Shown piece by piece: positions 1 through 64,000 of a stretch of 64,000 nucleotides of DNA. The stretch comes from Candidatus Binatia bacterium (lineage in GTDB: Bacteria > Desulfobacterota > Binatia > HRBIN30). The stretch lies in the NCBI GenBank assembly GCA_026415395.1, contig JAOAHD010000007.1, positions 558,001-622,000 of the forward strand, given 5' to 3'. A model generated the notes under the pieces. The model was not told where the DNA came from. It did no database searches and saw nothing but the letters and a program-made list of their open reading frames with translations. Numbering within the stretch: position 1 is the first letter of the stretch; each line of letters begins with the position of its first letter. Both the position numbers and the translations under genes were made by a program.

Positions 1-913
1 ACGCGGTCCGGGGCACTCGGGTCACCAGGACAGGCGCTGTTCTCTTGCCCGGTCAGCACAGCATCGTATACCGCTCCCACGCTCACAACCCCTGGGATGC
101 AGGCCGGGATTGTGACTCCCGCGAGACCGGAGCTCCCGCTCGCCGCTACCGGCAGAATACCGAGCCGCCAGAGGTCGACGATGCGCCTGCTCAAATCAGC
201 AAAGCCCGCACAGGGTTCAGAGTGAAGCGCAGGCGACCCGTCTGTCGGGACAAGCATGAAGCTCATGTTGACGGCCGCCACGCCAAGCGCGGCACCGTGG
301 TCCAAAATCCAGTCTAGGGCATTGAGGACGCGCGTGAGGGGTTCGTCCGAGGGTTGACACTCTGCGGGAGGAAAAGCCCCCTCCAAAACCCTGAGTCCAA
401 TAATTCCGGCTGCCGGTGCCACACTGCTGGCAATTCCTGCGACGTAGGTATCATGGAAGGGGGGAGGTCTACGGAAATGTTGTCTGGGTGGGGACAAAGG
501 AAGTCCTTCGTCCAGAGAACCCTGCAGCCCGACCGGCCCGAACCGTCACGGCACCCCTCTCCGAAAAGAAACTGACTACCGAAAAGGTCGAAGATGAGGC
601 CGGTCTCAAGAACGGCTATCGACCGCCCCCCGGCCAAGCGCCCCGAAACCTCGGGCTGACGGATGAGAGGGAGGCTTTCGCTGAGCAACGGCTCGATACG
701 AAAAGTTCGCTGAAGCCCCACCGCGCGGACGTCCGGGAGATCGAGAACTGCCCCCAGATCCTGGAAGGATCGGAGCACCACCGGAATTCCGTTGCGATTC
801 GGTGGCCCCGACGGTGTGGAAACCACCCCGATCCCGAGTGCCGCAAGCTGGCTCGTGAGCGTAGCACGCTGCTCCCCCAGCAGCCGGCGTTTCAGCGCCG
901 ACGCCTCGACCTC
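1..913 (-). pseudogene. Subtilisin-like (peptidase S8) exported protease, broken and cut by the window edge
   Basis: Reading the minus strand in two frames recovers an S8 protease. The first frame (913 down to about 465) holds an inhibitor-I9-like propeptide region and the catalytic-Asp region, which reads AVLETG instead of AVLDTG (GAG at 605-607). After a 6-G run at 459-464 (plus strand) the frame changes and continues open to base 1 with HDTYVAGIASSVAPAAGI (His codon 453-455; usual HGTHVAG), then a helix region and the Asn region (VAAVNMSF), and then PVAASGSSG. One extra C on the coding strand at the run restores a single frame. The catalytic Ser region lies outside the window. An in-frame TAA at 914-916 separates this from the upstream segment that appears to be its N-terminus. 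The family assignment rests on several collinear motifs; the gene is very probably non-functional as written. Confidence 0.72.
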
Positions 914-1642
914 TTAGGAGCGTATCCAGGCCGGGCTCGTTTTGTCGCGGAAGCGTAAGCGAAGCTTGCCATCCACGAGAGTGGTGTCCAAGTGCAGGAA
1001 CACAGTGGGCTGTTCCCCTCTTTGCAAAGCATCAAGCACTTCTCCTGGAGCCTGCTTAGCGAGTACCCGAAGCTGCTCGAGCTGCCAAATGTAACGGGAC
1101 CCGTCGCGCCAACGGAGCGAGCCTGACGGTCGAGCCTGCAGGGCGCTGCCATTCGCAACCACCTTTCCGGCAAACACTTCCTTCAGCGTACCTTGCGGTG
1201 CCCGCAAGCGCCCCTCGCGAAGAGCGCCTCTCCGTAGTGGTACGGAGAGATTCACGGTTTCCATGCGATCCTTCAGCTCGATTTGAATCGAGCCGCTCAC
1301 TCCGCCTTTAACGAAAACGGCCACCTCTCCCCGAAACAGGCCGCTTTCCGAGGAATCCGCGCGGCGTACCGAACCAGCGATGGCGAGGACTTGAGCCCTG
1401 CTGCCAGTGCCTGCAGGAACTTGAGGATGCATTGAGGAGGGGCTGACCGCCAGCGCAACGAAAGCCGCTGCGCCGCCGAGCGGCCATTTTCGCCGTGTTG
1501 TCAAACCGGCCCGCCACGCCAGCCACGGGAGTAGGGCGCATAGCGGCCAGCGGGCCCAGCCGCCGGGGACAATAGCGCAGCCCCCACCGCCCCCGCCGGC
1601 AGGGTTCACGACGCGGACTCCGCCCCCGAAATGCTCGGGCAC
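914..1642 (-). CDS. N-terminal part of the broken S8 protease, fused in frame to a Gly-rich C-terminal anchor
   Basis: This 242-codon reading frame looks composite. Its first ~35 residues have a Gly-run followed by Cys (GGGGGGCAIVPGG), a hydrophobic stretch and basic residues, the layout of a C-terminal surface-sorting tail; it fits as the missing end of the cohesin-like protein just upstream, which is out of frame by one base. From a possible TTG start at 1504 there is then a signal-peptide-like segment (TTRRKWPLGG, then hydrophobic). The later part, including VLDALQRGEQPTVFLHLDT, resembles the beginning of S8 protease propeptides, and the same frame continues past the TAA at 914-916 into the protease remnant. 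No confident separate function can be given. No good ribosome binding site was seen for either start. Confidence 0.45.
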   Translation of the reverse strand: MPEHFGGGVRVVNPAGGGGGGCAIVPGGWARWPLCALLPWLAWRAGLTTRRKWPLGGAAAFVALAVSPSSMHPQVPAGTGSRAQVLAIAGSVRRADSSESGLFRGEVAVFVKGGVSGSIQIELKDRMETVNLSVPLRRGALREGRLRAPQGTLKEVFAGKVVANGSALQARPSGSLRWRDGSRYIWQLEQLRVLAKQAPGEVLDALQRGEQPTVFLHLDTTLVDGKLRLRFRDKTSPAWIRS

Positions 1643-2154
1643 GAGTTCGAAGCCGTCAGGTTCGCCGCATCCGCGTAATCGCTAGCCACAGCATGCAAAC
1701 CTGCGGGCGCGTGCGGCGAGACTTTCACGCGGCAGGTGAATAGAGGCCCGTCGGGAATCGGTTGCGTATTTTCGAAACTCAAGATCACCGCGGCGACCAT
1801 GTCGCAGGTCTCCGGCCATTGCCAGCAGCCGCCGGGCCAGAAGGCGAACCTGCCCTCCTTGCCGATGGCGGGGTTTACCCAGCACTCAGGCTCTCCGGCT
1901 GAGCTTTGCGCGTTGGGCGTGTAGCGGGAATCGAAGAAAATGTTGTGGCTCACGGCTGCAACGGCTGACCCGTTCGCCAAGAAAGTGACAGGTAGCTCCA
2001 CGACCCAGCCTGGTTGCGCTTCTACGGTGCCCACCTGGATTACCGGAGCCGCGTTGGCGCCCCGGGCGAGCTGGATCAACAAGGCCGCCACTGTTAGGTA
2101 GCACGGCGACCAACGTGGTCGGTCGGGACAATGTACGACCCACTTGCGCTGCAT
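1606..2154 (-). CDS. Exported cohesin-like domain protein (C-terminus frameshifted)
   Basis: Start ATG at 2154 is preceded by a strong Shine-Dalgarno sequence (GGGAGGAGG, about 6 nt away). The 182-residue product has an N-terminal basic/hydrophobic signal segment ending near ANAAP, then one cohesin-like beta-sandwich domain. It shares the pattern of the five repeats at 52-54.5 kb: C-W-V-N-P-A-I, FAFWPGGC, SFENTQPIPDG and LFTC. The frame ends soon after a run of five C (1623-1627 plus strand). Making that run six long would join it in frame to the GGGGGGC plus hydrophobic plus basic tail encoded in the overlapping frame (to about 1500), giving a typical surface-anchored protein. Ligand unknown; cohesin-like domains of this kind are common in secreted proteins outside cellulosomes. 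Confidence 0.6.
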   Translation of the reverse strand: MQRKWVVHCPDRPRWSPCYLTVAALLIQLARGANAAPVIQVGTVEAQPGWVVELPVTFLANGSAVAAVSHNIFFDSRYTPNAQSSAGEPECWVNPAIGKEGRFAFWPGGCWQWPETCDMVAAVILSFENTQPIPDGPLFTCRVKVSPHAPAGLHAVASDYADAANLTASNSCPSISGAESAS

Positions 2155-2383
2155 GTTGGGCCTCCTCCCTGACAAGCAAGACGGGACAAAATGCGTATCG
2201 GGCGGGACATAACCGCGCTCGGAAGGCCCACGCGCTTGAGGGCGCGCCACTGACAGTATGACGAACGCTACGAGAGCACATCGAAGACGTTTCGAGCCCG
2301 TGCACGTTCTGCGCGATTGTTAGGGTCCGCCGGAAACACTTGAGGCCGAGTGGTGAGGCGTTGTCGGTCACGAGGAGTTTCGC

Positions 2384-2412
2384 TTGACAAGCGGCCTCGG
2401 CCCGTTTAGTCC
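2384..2412 (+). promoter_or_regulatory. Candidate sigma-70 promoter for the leu leader
   Basis: A perfect -35 box TTGACA lies at 2384-2389. The -10 is less clear: TTTAGT at 2405-2410 (15-nt spacing) or TAGTCC at 2407-2412 (17-nt). A start near 2418 would place the leader-peptide ATG (2445) about 25 nt into the transcript. The divergent cohesin-like gene starts at 2154, so the 2155-2383 stretch may hold the promoters for both directions; no other element was recognised in it. Confidence 0.4.
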
Positions 2413-2444
2413 TGAAAGGCGTTCTTGAGGTTGGAATTGGTTCC

Positions 2445-2540
2445 ATGAAGGTGCAAAACGTTTCCCGCAACGCCTTGGGTCTAGGGTTACTTGCGGAGCT
2501 GCTGCTTCGTTGCCCGCCCGGTGCGCCTGCGGGGACGTGA
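2445..2540 (+). CDS. leuL: leu operon leader peptide
   Basis: A 31-codon open frame runs from ATG 2445 to TGA 2538-2540. Residues 11-21 read LGLGLLAELLL: seven leucines in eleven residues. All Leu codon types except CTC are used, including TTA and CTA, which are scarce in this GC-rich genome and would slow a ribosome when charged leucyl-tRNA is low. A weak GAGG sits at 2427-2430, 14 nt upstream of the start. It is followed by an intrinsic terminator (2564-2599) and then leuA. This is the classic architecture of leucine-dependent transcription attenuation. The peptide itself probably has no other function. Confidence 0.75.
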   Translation: MKVQNVSRNALGLGLLAELLLRCPPGAPAGT

Positions 2541-2573
2541 TGGGTTGCCACGAACTCGCAGGACGCCACGGGC
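2516..2573 (+). promoter_or_regulatory. Candidate antiterminator pairing of the leu attenuator
   Basis: Bases 2516-2525 (GCCCGGTGCG), just downstream of the last Leu codons (2499-2507), can pair with the left arm of the terminator (2564-2573, CGCCACGGGC) through 5 bp plus 3 bp around two mismatches. A ribosome stalled on the Leu codons would leave 2516-2525 free and favour this pairing, while one reaching the TGA at 2538-2540 would cover it and allow the terminator. A second hairpin is possible between CCTGCG 2526-2531 and CGCAGG 2557-2562, with an inner CGTG 2536-2539 / CACG 2549-2552 stem. Hand-folded, not computed. Confidence 0.4.
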
Positions 2574-2599
2574 GGGAGCTGCTGCCCGTGGCGTTTTTT
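2564..2599 (+). terminator. Intrinsic terminator (attenuator) upstream of leuA
   Basis: Arms CGCCACGGGC (2564-2573) and GCCCGTGGCG (2584-2593) form a perfect 10-bp GC-rich stem with a 10-nt loop, followed immediately by six T (2594-2599). It lies between the leucine-rich leader peptide and leuA, 86 nt before the leuA start. This placement makes it an attenuator rather than the end of a gene. Confidence 0.85.
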
Positions 2600-2685
2600 A
2601 TTTGCGCCGCGGGCAACTCCCTCCCGCGGGGCTGGCGAGCGTGGCGTGGGAAACAGCGAAAAATGACTAGAAGGGAGTGGCTAAG

Positions 2686-4239
2686 ATGCAGCAACACGAT
2701 CCAAACGTCGTGAGGATTTTCGACACCACTTTGCGCGACGGGGAGCAGTCGCCCGGTGCCAGCATGAATGTGGAGGAGAAGGTGCTGGTGGCGCGGCAGT
2801 TGGAAAGGCTCGGGGTGGACGTGATCGAAGCCGGCTTTGCTGCGTCGTCCCCCGGTGACTTCGAGGCGGTCGCCAAGGTAGCCGCCACGGTGACCAAGCC
2901 GGTGGTGCTCAGCTTGGCTCGCACCCGCGAGCACGACATCGTGCAAGCGATTCGTGCGGTGGAAAAGGCCCGTCACCCCGGTATCCACGTGTTCATCGCG
3001 ACCTCGGATCTGCACTTGGAGCGCAAGCTCATGATGAGCCGGCAAGAAGTCATCGATGCTGCCTGTTGGGCGGTGGAGTACTGCCGGAAGTACTTGGACT
3101 ACGTGGAGTTCTCCGCTGAGGACGCCTCGCGGTCCGACCGTGACTACCTCGTCCAGGTATTTGGCGAGGTCATTCGTTGTGGCGCTTGCGTGGTCAACGT
3201 GCCCGACACCACGGGGTACGCCGTTCCCGAGGAATTCGGCGCGTTGTTCCGGTACCTCATTGCCAATACCCCGGGAAGCGAGCGGGTCATCTGGAGCGCG
3301 CACTGCCACAATGATTTGGGCATGGCGGTGGCAAACTCGCTGGCAGCGGTGAAGAACGGGGCCCGGCAAGTGGAGTGCACCGTGAACGGTATCGGCGAGC
3401 GAGCAGGTAACACGTCGCTCGAAGAAGTGGTGATGGCCATCCACACGCGGAACGATTTCTTCCAGCTCAGGACCAACATCGTTACCGAGCAAATCTACCC
3501 TGCCAGCCGCTTGCTTTCTCAAGTGACTGGTTTGGTGGTGCCGGCCAACAAGCCCATCGTCGGCGACAACGCGTTTGCCCACGAGGCGGGGATCCATCAA
3601 GACGGTGTCCTCAAAGACAAGCTGACTTACGAAATCATGCGGCCCGAATCGATCGGCCTGCCGAGCAACAAGCTCGTGTTGGGCAAGCACTCTGGGCGCC
3701 ATGCGTTTGCCGAGCGGCTCAAGCAACTGGGGGTCGACTTGTACAACGTCGACATGAACAAGGCCTTCGCCAAGTTCAAGGAATTGGCCGACCGCAAGAA
3801 GTTCGTGTACGACGAAGACATTCTTGCCATCGTCACGGAAGAGGCCGTGCGCGGACCGGACTTTTTGGAGCTGCTCGAACTGCAGGTCAGCGCGGGCACC
3901 GGCAAAACGCCCACTGCGCAGGTTCGCATGCGGGTGGATGGCACCGTGAGGGAAGCGGCGGCTGAGGGCGATGGCATGGTTGACGCCTGCTTCAAAGCTA
4001 TTTCCGATTCGGTGGGCGTGCACCCGCGCTTGGAGCGCTACGCAGTGAAAGCCATCACGGGGGGAACCGACGCCATGGGCGAAGTGTCGTGCTTGATTAG
4101 TCTCGATGGCGTCACCGCCACCGGCCAAGGGGCACATACTGATATTGTACACGCTAGCGCCCTCGCCTATGTGAACGCGCTCAACAAAATTCACAGTCGC
4201 CGCACGCGCTATCGCCAAATCTCCGGCGAAGAGCCGTAA
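2686..4239 (+). CDS. leuA: 2-isopropylmalate synthase
   Basis: Catalyses the first committed step of leucine synthesis: acetyl-CoA plus 2-oxoisovalerate to 2-isopropylmalate. The 517-residue protein has the HMGL-like TIM barrel with the signature [14 protein letters not shown] near the N-terminus, the metal-binding [14 protein letters not shown] and [17 protein letters not shown]-terminal regulatory domain (last ~130 residues) follows, as in long leucine-feedback-inhibited LeuA enzymes. ATG 2686 is preferred because AAGGGAG lies 8 nt upstream; a GTG at 2677 overlaps that site and is less likely. It is preceded by a leucine attenuator, so control is likely both at transcription and by feedback. 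Citramalate synthase is the main alternative in this family but does not fit the leucine leader. Confidence 0.95.
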
Positions 4240-4264
4240 GCGGCTAGAACATGGGAGGCGTTCG

Positions 4265-5368
4265 GTGCGGGTGTTGGTGTTGCCCGGCGATGGGATTGGT
4301 CCGGAAGTGACCACCCAGGCGCAACGGGTGTTGGAGCGATGTGCGGAGCGGTTTGGTTTTCGGCTGGAGTTTGAAACCGCCATTGTCGGCGGGGCCGCGA
4401 TCGATCGCTGGGGAAACCCCCTTCCCGAAGCTGCGTTGCAAGCGGCACGGCGCAGCGATGCCGTGCTGCTAGGTGCGGTGGGTGGCCCGAAGTGGGATGA
4501 CCCGCAAGCACCGGTGCGCCCCGAGCAGGCGCTGCTAGGCTTGCGCAAGGCTCTGGGATTGTACGCCAATCTTCGGCCCGTAAAGCCGTTTCCGGAAGTA
4601 CTCGAGGCTTCCCCCCTTAAGGCAGATGTGCTCCGCGGCGTGGATTTGGTTGTCGTGCGCGAGCTCACCGGTGGAATTTACTTCGGCCAGCCGAGTGAGC
4701 GGCGGGTGGGTGCCGCAGGTCGCGAGGCGCTGGATACCATGATTTACAACGAGCACGAGATCGCCCGCTTGATGCGCACGGCATTTACGCTGGCACGCCA
4801 ACGGCGGCGGCGCCTGGCCTCGGTGGACAAGGCAAACGTGCTCTCGTCATCACGCTTGTGGCGCGAGATTGCACACGAGGTGCGCCAGGAATTCCCCGAC
4901 GTCGCGTATGAGGACGTGCTCGTCGATGCGATGGCGATGCACCTGCTGCGCCGGCCGCGGGACTTCGATGTGATCGCAACGGAAAATCTCTTCGGCGACA
5001 TCCTGACGGACGAAGCCTCGGTGCTCGCCGGGTCGATGGGCTTGTTGCCCTCGGCCTCCCTGGGGGAGAACAAAAACGCGCTTGGCTTACCCCAAGGGCT
5101 GTACGAGCCCATCCACGGCAGTGCGCCCGACATTGCGGGGCAGGACAAAGCAAATCCGCTTGCCGCCATCCTTTCTGCGGCGCTGTTGCTCCGCCACTCG
5201 TGTGGGCAGGAGGCTGCGGCGCAGGCGGTGGAGAACGCTGTTGCCCGGGTGCTCGCCGACGGTTGGCGCACGGCCGATATTGCGCAGCCCGGTTGCCGGC
5301 TGGTGGGCTGCGAGGAAATGGGCAGCGCTGTCTTGCGGGCTTTGGAGGACTCCCGAGCAGAGGGATGA
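4265..5368 (+). CDS. leuB: 3-isopropylmalate dehydrogenase
   Basis: NAD-dependent oxidative decarboxylation of 3-isopropylmalate to 2-oxoisocaproate in leucine synthesis. The 367-residue product starts at GTG 4265 (GGGAGG 6 nt upstream) with [10 protein letters not shown]. It has the substrate/metal region [11 protein letters not shown] and the [20 protein letters not shown] signature, then the C-terminal [17 protein letters not shown] typical of isocitrate/isopropylmalate dehydrogenases. It lies 25 nt after leuA and overlaps the next gene by 4 nt (ATGA), so it belongs to the attenuated transcript. leuC and leuD (isopropylmalate isomerase) are not in the window. Confidence 0.95.
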
Positions 5369-6399
5369 AAAAGGCGAGCTACAACGTTGCGGTGATCGGG
5401 GCCACAGGCACGGTGGGCCGCGAGCTTGTGGGTGTATTGCTCGAGCGCGGCTTCCCGCTGGCAGAGCTCCGACTCTACGCAACTTCCGCCTCCGAGGGTA
5501 GCGAGCTCGAGGGGTGCGAGTCCGCCGTCGAACCGTTGCGCGCAGATACCGACCTCAAGGGCGCTGATCTTGTGTTCCTCGCCTGCCCGGCGCCAGTTGC
5601 CGAGGATTGGAGCGAGCGCGCGCGTGCTGCTGGCGCCTTTGTGATCGATGTGACCGCGGGTTGTCGCGGGGCGAAGGTGGAACTCGTGGTCCCGGAGGTC
5701 AATGCAGAGAGGTTGGCCCATAGCCTCGAGCACCGCGTTGCCGGAAGTGCTCACCCCGTCGCCCTTGCCTTGGCCGTGCTGCTCTCACCTGTGCGGGAGC
5801 TCGCAGCTCTTCAGCGCGTTGTCGCCACGGTGCTCGAACCGGTGTCCTCCCTCGGGCGGCGGGGCGTAGACGTTCTCGAACACGAGGTGCACGCCCTGCT
5901 CAATGGCATCGAGCCTGAGGAGCCCGAAGTGTTTTCGCAACGTGTGGCTTTCAACGTGTTTCCGGCTTTGCCGGGAGGCGAGGGTGCCCGACAGCTTCCG
6001 CAACCGCAGGAGATCGCAAGTCAACTGCGGCAAATTTTGCGGGATCCACGGTTAGCCGTCGAAATCGTGCGCGTGCGCGTGCCCGTGTTTTTTGGGCTGG
6101 GCCTGAGTGTCGACGTTACGCTGCGCTCTCCCGTGACGCTGACGGCGGTGGAAGAGATGCTCCGTTCCGCGCCGGGCTTGCTGCTGGCCAGAGGCGGTGT
6201 AGGGAGGCCCGGGGAGCCGCGGCTCCCTTTGCCGAGCCCGGCCACGGTGGTCGGAAGCGATGCCACGCATGTGACATGTCTCGGGGTGGACCCGCAGGTG
6301 CCGGCAGCAAGTTTCTGGCTCGCGCTGGATAACACGCGCAAGGGTTCGGCCACCAACGCCGTGCAAATTGCCGAGCTTCTCGTGCGCGACTACCTGTAG
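5365..6399 (+). CDS. Aspartate-semialdehyde dehydrogenase family protein lacking the catalytic Cys (Usg-1-like)
   Basis: 344 residues with an N-terminal Rossmann fold ([20 protein letters not shown]) and the overall layout of aspartate-semialdehyde dehydrogenase. After VVPEVNAE, where the active enzyme has its catalytic Cys (NPNCST or similar), this protein reads [14 protein letters not shown] (residues ~125-138) with no Cys. The C-terminal His region reads [14 protein letters not shown], without the usual HS. It therefore resembles the non-catalytic Usg-1 paralogue, which in Pseudomonas also lies between leuB/asd and truA. The start ATG overlaps the leuB stop. No conventional asd is present in the window, so whether this protein has a changed mechanism or a structural role is open. 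Confidence 0.8.
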
Positions 6400-6405
6400 G
6401 CGCGC

Positions 6406-7158
6406 ATGCGCTACCGGCTCGTGGTTCAGTACGAAGGTACCGCTTACGCGGGATGGCAAGTGCAACCGCGAGCGCGCACCGTGCAAGGCGAGTTCGAGCG
6501 TGCCTTGGCGACGTTGACTGGACAGGCAGTGCGCGTGCTGGCAGCCGGGCGTACGGATGCAGGGGTGCACGCGGCGGGGCAAGTGATCAGCTTTGCTCTC
6601 GATCGTGCTTGGGAACCCGGGGTGTTGGTTCGTGCTCTCAACGCGCTCACACCGGAGGATATCTCCGTGCTTGCGGCCGACGTGGTGCCGGAAGACTTCC
6701 ACCCGCGCAGGTGGGCGATCAGCCGGTTGTACACGTACCGCATCTGGAACCACCGCGTGCTGAGCCCATTTTGGCGCCGCTATGCGTGGCACGTCGTGCC
6801 CGCGCTCGATGTCGAGGCCATGCAAGCGGCAGCCGCAAAGGTGTGCGGAGAGCATGATTTTTCTGCTTTTCGTGCCGCCGGCTGCGAAGCGCGTCATCCC
6901 GTGCGCTGCGTGCTCCGCAGCAGCTTGCTGCGGGAAGGCGAGATCCTCGTCTACAGCATCGAGGCCAATGGCTTTTTGCGGCACATGGTGCGGAATTTGG
7001 TGGGCACCTTGGTCGAGGTCGGCCTCGGGAAGCGTGCACCGGAAGAGGTGGACGAACTCCTCGCTGCCCGCAAGCGCACACTGGCGGGACCGACGGCACC
7101 GGCACACGGGCTGTGTCTGAGCGCCGTGCGTTACCCCGACCCACTGGCGAAACCCTAG
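6406..7158 (+). CDS. truA: tRNA pseudouridine(38-40) synthase
   Basis: Modifies uridines 38-40 of the tRNA anticodon arm. The 250-residue protein is of usual length and contains YEGTAYAGWQVQP near the start, the catalytic AAGRTDAGVHA (Asp in RTDAG), HPRRWAISRLYTYRIWN, and the C-terminal NGFLRHMVRNLVGTLVEVG. It begins 6 nt after the Usg-like gene and is probably co-transcribed with leuA-leuB. leuB-asd/usg-truA neighbourhoods recur in proteobacteria. Confidence 0.95.
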   Translation: MRYRLVVQYEGTAYAGWQVQPRARTVQGEFERALATLTGQAVRVLAAGRTDAGVHAAGQVISFALDRAWEPGVLVRALNALTPEDISVLAADVVPEDFHPRRWAISRLYTYRIWNHRVLSPFWRRYAWHVVPALDVEAMQAAAAKVCGEHDFSAFRAAGCEARHPVRCVLRSSLLREGEILVYSIEANGFLRHMVRNLVGTLVEVGLGKRAPEEVDELLAARKRTLAGPTAPAHGLCLSAVRYPDPLAKP

Positions 7159-7435
7159 GACTTGCAACCGTTGTTAGTGATCGGGGGCAACGCCCGGAGG
7201 CAAGAAAGGGCCAGCAAGCTCACGGTGGCGACAAACGGCCCGCAGGCTCCGGTTGGTTAAGAGTGCGCTGACCGGCAGCTCGCTGCCCCACTCGCGCGGC
7301 CTCCCGAGAGTGGCGCGGTATGGGTTGAATTCGGGCAAACACTTTGACGCACATCGCGGCGTGTCTCCTACGGAAGACTCTGCGCTGCCGGCGGTGCGGA
7401 TCGCACGCATGGTCCCCCACTCCGTGGCCACTGCG
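7159..7435. other. Non-coding stretch between truA and the P450 promoter
   Basis: No convincing gene, tRNA or strong hairpin was seen. A minus-strand frame exists across 7174-7575 but has no family-like motifs and overlaps the P450 promoter. Together with the 5' leader (7465-7634) it makes a 476-nt gap between coding regions. Confidence 0.4.
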
Positions 7436-7464
7436 TTGGCAAGCTTGAAACTCGAGGGTATATA
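7436..7464 (+). promoter_or_regulatory. Candidate sigma-70 promoter of the cytochrome P450 gene
   Basis: TTGGCA (7436-7441) and TATATA (7459-7464) are separated by exactly 17 nt. A start near 7471 would give an unusually long 5' leader of about 160 nt before the P450 ATG at 7635. No repressor site was recognised by eye. Confidence 0.5.
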
Positions 7465-7634
7465 GATGCGAACAAGTGTTAGGAGCAGCGTAGGAATGCC
7501 TCGAACGCGGCTTACGCGAGTCCGTGGGGCGTTGCCCTGGGGTTGTACCCATCGAGAGGCGGGCGGAGGCTGCAAGTGGGCAGAGTGAACGGAAAGCTTC
7601 GCACCCGGCCGAGCGGGCGAGAAAGGAGGTCGTG

Positions 7635-8828
7635 ATGGCAGAGGCGCATCACCCGGTCGATGAGCGGATTCGATTGGTGCATGGGGATTTTTACGCGCAG
7701 GATCCGCATGCGTTTTTTACCTGGATGCGTCGCCATGCGCCGGTGTATTGGGACGAACAAGGGAAAGTGTGGGGCATCACCCTTTACGAAGACGTGATGC
7801 GGATTTCTCGCGATGGGGAGACGTTCAGCAATCGGTATGGAATGCGGCCGGACTCTCCACCGATGCCGTCGATGATCAACCTCGACGATCCGGAGCACAA
7901 GCGCCGTCGCAGCCTCGTAAATAAGGGCTTCACTGCGGGTCGCGTGCGGGCACAAGAGGAGAAGATCCGCCGTTGGTGCTGCCAGCTCCTCGATCGCGCA
8001 CAAGAAAAGGGCCGGTTCGACTTTGTCCGCGAGGTCGCCCGGCCGCTGCCCATGTTGGTGATTGGCGACATGCTCGGCGTGGCCGAAGAAGATCATGAAA
8101 TGCTGCTGCGTTGGTCGGACGAGTTGATTCTCGGATCCACCATGACCGCCCCCCTGGAATATATTGAAGCTGCGCAGCGTGCCTTTGAGGAGTACGCTGA
8201 GTACCACAAGCGGGTCGCCGAAGATCGCCGCCGGCGCCCGCGCGAGGACCTGATCAGTGTACTCGTGCACGCTGAGATCGATGGCGATCGCTTGAGCGAA
8301 GATGAACTGCTGCACGAATCGCTGTTGATCCTGATCGGCGGGGATGAAACCACCCGCCACGTTATCAGCGGCGGCATGTACGAACTCTTACGCAACCCGG
8401 ATCAGTGGACACTGCTGCAACAGGAGCCAGCACGCATCCCCGTGGCGGTGGAGGAGATGCTGCGCTGGGTGAGCCCGATTCAAAACATGGCGCGCACGGC
8501 CACGCGCGACGTCGAACTGCGCGGGCAAACCATCCATGCTGGCGAGAAACTTTTGCTGCTCTACCCATCGGCAAACCGGGATGAGAGCGTGTTCCCGGAA
8601 CCGTTTCGCTTCGATGTTACCCGCCAACCCAACGACCACGTCGCCTTCGGTGGCTACGGAACACACTTTTGCCTAGGGGCGAACCTCGCCCGCTTGGAGC
8701 TGCGGGTGTTGTTCGACGAACTGGCAAAACGCAAGCCCCAACTCGAGCTGTTGTGCTCGGAGCCCCCACCTCGCCGGCCGTCGAACTTCATCGTCGGATT
8801 CGAGTCGTTGCCCGTTGCGTGGCACTAG
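7635..8828 (+). CDS. Cytochrome P450
   Basis: A soluble bacterial class P450 of 397 residues, a monooxygenase that needs external ferredoxin/reductase partners not encoded nearby. Seen in order: the I-helix oxygen-activation motif LILIGGDETTRHV, the K-helix ExxR in EEMLRWVSP, and the haem-thiolate loop FGGYGTHFCLGANLARLE with the axial Cys. The aromatic/PERF-type region PEPFRFDVTR precedes the haem loop. The haem loop and C-terminus resemble steroid/fatty-acid-type families such as CYP125/142, but the substrate cannot be assigned. The start ATG has a near-perfect AAAGGAGGT site. It is flanked by its own promoter and stands alone between truA and lysS. Confidence 0.93.
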   Translation: MAEAHHPVDERIRLVHGDFYAQDPHAFFTWMRRHAPVYWDEQGKVWGITLYEDVMRISRDGETFSNRYGMRPDSPPMPSMINLDDPEHKRRRSLVNKGFTAGRVRAQEEKIRRWCCQLLDRAQEKGRFDFVREVARPLPMLVIGDMLGVAEEDHEMLLRWSDELILGSTMTAPLEYIEAAQRAFEEYAEYHKRVAEDRRRRPREDLISVLVHAEIDGDRLSEDELLHESLLILIGGDETTRHVISGGMYELLRNPDQWTLLQQEPARIPVAVEEMLRWVSPIQNMARTATRDVELRGQTIHAGEKLLLLYPSANRDESVFPEPFRFDVTRQPNDHVAFGGYGTHFCLGANLARLELRVLFDELAKRKPQLELLCSEPPPRRPSNFIVGFESLPVAWH

Positions 8829-9097
8829 CCCGCGCTGCGCCTCCCGTGTGCGCCGGTTTGTTGCCTTCCGCCGCGTACGGGAGCGATCAGCGCCTGGCTT
8901 TGCGCCGGGCTTGGCTGTCTGCCGCGACGACGGAAGTGAGCGCTCCGCACCGTGCCGACTGCAGTGTCGGAGAAGCTGCACAGGGCGCACGGGCGCGATC
9001 CCGCGCCTTCTAAGGTTCGGACACTTTGGAAAGGTGCCTTTCCTTGACTCGTTTGGATGTGCTCGTTAACCCGCTTAACTTTCAAGGGTAGATCGCC

Positions 9098-10606
9098 GTG
9101 TCCGAAGAGCTGTCCGATCAGGAGCGCGTTCGTCGCCAAAAGCTGGAACTGCTCCGTGCCCGCGGAGTGGATCCGTATCCCAATGACTTTCGTCCCACCC
9201 ACAGTGCGGCACGGGTGCTCGAGTGGTACGGCACTTACGACGCGCAGTCGCTGGAGCAATGCAGGGATGTCGTGAGCGTTGCGGGCCGCATGCTGAGGCG
9301 GCGCGACTTTGGCAAAGCTTCCTTTTTCCACTTGCTCGACCGCAGCGGCACGATTCAGGTGTACGTGCGCCGCGATTTGGTCGGCGATGAGGCATTTGAG
9401 CTCTTCAAGCTAACCGACCTGGGGGATTTTTTCGGCGTGGTGGGTCGCCCGTTCCGCACACGCACGGGCGAGCTTACGATCGAGGCGCAGCAAATTCGTT
9501 TGCTGGCGAAGGCACTGCGTCCGCTGCCGGAGAAGTGGCATGGGTTGACCGATGTCGAGGCACGCTATCGGCAGCGGTACTTGGACTTGATTGCCAACCC
9601 ACAGTCGCGCCAGGTGTTTTTGTTACGCTCGCGGTTGATCGAGCGCGTGCGGGCATTCTTCAACGCGCGCGAGTTTATCGAGGTAGAAACCCCGATGATG
9701 CACCCCATCCCGGGCGGGGCGGCAGCGCGACCGTTCATCACCCACCACAATGCCTTGGACGTGGACTTGTACCTTCGGATTGCTCCGGAGCTCTACTTGA
9801 AGCGGCTCCTCGTGGGTGGCTTCGAGCGCGTGTACGAAATCAACCGCAACTTTCGCAACGAGGGCATTTCGGTCCGCCACAACCCGGAGTTCACCATGTT
9901 GGAATTCTATTGGGCGTACGCAACGTACGAGGACCTCATGGTGCTCACCGAGGAGCTGTTTGTCACCCTTGCAGACGAGCTCAAAGGCACGCGCGTGTTA
10001 CCCTACGGCGACTGGATGTTGGACTTCACCCCTCCGTTCCGCCGCTTTTCCATTCCGGCGTACTTGGCCGAGCGTGCCGGTGTGGATGTAGAGGCATTGT
10101 TCGCCCTCGACGAAGCAACGATTCGGCAAGCCGCGGTCCGACTCGGAGTGCAACTCGAAAAGGACTACGCCGGCCACTATGGCCCGGCTGCTGCGGGGCA
10201 CATGCTCGTTGACCTATTCGAGGCGGCGGCGTTGCCGGACCTCGTGCAGCCGACGTTTGTGTACCACTATCCCGCCTCAGTTTCGCCGCTTGCCCGGCGA
10301 AACAAACAACACCCGACGTTCGTCGATCGCTTCGAGCTGTACTGCGCGCAACGGGAGATCTGCAACGCTTTCTCCGAGCTGAACGACCCGTTGGACCAGC
10401 GCGCGCGTTTCGAGGAGCAGTTGCGTGCGCGTGCCGCCGGCGACGAAGAGGCGCACGCCATGGACGAAGACTTCCTCCGCGCGCTGGAACACGGCATGCC
10501 GCCTGCGGCCGGCGAGGGCATTGGCATCGATCGCCTGGTCATGCTGTTCACCAACTCGCCATCGATCCGCGACGTCATCTTGTTCCCGCAGTTGCGGCCG
10601 GAGTAA
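9098..10606 (+). CDS. lysS: Lysyl-tRNA synthetase, class II
   Basis: Charges tRNA-Lys. The 502-residue protein has an N-terminal OB-fold anticodon-binding domain (AGRMLRRRDFGKASFFHLLD) and a class II catalytic core with FIEVETPMMHPIPGGAAARPF (motif 1/2 region), FRNEGISVRHNPEFTMLE (motif 2) and GIGIDRLVMLF (motif 3). Start is GTG at 9098. It is followed after 42 nt by the lol transporter genes; lysS next to lolC is a recurrent arrangement in deltaproteobacteria and their relatives. A weak TTGACT at 9044-9049 could be its -35 box. Confidence 0.95.
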   Translation: MSEELSDQERVRRQKLELLRARGVDPYPNDFRPTHSAARVLEWYGTYDAQSLEQCRDVVSVAGRMLRRRDFGKASFFHLLDRSGTIQVYVRRDLVGDEAFELFKLTDLGDFFGVVGRPFRTRTGELTIEAQQIRLLAKALRPLPEKWHGLTDVEARYRQRYLDLIANPQSRQVFLLRSRLIERVRAFFNAREFIEVETPMMHPIPGGAAARPFITHHNALDVDLYLRIAPELYLKRLLVGGFERVYEINRNFRNEGISVRHNPEFTMLEFYWAYATYEDLMVLTEELFVTLADELKGTRVLPYGDWMLDFTPPFRRFSIPAYLAERAGVDVEALFALDEATIRQAAVRLGVQLEKDYAGHYGPAAAGHMLVDLFEAAALPDLVQPTFVYHYPASVSPLARRNKQHPTFVDRFELYCAQREICNAFSELNDPLDQRARFEEQLRARAAGDEEAHAMDEDFLRALEHGMPPAAGEGIGIDRLVMLFTNSPSIRDVILFPQLRPE

Positions 10607-10648
10607 GCGGCGCGCATCGATCGTCGGCGAGACCAGGAGCGAGAGTCC

Positions 10649-11884
10649 ATGCGGTACGAGCTGTTGATTGCTTGGCGCTACTTGCATCCGCGGCGCGAGG
10701 GATTCTTAGGCTCGTGGACGACGATTGTGTCCGCCTTGGGCCTCTTCGTTGGCGTTCTTACCCTCAACGTAGTCTTGGCCGTGTATACCGGTTTCGAGGA
10801 AGAACTGCGCCAGCGCATTTTGGATTTCCACCCCCATTTGGTGGTCGTGAGCTTTACCGGTACCGTAAGCGAGCCGGAGCTTTTGGCGGAAAAGGTCAAA
10901 CGCAATCCTGAAGTGCGGGCGGTGGCTCCGTTTGTCTTAGCGCAGGCGATGTTAACTTCGGGGGCATCCGTCACTGGCGTGCTGTTGCGCGGCGTGACCG
11001 CAGCATCCGAAGAGGTCATGCCGCTCAGTCGCTTCCTCCGCGAGGGGTCGCTCGCGCCGTTGTATGGCCAGCAGGGGGAATCACCCACAGCCCCCCCGGC
11101 GATTGTCGTCGGCAAAGGAGTGGCCGAGAAGCTGCGCTTGCGCGTCGGTGATGTGGCCGAACTGGTGTCCCCCGCAGCAGAGAGCACAGCCGTCGGGCTG
11201 GTGCCGCGCATGCAGGCCGTGCGCGTGGTTGGGATTTTCGATTCCGGCCTTGGCGAGTACGATGGAGTGCTCGCTTATGCGAACCTCGCGGACACGCAGC
11301 GGTTGTTTCATTTTGACGGACGCATCACAGGCCTCGAGGTGCGCTTGGCGGACGTGTACGCCGCGCCCCGCGTGAGCCGCGAGCTCACCGATTCCCTCGG
11401 GTTTCCGTACCGGGTGCGCAACTGGATCGACCTGAACCGCAACCTGTTTTCCGCCCTCACGCTGGGGAAAATTGTGTACTCCATCGTCTTGCTCCTGATT
11501 GTCTTGGTGGCCGCGTTCAACATCGTCTCTACGCTGATCATGGTCGTGATGGAGAAGCGCAAGGATTTGGCGATCCTGCTGTCGATGGGGGCCACCCGTG
11601 CCGGAGTGCGGCGGATCTTCGTGAGCAAGGGGATGATTATTGGCGCGGTGGGCGTGATCGCGGGCAGCGTGGCCGGATACCTCTTGTGCCTACTGATTCA
11701 GCGCTATCGGTTCATCGAGTTGCCGGCGGACGTGTACGCGATCGACCGCTTGGCGGTGCGAATCTACCCGGAGTACTTCTTGGTGGTCGCCGTGGTCGCC
11801 TTGTTGTTGTGTTGGCTCGCAACGTTGTATCCCGCCCGGCAGGCGTCGCGGCTTTCGCCGGTCGAGGTGATCCGTTTCGAATGA
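10649..11884 (+). CDS. lolC: Lipoprotein-releasing ABC transporter permease (LolC/LolE family), first copy
   Basis: Inner-membrane subunit of the Lol system that extracts outer-membrane lipoproteins from the inner membrane. The 411-residue protein has a first membrane helix at ~25-50, a large periplasmic MacB-type domain, and three C-terminal helices (~270-300, ~325-355, ~370-395) in an FtsX-like domain containing MEKRKDLAILLSMGAT. Its stop overlaps the start of a second, related permease by 4 nt, followed by the ATPase. Which copy is LolC and which LolE is arbitrary here. Confidence 0.88.
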   Translation: MRYELLIAWRYLHPRREGFLGSWTTIVSALGLFVGVLTLNVVLAVYTGFEEELRQRILDFHPHLVVVSFTGTVSEPELLAEKVKRNPEVRAVAPFVLAQAMLTSGASVTGVLLRGVTAASEEVMPLSRFLREGSLAPLYGQQGESPTAPPAIVVGKGVAEKLRLRVGDVAELVSPAAESTAVGLVPRMQAVRVVGIFDSGLGEYDGVLAYANLADTQRLFHFDGRITGLEVRLADVYAAPRVSRELTDSLGFPYRVRNWIDLNRNLFSALTLGKIVYSIVLLLIVLVAAFNIVSTLIMVVMEKRKDLAILLSMGATRAGVRRIFVSKGMIIGAVGVIAGSVAGYLLCLLIQRYRFIELPADVYAIDRLAVRIYPEYFLVVAVVALLLCWLATLYPARQASRLSPVEVIRFE

Positions 11885-13170
11885 CGCACATGGGCAGCTT
11901 CTTGCGGGAGCGTTTGCCATTTCCACTGCTGATTGGGCTTCGCTACCTGCGCGCGCGCCGGCGCGAGCGGTTTATTTCGCTAATTACTTGGATCGCCTTG
12001 GGCGGAGTGTTCTTGGGCGTGACGACTTTGAACCTCGTATTGGGCATCATGACGGGCTTCGAAGAGGACTTGCGGGATCGTATCTTGGGCTTTCAAGCCC
12101 ACGTGGTCGTGCAGGCCAAAGAGGGGCCGGTGGCCGATCCTGACGCAGTGCTCGCTGTGGTACGCTCCACCCCGGGGGTGAGTGGTGCGGCGCCAGTGGT
12201 GACGGGTCAGGTCATGCTGACAACCCCGGCCGGGGTCACTGGCGCCCAAGTGCGGGGGATCGACGAGCAGGCAAGAAACGTGTGGCCGCTGGCGGAGCAG
12301 ATCAAAGGAGGCGAGTTCGGTGACCTTTTTCAGCCGCGGCCAGTGCTCAGCGATGTCGAGCCGCGGCGACAAGTGATGCTGCCGGCGATCTTTCTCGGAC
12401 ACGAACTCACTCGGCAACTGGGCGTGGTCGTTGGGGATCCCGTGAGTGTAGTTTCACCGCTGGCAACACCGTCGGCGGTGGGCTTGGTGCCACGGGTGCG
12501 TCGGTTCGCTGTCGCTGGCTGGTTCGAGTCCGGCATGGCGGAGTACGATGCAGCGCTCGTGTACATGAACCTGCGCGACGCGCAGCGCTTTTTTGACCTC
12601 GGTCAGGGCGTTTCGGCCATCGAAGTGCGGGCAACGTCGCTCGACCACGCGCGCTCGGTTCGCGATCGGCTTCGCCAACGGCTCGGTGCAGGCTACGAGG
12701 TGCGGGACTGGATGGACAACAACCGCACGCTTTTTGCTGCCATGCAAATGGAAAAGACGGTGTACTTCCTCGTTCTCTTGCTCATCGTCCTCGTGGCGGC
12801 GTTCAACATCGTGGCCATGCTCGTACTCACGGTGTTGGAGAAGCGTAGGGACATTGCCGTGCTCAAATCGCTCGGCGCAACCGCGGCGGATGTTGCTGGC
12901 ATTTTCCATTACAAGGGGTTGGTAATCGGCATCGCAGGCACGCTTGCCGGTAGCTTGATTGCGTTGCTGTTGGGAGGAGCATTGCAGCACTATCCGATTG
13001 TGCCGCTGCCGGAAAACGTCTTTTACGTCGATCGCTTGCCGGTGCGCATGCATTGGTCGCACTTCTCCGTGGTTGCCGCCGCCTCGCTCGCGATTTGTTT
13101 TCTCGCCACGATTTACCCAGCGCGGCGCGCGGCCCGCGTGGTGCCCGTCGAGGTCCTGCGCAGTGAGTGA
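11881..13170 (+). CDS. lolE: Lipoprotein-releasing ABC transporter permease (LolC/LolE family), second copy
   Basis: 429 residues, same topology as the preceding permease: N-terminal helix after [20 protein letters not shown], a periplasmic domain, and three C-terminal helices with [20 protein letters not shown] 11881 overlaps the lolC stop by 4 nt. Many bacteria of this type have a single permease that acts as a homodimer; two divergent tandem copies imply a LolCE-type heterodimer. The stop overlaps the lolD start by 8 nt. Confidence 0.88.
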
Positions 13171-13840
13171 AGTCCTCATTCGAGCAGAGGGACTGTGCAA
13201 GGTGTACGGCGATGGGCACCGCATCACCGTGCTGGACCAGCTCGAGCTGGAAGTTGCTCCAGGCGAGGTGCTCGCCATCGTTGGTCAGTCGGGCGTGGGC
13301 AAGAGCACGCGGCTTCAGAGCTTGGGCACGCTGTACAAGCCATCGGCTGGGCGCGTGTGGTTCGAGGGCCGGGATGTGTTTGCGCTGGACGAAAAGCAAC
13401 AAGCAGAGTTCCGCAATCGGGAGATTGGCTTCGTGTTCCAGTTCCACCACTTGCTGCCCGATTTCGATGCGGCGGAGAATGTGATGATGCCGGCGTTGAT
13501 TGCGGGGATGCGGCGCTCGCAGGCGTTCGCTCGCGCCCGAGAGCTGTTAGATCGGGTGGGCTTGGGTGAGCGGCTCGATCACCGGCCGGGGCAACTGTCG
13601 GGTGGAGAGCTGCAGCGCGTCGCCATTGCCCGGGCGCTGATGCTCGAACCGAAGGCGGTCCTGGCGGATGAACCGACAGGCAATTTAGACCCAGAAACCG
13701 CGGCTGAAGTGCACGCCTTAATGCTCGATTTGAACCGGGAGCGCGGCACGACGCTCGTGTTCGTCACCCACAACGAAGCGCTGGCTGGCTTGGCGCATCG
13801 CGTTTTGCGCCTGCATCACGGGAAATTGCATCCGGTTTGA
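13163..13840 (+). CDS. lolD: Lipoprotein-releasing ABC transporter ATP-binding protein
   Basis: ATPase driving lipoprotein release. The 225-residue protein has Walker [11 protein letters not shown]-loop region [19 protein letters not shown] (characteristic of LolD/MacB ATPases), signature [15 protein letters not shown], Walker [13 protein letters not shown] and the H-loop FVTHN. GTG 13163 overlaps the end of lolE. Gene order is lolC-lolE-lolD rather than the enterobacterial C-D-E. Confidence 0.93.
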
Positions 13841-13842
13841 AC

Positions 13843-13896
13843 CCACGGCCCGACGGCGGCGCTTGTTCGATCGCGGCTCGTCGAACAAACCCGTGG
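13843..13896. terminator. Hairpin between convergent lolD and the glycosidase-like gene
   Basis: TTGTTCGA (13863-13870) and TCGAACAA (13881-13888) form a perfect 8-bp stem with a 10-nt loop. An outer CCACGG (near 13843) / CCGTGG (near 13891) pairing may extend it. There is no T-run, so a terminator role is suggested mainly by its place between two convergent genes. Confidence 0.35.
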
Positions 13897-14078
13897 CGGC
13901 ACCCGCGGTTGCCCTGGGGAGCGGTACCAGCGCCTGGCGTTCGTGCGGGGTCGGGAATAGGACAAGCTGCAGATCGGGGAGAGTAGCCCGGAAATGCGCA
14001 GGGGCGTGGCTCAGGGGTGGCAGAGCAAACGAAGAGCAACGCTCCGCACGCGCCCGTACCGTGCAGAAGCAACCGGCA

Positions 14079-14999
14079 TCAGTCGCTGGTTCGGTCGTCG
14101 ATTGGTGCGACCGCAACGCCAATCCGCTCGGTCGCGCGTCGCCAGCCGTCGCGCGCGTTGTAATAGAGGCGGTACTCGTCGCGGTAGCGGACCACCTCGA
14201 GCTGGTAAACGAACGCACGTTTCCAGCCGTGGTCGGTCGGTGCGAGAATTGGTCCGGGCGAAGCCGCTTCCCAGGCAATACCGTCTGCCGATTGGAGCAC
14301 GCGGATTGCCGAGCGGCTGCGGCCCGCATCGTCGCGGTAAATGCCATTTTGAAAGCCGAGAAAGCTCTTCCCGCTCGCGTACACTTTGATCGCTCCGGCG
14401 CCGAGGTTGGCGTAGCGGTCATGCGCCGCAGGGGCCAAAATCGGCCTCCCCAACTTCCGGTAGGGGCCTTGTACATGATCGGCTTCGGCAACGCTGATGT
14501 AGCGCGGCTCCACGACCCAAGTGTCCCATAGGACGACATTGGCCGCACTGTAGTACAGCCGAAAGCCAAATTCCCCACGTACAGCGCAGGGATTACTCGT
14601 TGCAGGCAACACCGTGCCCTCCCAAGCGTGCTCGGGCTCGAGCAGGAGGCGCGGCGCGCTCCAGTCGCGCAGATCGAGCGAGGAACGCACGGCAATACCG
14701 CGGCGCCTCCAGCGCAGGAAGGTCTCGTAAAACAAAAAGAACCGACCTTCCCAGCGCCGCACACAGCCGCGGATCCCGCGGAACAATGGCCCTCCCTGCT
14801 TCTGCCAGTGAATTCCGTCGTCGCTGACATAATGGTGAATGGCGGTCAGCGTGTTGCAGAAGAGGTGCCACCGGCTGTCGGGGCTATCATCGGGCGGCAC
14901 AATCGTCGGATCGCCAATCAGCCACGTGCCCCGCGGCGGTTCGATGATAGGATTTGCCGGATGGTCGCGAAAGCACAGGTAGAAGGGCCGATCATTCAT
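14079..14999 (-). CDS. Five-bladed beta-propeller glycosidase-like protein (GH43/GH130-like)
   Basis: About 306 residues from ATG 14999 (an in-frame extension to 15032 is possible). Sequence features of a beta-propeller sugar hydrolase or phosphorylase are repeated short blades with HPANPIIEPP, LIGDPTIVPP, HHYVSDDGIHWQKQGG, FFLFYETF and ADHVQGPYRKLGRPIL. No signal peptide is evident, so it is probably cytoplasmic. It lies antisense inside an otherwise plus-strand envelope block, between lolD and bamA. Substrate unknown; acidic catalytic residues cannot be assigned without alignment. Confidence 0.65.
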   Translation of the reverse strand: MNDRPFYLCFRDHPANPIIEPPRGTWLIGDPTIVPPDDSPDSRWHLFCNTLTAIHHYVSDDGIHWQKQGGPLFRGIRGCVRRWEGRFFLFYETFLRWRRRGIAVRSSLDLRDWSAPRLLLEPEHAWEGTVLPATSNPCAVRGEFGFRLYYSAANVVLWDTWVVEPRYISVAEADHVQGPYRKLGRPILAPAAHDRYANLGAGAIKVYASGKSFLGFQNGIYRDDAGRSRSAIRVLQSADGIAWEAASPGPILAPTDHGWKRAFVYQLEVVRYRDEYRLYYNARDGWRRATERIGVAVAPIDDRTSD

Positions 15000-15309
15000 C
15001 AGGACCGCACTCCGGAAACACGTTGTGGCCAACCACTGTCCCTTTTCTCTTCACCTGGCAAGGGGCGGTTCAGGCAACACTGCGCCGCAACTGGTGGCGA
15101 GTCGGCCCTTGGTGCCGACGATCAAACCCTTGCTGGTGGCGCGACCGCGGGGACAAGGGATGAGGCTCAGCTCTAGCGCGGAACCGGCGGCTTTAAAGGA
15201 GAAGGCGAAATCAAAAAGCGCAGGCGAGCTAGCTGGGATGGCGGCGTGGTTTACTCGCCGAGTGGGGTTTGCTAGCGGTGCGGCGCGAGGCGGAGAGCGA
15301 GGGGAAAAC
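15000..15309. other. Divergent intergenic region upstream of bamA
   Basis: 310 nt between the start of the minus-strand glycosidase-like gene and bamA. It is open in the bamA frame but lacks coding character, and the bamA signal peptide begins only at 15310. It should hold the promoters of both genes; no -35/-10 pair stands out. No tRNA or strong hairpin was seen. Confidence 0.4.
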
Positions 15310-17631
15310 ATGCACTGGCGATGGGTGGTGTTGGGGCTTGCGCTCCTGCTGAGCCTCGCAACCGCACCGCCCGCGCAGGCCCAGCGCATCGACCGCGTGG
15401 AGATTCGCGGGAACCAACGCGTGGAGGAACAAGCGATTCGTGTGCAACTCGGTGCGCGCCCCGGGGTGAACTTCGACGAGGCGATGGTCGACGAAGACAT
15501 CCGAGCCCTGTGGCGCACGGGGTTTTTCGACCGCGTCGAAGCCGACTGGTCGGTGGAAAACGGCCAGCACGTGCTCACCTACCGGGTCCGCGAGCGGCCT
15601 TACATCAAAGAAGTCGTGATCGAGGGGCAGAAGAAAATCTCCAAGGAAGATATCGACGCAGCGCTCAAAATTCGCCCCAACACGATTCTCGACGTCAACA
15701 AGATCCAGCGCGGCATCGAGGAAGTGAAAAAGCTTTACGCCAAGAAGGGATATCTCGACGCCCGCGTGGAATACAAAACCGAGCCGCTGCCCGATAACCA
15801 GGTGCGCCTCCGCTTTCACGTGGACGAGGGAAAAATCGTCCGCATCGCGGAGATTCATTTCGAGGGTGCTCGGGCGTTTTCGAAGCGGCAGCTTCTCAAA
15901 CAAATGCAGACTCAAGAGAAGTGGTTTCTCTCGTTCGTTACGGGAGCGGGCAATTTGGATAGCGAAGTTCTGAAAACTGACTTGGAGCGCCTCACCGCCT
16001 TTTACTACGACCACGGGTACATCGATGTGAAAATCGATGAGCCAAAGGTCGAGCGGCGCAAAGATGGGCTGCACGTGACCATTCGCATCGATGAAGGCCG
16101 GCCGTACAACGTCGGCAAAGTCGAGATTGCCGGTGACCTCTTGTCCGACATGTCGCCGGCCCGGGAGCGCTTGAAACTTAAACCCGGCGAGCGCTTTCGC
16201 ACCAGCCGGCTGCGCGAAGACATCTCGATGCTCACCGACTTTTACGGCGATGCTGGTTACGCCTTCGTTAACGTCACCCCGGATACCGACGTCGACCCAA
16301 ACAGCCGGACGGTCGACGTGACCTACAAGGTCAGCAAGGGTCCGGAGGTCTTCATCGATCGGATCATCATCAGCGGCAACACCAAGACGCGGGACAAAGT
16401 GATCCGGCGCGAACTGCGCTTGGGTGAACAAGAAAAGTTCTCGGGCACGAAGTTGAAACGCAGCCAAGAGCGGTTGCGTCGCTTGGGTTTTTTCGAGGAC
16501 ATCAACATCACCACGCGCAAGGCCGCGCGCGAGGATCGCCTCGACCTACTTGTCGATGTGAAGGAGGGGTCGACGGGCGCATTCTCCGCCGGGGCGGGTA
16601 TCTCCAGTGGTGAGACGTACCTGTTCAACGTGCGCCTCTCGGAGCTGAATTTTTTGGGGCGAGGGCAGCGGTTGATACTCAACGCCGATTTCGGTTCGAT
16701 CCGCCGCAACATCAGTTTGGACATCTCGGAGCCGTACTTCCTGGACACCGAGCTCACCCTGGGGTTCACGGCGTTTAACTGGCAGTTGATTTTCGATCAA
16801 TTCACGCGCGGCGGAACCGGCACAGCCGTTCGGCTCCTTTATCCGCTCCCGGCGCTCGGGTGGGATCAACTCTGGGGATATTCGCTGGAAGACACCCGGC
16901 TCGGGCTCGAGTACCGCTTGGAAAACGCTGAGATTACCGATGTCTCCGCGCTCGCGCCCTCGCAAATTGCCGCAGAACAAGGCAGTAGCTTGACTAGCAG
17001 CCTCACCCCCCGCTTGTACCGCGACACCCGCAACCACCCGTTTGACCCGACGGCCGGCTCTCTGCAGGACATCTCGTTCGAATTCGCGGGCTTGGGAGGC
17101 CAAAGTAAATTTTTCCGCTTCGAGGCACGCACGCGTTTTTATTACCCCTTCTATCGCAGCGAAAACTGGGGCACCTTCGTGTACTCGCTCGGGGCCCAGC
17201 TCGGCTATGGCCGGGGTTTTGGAGAGCGTGTCGAGTTACCGCTGTTCGAACGTTACTTCCCCGGCGGCATCAATTCTGTGCGTGGCTTTCGCATCCTGTC
17301 GCTGGGTCAACGCGTGCCCTTGATGGATCCCTTCGGCAACAACCTGGGGCGGACATCGATTGGCGGAAGCCAGCAGTTGATCTTCAACAACGACCTCATC
17401 TTTCCCATCGTGGAAGCGATCGGACTCAAAGGTGTGGTGTTCTTCGATGCAGGGAACGCGTTCCTCGCTTCGCGGGGGATCGACCTTGGCGAGATGCGCT
17501 TGGCGAGCGGTGCGGGCATTCGCTGGCTCTCGCCCATCGGTCCGTTGAGGATCGAAGTTGGCTTCCCGCTCAATCCGCGCGTGGGTGACGATCGGCAAAC
17601 CGTGATGTTTTCGTTCGGCGGCCCGCCATGA
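15310..17631 (+). CDS. bamA: Outer membrane protein assembly factor BamA
   Basis: Core Omp85 subunit of the machinery that folds and inserts beta-barrel proteins into the outer membrane. 773 residues from ATG 15310 (GAGGGGA upstream), with a signal peptide ending PAQAQ, then five POTRA-like repeats (each beginning with an I-x-G-N or similar strand, e.g. RVEIRGNQRV, IIISGNTKTRDKVIRREL) to about residue 420, and a C-terminal 16-strand barrel. The conserved SVRGF occurs in GGINSVRGFRIL and the protein ends in Phe-rich MFSFGGPP. It leads the long plus-strand series skp-fabZ-lpxA and onward. Confidence 0.95.
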   Translation: MHWRWVVLGLALLLSLATAPPAQAQRIDRVEIRGNQRVEEQAIRVQLGARPGVNFDEAMVDEDIRALWRTGFFDRVEADWSVENGQHVLTYRVRERPYIKEVVIEGQKKISKEDIDAALKIRPNTILDVNKIQRGIEEVKKLYAKKGYLDARVEYKTEPLPDNQVRLRFHVDEGKIVRIAEIHFEGARAFSKRQLLKQMQTQEKWFLSFVTGAGNLDSEVLKTDLERLTAFYYDHGYIDVKIDEPKVERRKDGLHVTIRIDEGRPYNVGKVEIAGDLLSDMSPARERLKLKPGERFRTSRLREDISMLTDFYGDAGYAFVNVTPDTDVDPNSRTVDVTYKVSKGPEVFIDRIIISGNTKTRDKVIRRELRLGEQEKFSGTKLKRSQERLRRLGFFEDINITTRKAAREDRLDLLVDVKEGSTGAFSAGAGISSGETYLFNVRLSELNFLGRGQRLILNADFGSIRRNISLDISEPYFLDTELTLGFTAFNWQLIFDQFTRGGTGTAVRLLYPLPALGWDQLWGYSLEDTRLGLEYRLENAEITDVSALAPSQIAAEQGSSLTSSLTPRLYRDTRNHPFDPTAGSLQDISFEFAGLGGQSKFFRFEARTRFYYPFYRSENWGTFVYSLGAQLGYGRGFGERVELPLFERYFPGGINSVRGFRILSLGQRVPLMDPFGNNLGRTSIGGSQQLIFNNDLIFPIVEAIGLKGVVFFDAGNAFLASRGIDLGEMRLASGAGIRWLSPIGPLRIEVGFPLNPRVGDDRQTVMFSFGGPP

Positions 17632-17700
17632 CCCTGCTTGCACCTGCGTCCGGTTTTCTCGATAGACCCGAGCTTCGGATGTTTGCTGAAGGAGAACCGT

Positions 17701-18219
17701 ATGAGACCAACTCGGATTTATTGGCTGATCCTGCTCCTCTTGTTGCTTGCGCCGCCACTCCGAGCAGCCGACGTGAAGATTGGCTTCGTGGATTTGCAAC
17801 GGGCTTTGAACGAGTCGAACCGCGGCAAAAAAGCTAAAGAGGAATTCAAAACCGAGGTCGAGAAGCTGCAAGCGCAGCTTAAGAAAAAGAAAGACCAACT
17901 CGACAACCTGAAGGAACAGTTGGAGAAAAAGGGCGCGGTGATGAAGGAGGAGGAGCGCGCCAACTTGGAGGAGGAGTACCGCAAGAAACTCCGAGACTTC
18001 GAGCGGGACTACAAAGACTCGCAGGCCGATCTCCAACGTAAGGATGCTGAACTCACCGGCGCGATCCTCAAAGAGCTGCAAGAGGTTATTCAAGAGTTCG
18101 GCGAGCGCGAGGGCTACACGATGATCTTCGAAGCTGGCTCCAGTGCTGTGCTCTTCGGTGCGAAGGGTGCGGACCTGACCGACCAGATCCTCGACGAGTA
18201 CAACCGCAAGAAGAGATAA
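17701..18219 (+). CDS. skp: Periplasmic chaperone Skp/OmpH family protein
   Basis: Holds unfolded outer-membrane proteins in the periplasm on their way to BamA. The 172-residue protein has a signal peptide (IYWLILLLLLLAPPLRA), then KIGFVDLQRALNES, a long charged coiled coil rich in Lys/Glu (residues ~45-120), and a C-terminal segment returning to the trimer base (YTMIFEAGSSAVLFGA). ATG 17701 is preceded by GAAGGAGAA. It lies 69 nt after bamA and 21 nt before fabZ; in most diderms lpxD sits in this gap, but here it does not. Confidence 0.92.
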   Translation: MRPTRIYWLILLLLLLAPPLRAADVKIGFVDLQRALNESNRGKKAKEEFKTEVEKLQAQLKKKKDQLDNLKEQLEKKGAVMKEEERANLEEEYRKKLRDFERDYKDSQADLQRKDAELTGAILKELQEVIQEFGEREGYTMIFEAGSSAVLFGAKGADLTDQILDEYNRKKR

Positions 18220-18240
18220 CTTCCGAGGACGGGCCACACG

Positions 18241-18693
18241 ATGGGCACGCCGCTGAAGACATACGAGATCGCCGAGCTCCTGCCGCACCGATATCCCTTT
18301 TGCTTCGTGGATCGCGTGCTCGACCTCGTCGAGGGTCAGCAGATTCTCGCTTGCAAAAACGTTTCGTTTAACGAGCCCTACTTTCCGGGCCACTTTCCCG
18401 ACCAGCCGGTGATGCCGGGGGTGCTGATTTGTGAGGCCCTCGCGCAAGCAGCCGCGCTGATTGCCCATCGGGTGCTGCGAGGGGAGCAGAGCAAGAAGGT
18501 CGTCGTCTTGAGTGGGATCGATAGCGCACGCTTCCGCCGGCCGGTGTTGCCAGGTGATCAACTGATCCTGGATGTCAAGCTTGTGCGCCGCCGGCCGCCG
18601 TTGTGGAAGTTTCAGGCAGTGGCCAAGGTCGACGGGCACGTGGTGGCCGAGGCCGAGCTGCTGCTCACCGAAACTGAACAGGTGCGTTTGTGA
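18241..18693 (+). CDS. fabZ: 3-hydroxyacyl-[acyl-carrier-protein] dehydratase FabZ
   Basis: Dehydrates beta-hydroxyacyl-ACP in fatty acid elongation, competing with LpxA for the same substrate pool. 150 residues with the hot-dog fold signature LLPHRYPFCFVDRV (catalytic His), NEPYFPGHFPDQPVMPGVL and the catalytic Glu in ICEALAQAAAL. Overlaps lpxA by 4 nt (GTGA), which supports coupled expression. Confidence 0.96.
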   Translation: MGTPLKTYEIAELLPHRYPFCFVDRVLDLVEGQQILACKNVSFNEPYFPGHFPDQPVMPGVLICEALAQAAALIAHRVLRGEQSKKVVVLSGIDSARFRRPVLPGDQLILDVKLVRRRPPLWKFQAVAKVDGHVVAEAELLLTETEQVRL

Positions 18694-19472
18694 GCGAGGT
18701 CAAAATTCACCCGCTTGCAGTTGTGGAACCGGGTGCAGAGCTGGATGCCGGCGTGGAGGTCGGCCCGTTTGCGGTGATTGGCGCCCGCGTGCGCATCGGT
18801 GCCCGAACGCAGATTGGGGCGCACGCGGTCGTGACCGGCAACACCGTGATCGGGGAAGACAATCGCATCTTTTCGTTCGCTTCGATTGGGCACATTCCGC
18901 AGGATCTCAAATACCGCGGCGAAGAGAGCCGCGTGGAAATCGGCAACCGCAATACCATCCGCGAGTTTGCCACCGTGCATTTGGGCACCGCAGTTGGCGG
19001 CATGGTGACCCGCATCGGCGACGACAACCTGCTGATGAACTACACGCACATCGCGCACGACTGCCAGATCGGGAGCCGGGTGATCGTTGCCAACGGAACG
19101 CAATTGGCTGGGCATGTGGTGGTGGAGGATTATGCGGTGCTCGGCGCACTCAGTGGCGTTCACCAGTTCGTGCGCGTGGGCGAGTCGGCAATCGTCGGAG
19201 CGGGTTCGATGGTTTCGCAGGATGTGCCGCCGTTTTGCAACGCCACCGGTAACCGCGCCACCTTGCATGGGCTGAATATTGTTGGGCTCACGCGCCGTGG
19301 CTTTAGCAAGGAGCTGATCCAGCAACTCAAACGCGCTTACCGGATCGTGTTTCGCTCCGGGCTCACGGTGGCCGAAGCCGCAGCCCGCGTGCGTGCGGAG
19401 TTTGCCGGCATTCCTGAAGTGGAGCGCTTCATTCGCTTTGTCGAAAGTTCCACACGCGGCGTGTGTCGTTAG
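18690..19472 (+). CDS. lpxA: UDP-N-acetylglucosamine O-acyltransferase LpxA
   Basis: First step of lipid A synthesis, adding a 3-hydroxyacyl chain to UDP-GlcNAc (or to UDP-GlcNAc3N in species making N-linked lipid A). 260 residues, normal length, with hexapeptide repeats forming the left-handed beta-helix, SIGHIPQDLKYRGEESRVEIG, catalytic His in THIAHDCQIG, GVHQFVRVGE, and the C-terminal helical part GLTRRGFSKELIQQL. GTG start overlaps fabZ. The nearby Gfo/Idh/MocA gene makes the acceptor preference (O- versus N-linked acyl) an open question. Confidence 0.95.
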   Translation: MSEVKIHPLAVVEPGAELDAGVEVGPFAVIGARVRIGARTQIGAHAVVTGNTVIGEDNRIFSFASIGHIPQDLKYRGEESRVEIGNRNTIREFATVHLGTAVGGMVTRIGDDNLLMNYTHIAHDCQIGSRVIVANGTQLAGHVVVEDYAVLGALSGVHQFVRVGESAIVGAGSMVSQDVPPFCNATGNRATLHGLNIVGLTRRGFSKELIQQLKRAYRIVFRSGLTVAEAAARVRAEFAGIPEVERFIRFVESSTRGVCR

Positions 19473-19644
19473 GGGCCGCTGTTTGAGGTCCGTCCGCGCG
19501 CGTGCCGGTGTGCGCCGAGATCGACCGCGAGGTGTGCGCTCGCTGCCGCGGGGAAAAGTGCGGGCCAGAGGTGGGATGCTGCTGCGCCGTCTGGCTCGCG
19601 GGCGTGCAAACGTTGGCGTGGCAAGTTACGTTGAAAGCCTGCCC

Positions 19645-20442
19645 ATGCAACGGATCGGCTTGATTGCGGGGAACGGGCGGTTCCCTCGAATTTTCGCAGG
19701 TGCCGCGCGCGGGCTCGGATACGAGGTGGTGGCCGTGGCCCATCGCGGGGAAACGGAGCCAGCGCTGGAGCGAGAGGTCGACCAGTGCACCTGGATTCAA
19801 GTGGGACAACTCGGGCGCATCATCGACGTGTTTCGCGCCGCAAAGGTTACCGAAGCGGTGTTCGTTGGCGGCATTCGTAAGCAGGCACTGTTGGAGCAAT
19901 TCGCGCCAGACGAGCGCGGCTTGGCCTTCTTGGGCCGGCTAGCGCATTTTGGTGACGATGCCGTGCTGCGCGGCTTGGCGGAGGAACTCGAAGGCGAGGG
20001 GATCCGGATTCTTCCATCCACGCTGTTCCTGGAATCGTTGCTGACCCCGGCTGACGTGCTGACGTCCACCGCCCCGACGCCGGAGCAGTGGGAGGATATT
20101 CGCTTAGGAGTGCGCGTCGCCAAGGCGATTGGTGAGTGGGATATCGGGCAAACGGTGGTGGTGCAAAACCGGATCGTGCTTGCAGTGGAAGCGATCGAAG
20201 GGACGGACGCCACGATTGCGCGGGCTGGCCGTCCTGGTGCGGTGGTCGTGAAAGTGAGTAAACCCCAGCAAGACTTGCGCTTCGATGTTCCTGCCGTTGG
20301 ACCGAACACGATCGACGTGTGTGCCTCAGTCGGCGTGAGCGTGGTGGCGCTGGAAGCAGGGAAAACCTTGCTGCTCGACAAAGAGGCGTTGCTGGCGAAG
20401 GCGGATGAGGCGGGAATCGCCGTGGTGGGGGTTGTGCCATGA
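19645..20442 (+). CDS. lpxI: UDP-2,3-diacylglucosamine pyrophosphatase LpxI
   Basis: Hydrolyses UDP-2,3-diacylglucosamine to lipid X; the LpxI family (formerly DUF1009) replaces LpxH in many alpha- and deltaproteobacteria. 265 residues from ATG 19645, beginning IGLIAGNGRFPRIFAGAARG and containing FVGGIRKQALL, a central DDAVLRGLAEELEGEGI and the C-terminal catalytic domain with AIEGTDATIARAG and DVPAVGPNTIDV. The 172-nt gap after lpxA holds nothing recognised. Overlaps the next gene by 4 nt. Confidence 0.93.
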   Translation: MQRIGLIAGNGRFPRIFAGAARGLGYEVVAVAHRGETEPALEREVDQCTWIQVGQLGRIIDVFRAAKVTEAVFVGGIRKQALLEQFAPDERGLAFLGRLAHFGDDAVLRGLAEELEGEGIRILPSTLFLESLLTPADVLTSTAPTPEQWEDIRLGVRVAKAIGEWDIGQTVVVQNRIVLAVEAIEGTDATIARAGRPGAVVVKVSKPQQDLRFDVPAVGPNTIDVCASVGVSVVALEAGKTLLLDKEALLAKADEAGIAVVGVVP

Positions 20443-21371
20443 GTCCGCGCATCCGTGCTGCCGTGATTGGGGCGGGCTACCTCGGCCGCTTCCACGCTCT
20501 CAAATACGCGAGCATGCCTGAGGTGGAGCTCGTGGCGGTCGTCGATGTCGATGCGGGGCGCGCCGCCGCCGTGGCTAAGGAAACGAACACGCAAGCACTG
20601 GTCGATTACCGCCCGCTGTTAGGGCAAATCGATTGCGCGAGCGTTGCCGTGCCCACACCGCTGCACTGCTCGCTCGCTACCGATTTGCTTTTGGCGGGAG
20701 TGGACGTTCTCGTGGAAAAACCGCTGACGGTAACGGCCGCCGAAGGCCGCCAACTCGTCGACCTGGCACGCCAGCACGGACGGATTTTGCAAGTGGGCCA
20801 CCTCGAACGGTTCAACCCGGCACTGCAGGCCGTGCGCCGCATATTGACCGAGCCACGGTTTGTGGAGTGTCATCGCCTGGGCCCATTCGTGGAACGGGGC
20901 AGCGACGTGGATGTGGTCCTGGATCTGATGATTCACGACCTCGACGTGTTGTTGAGTTTGGTCCCGAGCGAGGTGGAGCATGTGGAAGCGGTCGGCGTGC
21001 CCGTGCTTTCCCCACACATCGACATCGCCAATGCCCGCTTACGGTTTACCAACGGCTGCATTGCCAATCTGACTGCGAGCCGCGTGGCACTGAAGCGCGA
21101 GCGCAAACTGCGGCTGTTCCAAGCCGACACCTACGTGGCCCTCGATTACGGCGAGCGCCACATTCGCATCGTGCGCCGCATCGTTGATAACGGCACGCCG
21201 CGGATCGACGTGGAAGAGCTAGCTTTGGGGGAGGCGGACCCATTGTATGCGGAAATCGACCACTTCTTGCATTGCGTGCGCACGCGCGAGCGCCCGTTGG
21301 TCGATGGAGCCACAGCGCTGCGCGCCTTGGAAGTGGCGGAGAAGATTCGCACGGGGATGCTCACGGCATGA
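20439..21371 (+). CDS. Gfo/Idh/MocA family oxidoreductase (GnnA-like by context)
   Basis: NAD(P)-dependent sugar oxidoreductase of 310 residues. Rossmann motif VIGAGYLGRFHALKY at the N-terminus, VPTPLHCSLATDLLLAGVDVLVEKP (EKP motif with the catalytic-region Lys), QVGHLERFNPA, and the C-terminal LMIHDLDVLLSLV with the conserved H/D. It overlaps both lpxI and lpxB by 4 nt, so it is locked into the lipid A operon. In Acidithiobacillus the related GnnA, encoded between lpxA and lpxB, oxidises UDP-GlcNAc for conversion by GnnB to UDP-GlcNAc3N. No GnnB-like aminotransferase is in this window, so the GnnA role is an inference. Confidence 0.8.
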   Translation: MSPRIRAAVIGAGYLGRFHALKYASMPEVELVAVVDVDAGRAAAVAKETNTQALVDYRPLLGQIDCASVAVPTPLHCSLATDLLLAGVDVLVEKPLTVTAAEGRQLVDLARQHGRILQVGHLERFNPALQAVRRILTEPRFVECHRLGPFVERGSDVDVVLDLMIHDLDVLLSLVPSEVEHVEAVGVPVLSPHIDIANARLRFTNGCIANLTASRVALKRERKLRLFQADTYVALDYGERHIRIVRRIVDNGTPRIDVEELALGEADPLYAEIDHFLHCVRTRERPLVDGATALRALEVAEKIRTGMLTA

Positions 21372-22492
21372 AGCGGACGGTGATGATCGTCGCCGGCGAA
21401 GCATCGGGAGATCTGCACGGCGCAGCGTTGCTCCGCGCTCTCCGTGAGCATGATCCCAACTTGCAAGCGTACGGCATCGGCGGCCAGCACCTTGTTCGCG
21501 AGGGGTTGCAGATTCTCGTGCCCACCGATGAAGTGGCGACGATGGGGTTAACGGAAACCTTGGGGAGTTTGCGCCGCGTGCTGCGCGCCTATCGTTTGGC
21601 GCGGCAAAGCTTGCGGGAACGTCGGCCCGATTTGGTCGTCCTCATCGATTACCCGGATTTCAATCTGCGGCTCGCACGGCGGGCGAAGAAGCTGGGCCTC
21701 AAGGTGTTTTATTACATCAGTCCGCAGGTATGGGCGTGGCGGCGTGGGCGCGTGCGGCTCATGCGCCGCGTGGTTGACCGTTTGGCTGTTGTCTTCCCCT
21801 TTGAGGAAGCTCTGTACAACGATGGCGGCGGCCGCTTGGCAGTGTTCGTCGGCCATCCGTTGCTCGACTTGGTTGTGCCGACGCGTGCGGCTTCGGACAC
21901 GCGCGAACTGTATGGCTTGGACCGCAACCGACCGCTGCTCGCCTTGCTGCCTGGCAGTCGGCGCAAAGAGGTGGGGGCGCTGCTCGGTCCAATGCTGGCC
22001 ACCGCGCGCGCACTGGCGGAACGCGGTTGGCAAAGCGCATTGGCACTGGCCCCCACATTGCGGCAGGCGGACCTGGAGGAATTCGTTGCCGCTGGCGCCA
22101 TGGCGGGAATGCCTGTTGTTCACGGTGACACTTATAACCTTGTTCACGCGTGTGACGCCGCGCTGGTCGCCTCCGGGACGGCCACTCTCGAAGTGGCGTT
22201 GCTTGGCAAGCCGATGGTGATTGTGTATCGGGTGTCTCCGCTCACTTACCTGTTGGGCCGAATGCTCATTCGCGTCGATCATATCGGCATGCCGAACCTG
22301 ATTCTCGGCCGGCGGGTAGCGCCGGAGTTTTTGCAACAGGACGTTCGCCCTGAGGTGCTCATTCCCGCGGTGGAACGTGCATGGGAAGAACGCAGCGCAT
22401 TTGCACGCTCTTGGCAGGAGCTGCGCGAGCGGCTGGGTGCCCACGGCGCTGCTCGCCGCGCCGCGGCCCTGGCATGGGAGCTGGTCGCATGA
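21368..22492 (+). CDS. lpxB: Lipid-A-disaccharide synthase
   Basis: GT19 glycosyltransferase joining lipid X and UDP-2,3-diacylglucosamine into the tetra-acyl disaccharide. 374 residues starting at ATG 21368 with MIVAGEASGDLHGAALLRAL. Further conserved blocks are LVVLIDYPDFNLRLAR, YYISPQVWAWRRGRVR, LALLPGSRRKEV and ALVASGTATLEVALLGKPMVI. Overlaps neighbours on both sides by 4 nt. Membrane-associated on the cytoplasmic face in the family. Confidence 0.96.
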   Translation: MKRTVMIVAGEASGDLHGAALLRALREHDPNLQAYGIGGQHLVREGLQILVPTDEVATMGLTETLGSLRRVLRAYRLARQSLRERRPDLVVLIDYPDFNLRLARRAKKLGLKVFYYISPQVWAWRRGRVRLMRRVVDRLAVVFPFEEALYNDGGGRLAVFVGHPLLDLVVPTRAASDTRELYGLDRNRPLLALLPGSRRKEVGALLGPMLATARALAERGWQSALALAPTLRQADLEEFVAAGAMAGMPVVHGDTYNLVHACDAALVASGTATLEVALLGKPMVIVYRVSPLTYLLGRMLIRVDHIGMPNLILGRRVAPEFLQQDVRPEVLIPAVERAWEERSAFARSWQELRERLGAHGAARRAAALAWELVA

Positions 22493-24252
22493 ATCGCACA
22501 TCGATTTATCGGCGGCTGCTCAAGTATCTGAAGCCGTACATTTGGCCGCACTTCGCGGTGGCGGTGGTGTGCATGCTCTTGTTCAGCGCCACCAACGGCG
22601 CCATGCCGTTTTTGATTCGGCACGTGTTCGATGACGTGTTCACCGCCAAGGACCGGGTGGCGCTGCAACTCTTGCCGTTCGTGATCATTGGTGTGTTCCT
22701 GTTTCGTGGCTTGGTTAGCTTCGGCAGCACATACCTCACCGAGTACGTCGGACAGCGTATTATTGCCGACTTGCGGCGGGAGCTGAACGACCACATCCAA
22801 CGCTTGCCGCTGTCGTTCTTCCACCGCACGCCGACGGGCACCATTGTCTCCCGGGTCACCAACGATGTCGCCCTCGTGCGCTCGGCGCTGACCGATGCGG
22901 TGGCGGCAATTTTGAAGGATGCGTCGTCACTGGTCATCCTGGTCGCCGTTGCCTTTTACCAGGATTGGTTGCTCGCCGTGATTGCCTTTGTGGTCTTTCC
23001 TGCCTCGGTGTTGCCGTTGCTGCGGCTATCGCGGCGGTTGCGCCAAGTTGCCTGGCGCGGACAAGTGACCATGGGCCAACTCACTGCGCTGCTGCAAGAG
23101 ACGATTCAGGGAAACCGGGTGGTCAAGGCCTTCAACATGGAGGAGTACGAGCAGCGCCGTTTCAACGAGGAGAACGAACGGCTTTTCCGCTTGGCGATGA
23201 AGACGACGCGCATTCGTGCGTTCACCACACCGATGATGGAGATCTTGGCTGCCTTGGGCATTGCCGGCGTGGTGTGGTACGGCGGCTACAGCGTCATCGT
23301 GGGCGGGCGAACGCAAGGTGCCTTCCTCGCCTTCTTGACGGCGCTGTTCCTGCTCTACGAGCCATTCAAAGGGCTGGCGCGCACGAACTCAGTGGTGCAG
23401 CAGGCCCTGGGTGCAGGGGAACGGGTGGCGGAGTTGTTGGACACTCCCCCGGAAGTGGCCGATCGCCCAGGAGCGCGGGAACTCACGGATATCCGGGAGG
23501 GAATTCGCTTCGAGCGGGTCAGCTTCCGCTACGAACACAACTGGGTGTTGCGTGATATCAACATGGAGCTCCGGCGTGGCGAGGTGGTCGCCTTGGTCGG
23601 CATGAGCGGTGGCGGCAAGAGCACGTTGGCCGATTTGATTCCGCGGTTTTACGACGTCACCGAGGGGGCCATCTACATCGACGGAGTCGACATTCGCGAC
23701 TACACGCTGGCGAGCTTGCGCCGGCAAATTGCCGTGGTGACGCAGCACACCTTCTTGTTCAACGATACCGTGCGCAACAACATCGCGTACGGCAGTGCGG
23801 ATACCGACATGGAGCGGATCGTGGCGGCTGCGCGCGCGGCGAACGCCCATGATTTCATCGAGCGGCTGCCGCAGGGATACGACACCGTGGTCGGCGAGCT
23901 TGGCGTCAAGCTATCCGGCGGCGAACGGCAACGCATTGCCATTGCGCGCGCCTTGCTGAAAAACGCGCCGCTGCTCATTCTCGACGAGGCGACTTCGGCG
24001 TTGGACTCGGAAGCGGAGCGCCTGGTGCAAGATGCCTTGGAGCGCTTGATGGAGAATCGTACGAGCCTGGTGATTGCCCATCGCTTGTCGACAGTGCGTA
24101 AGGCCGATCGGATTTACGTGCTCGTCGATGGCCGCATCGTGGAACAGGGCACGCATGAACAGTTGCTGGCTCTCAATGCGGAATACCGCAAACTCTACGA
24201 TTTGCAGTTCCGCGACGAGGCCATGTTGCCGGCAACAAACACGGTGCACTAG
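22489..24252 (+). CDS. msbA: Lipid A export ABC transporter MsbA
   Basis: Flips core-lipid A across the inner membrane. 587 residues as a fused half-transporter: six membrane helices in the first ~320 residues (including TPTGTIVSRVTNDVALVRSA, the type-IV exporter coupling region) and a C-terminal ATPase with Walker A GMSGGGKST, signature LSGGERQRIAIARALL, Walker B LLILDEATSALDSEAE and the switch His in VIAHRLSTV. Start at ATG 22489 overlaps the lpxB stop. Family members also include drug exporters, but the position next to lpxB and waaA supports MsbA. Confidence 0.93.
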   Translation: MNRTSIYRRLLKYLKPYIWPHFAVAVVCMLLFSATNGAMPFLIRHVFDDVFTAKDRVALQLLPFVIIGVFLFRGLVSFGSTYLTEYVGQRIIADLRRELNDHIQRLPLSFFHRTPTGTIVSRVTNDVALVRSALTDAVAAILKDASSLVILVAVAFYQDWLLAVIAFVVFPASVLPLLRLSRRLRQVAWRGQVTMGQLTALLQETIQGNRVVKAFNMEEYEQRRFNEENERLFRLAMKTTRIRAFTTPMMEILAALGIAGVVWYGGYSVIVGGRTQGAFLAFLTALFLLYEPFKGLARTNSVVQQALGAGERVAELLDTPPEVADRPGARELTDIREGIRFERVSFRYEHNWVLRDINMELRRGEVVALVGMSGGGKSTLADLIPRFYDVTEGAIYIDGVDIRDYTLASLRRQIAVVTQHTFLFNDTVRNNIAYGSADTDMERIVAAARAANAHDFIERLPQGYDTVVGELGVKLSGGERQRIAIARALLKNAPLLILDEATSALDSEAERLVQDALERLMENRTSLVIAHRLSTVRKADRIYVLVDGRIVEQGTHEQLLALNAEYRKLYDLQFRDEAMLPATNTVH

Positions 24253-24275
24253 CGAACGCAATTCGGTGTGGTGGG

Positions 24276-24944
24276 ATGAGTCCGTTTTGGGAGCGCACGT
24301 TGCTTGCGATTGCCCCGCGCCTGTTCAGCGGCGGGCTGGCAGCGTTGCAGCAGAGCTTGCGGATTCAGTTCGTGGGAGCCGAGGAGCTCTTCGAGCGCTG
24401 GCGGCGCGAAAGGGTGATCCTGGCATTTTGGCACAATCGCGTCTTGCTCATGCCCTTGGCAGCGCAAGGTCAGCCGATTTGCATCCTCACGAGTTTCAGC
24501 CGCGACGGTGAGCTGGCTGCGCGCGCCTTGGCCCGTTGGGGTATTGCCACTGTGCGCGGCTCGGCATCGCGCGGGGGCACGGCCGGGTTTCTTCAGTTGG
24601 TGCGTGCGTACCGGCGGGGCTTTCACCTGGCCGTCGTACCCGACGGGCCGCGCGGGCCGCGTTATCAGGTCAAACTCGGAGTCATTCATCTGGCACGGGC
24701 AACCGGCGCTGCGATTTTTCCCGTGACTTACAGTGCGTCGCGATTCTTGCAGTTGCACAGCTGGGATCGTCTGTTGGTTCCACTCCCCTTTGCAGACGTT
24801 CGTTACTATGTTGGCACACCGCTACAGGTTACGCCGGACTTGTCGGGCGATGCCTTGGAGCGCGTGCGGAGAGAACTCGAGCAACAGTTGTGCAGCTTGA
24901 CGGAAAGGGCCGACCGGGAAACCGCTCGGCAACTGCCACAATGA
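24276..24944 (+). CDS. Lysophospholipid acyltransferase family protein (DUF374)
   Basis: 222 residues with the DUF374 pattern: ILAFWHNRVLLMPLAA (the family's H-x4-like acyltransferase motif region), ILTSFSRDGELAARAL, RGSASRGGTAGFL and VVPDGPRGPRYQVKLGVIHLA. DUF374 genes commonly lie between msbA and waaA in deltaproteobacteria, so a lipid A or phospholipid acylation role is likely. The acyl donor and acceptor are unknown. The stop overlaps the waaA start by 4 nt. Confidence 0.85.
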   Translation: MSPFWERTLLAIAPRLFSGGLAALQQSLRIQFVGAEELFERWRRERVILAFWHNRVLLMPLAAQGQPICILTSFSRDGELAARALARWGIATVRGSASRGGTAGFLQLVRAYRRGFHLAVVPDGPRGPRYQVKLGVIHLARATGAAIFPVTYSASRFLQLHSWDRLLVPLPFADVRYYVGTPLQVTPDLSGDALERVRRELEQQLCSLTERADRETARQLPQ

Positions 24945-26287
24945 CCGGAACCGCCGACAAGCGCGCGGAGAGGACCGACTCCGCCGAACGTGAATCGTTG
25001 CCGTTTTCATACCTTGTTTACGACGTTGCCGGCGCCGTGGTCTCGGCGATGGCGGTGCCCGCTTGGCCGCTTTTAGCCTGGACCCGCTGGGGCAAGTACT
25101 GGTTGGAACGGCTGGGACGCACGCCGCAGGCAGCGCCGATGGCCGAGGCACCCGTGTGGATCCACGCCGCGTCGGTGGGAGAAGTGCTCGCTGCGGAACC
25201 ACTGGTGCGCGAGTTGCGCCAACGACGGCCCGGGTTGCCAATTTTCGTGTCGACTACTTCGGTGCCTGGGCGGGAAGCCGCAGCCCATCACGTCGGCGCC
25301 GACGCCGTGAGTTTGGCACCCCTGGATGTGGCGTGGCTGACGGATGCGGCGGTGCGCAAAATCCGCCCGCGAGCGCTCGTGCTGATCGAAACCGAGCTGT
25401 GGCCCGCCTTGATCCGCTCGGCGAGGAGAACAGGAGTTCCCGTTGTGCTCGTCAGTGGCCGGATTTCTGAACGTGCGGCCCGACGGTACGCCCGCATCCC
25501 GAAACTCATGCGCTCGGTGTTGCGTTGCGTCGATCTTTGCCTCATGCAGTCGGCGCTCGACGCCGAGCGCATTTGTGCTTTGGGTGCCGTGCCAGAAAGG
25601 GTGAGGGTGGTGGGCAATCTCAAATTTGCCCGGCAGGCGTCGATGGTCGTGGCGCAGGGCTGCGACAATCCGCTGGCGCGGTGGCTCGGGCAGCAGCCGC
25701 TCCTCGTAGCTGCCAGTACGCATCGCGGGGAGGAAGAGCTGGTTCTACAGGCGATGATGCGGGTTTGGCAGCACTACCCGCAGGCGCGGTTGCTGCTGGC
25801 GCCGCGGCGGCCTGAGCGGTTCAAGGCAGTGGCCGGGCTCTTGCAGCACAATGGCATTGCGGCGTTGCGCCGGAGCAAATTTCGCGAGCCGGTTGGCGAT
25901 GCCTCAGTGGTGCTGCTCGACACTGTCGGTGAACTCCCTAGCTTCTTGGCGTGCGCAACGGCCGTGTTCGTGGGCGGTACGTTCGACCCCAGCATCGGCG
26001 GCCACAACGTGCTCGAACCCGCGTTGTTTGCCAAGCCGGTTGCCTTTGGTCCGCACACCGAGCACGTGGCGGAAGCAGCGCAACGGCTGCTCGCAGCGCG
26101 TGCCGGGGAGCGCGTCAGGAGTGCGGAAGATTTAGCGGCGCACTGGCTGCACTTGCTTCGGCAACCTGAGGTTGCCAAAGAGATGGGGTTGCGTGGCCGC
26201 GAGGTTGTAGCGGAGCAGCGCGACGTAGCCGCGCGCTACGCGGTGGAGATTTGCCAATGTATCGAACGAGGCCGAACGAGCCCGTGA
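24941..26287 (+). CDS. waaA: 3-deoxy-D-manno-octulosonic acid (Kdo) transferase
   Basis: Transfers Kdo from CMP-Kdo to lipid IVA. 448 residues from ATG 24941. After a short hydrophilic N-terminus there is a hydrophobic anchor (~25-50), then VWIHAASVGEVLAAEPLV (catalytic Glu region), FVSTTSVPGREAA, LVLIETELWPALI, VVLVSGRISERAA, VVGNLKFA, and in the C-terminal half AASTHRGEEELVL, GGTFDPSIGGHNVLEPA. Standard GT30 layout and length. Overlaps DUF374 and lpxK by 4 nt. Number of Kdo residues added cannot be predicted; a Kdo-kinase-like gene lies downstream. Confidence 0.95.
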   Translation: MTGTADKRAERTDSAERESLPFSYLVYDVAGAVVSAMAVPAWPLLAWTRWGKYWLERLGRTPQAAPMAEAPVWIHAASVGEVLAAEPLVRELRQRRPGLPIFVSTTSVPGREAAAHHVGADAVSLAPLDVAWLTDAAVRKIRPRALVLIETELWPALIRSARRTGVPVVLVSGRISERAARRYARIPKLMRSVLRCVDLCLMQSALDAERICALGAVPERVRVVGNLKFARQASMVVAQGCDNPLARWLGQQPLLVAASTHRGEEELVLQAMMRVWQHYPQARLLLAPRRPERFKAVAGLLQHNGIAALRRSKFREPVGDASVVLLDTVGELPSFLACATAVFVGGTFDPSIGGHNVLEPALFAKPVAFGPHTEHVAEAAQRLLAARAGERVRSAEDLAAHWLHLLRQPEVAKEMGLRGREVVAEQRDVAARYAVEICQCIERGRTSP

Positions 26288-27411
26288 AGGAAACCATCGC
26301 GCGACTGTTGCGCGACGTTGTGTGGCGCCGGCGCGGGCTGGCCGGGCGGCTCGCCAACGTGGCGCTGCAACCGGTAAGCGCGGCTTACGGCTGTGCGGTA
26401 ACCGTGCGCAACTGGCTGTACGACTTTGGTCTTCTCCGCAGCGTTCGTGTCGATGTTCCCGTGATTAGTGTGGGAAACCTGGCAGTTGGGGGTACGGGCA
26501 AAACTCCCATCGCACTGTGGCTTGCCAAGAAATTGCAAACACGCGGTTACCGAGTGGCGGTGGTGCTCCGCGGGTACGGTGGCGCGGCGCGTGGCCCGGT
26601 GTTGGTGAGTCGCGGTCGCGGGCCGGAGGTCGATGCGCGACATGCGGGCGACGAAGCGATTGTGTACGCGAAGACGTTTTCCGGCGGGGTGATTGTGAGT
26701 CCTGAACGAGCGCAGGGTGCGGAGCTCGCGCGAAGTGTCGGATACGATGTGGTTGTGCTCGACGATGGCTTTCAACACCGCGCACTGGCGCGCGACTTTG
26801 ACTTGGTGCTTCTCTCGGGCCGTCTCGGTGGCCTGCTTCCGGCGGGTCCGCTGCGGGAGTCGTTCCGGAGCCTCACCCGCGCACATGCTCTGGCAGTGGT
26901 GGACAAAGGCTTGAACCTGCGGCCGCTCGGCCCGCCACGCAGCGCGGCGGGAAAGCCTTTGTTTTACATCCGCTTGCAACCGACGGCATTGGTCGAGTCC
27001 GATGGTGGGCGCTGGAACGTGCGGCCCCTGCAGGAGCTCTCGGGGCGACAGGTGGCCGCGGTAACCGGTATTGCCGAACCGGAGGCTTTTTACTTGGCAC
27101 TCCAGCAATGGGAAGTTCGGGTCGGCGAAATTTTCGAGTTTGGTGACCACCACGTGTATTCGCTCGCTGACTGGCACGCATTGAGCCGGAGTGCGCAGCG
27201 CTTCGATCACTTGGTGACGACCGAAAAGGACCTGGTGAAGCTCGAACAGTTTCCGTTTGCGCGCGGGAAGCTGTTGGCGTTGCGTGTAGAGCCAGTGGTC
27301 GAGCGCGAGGAGGAGCTGTTAACGCTGGTGGAAAAAACGATCGTCGCGGTGCGCGCTCCGCGGCTGCAGACATTTGAGCAAACTGCCGGAGGGGAACGGT
27401 ATGCGCATTAG
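26284..27411 (+). CDS. lpxK: Tetraacyldisaccharide 4'-kinase
   Basis: Phosphorylates the 4' position of the lipid A disaccharide. 375 residues if started at GTG 26284, which overlaps the waaA stop by 4 nt as in the rest of the operon (an upstream ATG at 26257 is in frame). Walker A lies in VISVGNLAVGGTGKTPIAL, followed by VAVVLRGYGG, HAGDEAIVYAK, and VVLDDGFQHRALARDFDLVLL, all diagnostic of LpxK. The C-terminal end overlaps the next small gene by 11 nt. Confidence 0.94.
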   Translation: MKETIARLLRDVVWRRRGLAGRLANVALQPVSAAYGCAVTVRNWLYDFGLLRSVRVDVPVISVGNLAVGGTGKTPIALWLAKKLQTRGYRVAVVLRGYGGAARGPVLVSRGRGPEVDARHAGDEAIVYAKTFSGGVIVSPERAQGAELARSVGYDVVVLDDGFQHRALARDFDLVLLSGRLGGLLPAGPLRESFRSLTRAHALAVVDKGLNLRPLGPPRSAAGKPLFYIRLQPTALVESDGGRWNVRPLQELSGRQVAAVTGIAEPEAFYLALQQWEVRVGEIFEFGDHHVYSLADWHALSRSAQRFDHLVTTEKDLVKLEQFPFARGKLLALRVEPVVEREEELLTLVEKTIVAVRAPRLQTFEQTAGGERYAH

Positions 27412-27571
27412 TGAAGAGCTGTTGCAGGTTTTGGCTTGCCCGAAGTGCAAGGGCGAGGTGTCGTTAACTCCGAATGAGGATGGCCTTGCGTGCTACAAGT
27501 GCAAGTTGCTGTATCCGATCGACGACTACGACATCCCCGTGATGATTATCGAAGAAGCGAAACCGCTGTGA
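27401..27571 (+). CDS. Trm112-like zinc-ribbon protein
   Basis: 56 residues from ATG 27401 with GGAGGGGAA upstream. Two CxxC pairs (CPKC and CYKC) could bind one zinc. The pattern LLQVLACPKCKGEV and LLYPIDDYDIPVMIIEEA is that of the Trm112/YcaR family, which often follows lpxK in proteobacteria. The E. coli relative is of unclear function; the eukaryotic family member is a methyltransferase partner. Function here is unknown. Confidence 0.88.
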   Translation: MRISEELLQVLACPKCKGEVSLTPNEDGLACYKCKLLYPIDDYDIPVMIIEEAKPL

Positions 27572-27579
27572 CGTGAGTC

Positions 27580-28380
27580 GTGGTGGTCCCCAATCTCCGA
27601 GTTCGGCTCTATTCGGTAAGTCCTGAGCGCACTCGAGCAGTGGGCGAGCTCGTCGAGTGGCGAGAGGGTGGGTGGAGCTTTCTTGCGCTGCAGGAGTGGA
27701 GCGAGCCGTTGCCAGGCTTGGTTCGGTCCGTGGCCGCGGACCGCTACCCTCCATCATGGGAACGGCGCTCCTGCGGGCGCGACTTCATCGTGATTGCTCC
27801 ATTGGGGGCAGGTCACAGGCAAGCGGTGATCCGGCCGTACCGGCGCGGAGGCGCGGTGGGCAAGGTGGTGAGGAGCACGTATTGGGGCTGGCGGCCGCGC
27901 TGCTTCGCGGAGATTCGTTGTCTCGTCGAGTTATCGCAGCGCGACATCCCGGTGGCGCCGCCGGTGGGGGCTGCTGTGCGTTGGCGCCCGGCGTGGTTTT
28001 ACGAGGCTTGGTTGGTCACGCAGTACGTGGAAGGAAGCAGCAGCTTGTGGGAATGGCTGCAGCGGTGCCCCCCAGCGCAAGAACGGCGGCAGGTGATTGA
28101 TGACCTTGGTCGCGTTCTCGCGAACTTCCACCGAACCGGAGCACGACACCCGGATTTGAATCTACACAACGTGCTCGTCCAATCCCGCGGCCAGGAGCTG
28201 CGGGTGTGGCTCGTCGACTTGGATCGTGTCGCCCTCGCTCGCACCCCGACAAACCCGCAGCCGAGCTTAGCGCGGCTGTGGCGCTCGGCTAGGAAACTCG
28301 ATCCGCAGCAACGCTACTGGACTAGGGCCGACCAACAAGCGTTAGAAGACGCTGTTGAGGTCCGGTTTGCTGGCCGATGA
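27580..28380 (+). CDS. Kdo kinase-like protein (lipopolysaccharide kinase family)
   Basis: 266 residues with a protein-kinase-like fold of the KdkA/WaaP type: an N-lobe with IRPYRRGGAVGKVVRSTYWG, a central YVEGSSSLWEWL, the catalytic loop ARHPDLNLHNVLV (HxDLNxxN) and the metal-binding LVDLDRVAL. It probably phosphorylates Kdo or an inner-core heptose using ATP in the cytoplasm. Start is taken as GTG 27580, 8 nt after the zinc-ribbon gene; neighbouring GTG codons are possible. Overlaps the heptosyltransferase by 4 nt. Confidence 0.82.
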   Translation: MVVPNLRVRLYSVSPERTRAVGELVEWREGGWSFLALQEWSEPLPGLVRSVAADRYPPSWERRSCGRDFIVIAPLGAGHRQAVIRPYRRGGAVGKVVRSTYWGWRPRCFAEIRCLVELSQRDIPVAPPVGAAVRWRPAWFYEAWLVTQYVEGSSSLWEWLQRCPPAQERRQVIDDLGRVLANFHRTGARHPDLNLHNVLVQSRGQELRVWLVDLDRVALARTPTNPQPSLARLWRSARKLDPQQRYWTRADQQALEDAVEVRFAGR

Positions 28381-29420
28381 CCCCAGTGGCGCCGCGTGTT
28401 GCGGGCGTGCAGAAAATTCTGATTGTTTTGCTCGGCGCCATCGGCGACGTGACGCGCGCCTTGCCCATTCTGCCGCGGCTGCGCGCCCTCTACCCGAACG
28501 CGCGGATTGGCTGGGCAGTAGAGCCAGCCAGTTTGGCGTTGGTAGAGCGACATCCGCACATCGATGAAGTTTTTCTCTTCGAGCGGCCGAAGGGATTGCG
28601 CGCCTTTGTATCGTTTCTTCGGGCGGTGCGCTGCTTTGCTCCGGATCTCACCCTCGATCTCCAACGGCACGCAAAAAGCGGAGTGATTACGCTCGCCAGC
28701 GGTGCGAAAACGCGCCTCGGCTTTCATCGGAAAAATTCACGCGAGGGCAACTTTCTGTGTCTTTCCCACACCATCGAGCCGCAGCCGCATCTGAGCTCGA
28801 AGCTCGGCCAATTCCAACGTTTTGCCGATTGGCTCGGTGCACCAGTGCTGCCGGTGTCGTTTGGCATCGTGCCCACCGCAGCGGAGGAGCTCCGCGTGGA
28901 GGAGTTGCTGAGGAATGTACCGCGGCCCTTCGTGGCCGCATTTGTCGGCTCGAGCGCTCCGAGCCGATTATGGTTCCCAGCGCGTACCGCCAGGGTGATC
29001 GATGCCTTGCACGCTCAGGGAGTTGCGACGGTGTTGGTGGGCGGGCAGCGCGAACGGGAATTTGCGGCCTCAGTGCGGGAGCAGACGGCAGCACCTGTGT
29101 TGGATTTAACGGGAGCGACAAACTTGCGGGAGCTCTATGCGGTGTTTCAGCAAAGCTCAGCTGCCTTTGGCCCCGACTCCGGGCCGATGCACATTGCCGC
29201 CGCCGCAGGAATTCCCGTGGTCTCGCTGTGGGGCGCCACGAGCCCCCAACGTTCCGCACCATGGGGGAGCGAAAGTTTGGTCATCGAAGGCGCCGCGCCG
29301 TGCAGCCCGTGCTATCGCAAAGAATGCCCGATTGGCCGCGCGTGCATGGCAGCGATTTCGGCAAAGCAAGTGCTGGAGCGCTTGCAGGTCGCACTCGGCA
29401 GAGATTCCGTGCAGTCGTGA
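28377..29420 (+). CDS. Glycosyltransferase family 9 (heptosyltransferase-like)
   Basis: 347 residues of the ADP-heptose:LPS heptosyltransferase family. Seen: ILIVLLGAIGDVTRALPIL (N-terminal Rossmann Gly loop), LTLDLQRHAKSGV, a hinge, and the C-terminal nucleotide-binding FGPDSGPMHIAAAAGIPVVSLWGATSP with a Cys-rich end (CSPCYRKECPIGRACM) frequent in this family. Adds an inner-core sugar after Kdo. Whether it is WaaC or WaaF type cannot be told. It ends the envelope block; the next gene is convergent. Confidence 0.88.
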   Translation: MTPVAPRVAGVQKILIVLLGAIGDVTRALPILPRLRALYPNARIGWAVEPASLALVERHPHIDEVFLFERPKGLRAFVSFLRAVRCFAPDLTLDLQRHAKSGVITLASGAKTRLGFHRKNSREGNFLCLSHTIEPQPHLSSKLGQFQRFADWLGAPVLPVSFGIVPTAAEELRVEELLRNVPRPFVAAFVGSSAPSRLWFPARTARVIDALHAQGVATVLVGGQREREFAASVREQTAAPVLDLTGATNLRELYAVFQQSSAAFGPDSGPMHIAAAAGIPVVSLWGATSPQRSAPWGSESLVIEGAAPCSPCYRKECPIGRACMAAISAKQVLERLQVALGRDSVQS

Positions 29421-29588
29421 GGCGGAGCTCAAAGAGCGGGAACGCTGAGGCATCTCGCTCCCATTCCACGGACATGATCCGGGGCGAACTGGAGCCCCAC
29501 GTGCCCCGGGGCGGCGCGGTGGCAGGCATCGGGAACATTTCGGCGACGGTACCGCGCACGGAAATAGAGCCTGGGAAAGATTCCCTGG

Positions 29589-30107
29589 TCAATCCAGAAA
29601 ACGTTGCGCCTCCGAAGCGTCTCGCCACGGGCAGATTGTTGCCCGGCCGAACACCCGATAACGAGTGTGTGCCACTAGCCGGTAACCGAGATCGGCAAAC
29701 CACCTCGGGACCGAGCGCAACAATCGGGCCCACCATGGCCGGAGCTCTAGAATTTCGCAGAGGGCGAGCAGGGCCTCGGTGCGCAACAACACGCGGCGGC
29801 CAGCTTCAGTTTGTATCAGTACCGCCACGCTCTCCAACTGCTGCGGCAGTGGCACGAGCGCGGCGCGAAGCCGAGCGGCGGTGGCACCCTGCAGTGGAGC
29901 GAAGACAAGCCGTTGGTAGGGGTCGTGATCGAGAAGCCAGCGCACGCTGCGCTGACACAGACCACACTCGCCGTCGTAAAAAACGATGTAGGGAGCCTGA
30001 GCGGGGGAGGGCGTTTGCGCCACAAGGAGCAGGCTACGCTGCCGTGGTTGTGAAAACAACTTGCCGTAAACCGCGATCAGGAGGCTGTGCACGGCTCCGC
30101 CGCGCAC
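29589..30107 (-). CDS. DCC-family thiol-disulfide oxidoreductase-like protein (DUF393)
   Basis: Up to 172 residues; a GTG at 30023 would give a shorter 144-residue form that starts close to the domain. The family signature YIVFYDGECGLCQRSVRWLL has the CxxC and the name-giving Asp-Cys-Cys spacing, followed by FAPLQG and a C-terminal basic amphipathic region. DCC proteins are thioredoxin-like; their partners are poorly known. It faces the heptosyltransferase gene across a 168-nt gap that holds no clear terminator, and runs divergently from the ceramidase-like gene. Confidence 0.82.
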   Translation of the reverse strand: MRGGAVHSLLIAVYGKLFSQPRQRSLLLVAQTPSPAQAPYIVFYDGECGLCQRSVRWLLDHDPYQRLVFAPLQGATAARLRAALVPLPQQLESVAVLIQTEAGRRVLLRTEALLALCEILELRPWWARLLRSVPRWFADLGYRLVAHTRYRVFGRATICPWRDASEAQRFLD

Positions 30108-30218
30108 ACACTGCTAGCGAAAATACCTGCCCACAAACGTTGTGCGGCGAGCCTTCGGCGGCGCGGCATCGCAGCCGTGCTTTTCATTTCCTGCCAGTGT
30201 TGGTAACGGTGGCAAACC

Positions 30219-31916
30219 ATGTTGTTCACGACGCTCCGCAAAACCTTTGGCCCGCCGCCCGTGCCGCTTCTGCTTGTGTTCGCTGCGTTTCTTGGCTGTG
30301 CCGGCAACGGCTCTAACTCAGCGATTCCGAGGTCGAGCCCAACCGCGACGAGCACCCCGCGCCCGCAGCCGACCGTTACGCCCACGCTGCAGGCATTGTC
30401 CCCTACCGCTTCACCGACGGCATCCGCCACTGCCACCGCAACGCGGTCGCCCTCCGCGTCTCCGACCGCCACCGCCTCCCCATCCGCCACGCCCACAGCA
30501 CCACTAACCCCGTCGTTCAGTCCGACCCTCGCACCTACCGCCACCTTCACACTCTCTCCGAGCGCGACTCCTAGCCCGCTCGGTTCGCCGACCCCGTCCT
30601 TGCCGCCGTCGGGCACCGGGCTTTATGTGGGTGTGGCCAAACGAAACATCACGCCGGATACGCCGGTATTTCTCGGCGGCTACGGGCTCGGACCAGCTCG
30701 CCGCTCCACGGGCGTGTTGTCGCCGATTTACGTGCGCGCCCTAGTGATCTCGGATGGCGTGCGTACGGTAGCGTTCGCTGCCAATGAAACGCAGGGAACG
30801 TTTGCCGCATACAAGCGGGGCCCGTTCGGGCTCGCAGACGTGCGGGCCGCGGTGGCACAGGCGACCAGTGGCGCGATTCCGCCAACGCATATTGTCGTCA
30901 ATTCCGATCACAGTCACGCGGGCCCCGACACGACGGGCGTGTGGGGCGGACTGCCGAACAGTTACATGCAGTTTTTGTTCGACCAAACGGTGGGAGCCAT
31001 CGTCGATGCTTGGAATGCTTTGCGGCCTGCAGAACTACGCGTTGGGGCCGTGGATGCCACGGAGCTGTTGCGCAGTCAGTTCGGTGAGCCACCCAACGAT
31101 CGGGTCGACGGCGAACTGCGGGTACTCGCGGCCTACGACGCCGAGAATCCCAAGCGGCCCCGTGCAGTGCTCATCAACTTTGCAGCCCATGCGACGGTGA
31201 TGGGGGCAAGCAACACGCTACTGTCGGCCGATTGGCCGGGCGTGGTGGCCGATATGACCGAGGCCGAGTTCGGGCTCGACGGTGCAGTTGTCATGGTCGC
31301 CGACGTTGGGCGTACGCAACCTGCCGACCGTGGCGACCTGGAAGACGTCGAGCGGCTGCAAGAGTATTCGAACCGCGTGCAAGCCAAGGTGCGGGCGGCG
31401 ATGCAGTCGTTAGTCGCGGTGCGCGGGACAACGGTAGACGCCCAGCAGTTCTTTCTACGCGAGCCGTATGGCAATCCGCTCGTGGAATACACGCTGTTAG
31501 CAACCTTAGTCTCGCGGAGTTTGAACCCGCCATGGGTCGAGGGAACATCCATTGGCACTGTCGTATCAGTTGCGCGGGTCGGCGAATTGTTGTTCACGGC
31601 TGTTCCCGGCGAAGGTTACCCGGCCATCCATTTCGAGCTGCAGCAACGGGTCCCAGCGCAAAAGCACTTCATTTTTGGGCTCGCCAACGACCAACTCGGC
31701 TATCTCATCGCGCCTGAGGAAGGGTACGAACAAGTGCGGGCTGCTGCCCCCGAGAACGACAACGCCATTTTCAACGTGAGCCCCGCGATTGGCGACCACG
31801 TCTTGTGCGTGGCTTTGGATGGCGTTGCCACCATCGGCTTCACGGTGCAGGAGCCGCTAGCGAAATGCGCGCGCTGGGCGGGGGAAGACCGCTCGCTGCC
31901 CGTGCTGTGGGAGTGA
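30219..31916 (+). CDS. Neutral ceramidase-like lipoprotein with a Ser/Thr/Pro-rich linker
   Basis: 565 residues. The N-terminus is a lipoprotein signal (LLLVFAAFLGC, Cys at ~26). Residues ~35-130 are a Thr/Pro/Ser-rich linker, encoded by low-complexity repeats. The catalytic part starts with LYVGVAKRNITPDTPVFLGGYG and carries the zinc-ligand-like motifs HIVVNSDHSHAGPDTTG and INFAAHATVMG, as in the neutral/alkaline non-lysosomal ceramidase N-terminal domain. It should sit on the outer or inner membrane facing outward or into the periplasm and hydrolyse an amide of a lipid or related compound; the real substrate is unknown. purM begins 1 nt after its stop. Confidence 0.75.
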   Translation: MLFTTLRKTFGPPPVPLLLVFAAFLGCAGNGSNSAIPRSSPTATSTPRPQPTVTPTLQALSPTASPTASATATATRSPSASPTATASPSATPTAPLTPSFSPTLAPTATFTLSPSATPSPLGSPTPSLPPSGTGLYVGVAKRNITPDTPVFLGGYGLGPARRSTGVLSPIYVRALVISDGVRTVAFAANETQGTFAAYKRGPFGLADVRAAVAQATSGAIPPTHIVVNSDHSHAGPDTTGVWGGLPNSYMQFLFDQTVGAIVDAWNALRPAELRVGAVDATELLRSQFGEPPNDRVDGELRVLAAYDAENPKRPRAVLINFAAHATVMGASNTLLSADWPGVVADMTEAEFGLDGAVVMVADVGRTQPADRGDLEDVERLQEYSNRVQAKVRAAMQSLVAVRGTTVDAQQFFLREPYGNPLVEYTLLATLVSRSLNPPWVEGTSIGTVVSVARVGELLFTAVPGEGYPAIHFELQQRVPAQKHFIFGLANDQLGYLIAPEEGYEQVRAAAPENDNAIFNVSPAIGDHVLCVALDGVATIGFTVQEPLAKCARWAGEDRSLPVLWE

Positions 31917-31917
31917 G

Positions 31918-32955
31918 ATGCCCATGGCAGTGACATACCGGGATGCCGGAGTCGACATCGACAAAGGAGAGCAAATTGCCCGCGTGGCGGCGCGCGTTGC
32001 GCGGCAAACCAAGCGCCCGGAAGTGGTGGCCGGCGTCGGCGGATTCGGCGCGCTCTTCCGTCTTCCGCGCGGCTACCGGCGTCCGCTGCTCGTTGCGGCC
32101 ACCGACGGGGTGGGAACGAAACTGGCGGTGGCCGCCATGGCCGGCAAGCACGACACGATCGGCATCGATCTCGTGGCCATGAATGTCAACGACATCCTGA
32201 CCCTCGGGGCCGAGCCGCTGGTGTTTTTGGACTACTACGTTACCGAACGCTTGGAGCCAGCGGTGACCGAGCAGGTGCTTCGCGGCATTGCGCGTGGCTG
32301 TCGCTTGGCCGGTTGTGCCTTGGTGGGCGGGGAGACGGCAGAACACCCTGGGTGTATGCGTCCGGGTGAGTACGACCTAGCAGGGTTCGTGGTCGGCGTG
32401 GTGGAGGAAAAACAGGTCATCGACGGTCGCAAGATTCGCGCGGGCGACGTCGTTCTGGGTTTGGCCGCGAGCGGGTTGCACAGCAATGGCTTTTCCCTAG
32501 TTCGGCACGTGCTGTTCGAGCGCGCGCGGCTCGATGTCGCGGCGGAATTGCCTGAACTCGGCCGTCCGCTTGCCGAAGAGCTGCTGGAGCCAACCCGCAT
32601 TTATGTGCGGGCCGTGCGCTCCTTGCCGCGGGCCAGCATTCACGGCATGGCGCACATTACCGGCGGTGGCTTGGTGGAAAACATCCCGCGCGTGTTGCCA
32701 CGTGGGTTGCTGGTGCGGATCCGCCGATCCTCGTGGCCAGTGCCACCGATCTTTCAGCTCGTCCAACGACTCGGAGAAATTCCGGATGCCGAAATGCTAC
32801 GCACCTTCAATATGGGAGTCGGCTTCGTGTTGGTGGTCTCTTGCGATGCGGTCGACTCGATCGTCGGGGCGTTGCGCCGGCAGCGAGTGCAAGCGTGGGT
32901 GATTGGCGAGGTCGTGCGACGGCGGCCCGCCGAGCCAGCGGTCGTGTTCGCATAG
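31918..32955 (+). CDS. purM: Phosphoribosylformylglycinamidine cyclo-ligase (AIR synthetase)
   Basis: Fifth step of purine synthesis, ATP-dependent ring closure to aminoimidazole ribotide. 345 residues with [66 protein letters not shown] and the glycine-rich [16 protein letters not shown], then [20 protein letters not shown] 31918 (second ATG at 31924). Not next to purN or other pur genes here. Confidence 0.95.
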
Positions 32956-33031
32956 CGAACTCCGAGCGGGAGCCCATGTTGGTGCGGAAGTCCATCCCCG
33001 TTCCGAGAGCGGATGCAGCTTGGGTTTTGCG

Positions 33032-33541
33032 ATGACGGAGCGGGATAGCACCGAAGCGGGGGCAGCGGAGGAGCAGCGTCCGCACGTCAGGGTGTACACC
33101 GACGGCGCCTGTAGCGGGAATCCCGGGCCGGGTGGCTGGGCAGCGGTGCTGGTGTCCGGGCCTCACCGCCGGGAGATCAGCGGTTTCGAACCGGAGACCA
33201 CCAACAATCGAATGGAACTCCGCGCAGCGATCGAGGCGCTGCGCCTTTTGAAGCGGCCAGCAATGGTCGATGTGTACACGGACTCGGAGTATCTCCGGCA
33301 AGGCATGCGAGAGTGGCTGCCACGCTGGAAAGTCAATGGCTGGCGCACGGCCAATCGCCGGCCGGTGAAAAATGCCGACTTGTGGCGTGAACTCGATCGC
33401 TTGTGCGCGCGTCACCGCGTGCGCTGGCATTGGCTGCGTGGTCATGCCGGTCATCCGGAAAACGAACGCTGCGATCGTTTGGCGCGCGCGGAAATTTCCC
33501 GCCACGTACAGGGGAAGCGTGGTGCCTCGGAAGCGAGGTGA
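33032..33541 (+). CDS. rnhA: Ribonuclease HI
   Basis: Removes the RNA strand of RNA-DNA hybrids. 169 residues from ATG 33032 with a ~20-residue N-terminal tail. The catalytic carboxylates are visible in [16 protein letters not shown] (Asp), [13 protein letters not shown] (Glu), [12 protein letters not shown] (Asp) and [12 protein letters not shown] (Asp). The [10 protein letters not shown] motif fits standard RnhA. An isolated gene 76 nt after purM. Confidence 0.93.
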
Positions 33542-33617
33542 GGTCTGCGGACCCGTGCGGTGACAAGTTTGGCCGCAGCCGGTAAACTGGCCGCGCAGTG
33601 AGCATACGGAGGTCAGT

Positions 33618-34067
33618 ATGGCGGAAGCAGGCAAGGCCGTTTCGCCGCCGCGGGCGGCATTGGTCGCGATGGATTTCTCGGCACCTGCACGCCGAGCGCT
33701 GGAACTGGCACTTTCGTGGCTGCCGGAGGCGGAAATCACCGTGTTGCACGTGATCGACACCGAATTCGCCGAACGGGTCGATGCCGAAGGAATCGCAAGC
33801 CGCGAGCAAGTGATTCAGCGATTGCGCAGCCATGCGGAAAGCGAGTTGGCGAACCTGGTGTCGGAGTGTCAATCCGGCAAGGTAGACACCATGATCGTGG
33901 AGGGAAGCCCGTTCGTGGAGATCGTTAAGCTCGCGCGCGACTTGGATGTCGACTGCGTGGTCATGGGTATGCACGCGGTTGCCCGCGGCTTGGGCGAGTT
34001 GCTCACTGGCAGCACCGCTGAACGGGTGCTCCGCGCAAGCCATTGTCCGGTCATTTGCGTGCCTTAG
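33618..34067 (+). CDS. Universal stress protein (UspA family)
   Basis: 149 residues, single Usp domain: ALVAMDFSAPARRALELAL at the start (ATP-binding Asp), VLHVIDTEF, and the C-terminal nucleotide loop GMHAVARGLGELLTGSTAERVLRASHCPVICVP with the G-2x-G-9x-G(S/T) pattern of ATP-binding members. ATG 33618 with GGAGG upstream. Role in stress tolerance is inferred from the family only. Confidence 0.92.
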   Translation: MAEAGKAVSPPRAALVAMDFSAPARRALELALSWLPEAEITVLHVIDTEFAERVDAEGIASREQVIQRLRSHAESELANLVSECQSGKVDTMIVEGSPFVEIVKLARDLDVDCVVMGMHAVARGLGELLTGSTAERVLRASHCPVICVP

Positions 34068-34399
34068 CGCTTGCTCCTCACGGCTGGAGCGGCTGGAGGG
34101 GACAAGCCCCGAAACTCGCGAGCCGCAGGGTTCCCGAGGGACGTGAGCGCGGGCGGGGAGACGGACTCTCGTCTCGTCGTTGGTGAACTCAGATGAGCCG
34201 CAGAAGATGTCCGCCTTCGTCTAACGATCGCGCCACTGCGGGCTGCGGACTGCTTGGTCTCGGTGTCCCAACTCGGTCGTGCGCAAGTCGGATGGCGCCG
34301 AATGCTGTCGTGGACCCTGCCACAGGATCTACGAACGCAACACATGCGCAGGGGGCCACGCCATGAGTTGCACGGGCAACCGCAATCGGGTTCGACGTC

Positions 34400-34714
34400 G
34401 GTCCCGTCGGTACCGGCGCTCTCGAACCGGCGTATCCCAAAGCGGGTGCTGCATTCCAGGAAACCCAGGGCCACCTTGACGCTGCCGTTCGGCCGGGGCC
34501 CAAATGGCCTCGCAAGCACGTTTCCACCTACACTGTGCAGCTTTCGCTGCAACTCGTTGTCTGGCCCCGCGGTAAAACAGATCCTGTGCAATCCGATGGG
34601 GAGCGGTGACGCAGCCGAGAGCACTCTCGACCTCAGTGGCGCGAAAAGGGCCCTGAACTGGGGGCTTCCTTGGAGATCACAAAACCAGGCTGCTCGGATC
34701 GCGGCCACCGGCAC
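34400..34714 (-). pseudogene. Remnant of a VOC (glyoxalase/epimerase-like) protein
   Basis: The minus strand encodes a stretch that lines up by eye with the second half of VOC-superfamily proteins: WFCDLQGSPQF, LHRICFTAGPDNELQRKL, then VLARPFGPRPNGSVKVA, GFLECSTRFGI. Beyond about 34418 the frame loses similarity and no start or clean end is seen. Likely a decayed gene; the assignment is tentative because it rests on short motifs. Confidence 0.4.
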
Positions 34715-34747
34715 AACGGGCCAAGTATTGATCAGACCGGAAACTCA

Positions 34748-34975
34748 TTAGGATACGTGGGGCATGCGTGCAGGCACAGGGAGCGTATCGACGGAGGCGT
34801 GGATGAGGGGGTTGACTCGCTCCCAAGATTCCCAGCCGGATAGGTGGGCCGTCCCCTCAATAATCTCGAGTCGTGCACCCGGAATGAGGGCAGCCTCCGC
34901 GCGAGCTTCAGCGACGGGATAGATGGGATCACGGTCGCCAGGGTGACGACCTTAATTCTTTCCGCCATGTCCGAG
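34748..34975 (-). pseudogene. C-terminal fragment of an alpha/beta hydrolase, frameshifted
   Basis: On the minus strand a frame ending at TAA 34748-34750 reads GDRDPIYPVAEARAEAALIP, then GARLEIIEGTAHLSGWESW. This is the end of an alpha/beta hydrolase with the catalytic Asp (GDRDP) and His (GTAHLSGW) positions. Just upstream, near 34938, the frame changes to one reading SDMAERIKVVTL, the strand that normally precedes it. The rest of the enzyme (nucleophile elbow) is missing upstream. A genuine gene remnant. Confidence 0.65.
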
Positions 34976-35728
34976 TAGGTTCAATTGCCAGGTTAGTTTA
35001 TCTTCGGCTCAATCATTGTGTTCCTAGAGTCCGTCTCGATAACTGCGGGCACGATCCTTGAAAGTTCGTCACGCATCTTAAGAGTGTCCGGAAGAGTCAG
35101 CCGGAAAATGAGTCGGTGAAAAGTTCTCGACGCGGCAAAGGGGAGCGGGCTGGTGGTCTCCGGGAAAACCCCGAGCGCAAGCGTGAATTGTTCGATACTT
35201 TCTGGGGCAGTGGTTCGCAGTTTGCGTTCACCTCTTCAGCGTGGGCTAAGTTGCCCGTCGTGGCACTCTCGCGTAACGGCGGTGGTGACCGTGAGGCGTG
35301 TCTCGCCATGCACCGCTGCCCACGGATTGCACGGGCATTCCCACCCCTCGGCAGCCTTGTCCATCACGTACGACGCGGGAGCAGTGCAGGTCCGTTGCGC
35401 CGCCGGTATGCCCGGTGCTGTGTTCCAGAGAAGAACACTCTAACCGCCGAGTTCGCCCACGATGGCCGGGGTCGCCGTTGCGGTGGCGGAGCCGTTCGCG
35501 ATGATAGCCAGAGTGACGATCGACATCGTGCGCCGCGAGTTTCGAACGCGGTAGTTTTGCCTCCTGGTCGCCAATCTCTGGGGGCACGAACGGCCCGAAA
35601 TGTCTCTTCCGCTCCCTGCTCGTGCGCATATACTGGGAGCCGCCCTCTAGTCGCAACTCGTAAATCCGATCAAATTCGGGAACTTCTTCAAAGCCCTGCT
35701 AAGGTGAGGGCCACGAAAGGGTGGAGGC
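34976..35728. other. Non-coding stretch upstream of ftsH
   Basis: About 750 nt with no gene I can support. Several long frames exist on both strands but none shows family-like motifs. It continues the degraded stretch that starts after the universal stress gene (34068). The 3' end should hold the ftsH promoter; no clear -35/-10 pair was seen. Confidence 0.4.
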
Positions 35729-37627
35729 ATGCCCGAACGACGTTGGCAAATTTCGCTTTGGTACGTGCTTGCGGCAGTGTTCCTGCTGGTACTCACCTAC
35801 TCGTACGGCTCCTACGAGCCCACACAGGAGATTTCGTACTCCCAGTTCAAGGCACTCCTGAATGCTGGGAAGGTCACCGACTTGGTCCTCACTCCCGAAG
35901 AGGTGCAAGGTCGGCTCAACGACCTCGATGTCGGTGATTTGCTCACTGCAGAGCAGCTCGCGCGCTTCAAGCACACCGGCGAGCGGCAACCGAGGTTCAA
36001 GGCCGTGCGTGTGGAGGATCCGAAGCTTGTGGAGATCCTAGAAGCCAAGGGAGTTCCATTTGCTGGACGCACCCCGAATACTTGGCTCACCAACGTCTTG
36101 TCTTGGGTACTGTCCGCATTGCTCTTTATCGGTATCTGGCTATTTGTCCTCCGCCGCCTCGCTGGCTCGGGAGGACCAGGTGGGCTCATGGCCGTCGGGC
36201 GTAGCCGCGCCAAGGTATACGTGGAGAACGAGACGAAGGTCACGTTTGCCGACGTTGCCGGCATCGACGAGGCGAAAGAAGAGTTGCGTGAAATCGTGGA
36301 ATTTCTGAAAACGCCGGAGCGCTTCCGCCGCTTAGGGGGCAAGATCCCGAAGGGAGTTTTGCTGGTCGGGGCGCCGGGCACTGGGAAAACGCTCCTAGCT
36401 CGGGCTGTCGCCGGCGAAGCCAAGGTGCCGTTTTTTAGCATCAGCGGTTCGGAGTTCGTCGAGCTATTCGTGGGTGTCGGTGCTGCGCGCGTGCGCGACT
36501 TGTTCGAGCAGGCGAAACAGAAGGCGCCTTGTATTGTGTTCATCGACGAGCTCGACGCTCTCGGGAAATCGCGGGCCATCAATCCGCTCGGCACGCACGA
36601 TGAGCGGGAGCAAACGCTCAACCAGTTGCTTGTGGAAATGGATGGCTTCGATCCCAACGTCGGCGTGATCATCATGGCGGCCACCAACCGGCCGGAAATT
36701 CTCGACCCGGCGCTGCTGCGTGCGGGCCGATTTGACCGTCACGTGGTGCTCGACCGGCCGGACGTCAAAGGTCGCGAGGCCATCCTCCGCGTGCATACCC
36801 GCAACGTGAAACTCGGGCCCGACGTGGATTTGCAGGTCGTCGCGCAGCGGACGCCAGGGTTTGTCGGGGCGGACCTTGCCAATGTGGTCAACGAGGCTGC
36901 GTTGTTGGCCGCACGGCGCAACCGCGAATACGTGACGATGCAGGACTTCGATGATGCCGTGGACCGCATCATTGCCGGCCTGGAGCGCAAGTCGCGGGTG
37001 ATGAGTCCGCGGGAAAAGCGTATCGTTGCGTACCACGAGGCTGGCCATGCGGTGGTGGCCTCGTTGCTTCCGAACGTGGATCCGGTGCGCAAGATCTCCA
37101 TCATCCCACGCGGGATCGGGGCACTCGGTTATACGCAACAGTTGCCGACGGAGGATCGTTACCTCATGACCCGTTCGGAGCTGGAAAACCGCCTGTGCGT
37201 GCTCTTGGGCGGCCGCGTGGCCGAAGAGATCGTGTTCAGCGACGTGTCCACGGGCGCGCAGGACGACTTGCAGAAGGCCACCGACATCGCGCTGGCGATG
37301 GTCACGCGTTACGGCATGAGCGATGCCCTCGGGCTGCGTACTTTCGAGTCGGAGCGCCGGCCGTTGTTCCTCGAGTCACCGGTGGCCAGCCGCCGCGATT
37401 ACAGCGAAGCCAAAGCAGCCGCCATCGATGCCGAAGTCGAACGGGTGTTGAAAAATGCGCACCAGCGGGTGCGCGAACTCCTGCAAACTCATCGCCGGGA
37501 GCTGGAAACGGTGGCGGAGTGGTTGTTGGATAAGGAGGTCTTGGATGGGGACCAGTTACGTGCCTTGCTCCAGCAGTGCGCCGAGGCTCACGGCCAGCGC
37601 GAGCCGCGTAGTGCAGCAGCAACGTGA
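35729..37627 (+). CDS. ftsH: ATP-dependent zinc metalloprotease FtsH
   Basis: Inner-membrane AAA+ protease that degrades misfolded membrane proteins and regulators such as LpxC. 632 residues with a first membrane helix at ~8-25, a periplasmic segment, a second helix at ~120-145, AAA module with Walker [20 protein letters not shown], pore motif region [22 protein letters not shown], Walker [12 protein letters not shown], second region of homology [15 protein letters not shown], zinc site HEAGHAVV and the downstream Asp ligand region. In diderms it controls lipid A amount through LpxC, which fits the surrounding envelope genes although lpxC is not here. Confidence 0.96.
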
Positions 37628-37644
37628 ACCCAGGGCATTGGGAA

Positions 37645-37687
37645 AAGACCACGACCGAAGCCCAGGGTGAGCCCCGGTCGTGGTCTT
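37645..37687. terminator. Shared terminator hairpin between convergent ftsH and clpB
   Basis: AAGACCACGACCG (37645-37657) and CGGTCGTGGTCTT (37675-37687) form a perfect 13-bp stem with a 17-nt loop, located 18 nt after the ftsH stop and 19 nt after the clpB stop on the other strand. Read in the clpB direction the stem ends in TCTT followed by TT, giving a short U-tract; in the ftsH direction there is no U-tract. It is best seen as a terminator mainly for clpB that can act from both sides. Confidence 0.75.
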
Positions 37688-37705
37688 CGGGCCTGGCCGG
37701 AACCG

Positions 37706-40321
37706 TTACGCGGCTTCCGCCAGCGGAGTGGCCTCGAACGTGAGCTGGCCGTTGCGATAATCCACGAACACGCGCGAGTGATCCTGAATCTTGCCCGCCA
37801 CGATCTGCCGGGCGAGGGCAGTTTCCAACTCACGCTGGAGCAGCCGCTTGAGCGGACGTGCACCGTACACCGGATCGTAGCCGGCTTCGGCGAAGTGCTC
37901 GACCGCTGCCTCGGACAGTTCCAGTTCGATCTTCCGCTCCGCTAAACGCTTGCGCAGCCGTTCGAGCTGGATACGCACGATTTGCTTGATCTGGTCGCGA
38001 GTGAGGCTGTGGAACACTACGATGTCGTCGATCCGGTTCAAGAACTCGGGCCGGAAGTGATGGCGGAGAGCCTCCAACACTTCTTCCTTCATCCGTTCGT
38101 ATGCCGCAGGGTCGTCGCCGCGGTAGTTCAAGATCAAGTGGCTGCCGATGTTCGAGGTCATAATGACCACTGTGTTCTTGAAATCCACCGTGCGCCCTTG
38201 GCCATCGGTGAGGCGACCGTCGTCGAGAATTTGCAGCATAATGTTGAAGACGTCGTGGTGTGCCTTCTCGATCTCGTCGAAGAGAATCACGGAGTACGGC
38301 CGGCGACGCACGGCTTCGGTGAGTTGCCCACCTTCCTCGTATCCAACGTACCCCGGCGGTGCGCCAATCAGCCGCGACACGGTATGCTTCTCCATGTACT
38401 CGGACATGTCGATGCGCACCATGGCGTTTTCATCGTCGAACAAGAATTCTGCTAGCGCCCGGGCGAGTTCCGTTTTTCCCACGCCTGTGGGGCCGAGGAA
38501 AATGAAGGAGCCAATGGGTCGGTTGGGATCTTTGATGCCGGCGCGGGCTCGCAAGATCGCGTCGGCTACTGCGCGCACGGCCTCGTCCTGCCCCACCACC
38601 CGCTTGTGCAGTTGCTCCTCGAGACGCAGGAGCTTCTGCGTCTCGCCCTCCATCAAGCGGCTAACGGGAATGCCGGTCCACCGTGAAACGATTTCGGCAA
38701 TGTCGTTCTCGTCCACCTCTTCTTTGATCAAGCGCAAGCCCCCGTCTTGCTGCGCGAGCTTGGCCTCTTCTTCGGCGAGCTGTCTTTCCAGTTGCGCCAG
38801 CACCCCGTACTTGAGCTCAGCGACGCGGTTGAGATCGTATTGCCGCTCGGCCTTGCCGATCTCCACCTTCGTTTCCTCGATTTTTCGGCGCAGCTCGCGC
38901 AGGCGCTGGATGGCGGCCTTTTCCACCTCCCAGCGGGCGCGCAGGGCTTCTTGTTGGGCCTTGAGTTCCGCGAGCTCTTTTTCCAGCCGTTCGAGCCGCG
39001 CTTGCGAGGCTTTGTCGGTTTCCTTCTTCAAGGCTTCGCGCTCGATCTCGAGTTGCATCACCCGGCGCGATACCTCGTCGAGCTCACTCGGCATGGAATC
39101 GATTTCCGTGCGCAGCTTGGCGGCGGCTTCGTCGACGAGGTCGATCGCCTTGTCGGGGAGGAAGCGGTCAGTGATGTAGCGGTGCGACAAGACCGCAGCG
39201 GCCACCAAGGCGCTGTCCTTGATGCGCACGCCGTGATGCACTTCGTAGCGCTCGCGCAAACCGCGCAGGATGGAGATCGTATCCTCCACCGAAGGCTCGT
39301 CGACGAACACCGGCTGGAAGCGGCGCTCTAGAGCCGGGTCTTTCTCAATGTGCTTGCGATACTCGTCGAGCGTGGTCGCACCAATGCAATGGAGTTCGCC
39401 GCGAGCGAGCATCGGCTTCAGAAGATTGGAGGCGTCCATGGCCCCTTCGGCGGCTCCGGCACCCACGACCGTGTGCAACTCGTCGATGAACAGGATGATC
39501 TCGCCTTGGGAGTCCTGCACCTCTTTGAGGACGGCTTTTAACCGTTCCTCGAACTCGCCGCGGAACTTGGCGCCAGCAATGAGGGCGCCCATGTCGAGCG
39601 CGATAATGCGGCGATTTTTCAAACCCTCGGGCACGTCCTGCCGCACGATGCGTTGGGCGAGGCCTTCTACGATTGCGGTTTTGCCCACCCCAGGCTCACC
39701 GATGAGCACCGGGTTGTTTTTCGTGCGCCGTGAAAGCACCTGAATGACACGGCGAATTTCCTCGTCGCGGCCAATCACTGGGTCGAGCTTGCCTTGCGCG
39801 GCAAGCTTGGTGAGATCTCGGCCGTACTTTTCCAGCGCTTGGTAAGTGGCCTCGGGATTGGGGCTCGTCACTCGTTGACCTCCGCGAACTTTTTGCAGGG
39901 CGTGCATGAGCGAATCGCGCGTAACCCCGGCCTCTTGGAACATGCGTTCGCTCGTGCGGTCCTGCAGCATGGCGAGCAGCAAGTGCTCGATGCTGACATA
40001 TTCATCCTTGAGTGTTTGCGCCTCTTCTTCCGCGCGGGTGAGCACGCGGCTCAACCGTTGCGTCACGTAAACTTGGTCCGGCGCTGCGGCGGGACCCGTG
40101 ACCTGCGGTAGTTTTTGCAGCTCTTGTTGCGCGCGCTCCTTGAGCCGCGGGATGTTCGCATTGGCGGCGCGCAAGATTGCCGTCGCTAAGCCGTCCTGCG
40201 GTTCGAGCAAGGCGAGCAGCAAGTGCTCGACATCGATGCCTTGGTGATTGCGCCGCGCCGCGAGGGACTGCGCTTGGCGCAGCGCTTCTTGAGACTTTTC
40301 GGTGAAACGTGCGAGATTCAT
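37706..40321 (-). CDS. clpB: ATP-dependent chaperone ClpB
   Basis: Hexameric disaggregase that works with DnaK. 871 residues: Clp N-domain with two repeats (1-145), first AAA domain with Walker [16 protein letters not shown] and Walker [16 protein letters not shown], the long coiled-coil middle domain (~410-525, rich in Glu/Lys/Leu) that distinguishes ClpB from ClpA/C, second AAA domain with [16 protein letters not shown] and [11 protein letters not shown], and the C-terminal D2-small domain. ATG at 40321. No CIRCE element upstream; TTGCCA followed by TAGGTT near 40340-40367 could be a weak promoter. Its end faces ftsH across a shared hairpin. Confidence 0.96.
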
Positions 40322-40424
40322 ATGGACTCCGATCGTTCGCGCAACCTAATCACACTTTTGCACTTGGCAACCTTGGGGCTCGGCGCTGGCGGCTGTTCGC
40401 AGGCTGCGGGCCGGCACGGAGACG

Positions 40425-40895
40425 CTAGTTCCTGTGGGCAAAAGCAACGGTGGTGGGTTGCACTAAGCGTTCAAAGTCCGCGTAGCGCATGTGCACCGTT
40501 TGCGTGTGGGTTCCGGCGTTGAAGACGATGGTTTCATCGCGCGCGAGTTCCGGGTCTACGTAGACCGGCAGGCCGAACAAGTTGCCAAAAGGCGGCATAG
40601 CTCCGACCTCGCAGCGGGGAAACAGATGGCGGAATTCGTCTTCGGTGGCGAGCTTCGCTTGGGGATCTCCCAGGATGGTTTGCACCCGCGCGAGGTCGAC
40701 CTTGTACGGGGCAGGAGCGACAAACAAGGCAAAGCCCTGCGCACCGCGGATGACAACAACCTTGGCCACCTCCCGTCCCGGAACATGTTCGGCTTCTGCA
40801 ACTTCCTGCGCCGTGTACGCTGGAGGGTGTTGCGAAACTTGGTAGGGCACACCGGCGCGGTCGAGTAACTCCTTAAGCTCCGTGAGCACTGGCAT
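40425..40895 (-). CDS. YbaK/ProX-type aminoacyl-tRNA deacylase
   Basis: 156 residues from ATG 40895, which has a strong AAGGAGGT site. Family features: GVPYQVSQHPPAYTAQEVAEA, VAKVVVIRG with the conserved Lys, FLPRCEVGAMPPFGN-like segment (here FPRCEVGAMPPFGNLFG) and DETIVFNAGTHTQTVHM. These proteins hydrolyse mischarged aminoacyl-tRNA in trans; which pair is cleared here cannot be told. The 103 nt to clpB include the clpB promoter region. The 284 nt between its start and the next gene end (41179) hold nothing recognised. Confidence 0.9.
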   Translation of the reverse strand: MPVLTELKELLDRAGVPYQVSQHPPAYTAQEVAEAEHVPGREVAKVVVIRGAQGFALFVAPAPYKVDLARVQTILGDPQAKLATEDEFRHLFPRCEVGAMPPFGNLFGLPVYVDPELARDETIVFNAGTHTQTVHMRYADFERLVQPTTVAFAHRN

Positions 40896-41179
40896 GGCTC
40901 CGACCTCCTTTCCCTGAACCCGCTCGACGGAAGCTACCACGATTTGCGGCTGCGGCCTAGTGTTCCGACAGAATTGTTTATCGCGCCGAACACGGGGCAA
41001 TCGGGGACTAAAAATGTGTGGTGTTTGGAGCGGCTGTTGAGTGGATCAGTCGCGAACCCCACTGGCCGCGAGCAGGGGACGCCGGCAGCTCGCATCCGCG
41101 GGAACAATCGTAGCCATGGCACCAATTCGGAAGGGCAAAGCCTGGGGAACGTGCGATTCTGCGCGATGCGGCCGCGGTT

Positions 41180-42862
41180 TTATGGAAAGGGAAGGGGGAG
41201 TCGGGGTGCGAGTGGCGACACCAGAGGTACCGGAACCGCTCGCTTTCGCAAAAGGTCTTCCACTTGCATGGCGGCGGCCATCGGGGGCACGGTCATATCG
41301 ACGAAAAGCACGTCGGGCTCATCCTCCCCTGGGAGTTCCTGCTTCTCTCGCTGGCGCAGGTAAATTCCCCAGTCAGCGTCTGAAGGCTCGTCTGCCTTGG
41401 TGGCGCGTGCCTCGAGGCGTCGCTGGATTTCGTCCTCCGGGCAAGTACACCAAACGAACAACAGCGGAGCTTGAAATTTTTCGGCTGCGGCCCGGAGAAT
41501 ATCGCGCTGTTCGCGGTGGAGGTGGGTGGCGTCGAGAATCGAGCCTTGGCCGCGGTCGAAGAGGTGCAAAGCGCGATGGCGGAGTTCTGCGTAGGTCCGC
41601 GCGGTAATGTCCGCGCTGTAAATCCCTTGGCCGAACGGTGCCGCACTCTTTTGTGTTGCTTCCCGACCGGCGAGTTCTTTGCGCACAACGTCCGAGCGGA
41701 TCCAGTGAAACCCGGTGCGTTCGGCGAGCAAAGAGGCCAGTGTCGACTTGCCCGTTCCGCTGGGACCGGCGAGAGCCACAATCGCCCGGAGCGGCTCCCA
41801 GGTGTAGCGGTAGGCGAGGGTAAAGCGCCGCTTCGCCAAGGAGCACGCCCGGGCGCGCTCGGCTTCGGGAACGTCGGATTCTCGGCTTTTCAACCCTTCG
41901 ACTTTGCCGCGTACGTAGGCGCGATAGCACTTGTAGAAGGGAAGGAGGCGCGGCAAGTCGTGATCGGCCATCACGGCATTGTATGCCAGGAGGAAGCGGT
42001 CATGTAGATCGCGCCGCTCGAAAAAATCGAAGTCCACGGCGAGGAACGCTACGTCGGAAGCCACGTCACAGCAGCGCAACCGGTCGCTAAACTCGATGCA
42101 GTCGATAATTGCCGGTGGATGCGTGGCGTACACATGATCGGCGTGGAGGTCGCCGTGTCCGTCTCGAATGCGTTCCTCGGCCTGACGGCGGCGGAGAACG
42201 GTGTCGTTGTCCCGCAAAAACCTCTCGACGAAGGCGCGAATCTGCTCATCATCGTGTTCGTGGATGAGCTCGCCGCGCATAATCTCGGTGTCGGCGAAGT
42301 TTTCCTGCCAGGTGGCGGCGAGTTCCTCCGGGGCGCCAAACCGAACCACCGACGGTCCCGATCCGGCGCTGCGGTGGAATTGTGCCAGTAAGCGCGCCAG
42401 CTCGTCGATGAATTCGTTTTGCACCCGACCGCTGAGGAGGAGGCGGTCGAGCCGTAAGTCGTCCGGTAGGTACTCCATTTCGACCGCGTAATCCTCGACG
42501 GCGGCGGGCGCTGTCTCCACTGGCGCCAAGCGAAATTGAGTTGCTTCGCGCACGATGGCGACAACGCGGCGGTAAACGTTGGGTGCCAAGCGGCGGTTGA
42601 GCCGCACTTCTTGCTCGCAGAAGCGGCGGCGCAGGTCGCGCGTGGAAAAGTCGAGAAAGCGAAAGCGAACGGGCTTCTTGACTTTGTAGACCACCGGGGG
42701 TGCGAGCAGCACGTAAGAGATGTGAGTCTGCTCGAGCCTTACCCACGGCGGGCGATGCGGGTAGAAGGACGGCTCCAACATCGCACGGATGAACCCGGGC
42801 AGCTGCGGCTCCGCCGTGCTCGCTGCTTGCTCGTGTTCCTTGCTGCCAGCCGGCTCTTGCAT
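41180..42862 (-). CDS. Fusion of an aminoglycoside-phosphotransferase-like domain with a P-loop kinase
   Basis: 560 residues from ATG 42862. The N-terminal ~350 residues are an APH/choline-kinase-like domain: VYKVKKPVRFRFLDFS (nucleotide-binding Lys region), RIRDGHGDLHADHVY (Brenner motif, catalytic Asp) and IIDCIEFSDRLRCCDVASDVAFLA. The C-terminal ~170 residues are an AAA_33/zeta-toxin-like P-loop kinase: ALAGPSGTGKSTLASLLAE, GFHWIRSDVVRKELAG and SILDATHLHREQRD. Such two-kinase proteins are widespread and of unknown substrate. It is divergent from the L,D-transpeptidase gene. Confidence 0.85.
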   Translation of the reverse strand: MQEPAGSKEHEQAASTAEPQLPGFIRAMLEPSFYPHRPPWVRLEQTHISYVLLAPPVVYKVKKPVRFRFLDFSTRDLRRRFCEQEVRLNRRLAPNVYRRVVAIVREATQFRLAPVETAPAAVEDYAVEMEYLPDDLRLDRLLLSGRVQNEFIDELARLLAQFHRSAGSGPSVVRFGAPEELAATWQENFADTEIMRGELIHEHDDEQIRAFVERFLRDNDTVLRRRQAEERIRDGHGDLHADHVYATHPPAIIDCIEFSDRLRCCDVASDVAFLAVDFDFFERRDLHDRFLLAYNAVMADHDLPRLLPFYKCYRAYVRGKVEGLKSRESDVPEAERARACSLAKRRFTLAYRYTWEPLRAIVALAGPSGTGKSTLASLLAERTGFHWIRSDVVRKELAGREATQKSAAPFGQGIYSADITARTYAELRHRALHLFDRGQGSILDATHLHREQRDILRAAAEKFQAPLLFVWCTCPEDEIQRRLEARATKADEPSDADWGIYLRQREKQELPGEDEPDVLFVDMTVPPMAAAMQVEDLLRKRAVPVPLVSPLAPRLPLPFP

Positions 42863-43195
42863 GGCCTCATGATGCCGCGGATTGCTTGCCTGCGCTAGTC
42901 GAGCCTGCGCGCAGGCAACCGTGACAGGGTGGAACGCGCACAAGGGCGATTTCTTGGTCCGAACACCGGCGGTATTCCGCGCCCGCTGCGAACCGCGTGC
43001 GACTAGGTAGGATTGCGCTCCGCATCCATACACGGCTGCCTCCAGGTGCCGGCTTTCCGTTATAACGCTCACCGGCGCTGCACCAAGGATCGGACGAGGC
43101 CGACAAACTCTGCCGCCGTGCGATCGCGTGCCCACTGCCGATGTTCGCTTCCGTGACGGGTTGCAGCACGATGCCGGCGTGCTTTCATCAACGAA
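42863..43195. other. Divergent promoter region (kinase fusion / L,D-transpeptidase)
   Basis: 333 nt between two divergent genes. No conserved coding sequence, tRNA or strong hairpin was seen; a minus-strand frame runs through it in phase with the kinase gene but lacks similarity features. Confidence 0.4.
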
Positions 43196-44260
43196 ATGTT
43201 TTTGACGCAACACGCCAAGCGCCGCTGGTATGTTGTCGCCGCGATGAGTGGCGGACTGCTTCTCGCCGTGGACCTGGTGAACCCGGGAGTGTTTGCCGAT
43301 AAGTCCAGGTGGGCCGAGGAAGTTTTCTTCCGGAAACCCTTGGGACGGCCGTACATTGCCGTCCCCGGTCGGGATCCTCGTCGCGCCAACACGGTGATTG
43401 GCTCTATTCGGTATTACCAAGCGCAAAAAGGCGACACGTTTCTCGATATCGCTCGTTACTACGACTTAGGAATCAACGAACTTGAAGACGCCAACCCCGG
43501 CATTGATCCCTGGTTGCCACCCCCGGGGAAGCCGATTTTGTTGCCGACCCAGTGGGTGCTGCCGGACGTGGAGTACAAGGGAATTGTCGTCAACATCCCG
43601 GAGATGCGCCTCTATTACTTTCGTTCGGCGGGTTCGGATTCCGTGGTCGTGACGACGTATCCCGTGGGGCTCGGCCGCGATGATTGGAAGACCCCGGTGG
43701 GCAAGTTCACCATCGTAGAAAAAACAGTGAACCCGAAGTGGGTGCTGCCCGAGTCCATTAAGGAAGAACACCGGCGCGACGGCCGGCCCGCTCCGGATTT
43801 TATTCCCGGCGGGCACCCGGACAACCCTTTAGGCAAGTACCGACTGCGCTTGAGTTTGCCGCTGTACGGGATTCACGGGACAAACATCCCCTGGGGCGTG
43901 GGGATGCAGGTGAGTCATGGCTGTGTGCGGTTGTACCCCGAAGATATCGAGCACCTCTTTCCGCTCGTACCAGTGGGCACTCCGGGTGAATTCGTTTACC
44001 AGCCGGTAAAAGTCGGCGTGCGCGATGGACGCGTGTTCATCGAGGTCCACAAGGACATTTACGACCACACCTTGGCGCTGCACCGCGAAGCGCGGCGGGT
44101 GTTGGAGAAGTGGGGAGTGGCCGCGTTAGCCGATGCTGACAAAGTGCGAGACGCCGTGCTCCGGCAAAATGGTGTGCCCACCGACGTCACGCGTGAGGAT
44201 ATCCGCGCGCGCTTGGAATCTCAGACTAGGTCTACTGCCGGAGCCGAGAGCGTCCCCTGA
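43196..44260 (+). CDS. LysM and L,D-transpeptidase (YkuD) domain protein
   Basis: 354 residues with an N-terminal membrane/signal segment (YVVAAMSGGLLLAVDLV). Residues ~75-120 form a LysM-like module (YYQAQKGDTFLDIARYYDLG, then NPGIDPWLPPPG), followed by a YkuD catalytic domain starting VVNIPEMRLYYF. The active-site motif is HGTNIPWGVGMQVSHGCVRLYPEDIE, with catalytic Cys in SHGCVRL. It makes meso-DAP cross-links in peptidoglycan or attaches a lipoprotein to it, in the periplasm. Position just before the mre cluster supports a role in wall shape. The closest described type is the ErfK/YbiS group. Confidence 0.92.
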   Translation: MFLTQHAKRRWYVVAAMSGGLLLAVDLVNPGVFADKSRWAEEVFFRKPLGRPYIAVPGRDPRRANTVIGSIRYYQAQKGDTFLDIARYYDLGINELEDANPGIDPWLPPPGKPILLPTQWVLPDVEYKGIVVNIPEMRLYYFRSAGSDSVVVTTYPVGLGRDDWKTPVGKFTIVEKTVNPKWVLPESIKEEHRRDGRPAPDFIPGGHPDNPLGKYRLRLSLPLYGIHGTNIPWGVGMQVSHGCVRLYPEDIEHLFPLVPVGTPGEFVYQPVKVGVRDGRVFIEVHKDIYDHTLALHREARRVLEKWGVAALADADKVRDAVLRQNGVPTDVTREDIRARLESQTRSTAGAESVP

Positions 44261-44297
44261 GTGGCCCCCGCTTGGCGGTGAGCGGGCGTTACGTAAG

Positions 44298-45167
44298 TTA
44301 CCCCCACGGCCCAGCCGTGCAAAAACACGGCGAGCCGGCAGTAGGATCTACCCGGCGCCCCAGTTCGCATTCCGGGAGGCTGCGGAAAATGCGGCCGGCA
44401 CTGTCGCTTACAACGACCACTCGGCGCGTAGCCGGATAGGTGTTGGGCCGCGGAAACGAGTAGTAGCCCCACACCGTGCAGGGGGGGAGTGTTCCCAAGC
44501 GGAGACGCAAAACCTGGAGCTCGTCCGACATTGCCCGGTTTTGTTGGCGGAGTTGGTCGAGCTCGCGCTCGAGTTGGGCAATGTGGTCGGAGTCCTCGTC
44601 TTGGCTACTCGACAAGCTCTCCAGTTGCGCAAGCAACTTCTCGCTCTCCTCGCGTAGCACGGCGTTTTCCTCGGCCAGGGAGCGCAAGCGCTCATTCGCC
44701 CGCTCGCGTGCCGCGCGCGAGGCCTTGATCGCCCGGAGGATTTCCTTGAGGCCGATCGTCCTCTCCTTTTTGGTGGCCCCACTCGCCTCCGTCGGCTGGG
44801 TCGAGGGGGCCGCGCGCGGGAACACTTCGAATTGCCGCTGCGCATAAATCCAGGAGGGAAAGCGCGGCGAGTACAGCTCAACCGTGTAGCTGCCGTCGCG
44901 GGGAAACACGTGGGTGGGCAGCGTGGTTGGAGAGGTGCGCAGGCCGAGGTCGATCGGATCGCTGGCCGCAGGCCGCAGCAGCACGCGCATTTTTGCGGGC
45001 CCCTCCCAGTGGACCTCCACGGGAGGCTGATACACCCGCCCCTGCACAGGAGTGAGCACCAACGGCCGCACATGGGCCACGATGCTTCTGCGAAACAGGG
45101 TGTCCGCTACCAGGACAGCGGCTCCGCACAAAACGGCGGTGAGCAAGATGCGCGGGATCCTGAGCAC
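44298..45167 (-). CDS. Membrane-anchored coiled-coil protein of unknown function
   Basis: 289 residues from GTG 45167. One N-terminal membrane helix (LLTAVLCGAAVLVADTLF), then a predicted beta-sandwich-like segment (VQGRVYQPPVEVHWEG and VFPRDGSYTVELYSPRFPSW, resembling a Ig-like/PKD layout), a long Leu/Glu-rich coiled coil at ~150-230, and a C-terminal Cys-containing domain (TLPPCTVWGYYSFPRP). I do not recognise a family. It is read divergently from mreB, 107 nt away, and convergent with the L,D-transpeptidase, so it is probably a periplasm-facing envelope protein. Confidence 0.6.
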   Translation of the reverse strand: MLRIPRILLTAVLCGAAVLVADTLFRRSIVAHVRPLVLTPVQGRVYQPPVEVHWEGPAKMRVLLRPAASDPIDLGLRTSPTTLPTHVFPRDGSYTVELYSPRFPSWIYAQRQFEVFPRAAPSTQPTEASGATKKERTIGLKEILRAIKASRAARERANERLRSLAEENAVLREESEKLLAQLESLSSSQDEDSDHIAQLERELDQLRQQNRAMSDELQVLRLRLGTLPPCTVWGYYSFPRPNTYPATRRVVVVSDSAGRIFRSLPECELGRRVDPTAGSPCFCTAGPWG

Positions 45168-45235
45168 GGCGCGAATTTTGGCACAAACTTGTGGAGGGGC
45201 ACAACTCGCCGACGAAGCACGATCGGTGTCGTTAA

Positions 45236-46309
<1,074 letters not shown>

Positions 46310-46406
46310 GGAAAGCCCCGGGGTGTCGCGGCACCTCAGGGAATGGGGCGGCATCGAAGTCCACGCCGTTGCGGGCGCAGAACGATGGGCAGCGTGGGCG
46401 AGGGTT

Positions 46407-47276
46407 ATGTGGGAATTCCTACAGCGTAACCGCATCGGGCTGACAGCCACCGTGCTGATGGCCATCTCCCTGCTGCTTTTAACGTCGAGCATCCGCCAGT
46501 ACCGGAGCGATCCGTTGGCTTACCTTGTGTTGGAGAGCCTCCGCCCCTTACAGGGTGCGATCGCCACGGGCTGGGTTGCCGTGCGCAATATTTGGCAGCA
46601 GTACGTGGACCTCGTGGGCGTGCGGCAGGAAAACGAGCGCTTGCGCCAGCGAGTGGCGGAGCTCGAGCATCAAAACCTGCGGATTGCAGAGATTCTCGAA
46701 ACCGACCGTCGCTTGGCCGAGCTCCTCAGATTCCGTACGAATTTCCTCGGCGATGCCCAAGCAGCGATGATCATTGGCCGCGATACCTTTCCCGCCTTTG
46801 GCACGGTGACCATCAGCAAGGGAGAGGCCGACGGGGTAAAGCGGGGCATGCCCGTCGTGTCGCCGCAGGGCGTGGTGGGCCGCATCCTGATGACGAGCGC
46901 CCATTCGGCGCGGGTGCTGCTGATTACCGACCATAACAGCGGTGTGGATGCGCTCGTGCAACGCACGCGAGCCCGAGGAATCGTTGAAGGCTCTCCCGAA
47001 GGGCGCTGTTCGATGAAGTACTTGCGCCGGGAAGAAGACGTTGCGGTCGGAGACAAAATCATCACCTCTGGTCTCGATGGAGTGTTTCCCAAAGGGCTCC
47101 TGATTGGCGAAGTCACCCACGTAACCCGCGGGACCCGTGGCTTGCTGCAAGTGGCGGAAGTGCGCCCCGCCGCACCCCTCGATCGGTTGGAAGAAGTGTT
47201 GATTCTCAACCCGGGAACCCGCCTCAAAGCCGAAAGTAAAGAATTGTACGGAGATGGCGCGGCACCGAGGTCGTGA
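46407..47276 (+). CDS. mreC: Cell shape-determining protein MreC
   Basis: Periplasmic scaffold of the elongasome that activates PBP2. 289 residues from ATG 46407 (an in-frame upstream GTG would add ~28 residues): membrane helix at ~12-30, coiled coil at ~70-110 (VRQENERLRQRVAELEHQN), then the two beta-barrel domains with GTVTISKGEADGVKRGMPVV, GVVGRILMTSAHSARVLLITD and GLDGVFPKGLLIGEV. Overlaps mreD by 4 nt. Confidence 0.94.
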   Translation: MWEFLQRNRIGLTATVLMAISLLLLTSSIRQYRSDPLAYLVLESLRPLQGAIATGWVAVRNIWQQYVDLVGVRQENERLRQRVAELEHQNLRIAEILETDRRLAELLRFRTNFLGDAQAAMIIGRDTFPAFGTVTISKGEADGVKRGMPVVSPQGVVGRILMTSAHSARVLLITDHNSGVDALVQRTRARGIVEGSPEGRCSMKYLRREEDVAVGDKIITSGLDGVFPKGLLIGEVTHVTRGTRGLLQVAEVRPAAPLDRLEEVLILNPGTRLKAESKELYGDGAAPRS

Positions 47277-47773
47277 GTGTGCGACGAGCGGCAGTATTCG
47301 TTGGCTACGCGCTAGTCGCGCTGCTGCTGCAAACCTCGCTCGTCCCTTTGCTGACCGGCGGAAAGTTCACCGTGAACTTGCTCACCATTTACGTGGTGTA
47401 CCTCGGCATGCGCCGGCAGTCTGTGTGGGGTGTCGTGGGGGCGTTTCTACTCGGCTACTTGCAGGACACGGTGTCCGGAACTCTGTACGGGCTGAACGCC
47501 TTCGCCATGACGCTCGTGTACCTGGCGGTCTACCGTACATCTCGTCACGTGTGGGTGGAGAACACGGTCAGCCAGGTTGTCGTTGTCGGGCTCGCCGACG
47601 CCCTCAAGCAGTTGGCCACCGGATTAATCCTCGCTGCCGTGTGGGGCACGGGTGCATTGCCGGCCTTCATGGAAATGGCCTCCGTTTCCGTCTTGGCGAC
47701 CGCGGTGGTGAGCCCCGTGGTGTTCGTATTTTTGGAGCGCATCCACGAGTTCGCCTTTCAAGAAGAGGGCTGA
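47273..47773 (+). CDS. mreD: Rod-shape-determining protein MreD
   Basis: 166-residue integral membrane protein with five to six hydrophobic helices, of usual MreD length. Weakly conserved in sequence; recognised by size, topology (GYLQDTVSGTLYGLNAFAMTLVYL is a typical MreD stretch of the third helix region) and position between mreC and mrdA. GTG start overlaps the mreC stop. One nt separates its stop from the mrdA start. Confidence 0.9.
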   Translation: MSVRRAAVFVGYALVALLLQTSLVPLLTGGKFTVNLLTIYVVYLGMRRQSVWGVVGAFLLGYLQDTVSGTLYGLNAFAMTLVYLAVYRTSRHVWVENTVSQVVVVGLADALKQLATGLILAAVWGTGALPAFMEMASVSVLATAVVSPVVFVFLERIHEFAFQEEG

Positions 47774-47774
47774 C

Positions 47775-49646
47775 GTGACTTGGACAACGCTCAAACATCG
47801 GGAGGCTCCGAGTTTACTCCGCCGGCGCGTGCGCTGGTGCTTGGTGGCGGCGGCGCTGGTTTTCGTGCCGCTCACGGCCCGCTTGTGGTACCTCCAAGTC
47901 CTGCACGGCGAGGAAATGCGCCTGTTGGCCGACAACAACCGGATCCGTCTCCATCGGGTGCAAGCCACGCGCGGCACCGTGGTCGACCGCTTTGGCCGCG
48001 TGATCATCGACAGCCGACCCTCGTTCGATGCCGTGTTCGTGCCGGAGGACGCTGACGACCCAGCAGGCACGATCGAGAATTTGGCTGCACTGTTGGGCCT
48101 CAATTCCGCAGAGCTGCAGCAAGCGGTCAAAAAGCGGGGGATCCGCCCGTTCCAAGAGGTTGTCGTCAAGCGCGATTTGAGTTTCGAAGAGGTGGCGGCG
48201 GTGGAGACCCACCAATGGGATCTTCCCGGTGTGAGCCTGAAGATTACGCCGCGGCGCAGCTACCCGCACGGTCCGCTGTTGGCGCACTTGACGGGCTATG
48301 TGGGCGAGGTGAGCGCAGAAGAGATCGAACGCGACCCGAGCTACCGCATGGGCGACATGGCGGGAAAAAGCGGCCTCGAGCGCGGCTGGGAGCGGTTTCT
48401 TCGCGGTGTCGATGGCGGGCAACAGGTGGAGGTCGATTCATTGGGCCGACGCCTCAAAGTGTTGAGCGAGGTTGCTGAGATTCCGGGGCACACGGTCAAA
48501 CTCACTATCGATCTCGACCTGCAACACGCCGCCCATCGCGCGTTGGGAGAGCGCGACGGCAGCGTCGTGGCCATCGACCCGCGCAACGGCGAGATCCTCG
48601 CCATGGTGAGCCACCCGAGTTTCGACCCGAACACCTTTGCCCGCGGGATTCGCCCACAAGAGTGGCGAACGTTGATTAGCGATCGTTCGCGCCCGTTGAT
48701 GAACCGGGCGATTCAAGGCCAGTACCCACCCGGATCGACGTTCAAGTTCATCGTGGCGGCGGCGGCTTTGGAGGAAGGGGTGGTGAACCCATTTACGCAC
48801 GTGAATTGCCCTGGGGGGTTGTCCTTCGGCAACCATTACTTCCGCTGCTGGCGCAAGGGTGGCCACGGGAGCGTCAACGTGCACGAGGCCCTGGTGCAAT
48901 CTTGCGATACGTTTTTCTATCAAGTTGCGCAACGACTCGGGGTCGATGTGATCGCCGCTTATGCCCGCAAGTTCGGCTTGGGGAGCCCCACGGGGATCGC
49001 TCTGGAACATGAGCGCGGCGGTGTGATTCCTGACAGCGCATGGAAGCAGCGCCGCTTTCGCCAACCGTGGTACGCAGGGGAAACCTTGTCCGTGGCCATC
49101 GGGCAGGGTTACGTCACCGCAACTCCACTGCAGATGGCCAACGCTGTGGCCATGCTCGCGACCGGCAAACGCTTTCGCCCGCACTTTGTGCTGCAGGTGG
49201 AAAGTCCGGAAGGAGAAGTCGTTGCTCGCGAGGAACCCGAAGAGGTGGAGCGGCTTGACCTCCGTGCCACCACCCTCAAACAAATCCGCGATGCGCTGCG
49301 CGATGTGGTCGAGAGCGAACGCGGCACAGGGAAGAAAGCGCGGCTGCGGGGCATCCCGGTGGCGGGGAAGACTGGCACCTCGCAAGTGGTCAAGCTCGGC
49401 AAGGATCGCACCAAACCCGAGCGCCTGCCGCGCCACCATCGCGATCATGCGTGGTTCGTCGCCTATGCGCCGGCGGACGACCCGGAGATTGCCGCGGCTG
49501 CCATTGTCGAGCATGCCGATGGTGGAGGAGGGCAAGTGGCTGCGCCGCTCGTCCGCGAAGTGTTGAGCGAGTATTTTGCACTGAAGGAACAGAGGGAGAG
49601 GCGCTCGTATGCTCAGGATCGATCGCCGGCTGATCGCACACTTTGA
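47775..49646 (+). CDS. mrdA: Penicillin-binding protein 2 (peptidoglycan DD-transpeptidase)
   Basis: Elongasome class B PBP. 623 residues from GTG 47775: N-terminal membrane helix (~17-37), dimerisation/pedestal domain with RIRLHRVQATRGTVVDRFG and GKSGLERGWERFLRG, and the transpeptidase domain with the active-site Ser in QYPPGSTFKFIV (SxxK), SCDTFFYQVAQRLG (second motif, S-C-D) and VAGKTGTSQVV (KTG). C-terminal half includes AIGQGYVTATPLQMANA. The last 38 nt overlap rodA, its glycosyltransferase partner. Confidence 0.96.
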   Translation: MTWTTLKHREAPSLLRRRVRWCLVAAALVFVPLTARLWYLQVLHGEEMRLLADNNRIRLHRVQATRGTVVDRFGRVIIDSRPSFDAVFVPEDADDPAGTIENLAALLGLNSAELQQAVKKRGIRPFQEVVVKRDLSFEEVAAVETHQWDLPGVSLKITPRRSYPHGPLLAHLTGYVGEVSAEEIERDPSYRMGDMAGKSGLERGWERFLRGVDGGQQVEVDSLGRRLKVLSEVAEIPGHTVKLTIDLDLQHAAHRALGERDGSVVAIDPRNGEILAMVSHPSFDPNTFARGIRPQEWRTLISDRSRPLMNRAIQGQYPPGSTFKFIVAAAALEEGVVNPFTHVNCPGGLSFGNHYFRCWRKGGHGSVNVHEALVQSCDTFFYQVAQRLGVDVIAAYARKFGLGSPTGIALEHERGGVIPDSAWKQRRFRQPWYAGETLSVAIGQGYVTATPLQMANAVAMLATGKRFRPHFVLQVESPEGEVVAREEPEEVERLDLRATTLKQIRDALRDVVESERGTGKKARLRGIPVAGKTGTSQVVKLGKDRTKPERLPRHHRDHAWFVAYAPADDPEIAAAAIVEHADGGGGQVAAPLVREVLSEYFALKEQRERRSYAQDRSPADRTL

Positions 49647-50712
49647 CTGGCCGCTGCTCTTTGCCGTGTGTTTGCTGCTCGGCGTTGGGCTGCTCACGGT
49701 GTTGAGCGCCACGCATAACGCGGAACAATTGGTTAGTGGCTTGTTTCTCCGCCAACTGGCATGGGCAGCGGTTGGCAGTGTTGCGATGGTTGCCGCTCTG
49801 TCGTTCGATTACAACGCCCTCAAGCGCTGGGGGTGGCTGCTGTATGCGATCGCCCTTGTGCTGCTCGTGTTGGTGGCGCTAGCGGGCGTGAAGGTGGGCG
49901 GCGCGCGTCGTTGGCTCAGCTTTGCTGGGGTGTCCTTTCAGCCCTCGGAGATTGCGAAGCTCTCCGTGGTGGTGATGGTGGCGAGCTTCCTCCACCATCG
50001 TGTGAGCGAGGAGCTGTTGCACTGGAAGTCTGTCTTCGTGGCGTTGCTCATTGCCGGAGTGCCGTCCCTCCTGATCCTTAGGCAGCCCGATCTCGGTACC
50101 GCGTTGGTAGTCCTTGCTGTTGCGATGGCCATGCTCGTCGTTGCCGGACTCTCGCTGCGGTGGGTGGCGGCGGCGTTGCTCAGTGCCGTGCCGGTGTTGC
50201 CGTACGTGTGGCACCATCTGAAGCCGTACCAACAACGCCGCTTGCTGATGTTCCTGGATCCGGAGCAAGACCCACTCGGGCACGGCTACCACATCATTCA
50301 ATCGAAAATTGCCATTGGCTCGGGGATGTGGAGCGGCAAGGGCTTTCTCCACGGCACGCAGTACCGCCTGAACTTTCTGCCGGAGCAGCACACGGACTTC
50401 ATCTTTGCCGTGTTTGCCGAGGAGTGGGGCTTTGTGGGCGGTTGTGTGTTGCTGGGCTTGTACGCGTTCTTGCTCTACCGGTGCTGGGTGGCGATTACCC
50501 GCGCGCGTGACTCTTTCGGGGTGCTGCTTGGCTTCGGAGTCACCGCGATGATTTTCGTTCAGGTGCTGGTCAACGTGGGCATGGCTGCGGGCGCGCTACC
50601 GGTGGTCGGCGTGACGCTGCCGTTTTTGAGTTACGGCGGATCCTCGCTTTTGGCCTGCATGGTGGGCGTGGGGCTCTTGCTGAACATCAGTATGCGCCGC
50701 TTTACGTTTTGA
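49609..50712 (+). CDS. rodA: Rod shape-determining peptidoglycan glycosyltransferase RodA
   Basis: SEDS-family polymerase that works with PBP2. 367 residues, about ten membrane helices. Conserved SEDS stretches are GGARRWLSFAGVSFQPSEIAKL, LRQPDLGTALVVLAVA, FLPEQHTDFIFAVFAEEWGFVG (the essential Asp lies in this loop), and LPVVGVTLPFLSYGGSSLLACM. ATG 49609 with GGGAGAGG upstream lies within the end of mrdA, a 38-nt overlap that implies translational coupling. Confidence 0.96.
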   Translation: MLRIDRRLIAHFDWPLLFAVCLLLGVGLLTVLSATHNAEQLVSGLFLRQLAWAAVGSVAMVAALSFDYNALKRWGWLLYAIALVLLVLVALAGVKVGGARRWLSFAGVSFQPSEIAKLSVVVMVASFLHHRVSEELLHWKSVFVALLIAGVPSLLILRQPDLGTALVVLAVAMAMLVVAGLSLRWVAAALLSAVPVLPYVWHHLKPYQQRRLLMFLDPEQDPLGHGYHIIQSKIAIGSGMWSGKGFLHGTQYRLNFLPEQHTDFIFAVFAEEWGFVGGCVLLGLYAFLLYRCWVAITRARDSFGVLLGFGVTAMIFVQVLVNVGMAAGALPVVGVTLPFLSYGGSSLLACMVGVGLLLNISMRRFTF

Positions 50713-50873
50713 GCCCGAGCAACAACTTCTCGACCGAGAAGTGCCCGCCTTCCGATCTGGCAGCGGCCGTCAAACGCCGAAGCGAGGATGAAGACTGTGC
50801 CTGCCAGTTGTTACGGACCCGGCGTAGCTTGCACTCAAGGTCGTGCCTCGCGCAGGAAGTGGCCAGCGAGTCA

Positions 50874-50908
50874 CAGCGGCGTGCGGTCGGCGACAGCACG
50901 CCGCTGTT
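50874..50908 (+). terminator. Hairpin after rodA
   Basis: CAGCGGCGTGC (50874-50884) and GCACGCCGCTG (50896-50906) form a perfect 11-bp stem with an 11-nt loop, followed by TTCC. It lies 162 nt past the rodA stop and 56 nt before the end of the minus-strand surface gene. A smaller 7-bp hairpin (ACTTCTC/GAGAAGT, 50725-50742) lies directly after rodA. Either could end the mre transcript; neither has a strong T-run. Confidence 0.5.
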
Positions 50909-50961
50909 CCCTAGCGTTCCGCGAGTGTCGCGCCGCAGATCTGCTAGCCACGTGCCCATGC

Positions 50962-52066
50962 TTACTGGGCCACGAACCTCACCGTAACCTCAATGTCTCC
51001 GAGTGTCTGTTGGCCAAGGGCAGTGTATGCCCCGGCCAGCGTTAGACCCCCAATGTTGCCATTTAGAACGTTCGTGCAACTTACCGGCGCGCCCGCGATG
51101 CACTTCGGACTTGCTGGGTAAGTTGGGTCGTCGTTCTTGCAAAACACCGTAGCGCAGGCCTGACAGGTGGTGAGTTGCAACGGAAGAGGCGTGCCACGAG
51201 CGGCGGCAAGGTCAGCATCGGTGCAAAACGAGGGCTGACAAGCCCCGATCGATGTGCCGATAGCTAGAGCTTCTGCCATGCGGGCACTTCCCTCGGGGCC
51301 CGAGCCAGAGAACGAGAGCACCATGGGGCCGCCAGGATCACCAATGCAACTGTTGTGCGTGACGCTGGTATTCACTCCAACCAATCCTGCACAACCAAAG
51401 GTCCCTGACGCCGCGTTGCCAGGACCGAACGCCGGGGCGCACGGACGATTGGCCGGGCAACTTGTAGCAGAGGAGGCAAAGCCTGTGGTGCACGATTCGA
51501 CGAGCGAACCGTCAGGTTGGAAAATTGCCCCGCCACAAGTGCGATACTCGGCTCCACGAACGCAAGCACAAGCCAACGTGGAAATCGGGATCTGTTGGAA
51601 GTCCATCCCCGAGGCTGGGATTACCGCAGAGACAAGGCCCGCTCGTGGTTTGCCGAGGATGAGTTGCTGTCGTCCTTGCATGGGCAGGCCGAGCACCAGG
51701 GGGTCACCCCAAACCACCGCACCGCTGGTGCCAGGCACGAGGGTTTGATCCGGGAACACGACTCCACCCACGAGCGAGAACGGGAGCGCGGTTTCCCAGG
51801 TGCAGTTTGCTGCGCAGCCATCTCCTCCGAACGGACGACACGCTACACAATCACCACCTGGGCAGTCTTCGTCGCCGCGACAGAAGAAATTTTCCCGCAT
51901 GCCGCCGTCGCATACGCCGCGGAACTCGTCGCTCCCGGTGAAACAGTCGGCATCACTCGTGCACACTTGGCCGGCGCGCGCTGTGCCGACGCAGATTCCG
52001 CCATCGTCGCATTCCTCGTCTGCTTGGATAAGCCCGTCACCGCAGCCGGGTGCTGGGAAGGGCCAA
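50962..52066 (-). CDS. C-terminal Cys-rich segment of the giant broken surface protein
   Basis: The open frame from about 52066 down to the stop at 50962 begins just after the frameshift that ends the cohesin-repeat segment (a first Met occurs at 51966). It starts [20 protein letters not shown], the CGDG...ECDDG repeat typical of surface proteins in myxobacteria and relatives. It continues with CTSDADCFTGSDEFRG, CRPFGGDGCAANC and a long Cys-containing beta-rich domain (SCPANRPCAPAFGPG, CIGDPGGPMVLSFSGSG) of unknown function. The end FVAQ carries no obvious anchor. Removing one C from the C6 run at 52068-52073 would fuse it to the five cohesin-like repeats upstream. Confidence 0.6.
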
Positions 52067-54676
52067 AGGGGGGTTTACACAGAACCCGTCGCGGCCGTTC
52101 ATGCCCTCAACCGGCCCTCCCTGTCGATTGGAGCCGCGGGCATTCCTGACTTCCAAGCGGCCGCTCTGTAGGATGGTAATGTTGCAGGTGAACAGTGTGG
52201 ACTGATCGGGAATCGCCGAGTTGTTATTCACTGCATAGACAAGCGCGCGCACGCCCGTACACGCGGCTCCAGAGCAACCAGAAGGTTGGAAGGCGAACGC
52301 CGTGGACGGCTTATCAATTGACGGGTTGACCCTGCAGTCTGGACGGCCGTTCGCCCGCTCGCGCACCCGAATCTCCGGGGCGAAAACGAGATCCACCTGA
52401 ACGGCCGCAATCTCCTGTCCGCCGGTGGACAGTTTCACTCGAATTGTCCCGTCCCCCCACGAGGCGACTGCTGTGTCGTCCACGTATACCGCGGGTCCCG
52501 ATGGGGCGGCGCGAGGCGCGGGACACTCAAGCGGTGAAGGCCCACTCCCTACACAAACGACCCCCTCGCGAGCAGACAAGCTCTCGACTGGCTGACCGGC
52601 GGGCGTGCTCGCCCGCGCGTTCGTTGCGAAGACCACCGTGGGTGCGCTTACGCTCGCGACGCAACGATAGAGAATGGCATCGTCTGGAATTGGTTGCACG
52701 TTTTGCAAGGAGAACACCACCGCGCGGATGCCGCTACATGCGCTTCCGTTACAGCCGAACGGTTGGAACGCGAAGTGGCTTCCGTCCCTGAGAAGAGCTG
52801 GGTTTACGGTGCAGTCCGGTTGTCCGTCCGGGCGCGCTTTCACTCGCACCTTGTCGTTGAACAAGATGTCGTTCTGTACCCCGCTGATTTGCTGGCCACC
52901 GGTAGATAGGCGCACCGTGATCGTTGCATCTCCGGGTTGGTCCAAACGCAGCTCCTCGACGTACACGCTCGGTCCAAAAGGTGCGGGCCGTGGGAGCGGG
53001 CACGCAGGCGGAACGTTGCCACCTATGCACACGCTGGCGCGCGACCCGTAAACCCCTGGGACCCCAGTGCCGGCGCGAGTCAACAGTGAAAGATTACCGA
53101 CTCGCAGTGCGGCGCTGCGCCCTGCCTCAAGGTTGCAAGTGAACAGCTTGGCACCATGGGGCAACCGGTATAGAAAGTTTTCTGCCTCTGGTCGGATATC
53201 TACGTGCACCGCCGTGCAGGTGCCGCTCGCCGGCGTGCAGCCAGCCGGGAGAAATGTAAAGAGGCTGCCGTCCTTCAAAAGTTCTGGGTTCACAGAACAG
53301 TCGGGGCGACCATTCGTCGTTGCCCGCACGCACACGCCGGAGTCGAGTTGGATGTCGAAACTGGCAGATTGAATCTCGGATCTGCCGTCGGCAAGCCACC
53401 CAATCAGCGTGCCTGCGCCGGGTTGTGGGAGAACGACGTCCTGGAGGACGGCGGTCGGTTCAGAAGGTAGAGGCTGTAACCCTGTGCATCCCGGCAATAG
53501 GGGCTGGTCGACACAGATAGTTCCCGCCCTACCCGTTGCCTGGGGAATGAGGTCGCTATTCGGATCGGTCAGTTCCACGTTCGTCACAAGGAGCTGACCA
53601 CCGTTTCCGCTGACTCGAACGTTACAGATATACAAGAGCGAGCCGTCAGAGATGGGGTCGAGGTTTTCTAGGGAAAAGATGACCACCCGCACGCGAGTGC
53701 AATTTCCCGCGAGCGGGCTGCAGCCGGTTGGCCGAAAAGCGAACAACACAAATTCCTTGTTCAAACCGGCCCCGGGCCTACAATTAGGCGTTCCGTCGGA
53801 ACGTGCACCCACGGTCACGCCCTCGCTAAATTCGAGGTCGTGGACAATCTCCGCGACCGCAAAGTCTCCGCTGGCAAGTTTTACCGCTGCCTGAGCAATT
53901 TCGGCCGGTAGTGTTGCCACACTCAGGTCCTCAACGTACACTGCGGGTGCATGGGGTGCAGGACGGGGGCTCGCGCAAACGGGCGGTGGGGAGGGTTGCA
54001 GACGGAGGCAAACGTTCCCGCCGCGACCGTTGGATTGCGCAATTGCCCTTTCGTCGCGATCACGCAAGGTAACGCGTGCAACACCTAGCGGGGCACCGTA
54101 TGCTCGCACGCGCACACGGCAGGTGTAGAGCACTGCTTGATCCGAAATTGGCTCGGGGTTGACGAGTGAGAACACGTTCACTCGCAGGTGGGTGCAAGTG
54201 CCGGCGGTGGGATCGCAGCCTGCGGGACGGAAAGCAAACGTGGTCATGTCCTTGCGGATGGCGGGAGTTACTTGACAGTCCGGTTGACCATCTTCGCCCG
54301 CCGCCACAGCCACGTAGTCGTGAAAGACAAGATCGTGCTCCACTGCTGCAATGGCGTAACCCCCGGTTGCCAATTTCACCGGTACAACGATGTCCCGGAT
54401 CTCATCGGGCTCGCCGCTAGTGATGAGCGTCCGATCGTCGACGTAAACGGCAGGGCCAGCAGGCGCCGATCGCGGCGCAGGGCATTCAGCGAACGGGGTG
54501 GGAGTGCTCGTAGGCGTGGCGGTGATTGTTGGCGTAGCCGTTCTTGTAGCGGTCTCAGTGGCTGTACGGGTAAGAGTGGGAGTAGCGGTCGGGGTACGTG
54601 TGAGTGAGGGGGTGCGAGTGCGGGTTGGAGTCAGGGTCGGCGTAAAGGTAAAGGTTCTAGTTACTGTGGGGGTCAC
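52037..54676 (-). CDS. Five cohesin-like repeats behind a Thr-Pro linker (segment of a giant surface protein)
   Basis: 879 codons open. The first ~62 residues are a Thr-Pro linker. Five repeats of ~150-165 residues follow, each starting with C-P-x-P-R/x-x-P and A-x-x-V-Y-V-x-D (for example [17 protein letters not shown]). Each shows a cohesin-like core: a strand with LATGG or LSTGG, VxHDLVF-like, GxPDCxVNP, FAFxPxGC, VFSLxNxxPIxD and LYTC. The third repeat is the most divergent. Both ends are broken by frameshifts: near 54690 in the linker and at the six-C run 52068-52073. As an intact protein it would be a long rod with multiple ligand sites at the cell surface or secreted. Confidence 0.72.
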
Positions 54677-54840
54677 AGTGGGTGTGCGGCTGGAGGTCGG
54701 TGTGGCGTTGGCGAAGATGTAAGGGTGGCAGAAGCCGTCTGAGTTGGAGACGGGGTATTGCTGGGTGTGGCCGTGGCGGGGAGGCGCGTAACGGGAGGCG
54801 TAGGGGTAGAGGTGGGGGTGGGTGTTGGGGTGGCCAGTTG
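54490..54840. repeat. Thr-Pro-encoding low-complexity tract
   Basis: A region of short degenerate repeats (mostly ACN/CCN codons on the minus strand; GTNGGN-like on the plus strand) encodes the Thr-Pro linker of the surface protein. Tracts like this are slippage-prone; a frameshift near 54690 falls inside it. A similar but shorter Ser/Thr/Pro tract is found in the ceramidase-like gene (about 30330-30610). Confidence 0.6.
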
Positions 54841-55125
54841 CGCGAGCGTTTGTTGGATGATTGGATTCGCCAGCGCTGCGGCGAGCAAAACGTCCACTGC
54901 TTGTGCGGGATCGTCCGGCAGGGGCTCGTCCGCTAACTGTTCACCCACGGTGTCGAGCACCTCTTGCACTTCATTGTTGGAAAAGTTTTCGAATCCGCGG
55001 GCTTCCAACAGTCGCACTCCTGCCTTCGAAAAAGGATCGATCAAAACAACCGCGGCTGTCTCCGATTGGTTCTGGATGGAACCCCACCGCAAGGACTCGG
55101 CGAGAGGTGTAAACAGAATCGCGCG
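54673..55125 (-). pseudogene. Middle segment of the giant broken surface protein
   Basis: The frame reads on directly from the upstream dockerin-like segment past an in-frame TAA (55126-55128). It begins RAILFTPLAESLRWGSI, then VLIDPFSKAGVRLLEARGFE and NFSNNEVQEVLDTV. Such IDPxSEAxVRLL...GFENF segments recur in secreted proteins of related bacteria (from memory, not checked). It then enters a Thr-Pro linker. Near 54690 the frame changes into that of the linker preceding the cohesin-like repeats. No start codon with a good ribosome site supports it as a separate gene. Confidence 0.5.
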
Positions 55126-55704
55126 TTAGACCGTTCCGCCTTGCAATTCTGCCTCGAGAAGAATGATCCCCGCGCCCAGCGAGCGCAGCGTCGCGGGCAG
55201 AGGAAAGGCACCGTCGCTGGCCACGTCGCTCATCGCGAGGAGCACGCGCGCAGATGACGGTCCGCCCGGTTGCAAACAACCCGCGCGCTGTTCGCATCGG
55301 TAGATGCGAACGACGGTGCGTGGCGGGTAGCTCCCTGCGGGCGCCCGACATTCACCAAACAAGGTTCCTCCGGTCGGGCAATTGGATAAGGCCCGGTTGA
55401 CAGCGAGGCTGAGTTCATTGACCGTTACGACTCCATCGCTGTTGTCGTCAAAGCACGCTTGTGGGCCAGCGTCGCCCAAGGCCATGCGAACGCCAAGGAT
55501 AAGCTCTTCTATCGTCACCGCTCCGTTCTGGTCGCAATCTCCGTTTCACCGTTCTTGTGCTGCTAGCGGAGGGCCACCAAACGCAAGCACGATCCCCACT
55601 GTGCAAGCGGCGCGAAAAAGTTGCCCACCGAGCGACCTAAGAGAGTTGGCAACGGAAAGCCACTTCCCGATGAAATGACGCGAAATGATATGAGTTATCT
55701 CCAT
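55126..55704 (-). pseudogene. Signal peptide and dockerin-like EF-hand pair, start of the giant broken surface protein
   Basis: ATG 55704 (AGGGAGAAG just upstream) opens a frame with a hydrophobic signal segment (ACTVGIVLAFGGPPLAAQ). An in-frame TGA at 55546-55548 interrupts it directly before NGDCDQNGAVTIEELILGV. Two dockerin/EF-hand-like calcium loops follow: DQNGAVTIEEL and DDNSDGVVTVNEL, separated by a short Cys-containing stretch. The domain then continues to a TAA at 55126-55128, and the same frame carries on behind it. The stop could be CGA-to-TGA. Two nonsense codons make this a pseudogene as written, unless the dockerin-like part restarts at an internal codon near 55518. Confidence 0.6.
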
Positions 55705-55966
55705 CTTCTCCCTGTCTTGCCCCACCCTGTCCCCCGAGGTGGTAACCAACGTTTCGTACGACGATGGTTTGTGCAGGAAATTTCCAGAGGGTGCAAGTCC
55801 TTTTTGAGCCGCGAGTCGCATGCGGTAGCCACGGATACAGGGCCCACGGCACAGGAAAACGCGTGTGGAAGGACGGGCTCCTCTGCACAGCTACGTTGGG
55901 CCGCCTTAGGCGCCCACCTCGCAAACCTATTGGTTTTTCCCGCCGTTTGACTTACGGTGATGATCA

Positions 55967-56932
55967 ATGAGGCAGGGACGGCACGGCCGCCAAGGGGCAA
56001 AGGCACCGAAGCCAACGCGCAAGGGCCAAAGCGTTTTCGACAAAATTGGCTCGCGGCGCTCCCGCATTGGCCGTGCTGTGGCCAAATTGGTCAAGGCCCT
56101 GGATGAAGACGGCCCGAGCTTTGCCGAGCAAGCCCGAGAGTTCATGATCCGATTCCATGATTACTCGCCGCTGAATCGAATGTTGATCTACCTCCAACGG
56201 CCCGATGCCACGTTCGTGAAGGGCAGGAGGCAGTGGGAAAAGGAGGGGCGGCGTGTGCGGCGCGGGGCGCGGGCAATCTTCATCGTCGCCCCGGCATTGA
56301 ATCCGCGAGAGCGCGGCCCGACGATGTTTTTCACCCCGGCAAGGGTCTACGATGTTTCCGACACCGAAGGACCGCCGTTTAAAGTCCCTACCTCGGCGCA
56401 AGCTCACGGCGACCGCGAGCGAATCCTGCGCCTACTCGGCGATCTGGAGGAGTGGGTGCAATGCTCGGGAATCAAACTCGTGATCGGATCACCGGCGGTG
56501 AACACGCTGATCGACGGTGCAACGGACGGAAAGGTAATCTGGTTGCGCCCAGACCTCGATCCGAGCGCACGCTTGGTGACGCTCGCCCACGAGATCGCGC
56601 ACGTGAGAATGCACTTCCACCGCGACGATCGCGGGAACCAGCTCTTGGTGGACCAGCAAGGCCAGCCGCTCAGCCGCGACCTTCACGAATTGGAGGCAGA
56701 GCTTACCTCATTTTTGCTTCTCGCATGGTGCGGCATTGACAGCATGCAAGGGACGAAGAGTTACCTCGCCAGTTGGAGGGCAACTCCGCAAGCCGTTCAA
56801 GAACACGCCGAGCGCTGCTTTCTCACCGCTTGCGCAATCCTGCGTGAGTGTCAGCGAAAGCGTTACCGGAACTTGACATCGACTGGTCCTGAAACCAACA
56901 CCCGTGCAGCGCGAGCGGCAATTGCCGGATGA
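55967..56932 (+). CDS. ArdC-like protein with an ImmA/IrrE-type zinc metallopeptidase motif
   Basis: 321 residues from ATG 55967. After a basic N-terminus, residues ~45-130 match the ArdC N-terminal (DUF1738-type, ssDNA-binding) layout: FHDYSPLNRMLIYLQRPDATFV and KGRRQWEKEGRRVRRGARAI. This is followed by FFTPARVYDVSDTEG. The C-terminal part carries the metal site LVTLAHEIAHVRMHF (HExxH) and a downstream ELEAELTSFLLL with the third ligand. ArdC proteins inhibit restriction and are usually plasmid- or element-borne; here there is no other mobile gene nearby. Function is inferred from the domain pattern. Confidence 0.72.
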   Translation: MRQGRHGRQGAKAPKPTRKGQSVFDKIGSRRSRIGRAVAKLVKALDEDGPSFAEQAREFMIRFHDYSPLNRMLIYLQRPDATFVKGRRQWEKEGRRVRRGARAIFIVAPALNPRERGPTMFFTPARVYDVSDTEGPPFKVPTSAQAHGDRERILRLLGDLEEWVQCSGIKLVIGSPAVNTLIDGATDGKVIWLRPDLDPSARLVTLAHEIAHVRMHFHRDDRGNQLLVDQQGQPLSRDLHELEAELTSFLLLAWCGIDSMQGTKSYLASWRATPQAVQEHAERCFLTACAILRECQRKRYRNLTSTGPETNTRAARAAIAG

Positions 56933-57208
56933 GCGGCACCGGTGCTGCAACCCGACAACCCTTCTCACGCCGGCAGCCGCCGCTCTGCGGGCGCCCCAGC
57001 GGTTGTGCGGAGGCTGCGCTCGAGCCGAAATGGCCTGCGCGCGGGCGCTCCCCACTGCTGCGCGAACGGCAAGGGTGGAAATGGCCGGAACTCACCATCA
57101 TCCCCCACTTGCGGGTTTGGGCCGTGTCGATCCTTCAGTCGCTTCGACGGAAAGCAGGGGCCTGTCCCTCGGCTGTCGTGCACGCGGGCCCGTGTTCGCC
57201 TGCCCTCG

Positions 57209-58144
57209 TTAGCGAGCGCTAGCGGCGAAGCCGAGGGCTACGCCTGCAGCAAACGCGACGAAGGTGAAGAGCGTGTTCGCTTGTGCCAACACGATGTTTT
57301 GCGTTTCCTGCCACGAGGTGCACAACCTACGTGCGGCAAGCAGAGCCGGGAGCGTCCCCGCAAAACCGAGGGCCACTGGCCAGCGCAAAACGCCGCCGAG
57401 CAAGCCTGCAGCGAACCAAAGCCACGCGGCAAGCAGTAAAACTACGAAGGCTCGCGCCGCACGCGCCTTGCCTAAACGCACCACCCAAGTGCGTTTGCCC
57501 GCAGCTTCGTCGGCTTTGGCATCGGGAAACTCGTTGATCCAAAGAAAAGCGGCCACCAAGAGTCCGTACGTAACCGAGAGCCATGCCACCTCCCCGGACC
57601 ACAGGCGGGTAAGAACCCGGTAGCTCCCGTTCATCAGCAGGGGCCCGTAAGCGAGAAACACGGCCAGCTCCCCGAAGCCGCGGTAGGCAAGGCGAAGCGG
57701 GGGCGCGTGATAAAAAAAGGCGAGGAGAGCTCCGACAACACCTAAGGGCAAAGCCACCGGCTCGCGCTGGACAACGATGACTACGCCAATGAGGCCGCAA
57801 ATGGCGTAGCCCACGGCAGCGACGAGGGCAGTTTCTCGCTCCGTGAGGATGCCCTCGACCAGCACCCGTTTTCCGCCTGAAAACGGGCTGCGATCTTCTG
57901 GCGCGATTTTGAGGTCGGCGCCGGAGCGGAAGTCGACAATTTCGCCGGAGGCATTTTTCGCCCACTCGAGAGCAAAGATGGCGAGAACGATCGCGCCGAG
58001 CCAAGGCCACAACGGTACTCTCGCTGCCCAAGCGGCCGCTCCTGCCACGGCAATCGAGGCCATCGACGCCAACGTGATTCGCGGGTCGGCCAGGCGCCAA
58101 AAGCCGCGTCCCCAACGACAAACTGACTGGGCAAAGTTCTCCAC
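57209..58144 (-). CDS. UbiA-family prenyltransferase
   Basis: 311 residues, about eight membrane helices. The first Asp-rich motif reads ASGEIVDFRSGADLKIAPEDRS rather than the usual NDxxDxxxD; the second reads NEFPDAKADEAAGKRT. Membership in the MenA-like branch of UbiA is supported by DFRSGAD and FYHAPPLRL. The substrate could be a naphthoate or another aromatic acceptor; no quinone genes are adjacent. GTG start at 58144. It is convergent with the ArdC-like gene; the 276 nt between them hold no recognised feature. Confidence 0.8.
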   Translation of the reverse strand: MENFAQSVCRWGRGFWRLADPRITLASMASIAVAGAAAWAARVPLWPWLGAIVLAIFALEWAKNASGEIVDFRSGADLKIAPEDRSPFSGGKRVLVEGILTERETALVAAVGYAICGLIGVVIVVQREPVALPLGVVGALLAFFYHAPPLRLAYRGFGELAVFLAYGPLLMNGSYRVLTRLWSGEVAWLSVTYGLLVAAFLWINEFPDAKADEAAGKRTWVVRLGKARAARAFVVLLLAAWLWFAAGLLGGVLRWPVALGFAGTLPALLAARRLCTSWQETQNIVLAQANTLFTFVAFAAGVALGFAASAR

Positions 58145-58529
58145 GTTCCCAGCTATGCCGCGAAACGCCCTGGCTGCCTAGGCGGGCACTGTCATAGGAG
58201 TCGGGCGGGGCACGGGGTGCGGAGGCTACGGTTGGCGTGCGTAGGGCGCGCAACGGTTGCTCAGCCATTTGCTGCTGAATTGCGGCCCATGGGCTGGTCT
58301 GGGGCGGATGCCCTGCGGGAGCACGTGGGCCGGCTTTACGTGCTTGACAAAGGTTTGGCGTGAAAAGTAACTGCCTCATTCAGTGCACTCGTCTCGCCGC
58401 CGACCCCGATGGGAATAGGCAGGACGGCACAACATCGCGGCCTATGGCTTCGCGGGTGCGCGGAAAGGAAGCGGAAGGACAAATTGAGGCTAGCTGCGCG
58501 AGAGAAGCAGCGAGCCGAGGAGGCACGCG
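58145..58529. other. Divergent intergenic region between UbiA-like and FG-GAP genes
   Basis: 385 nt. A perfect TTGACA occurs at 58344-58349; the best -10 candidates are GTAACT (58367-58372, 17-nt spacing) and TAACTG (58368-58373), both weak. No tRNA or gene was recognised. Confidence 0.35.
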
Positions 58530-58910
58530 GTGAAGACGACGGTGGCGAACTGCACCCGCTGTGCGCTTGCGTTGATCTTAGGATCGGTTCCCTACACTGG
58601 TGCGCTGCTTCTTCTCGGTACCGGCGGCGCGGCAGTGGCGGCGGTCAAGGCCAGCGCCGGTGGCGCTTGGGACAATTTGCCGGCCGCGGCCCGAATGGTG
58701 GTGTCGGCCAGCATCGGCCAGCAACATGTGGCTTATCATGTACTGCGGAAAAACGGGCGGTTTCATTTCGTGAACGAGGCCCACGGTTTCGAAGCGACAC
58801 TCGGAGTCGACGGTGGCGTACAACTGCGCATCGGACAGGGAGAGGTTGCCATCGTACTCAAGGGAGTGGGGTACGGTGAGGAAGTGGGGGGCTCCCTCCT
58901 GTCGAGGTAG
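58530..58910 (+). CDS. N-terminal segment of a broken FG-GAP surface protein
   Basis: 126 codons from ATG 58530. Signal-like hydrophobic segment (CALALILGSVPYTGALLLLG) then a folded segment (HVAYHVLRKNGRFHFVNEAH, LRIGQGEVAIVLKGVGYG). The frame changes at a run of six G (58886-58891): with seven G it would continue in the frame that reads PVEVEATQNRVTFRRGTLSE and joins the next segment. Probably one exported protein with the FG-GAP repeats downstream. Confidence 0.5.
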   Translation: MKTTVANCTRCALALILGSVPYTGALLLLGTGGAAVAAVKASAGGAWDNLPAAARMVVSASIGQQHVAYHVLRKNGRFHFVNEAHGFEATLGVDGGVQLRIGQGEVAIVLKGVGYGEEVGGSLLSR

Positions 58911-58963
58911 AGGCGACGCAGAACCGAGTAACGTTTCGCCGGGGCACCCTCAGCGAATGGTAC

Positions 58964-59584
58964 GTGAATGGCCCCCTCGGCTTGCAACAAGGCTTCACCA
59001 TCGAGCAGCCTCCTGGTCGACCAGCCTCGATTGCATCGCACGGTTGCGTACTTGCTAGACACGCCTTTGGCTTGGCGAGCGGCGAGCTGTCCGCGTGTGG
59101 AGCTTGCGGTGCAGGCGGAGGATTTTTCGCGTTGCCGTTGACCTTCCGAGTCGAATTGCGCGGATCGGTCCATCCGAAGACCGAGGCTGGCGGGCGCGAT
59201 GCCGCCCTCGTCCTCGACGAAGGAACCGAGGGCTTGCCGGCGGCGGGACGGCGCCGCGGCGTCGCAGTGTCCGCAAGCGCTTTGGGATACCGGGGGCTCT
59301 TTGTGTACGACGCAACTGGGAAAGAGCTCGAGGCGTGGATGGAGGTGCGCGGCAACGTCTTACTCCTGCACATCCAAGACACCGACGCAGCATATCCGAT
59401 TGTGGTGGATCCTTTTATCCAGCAGGGCAAGCTCACAGCGTCGAACGGCCAGGAGGGTGATGAGTTCGGATTTGCTGTTGCCGTGAGCGGGAACACGGTG
59501 GTCATCGGCGCACCGTTTAAGGATTCATCCACGGGTGCTGTGTATATTTTCGAGGAGCCGGCCTCCGGCTGGGCCACCACGTAG
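58964..59584 (+). CDS. Second segment of the broken FG-GAP surface protein
   Basis: The frame is open from about 58892 and carries EWYVNGPLGLQQGFTIEQ, a beta-rich domain of a kind that precedes FG-GAP repeats in large secreted proteins (VFYDATGKELEAWMEV-like, here LFVYDATGKELEAWMEV; IVVDPFIQQGKL). The first FG-GAP repeat starts KLTASNGQEGDEFGFAVAVS. An in-frame TAG at 59582-59584 ends it in the middle of the repeat (GWATT, stop, SSTAVLEASDGA), while the same frame continues beyond it. Confidence 0.55.
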   Translation: MNGPLGLQQGFTIEQPPGRPASIASHGCVLARHAFGLASGELSACGACGAGGGFFALPLTFRVELRGSVHPKTEAGGRDAALVLDEGTEGLPAAGRRRGVAVSASALGYRGLFVYDATGKELEAWMEVRGNVLLLHIQDTDAAYPIVVDPFIQQGKLTASNGQEGDEFGFAVAVSGNTVVIGAPFKDSSTGAVYIFEEPASGWATT

Positions 59585-59596
59585 TCGTCCACCGCC

Positions 59597-61012
59597 GTGC
59601 TCGAAGCCTCCGATGGCGCGGTGGATAATGTCTTTGGCGCCTCGGTAGCGATTAGCGGGGACACCATCGTAGTTGGTGCACCGTGGAATAGTAGCGGCGG
59701 CAGCGGCGGGCCGGAATTTATCGGAGCGGCTTACGTGTTCACCAAGCCTGGTTCAGGGTGGGCCAGCACATCGACCTTCAACGCCAAGCTCATTGCCTCC
59801 GACCCGCAGGAAGGTGACTTTTTGGGATTCTCTGTAGCCATTAGCGGGAACACTATCGTTGCCGGGGCGCCGTACAAGGATTCGGGCCGCGGCGCCGTCT
59901 ACGTGTTCGAAAAGCCGGTCGGCGGTTGGGGTAGCGGCTCGGTGATGTTCCAGACCGCAAAGTTGACAGCATCCGATGGCGCGCAGTCCGATCACCTTGG
60001 CTCGGCAGTGGCCGTGGAGGGGGACACGGTCGTGGCTGGGGCCCCGGACGACGACAGCACTGTTGGGGATTCGGGCTCCGCGTACGTATTCACCAAGCCG
60101 GCCAGTGGCTGGTCAGGTTCGCTCACACAGACAGTAAAACTCACGGCTTCGGATGTAACTGCCTTCGATACCTTTGGCTCGGCCGTAGCCGCGAGCGGTG
60201 GGATGGCGGTTGTCGGCGCGCCGGGGCAAGAGCGTGGATCAGACCTGGTCGTCGGCGCCGTTTACGTGTTCTTAAAGCCGGGGGGCGGCTGGGCGAGCAC
60301 GTCGACGTTCGATGCCAAGCTTACTGTCGGGGAAGGAGCCGAGGGCGACCAGTTCGGATCTTCGGTTGCGGTGGAGGGAGACACCGTCGTGGTGAGAGCA
60401 CGGACACGCGACGTTGGTTCCGCGTCGGATGCTGGCGCAGCTTACGTCTTTTTCAAGCCGAGCTCCGGGTGGGCCACCACGTCCACGTTCGATGCCAAAC
60501 TCACGGCTGCAGACGCAGCAGCTTCGGACAGACTTGGTCGGTCCGCATCCGTTTTTGGCTCCCTGGTGGTTGTGGGGGCACCCGGCGTCGATGTCGGCTC
60601 CCATTCGAGTCAAGGTGCGGCTTACATCTTTACCGTAGGCGGTGAGTGCGGCAACGGCATTGTGGAGCACCCGGCGGAAGAATGCGACGACGGGAATACC
60701 CGAGACGACGGTAATTGCTGCTCGGCGACCTGCACCTTTACAGCCGGTGCTGCGTGCGACGATGGGCTCTTCTGCACAGCGAACGATGTCTGTGACGCTG
60801 AAACACGTTCCTGCCTTGGCCAAGGCGATCCATGTGCGGGGGAAGAGTGTCAAGTGTGCGACGAGGGTGCGGATCAGTGTGTTCCGGTGACGGTGGGAAC
60901 CAATTGCACCGACGACGGCAACCAATTGCACCGACGACGGCAACACCTGCACCGACGACGTGTGCGACCCCACTGGAAGCTGCAGCCACCCGCCGAACAA
61001 TGCACCTTGTGA
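59597..61012 (+). CDS. FG-GAP repeat segment of the broken surface protein
   Basis: Reads in the same frame as the preceding segment beyond the TAG at 59582-59584. It has about six FG-GAP-like repeats of ~60 residues with the pattern KLTASD...D.FG.SVA.SGDT.VVGAP....GAAYVF.KP..GW (one further repeat lies before the TAG). One repeat has lost its GAP element (VVVRARTRD). These build a beta-propeller as in integrin alpha heads, a surface or adhesion role. Then ECGNGIVEHPAEECDDGN and Cys-rich repeats follow. The real frame is lost at a 22-bp duplication (60899-60942), after which this frame reads His/Arg-rich nonsense to 61012. Confidence 0.65.
   Translation: MLEASDGAVDNVFGASVAISGDTIVVGAPWNSSGGSGGPEFIGAAYVFTKPGSGWASTSTFNAKLIASDPQEGDFLGFSVAISGNTIVAGAPYKDSGRGAVYVFEKPVGGWGSGSVMFQTAKLTASDGAQSDHLGSAVAVEGDTVVAGAPDDDSTVGDSGSAYVFTKPASGWSGSLTQTVKLTASDVTAFDTFGSAVAASGGMAVVGAPGQERGSDLVVGAVYVFLKPGGGWASTSTFDAKLTVGEGAEGDQFGSSVAVEGDTVVVRARTRDVGSASDAGAAYVFFKPSSGWATTSTFDAKLTAADAAASDRLGRSASVFGSLVVVGAPGVDVGSHSSQGAAYIFTVGGECGNGIVEHPAEECDDGNTRDDGNCCSATCTFTAGAACDDGLFCTANDVCDAETRSCLGQGDPCAGEECQVCDEGADQCVPVTVGTNCTDDGNQLHRRRQHLHRRRVRPHWKLQPPAEQCTL
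60899..60942 (+). repeat. 22-bp perfect tandem duplication that shifts the reading frame
   Basis: The 22-base unit starting ACCAATTGCACCGACGACGG (60899-60920) is repeated exactly at 60921-60942. With a single copy the protein reads GTNCTDDGNTCTDDVCDPTG in one frame with the downstream segment; with two copies (22 is not divisible by 3) the frame shifts. A recent slippage-type event inside a natural Cys/Asp repeat. Confidence 0.9.
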
Positions 61013-61841
61013 CGATGGGATCTTCTGCAATGGCGCGGATGTCTGCCAAGGAGGCAGTTGTGTGCATCCGGGCGATCCCTGCGCCACCGGCAGTGCGTGC
61101 AACAACGTTTGCAACGAGGATGCAGGCAACTGTTTCGTTGCCGGCGGGACGCCGTGCGCCGATGATGGCAACCCCTGCACAGTTGGCTCCTGCGATGGTG
61201 CGGGAACGTGCGTGCATACCTTCGTAGATACCAACAACGACGGGGTGTGCGATGCCATCGAGAATGCCGGGCCCAACGGAGGTGACGCCAACGGCGATGG
61301 CACTGCCGACTCGCAGCAGTCAGAGGTGACATCATTGCCGGACGCGGTGACCGGCGCCTACCTGACTCTGCTCACGAAACCGAGTTGCCCACAGAGCAAC
61401 GTTGCCGCAATCGGTCCTGGCGGACTCGCCACGGCGGACAATCGCCTGCCCTTTGGGGCCCTGGCGTTCACCTTGCAGTGCGAGTCGACGATGGTGACGG
61501 TTTACTACCACGGCGTAAGCAACTTGGAGAGTCCGCCTTTCCGTTATCTGAAGCGCGGGCCGAACCCACCCGGATCGCCAACCGACGTGATTTACTTCCT
61601 CGGGAACGCCACCTTTGGCTCGGCCTATCCGTACGGGGTGCCCGTGGGTGCAGTGGAGTTCGCCTTGCAAAACAACGCCATCGGTGACGACACCGGTGAC
61701 GATGGCCTCATTGTCGATCAAGGTGGGCCCGCGTTGCCGGCTCCAGCGGCGACCCCGGCGGCCACTCCGGCGGCTCTCGGCCTTTCTGTGTTGGCTCTGC
61801 TGGTTGTTGCATGGCGCGCATTGTCGCGGCGTTCTGGCTGA
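60960..61841 (+). CDS. C-terminal segment of the broken FG-GAP protein with a membrane anchor
   Basis: Open frame continuing from the 22-bp duplication: Cys-rich repeats (CDDGIFCNGADVCQGGSCVH, CADDGNPCTVGSCDGAGTC), a DTNNDGVCDAIE and DANGDGTADSQQ calcium-type motif, a beta-rich domain, then a Pro/Ala/Thr linker (APAATPAATPAA), hydrophobic helix (LGLSVLALLVVAWRAL) and basic end SRRSG. That tail is a C-terminal sorting/anchor signal of the PEP-CTERM/IPTL-like kind. So the intact protein was exported and anchored at the surface. Confidence 0.65.
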   Translation: MCDPTGSCSHPPNNAPCDDGIFCNGADVCQGGSCVHPGDPCATGSACNNVCNEDAGNCFVAGGTPCADDGNPCTVGSCDGAGTCVHTFVDTNNDGVCDAIENAGPNGGDANGDGTADSQQSEVTSLPDAVTGAYLTLLTKPSCPQSNVAAIGPGGLATADNRLPFGALAFTLQCESTMVTVYYHGVSNLESPPFRYLKRGPNPPGSPTDVIYFLGNATFGSAYPYGVPVGAVEFALQNNAIGDDTGDDGLIVDQGGPALPAPAATPAATPAALGLSVLALLVVAWRALSRRSG

Positions 61842-62069
61842 CGGACCTCCCGTGCGCCGAGTGGCGGGGAAAGGTTCGGATCGCCGAGGGTGTTGAAGGG
61901 CCGCAACGAGGAGCATCGAAGTCCCGGCAAGGTTGCTTGTCTCGCCAGGCGGGTCGGGCAGCAGCGCGCCTCCTCCGCGAGGGAGAAATACCGCTTTCCG
62001 TTGGCATGCAGTTTCACGTGGCCGTCTTGCGGAGGAGGAACAGCCGTGATGTGAGGGGCTCGAGACGAC

Positions 62070-62999
62070 ATGGCGGGGAGCTCCGGTTCGAAGAAAAAGC
62101 GTTGCCTCAGCGTGTGTGTGGCGACGGCTTTGGCGGTAGCTGGCTGTGGGGACGATGGCGAGCGCGTTTGCACCCGCGCGGCGCCGCTAGCGGTGCTTAG
62201 TGCTTTTCCTGCAGAGATGGCTGCAATGCTCGCCCATGCTCGCGGAGTCCGGGTCGTGGAGGCCGGGGGGCACAAATACCGCCTCGCTGACATCGGCGGC
62301 CGGCATGTGGTGATTGCGATGACTGGGATCGGCCTCGCCAACGCGCGGCGGGTGACACGGCTCACGCTGGAACAGTTCGGCCCCGCTGGGGTGGTGGTCG
62401 TCGGTGTTGCCGGAAGCAGTCGCGTGCCCATTGGCAGCGTTGCCGTGCCGCGGCGTTGGCGTTTGAGCGACGGGCGGGAGTTCGTGGTCGACCCGCAGTG
62501 GTGGCAGTGGGTGGAAGCCAATGCCCTGCATGTCGATCCGCTGCTGGCGCGCTGCGGCATGGCGTACTTGGCCGGCGGCGCAATGCCGGTCTGCATGCCC
62601 GAGCCGCCGCGCCTGCTCGCGCTCGAGGTTGCACTCAGCGACGATCCGTTCGCTGGCCAACCGTTTCCCTGCCAGGAAGGCGGGGACGACCTGTACGGCT
62701 GCGATCTACCCCCAAGCCGCATTATGGGAGGCACAGGAACGCAGGCAGCGAACGAGCCGGCTCATGTGCCGCGCAACGACGAGGGGCCGTGGATCAATGA
62801 CATGGAGTCCGCCGCCATTGCCGAGGTGGCTTCGGAGTACGGGATCCCGTTCATCGCCTTTCGAGCTGTGTCGGACGGGCCCGGCGATCCCCTCGGACTC
62901 CGCAACTTCCTGTTGCAGTTCACCGCCTACTACCGCTACGCAGCCGCAAACGCCGCCGTCGCTGCCAACGCGTTTCTCGCGACCATGCCGTGCCCCTGA
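62070..62999 (+). CDS. Exported phosphorylase/nucleosidase-superfamily lipoprotein
   Basis: 309 residues from ATG 62070. N-terminal lipobox (ATALAVAGC, Cys at ~26) after a basic segment. The remainder matches the nucleoside phosphorylase/MTAN fold: LAVLSAFPAEMAAMLAHA, HVVIAMTGIGLANARRV (phosphate/ribose loop), VVVVGVAGSSRVPIGSVAV, and NDMESAAIAEVASEYGIPF with IAFRAVSDG (Met-Glu ribose-binding motif and catalytic Asp). Exported members of this normally cytoplasmic family are uncommon; it could salvage extracellular or periplasmic nucleosides. Substrate unknown. The 228 nt before it hold nothing recognised. Confidence 0.75.
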   Translation: MAGSSGSKKKRCLSVCVATALAVAGCGDDGERVCTRAAPLAVLSAFPAEMAAMLAHARGVRVVEAGGHKYRLADIGGRHVVIAMTGIGLANARRVTRLTLEQFGPAGVVVVGVAGSSRVPIGSVAVPRRWRLSDGREFVVDPQWWQWVEANALHVDPLLARCGMAYLAGGAMPVCMPEPPRLLALEVALSDDPFAGQPFPCQEGGDDLYGCDLPPSRIMGGTGTQAANEPAHVPRNDEGPWINDMESAAIAEVASEYGIPFIAFRAVSDGPGDPLGLRNFLLQFTAYYRYAAANAAVAANAFLATMPCP

Positions 63000-63186
63000 A
63001 CAGGCCCCTTCGGATGGAGCTAAGGAAGTTCGAAGTCGGACGTGGTTTGCATCTTCTCCGGCCTCCAGGAAGTCGTATCGGAGGAAGAGACAAAGCGGGG
63101 TCGCGCTGAGTCAACTGGCACTGGGGCGCTTGCAGCCGATGTGCGGCCGGCGGGCAAAAGCTGCGTTGCCCTGGGTTTTGCCGGCG

Positions 63187-64000
63187 TTACCGATGAGCGG
63201 TCAAAGCACCCACGGTTTTACGCCAGGTCGACGACTCTGCCCTCCCAGGTTCACGGTAGCTGAACACCTGTACGGTCAGATTGCCCTCGTTATCGAAGGT
63301 CTCCAGGCTGGTCACGAAGCCTCCGGGGACCGGCTTGCGGACCACCCAACTTTGGCCAAGGCCGGTGTAGCGCACGTGCAGGTTGAACTTCTCGTCGAGG
63401 ACATTCCACCACTCGCCGGCAAGGCGCACATGTTCGATCGGACCCTTATAAATCTGCGTTACGCCACGGTTGCCGACGAATATCATGATCGGCTGGCCGG
63501 AGGCGGCCACATGTTGGAGGAGACACCACAAAGCATCGGGCCGGGCGCGCTCAGCCCACTCGGCACCCAGGGCATGCAGGGCGCGGAGCCGCGAGATGCG
63601 AAAACGATGAAGAACGGAAAAGGTGTCATGGGTATCACGCATGGCGGCCCAAGCTTCGCGGAGCGCCACAGAGTCCACGGCGGTCTCGAATAACGATGGC
63701 TGTTCGGGCTCCTCTGCAATTTGTAACGCCGCGGTTCGGACCGAGCTTGCCTCCGGGTCGGCAAAGTCGATGCGCAGTCGGTCCTGGAGCTGCACGTCCG
63801 TTCCCTCGATAAAGAAAACCTTGTGCAACGCATTGCCCCACGCATCGAAAAACAAAACGCCAGGGCGTAATTGCAATGGGTTCGGAGTTACGACGAGTCG
63901 GCCGAAGCCAAAGCGAGTCAAGTTCAAGCGCAGGTCGATTTCGGGACCGAGCACGAGCGCGTCGCGCTCGGAGTAAGCAAATGGGGCGTAACGGCCCTCC
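63187..64000 (-). CDS. Haem-degrading/handling HmuS (ChuS)-type protein, C-terminal part
   Basis: Minus-strand frame from 64000 (open at the edge; the N-terminus lies beyond the window) to the stop at 63187. At least 270 codons: MRDTHDTFSVLHRFRISRLRALHAL, IMIFVGNRGVTQIYKGPIEHV, WWNVLDEKFNLHVRY and VVRKPVPGGFVTSLETFDNEGN, all characteristic of the second HmuS/ChuS repeat. It handles haem imported into the cytoplasm. Neighbouring haem uptake genes, if any, lie outside. The 187 nt between it and the convergent nucleosidase gene hold no clear feature. Confidence 0.85.
   Translation of the reverse strand, partial: EGRYAPFAYSERDALVLGPEIDLRLNLTRFGFGRLVVTPNPLQLRPGVLFFDAWGNALHKVFFIEGTDVQLQDRLRIDFADPEASSVRTAALQIAEEPEQPSLFETAVDSVALREAWAAMRDTHDTFSVLHRFRISRLRALHALGAEWAERARPDALWCLLQHVAASGQPIMIFVGNRGVTQIYKGPIEHVRLAGEWWNVLDEKFNLHVRYTGLGQSWVVRKPVPGGFVTSLETFDNEGNLTVQVFSYREPGRAESSTWRKTVGALTAHR

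Follow-up and report, generated by a model that had tools for sequence, protein, structure and literature searches.

The leu operon in the window (the whole stretch of 64,000 nucleotides that was analysed) is very probably controlled by a ribosome-mediated transcription attenuator located upstream of leuA. This assignment is based on the elements found in the sequence, their conservation among relatives, and the mutually exclusive folds predicted for the RNA. The comparison of relatives and the folding both support the leucine attenuator that had been proposed for this region in the original prediction.

In the proposed mechanism, an ample supply of charged tRNA-Leu would let the ribosome run to the stop codon of the leader peptide and cover nucleotides 2513–2525, the terminator at 2563–2599 would then form, and transcription would stop ahead of leuA. 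Under leucine shortage, the ribosome would stall in the Leu run, and nucleotides 2513–2520 would pair with 2569–2576. The left arm of the terminator would thereby be taken up, allowing RNA polymerase to proceed into leuA-leuB. In the case of a transcript that is not translated at all, the terminator would form. We infer that transcription starts from the promoter at 2384–2412, that the leader frame is translated, that ribosomes stall on it, and that the switch responds to leucine.

Genomic Context

The window derives from a genome of 3.69 Mb. The closest LeuA relatives, with 93% identity, are found in one Candidatus Binatia MAG and in Bacterium HR30. The genome search groups them into the same genus as the window genome, which is, therefore, placed in Candidatus Binatota. 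The features of the region are collected in Table 1. The gene order is leuA, leuB, and then an asd-like gene and truA, and leuA and leuB are probably co-transcribed. A divergent ORF on the minus strand (1606–2250) has no NCBIfam match in its 1609–2154 part. By-eye inspection of ilvB in the same genome revealed no clear leader.

Table 1. Positions of the features assigned to the leuA region of the window.
Feature	Position	Strand	Basis
Predicted promoter TTGACA-17-TAGTCC	2384–2412	+	TTGACA in the same place in both congeners; weak -10 match (2/6)
leuL leader peptide ORF, 31 codons	2445–2540	+	Sequence; similar leaders at 60/94 loci
Regulatory Leu codons TTG CTA TTA CTT CTG CTG CTT	2475–2507	+	Sequence
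Antiterminator 5' strand, CCCGCCCG then GCG	2513–2525	+	Predicted fold; in most class A loci, about 6 nt beyond the final Leu codon
Antiterminator inner hairpin	2526–2562	+	Predicted fold: 2526–2533 with 2555–2562, 2536–2539 with 2549–2552
Intrinsic terminator, hairpin A	2563–2599	+	Stem 2563–2573 with 2584–2594; six T 2594–2599
Antiterminator 3' strand, which overlaps the left arm of the terminator	2564–2576	+	Predicted fold
Hairpin B, no U-tract in the window	2604–2632	+	Left arm 2605–2614 can pair with hairpin A right arm 2584–2593
leuA Shine-Dalgarno sequence AAGGGAG	2671–2677	+	By inspection
leuA, 2-isopropylmalate synthase	2686–4239	+	NCBIfam NF002086 756.8 bits, TIGR00973 703.5 bits, both above cut-off
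leuB, 3-isopropylmalate dehydrogenase	4265–5368	+	TIGR00169 491 bits; 25 nt past leuA

Conservation of the Leader and Terminator

Relatives were fetched by leuA, and the 500 bases upstream of the gene were scanned at 94 distinct loci. Under a first rule that required five Leu in eleven residues and a terminator within 90 nt, 64 of the 94 loci were called, compared to 0 of 470 dinucleotide shuffles, with some of the 64 being C-terminal tails of the upstream gene. A cleaned scan with a four-Leu threshold, from which upstream-gene tails were excluded and one locus was removed by hand, retains 60 of the 94 loci; the shuffle figure belongs to the five-Leu rule and not to this four-Leu rule, and the loci are related by descent, so that the counts represent non-independent events. 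About one-third of the related loci have no such leader.

The original prediction depended on finding the Leu-rich peptide and the terminator in close relatives, together with both pairings. The Leu run and the terminator are kept in both congeners (L033 and L034), as well as at the 60 loci of the cleaned scan, and in most leader-bearing loci the left arm of the terminator can pair with the stretch that directly follows the final Leu codon. Two classes can be distinguished: in class A, the terminators are built on GCCACGGGC and the end of the leader resembles PPG or PPA, and in class B, whose members are for the most part Binataceae-like, the terminators are of the ACGCCCCGGGC type.

An ordinary, constitutive terminator unrelated to leucine, preceded by a Leu-rich frame that arose by chance or is a non-functional ORF, would agree with the lack of a strong Shine-Dalgarno (SD) sequence at the window leader. 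Such an arrangement is very improbable, since leaders whose sequences otherwise differ widely have retained the Leu run, the terminator, and the spacing between the Leu run and the antiterminator strand, and none of the shuffles satisfied the five-Leu rule. Moreover, the nearest ORF upstream of the leader lies on the opposite strand, and the terminator is, therefore, not the end of an upstream transcript.

Outside the class Binatia, a Leu-rich leader and a terminator were found in leuA upstream regions of only a handful of genomes, and some of these look like chance. A covariance model (R1) was also run against 297 genomes of the phylum, as delimited by the tool, and gave 15 matches, 8 of which (including the window) are near a leuA sequence; its first-look filter scores few candidates, and absence among the 297 genomes means little. 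The remaining matches, away from leuA, are unexplained or due to chance.

Several individual loci deserve mention. A Leu-rich leader and a terminator precede leuA at L125/L189, L129, and L180, from other classes of the same tool-grouped phylum. A MAG labelled Candidatus Uhrbacteria (L108) has a leuA that is 64% identical to that of the window, with a Leu leader and terminator of its own, in AT-rich DNA; either transfer or misbinning may account for the locus. A record titled Klebsiella pneumoniae MAG (L040) contains a Binatia-type leuA locus, and its label is probably wrong. In L011, from the same order, the leader has just three Leu codons (MIPKARTAGLLLSAGSCPPCASGG), yet the promoter, the antiterminator, and two hairpins are kept. 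In L009, a second isopropylmalate-synthase-like gene is located directly 5' of leuA, and no leader was seen there.

Putative Leader Peptide and Its Leu Codons

The 31-codon frame is present where it had been placed, at 2445–2540. Its translation is MKVQNVSRNALGLGLLAELLLRCPPGAPAGT*, with seven Leu within residues 11–21. The use of scarce TTA and CTA codons, which had also been claimed, stands in part. Both codons are scarce in the window genes leuA, leuB, truA, and a P450 (TTA 2/153 and CTA 3/153 Leu codons), but the Leu run holds just one of each, and an enrichment of CTT and CTA fits the leaders better than one of TTA. CTT accounts for 24.5% of leader Leu codons versus 4.9% in leuA of the same loci, and CTA for 9.1% versus 1.6%, whereas TTA is hardly enriched (1.9% versus 1.2%). 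In 50 of the 60 leaders, the Leu run ends in CTT (2505–2507 in the window). This final CTT usually has A next, and its near-fixation is not fully accounted for by rarity or by predicted pairings.

The choice of regulatory codons has a precedent. The leu leader of S. typhimurium contains three CUA codons, and their replacement with CUG lowered the sensitivity to leucine limitation (PMC1183508). The enterobacterial leuL of Salmonella and E. coli shares with the Binatia leaders a short peptide with a Leu run, an antiterminator and a terminator before leuA, and rare Leu codons. By contrast, the Leu codons of the Binatia leaders are spread out and end in CTT, instead of the tandem CUA of enterobacteria; most Binatia relatives have no SD sequence and are probably leaderless, and two hairpins are often found.

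Terminator and Predicted Antiterminator

The terminator is also present as predicted, with six T and 86 nt 5' of the leuA ATG (2686). Its stem, hairpin A, has 11 bp that can be extended to 13. An antiterminator is predicted here as well, its placement having been rough in the original prediction: instead of 2516–2525, the segment that best pairs with the left arm of the terminator is CCCGCCCG (2513–2520), which is predicted to form a helix with CGGGCGGG (2569–2576), extended by pairing of 2523–2525 with 2564–2566.

Over 14 loci, 95% of the cells in the terminator are paired and three pairs are changed on both sides, a pattern that indicates clear covariation. Pairing in the antiterminator helix amounts to 89% over 14 loci, versus 36–48% in slid controls. 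Its covariation appears weak, the helix being too invariant for a stronger signal. In a column shuffle over the 14 loci, the antiterminator covariation was not significant, with 119 of 500 shuffles reaching its percentage paired; one compensatory change, from C-G to U-A, is found in L035, where the terminator follows the same change. Support for the antiterminator was taken from the slid controls, the duplex energies, and the spacing. The duplex energies are only moderately specific when compared with swapped partners, because the arms are alike across loci.

Predicted Folding by Ribosome Position

The free RNA was folded for every ribosome position using footprints of 10, 13, and 16 nt, and the two-state behaviour expected from the blocking of upstream bases by a ribosome was seen in silico. 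In a transcript that falls short of the complete right arm of the terminator, the antiterminator keeps a probability of 0.99–1.00 at every ribosome position with an A-site codon no later than 18, decreases in a footprint-dependent way through codons 19–22, and drops to 0 from codon 23. The switch boundary, thus, corresponds to the end of the Leu run. Without a ribosome, the terminator has a computed probability of about 0.98; a ribosome placed at the stop codon gives about 1.0. In these models, the antiterminator excludes the terminator in a manner set by the position of the ribosome, and the terminator is predicted to form when the leader is untranslated.

With the whole terminator transcribed and hairpin B absent, the antiterminator and the terminator are close in energy and the terminator is often equal or better at equilibrium; the switch, therefore, relies on the order of folding or on hairpin B. 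When the left arm of hairpin B is included and the ribosome is stalled, the antiterminated form is favoured, and the probability of the terminator is 0.01–0.06. Once the ribosome has moved to the stop codon, the terminator is favoured, at 0.97 when the left arm of B has just emerged and 0.69 when B is complete.

Predicted Promoter and Translation Start of the Leader

Of 64 Binatia leaders, 53 have a TTGAC motif 34–45 nt 5' of their ATG, compared to 1.3% of base-shuffled sequences. Promoter-like matches of at least 8/12 were found for 55 of the 64 leaders versus 6% of shuffles, with the -10 box required to begin with TA, a requirement that by itself produces part of the -10 result. In 48 of the 64 leaders, the ATG, assigned by rule and in some cases by hand, lies 5–12 nt past the predicted -10 box, most often 9. 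Judging from this distance and the general spacing of start sites, the 5' untranslated stretch is presumably of about 0–6 nt. Pairing with the anti-SD sequence is no better for the leaders than for shuffles and is strong for nearly all leuA starts, a comparison that somewhat favours leuA, for which the candidate with the highest score around the expected site was used as the start. Because the ATG follows the promoter so closely and the SD signal is absent, the leader mRNA is probably leaderless in most relatives. Exceptions to the spacing include L060, L069, L073, L079, and L083, where a later in-frame ATG, picked by hand and outside the 48 of 64, would fit.

Compared with its relatives, the window has 20 extra nt between promoter and ATG, which places the ATG 32 nt past the -10 box. 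Owing to this insertion, the leader of the window species is probably not leaderless. In this respect it would differ from the trpL attenuator of Sinorhizobium meliloti, a leaderless one whose transcript begins at the leader ATG (PMC7298713). Most Binatia relatives would probably share that arrangement with trpL, with the difference that the start is known for trpL and predicted in Binatia, and that trpL senses Trp and the Binatia leaders Leu.

The terminated RNA of the relatives would be a small, nearly leaderless mRNA, as is rnTrpL (PMC7298713), and the leader peptide or the small RNA might also act in trans, in the manner of peTrpL/rnTrpL of Sinorhizobium. We consider this very improbable, given that the peptide varies freely outside the Leu run, that its C-terminal part is explained by RNA pairing, and that nothing points to a target in trans.

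Hairpin B

Many class A relatives have a second terminator closer to leuA, at the place occupied by hairpin B in the window. It is possible, if rather doubtful, that many leu attenuators of Binatota are relay switches read from leaderless mRNA. In such a relay, leucine would be sensed by a ribosome starting at the extreme 5' end; upon stalling, the leader would take the left arm of hairpin A, and the freed right arm of A would take the left arm of B. A single stall event would, thus, disarm both hairpins together.

The pairing between the right arm of A and the left arm of B is stabler than that between the left arm of A and the right arm of B in 13 of 23 loci and weaker in 4, the arms having been picked by hand; the sequences suggest an asymmetry that is not expected from simple duplication. 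With the ribosome stalled and the left arm of B just emerged, the predicted probability of the A-right/B-left pairing is at least 0.77 in 10 of the 11 loci folded, and it is at most 0.2 in all 11 once the ribosome has moved to the stop codon; the relay is treated here as a hypothesis. In the fully emerged RNA at equilibrium, hairpin B re-forms in 6 of the 11 loci (L016, L018, L040, L041, L043, and L109) and partly in L008; a relay in those loci would, therefore, need to act kinetically. L102 is a relative in which a U-tract is missing from hairpin A and present only at hairpin B; there, the predicted relay also holds at equilibrium. If the relay were true, the ribosome at this locus would be connected to the terminator through it alone.

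The loop of hairpin B, with CTCC or CTCCC, is complementary to the GGAG or GGGAG of the leuA SD sequence (2615–2625 with 2673–2677 in the window), and similar cases are L033, L034, L035, L008, and L010. A second, translational level of control via this loop is conceivable. This complementarity would also suit translational or RNA pseudoknot control in place of attenuation. The actinobacterial LEU element, which like the window has a Leu-rich leader before leuA, contains a conserved pseudoknot whose base stem is formed by pairing of the Leu codons with the leuA SD sequence, and classical attenuation is doubtful for it (PMC1262725). We regard control of that kind as very unlikely here, because a strong U-tract intrinsic terminator stands between the leader and leuA in the window and in most leader-bearing relatives.

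Relation to Known Leader Peptides

The Rfam family Leu_leader gave no gathering-score match in the window and is absent among the matches up to E 10 at 2300–2700; the window leader is, therefore, a separate example of a mechanism that was already known. Published Leu leaders are not confined to enterics: the LeuL peptides of Campylobacter and other Epsilonproteobacteria have 20–35 amino acids with several rare Leu codons and precede leuABCD, their RNAs end soon after the stop codon, and their prediction was based in part on a ribosome-binding site (PMC3847290). As described, they resemble the window leader in the short peptide and the rare Leu codons. A search of the open-access literature found no paper with both Binatota and a leader peptide.

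The attenuator, which no Rfam model matches in the window, would add to the range of classical leucine attenuation a candidate phylum that is known mostly through assembled genomes. Its many relatives offer natural variation with which the choice of leader Leu codons can be tested, as can leader peptides without a ribosome-binding site and the possible switching of two hairpins by one stalled ribosome.

Other Hairpins Upstream of leuA

At L028, L051, L053, L059, L063, L065, L067, L068, L071, L081, L082, L091, L092, and other loci, a different, conserved CTCCCG..CGCGGGAG hairpin followed by T is found 20–110 nt before leuA, with no Leu-rich leader. It is located directly 3' of an ORF ending in an LSGP-containing stretch, which we take to be pssA, and may be another control element of leuA. 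A similar CCCGCTGGC..CGCGGGA hairpin, again with no Leu leader, precedes leuA at L020, L031, L036, and L038, several of which belong to family f10.
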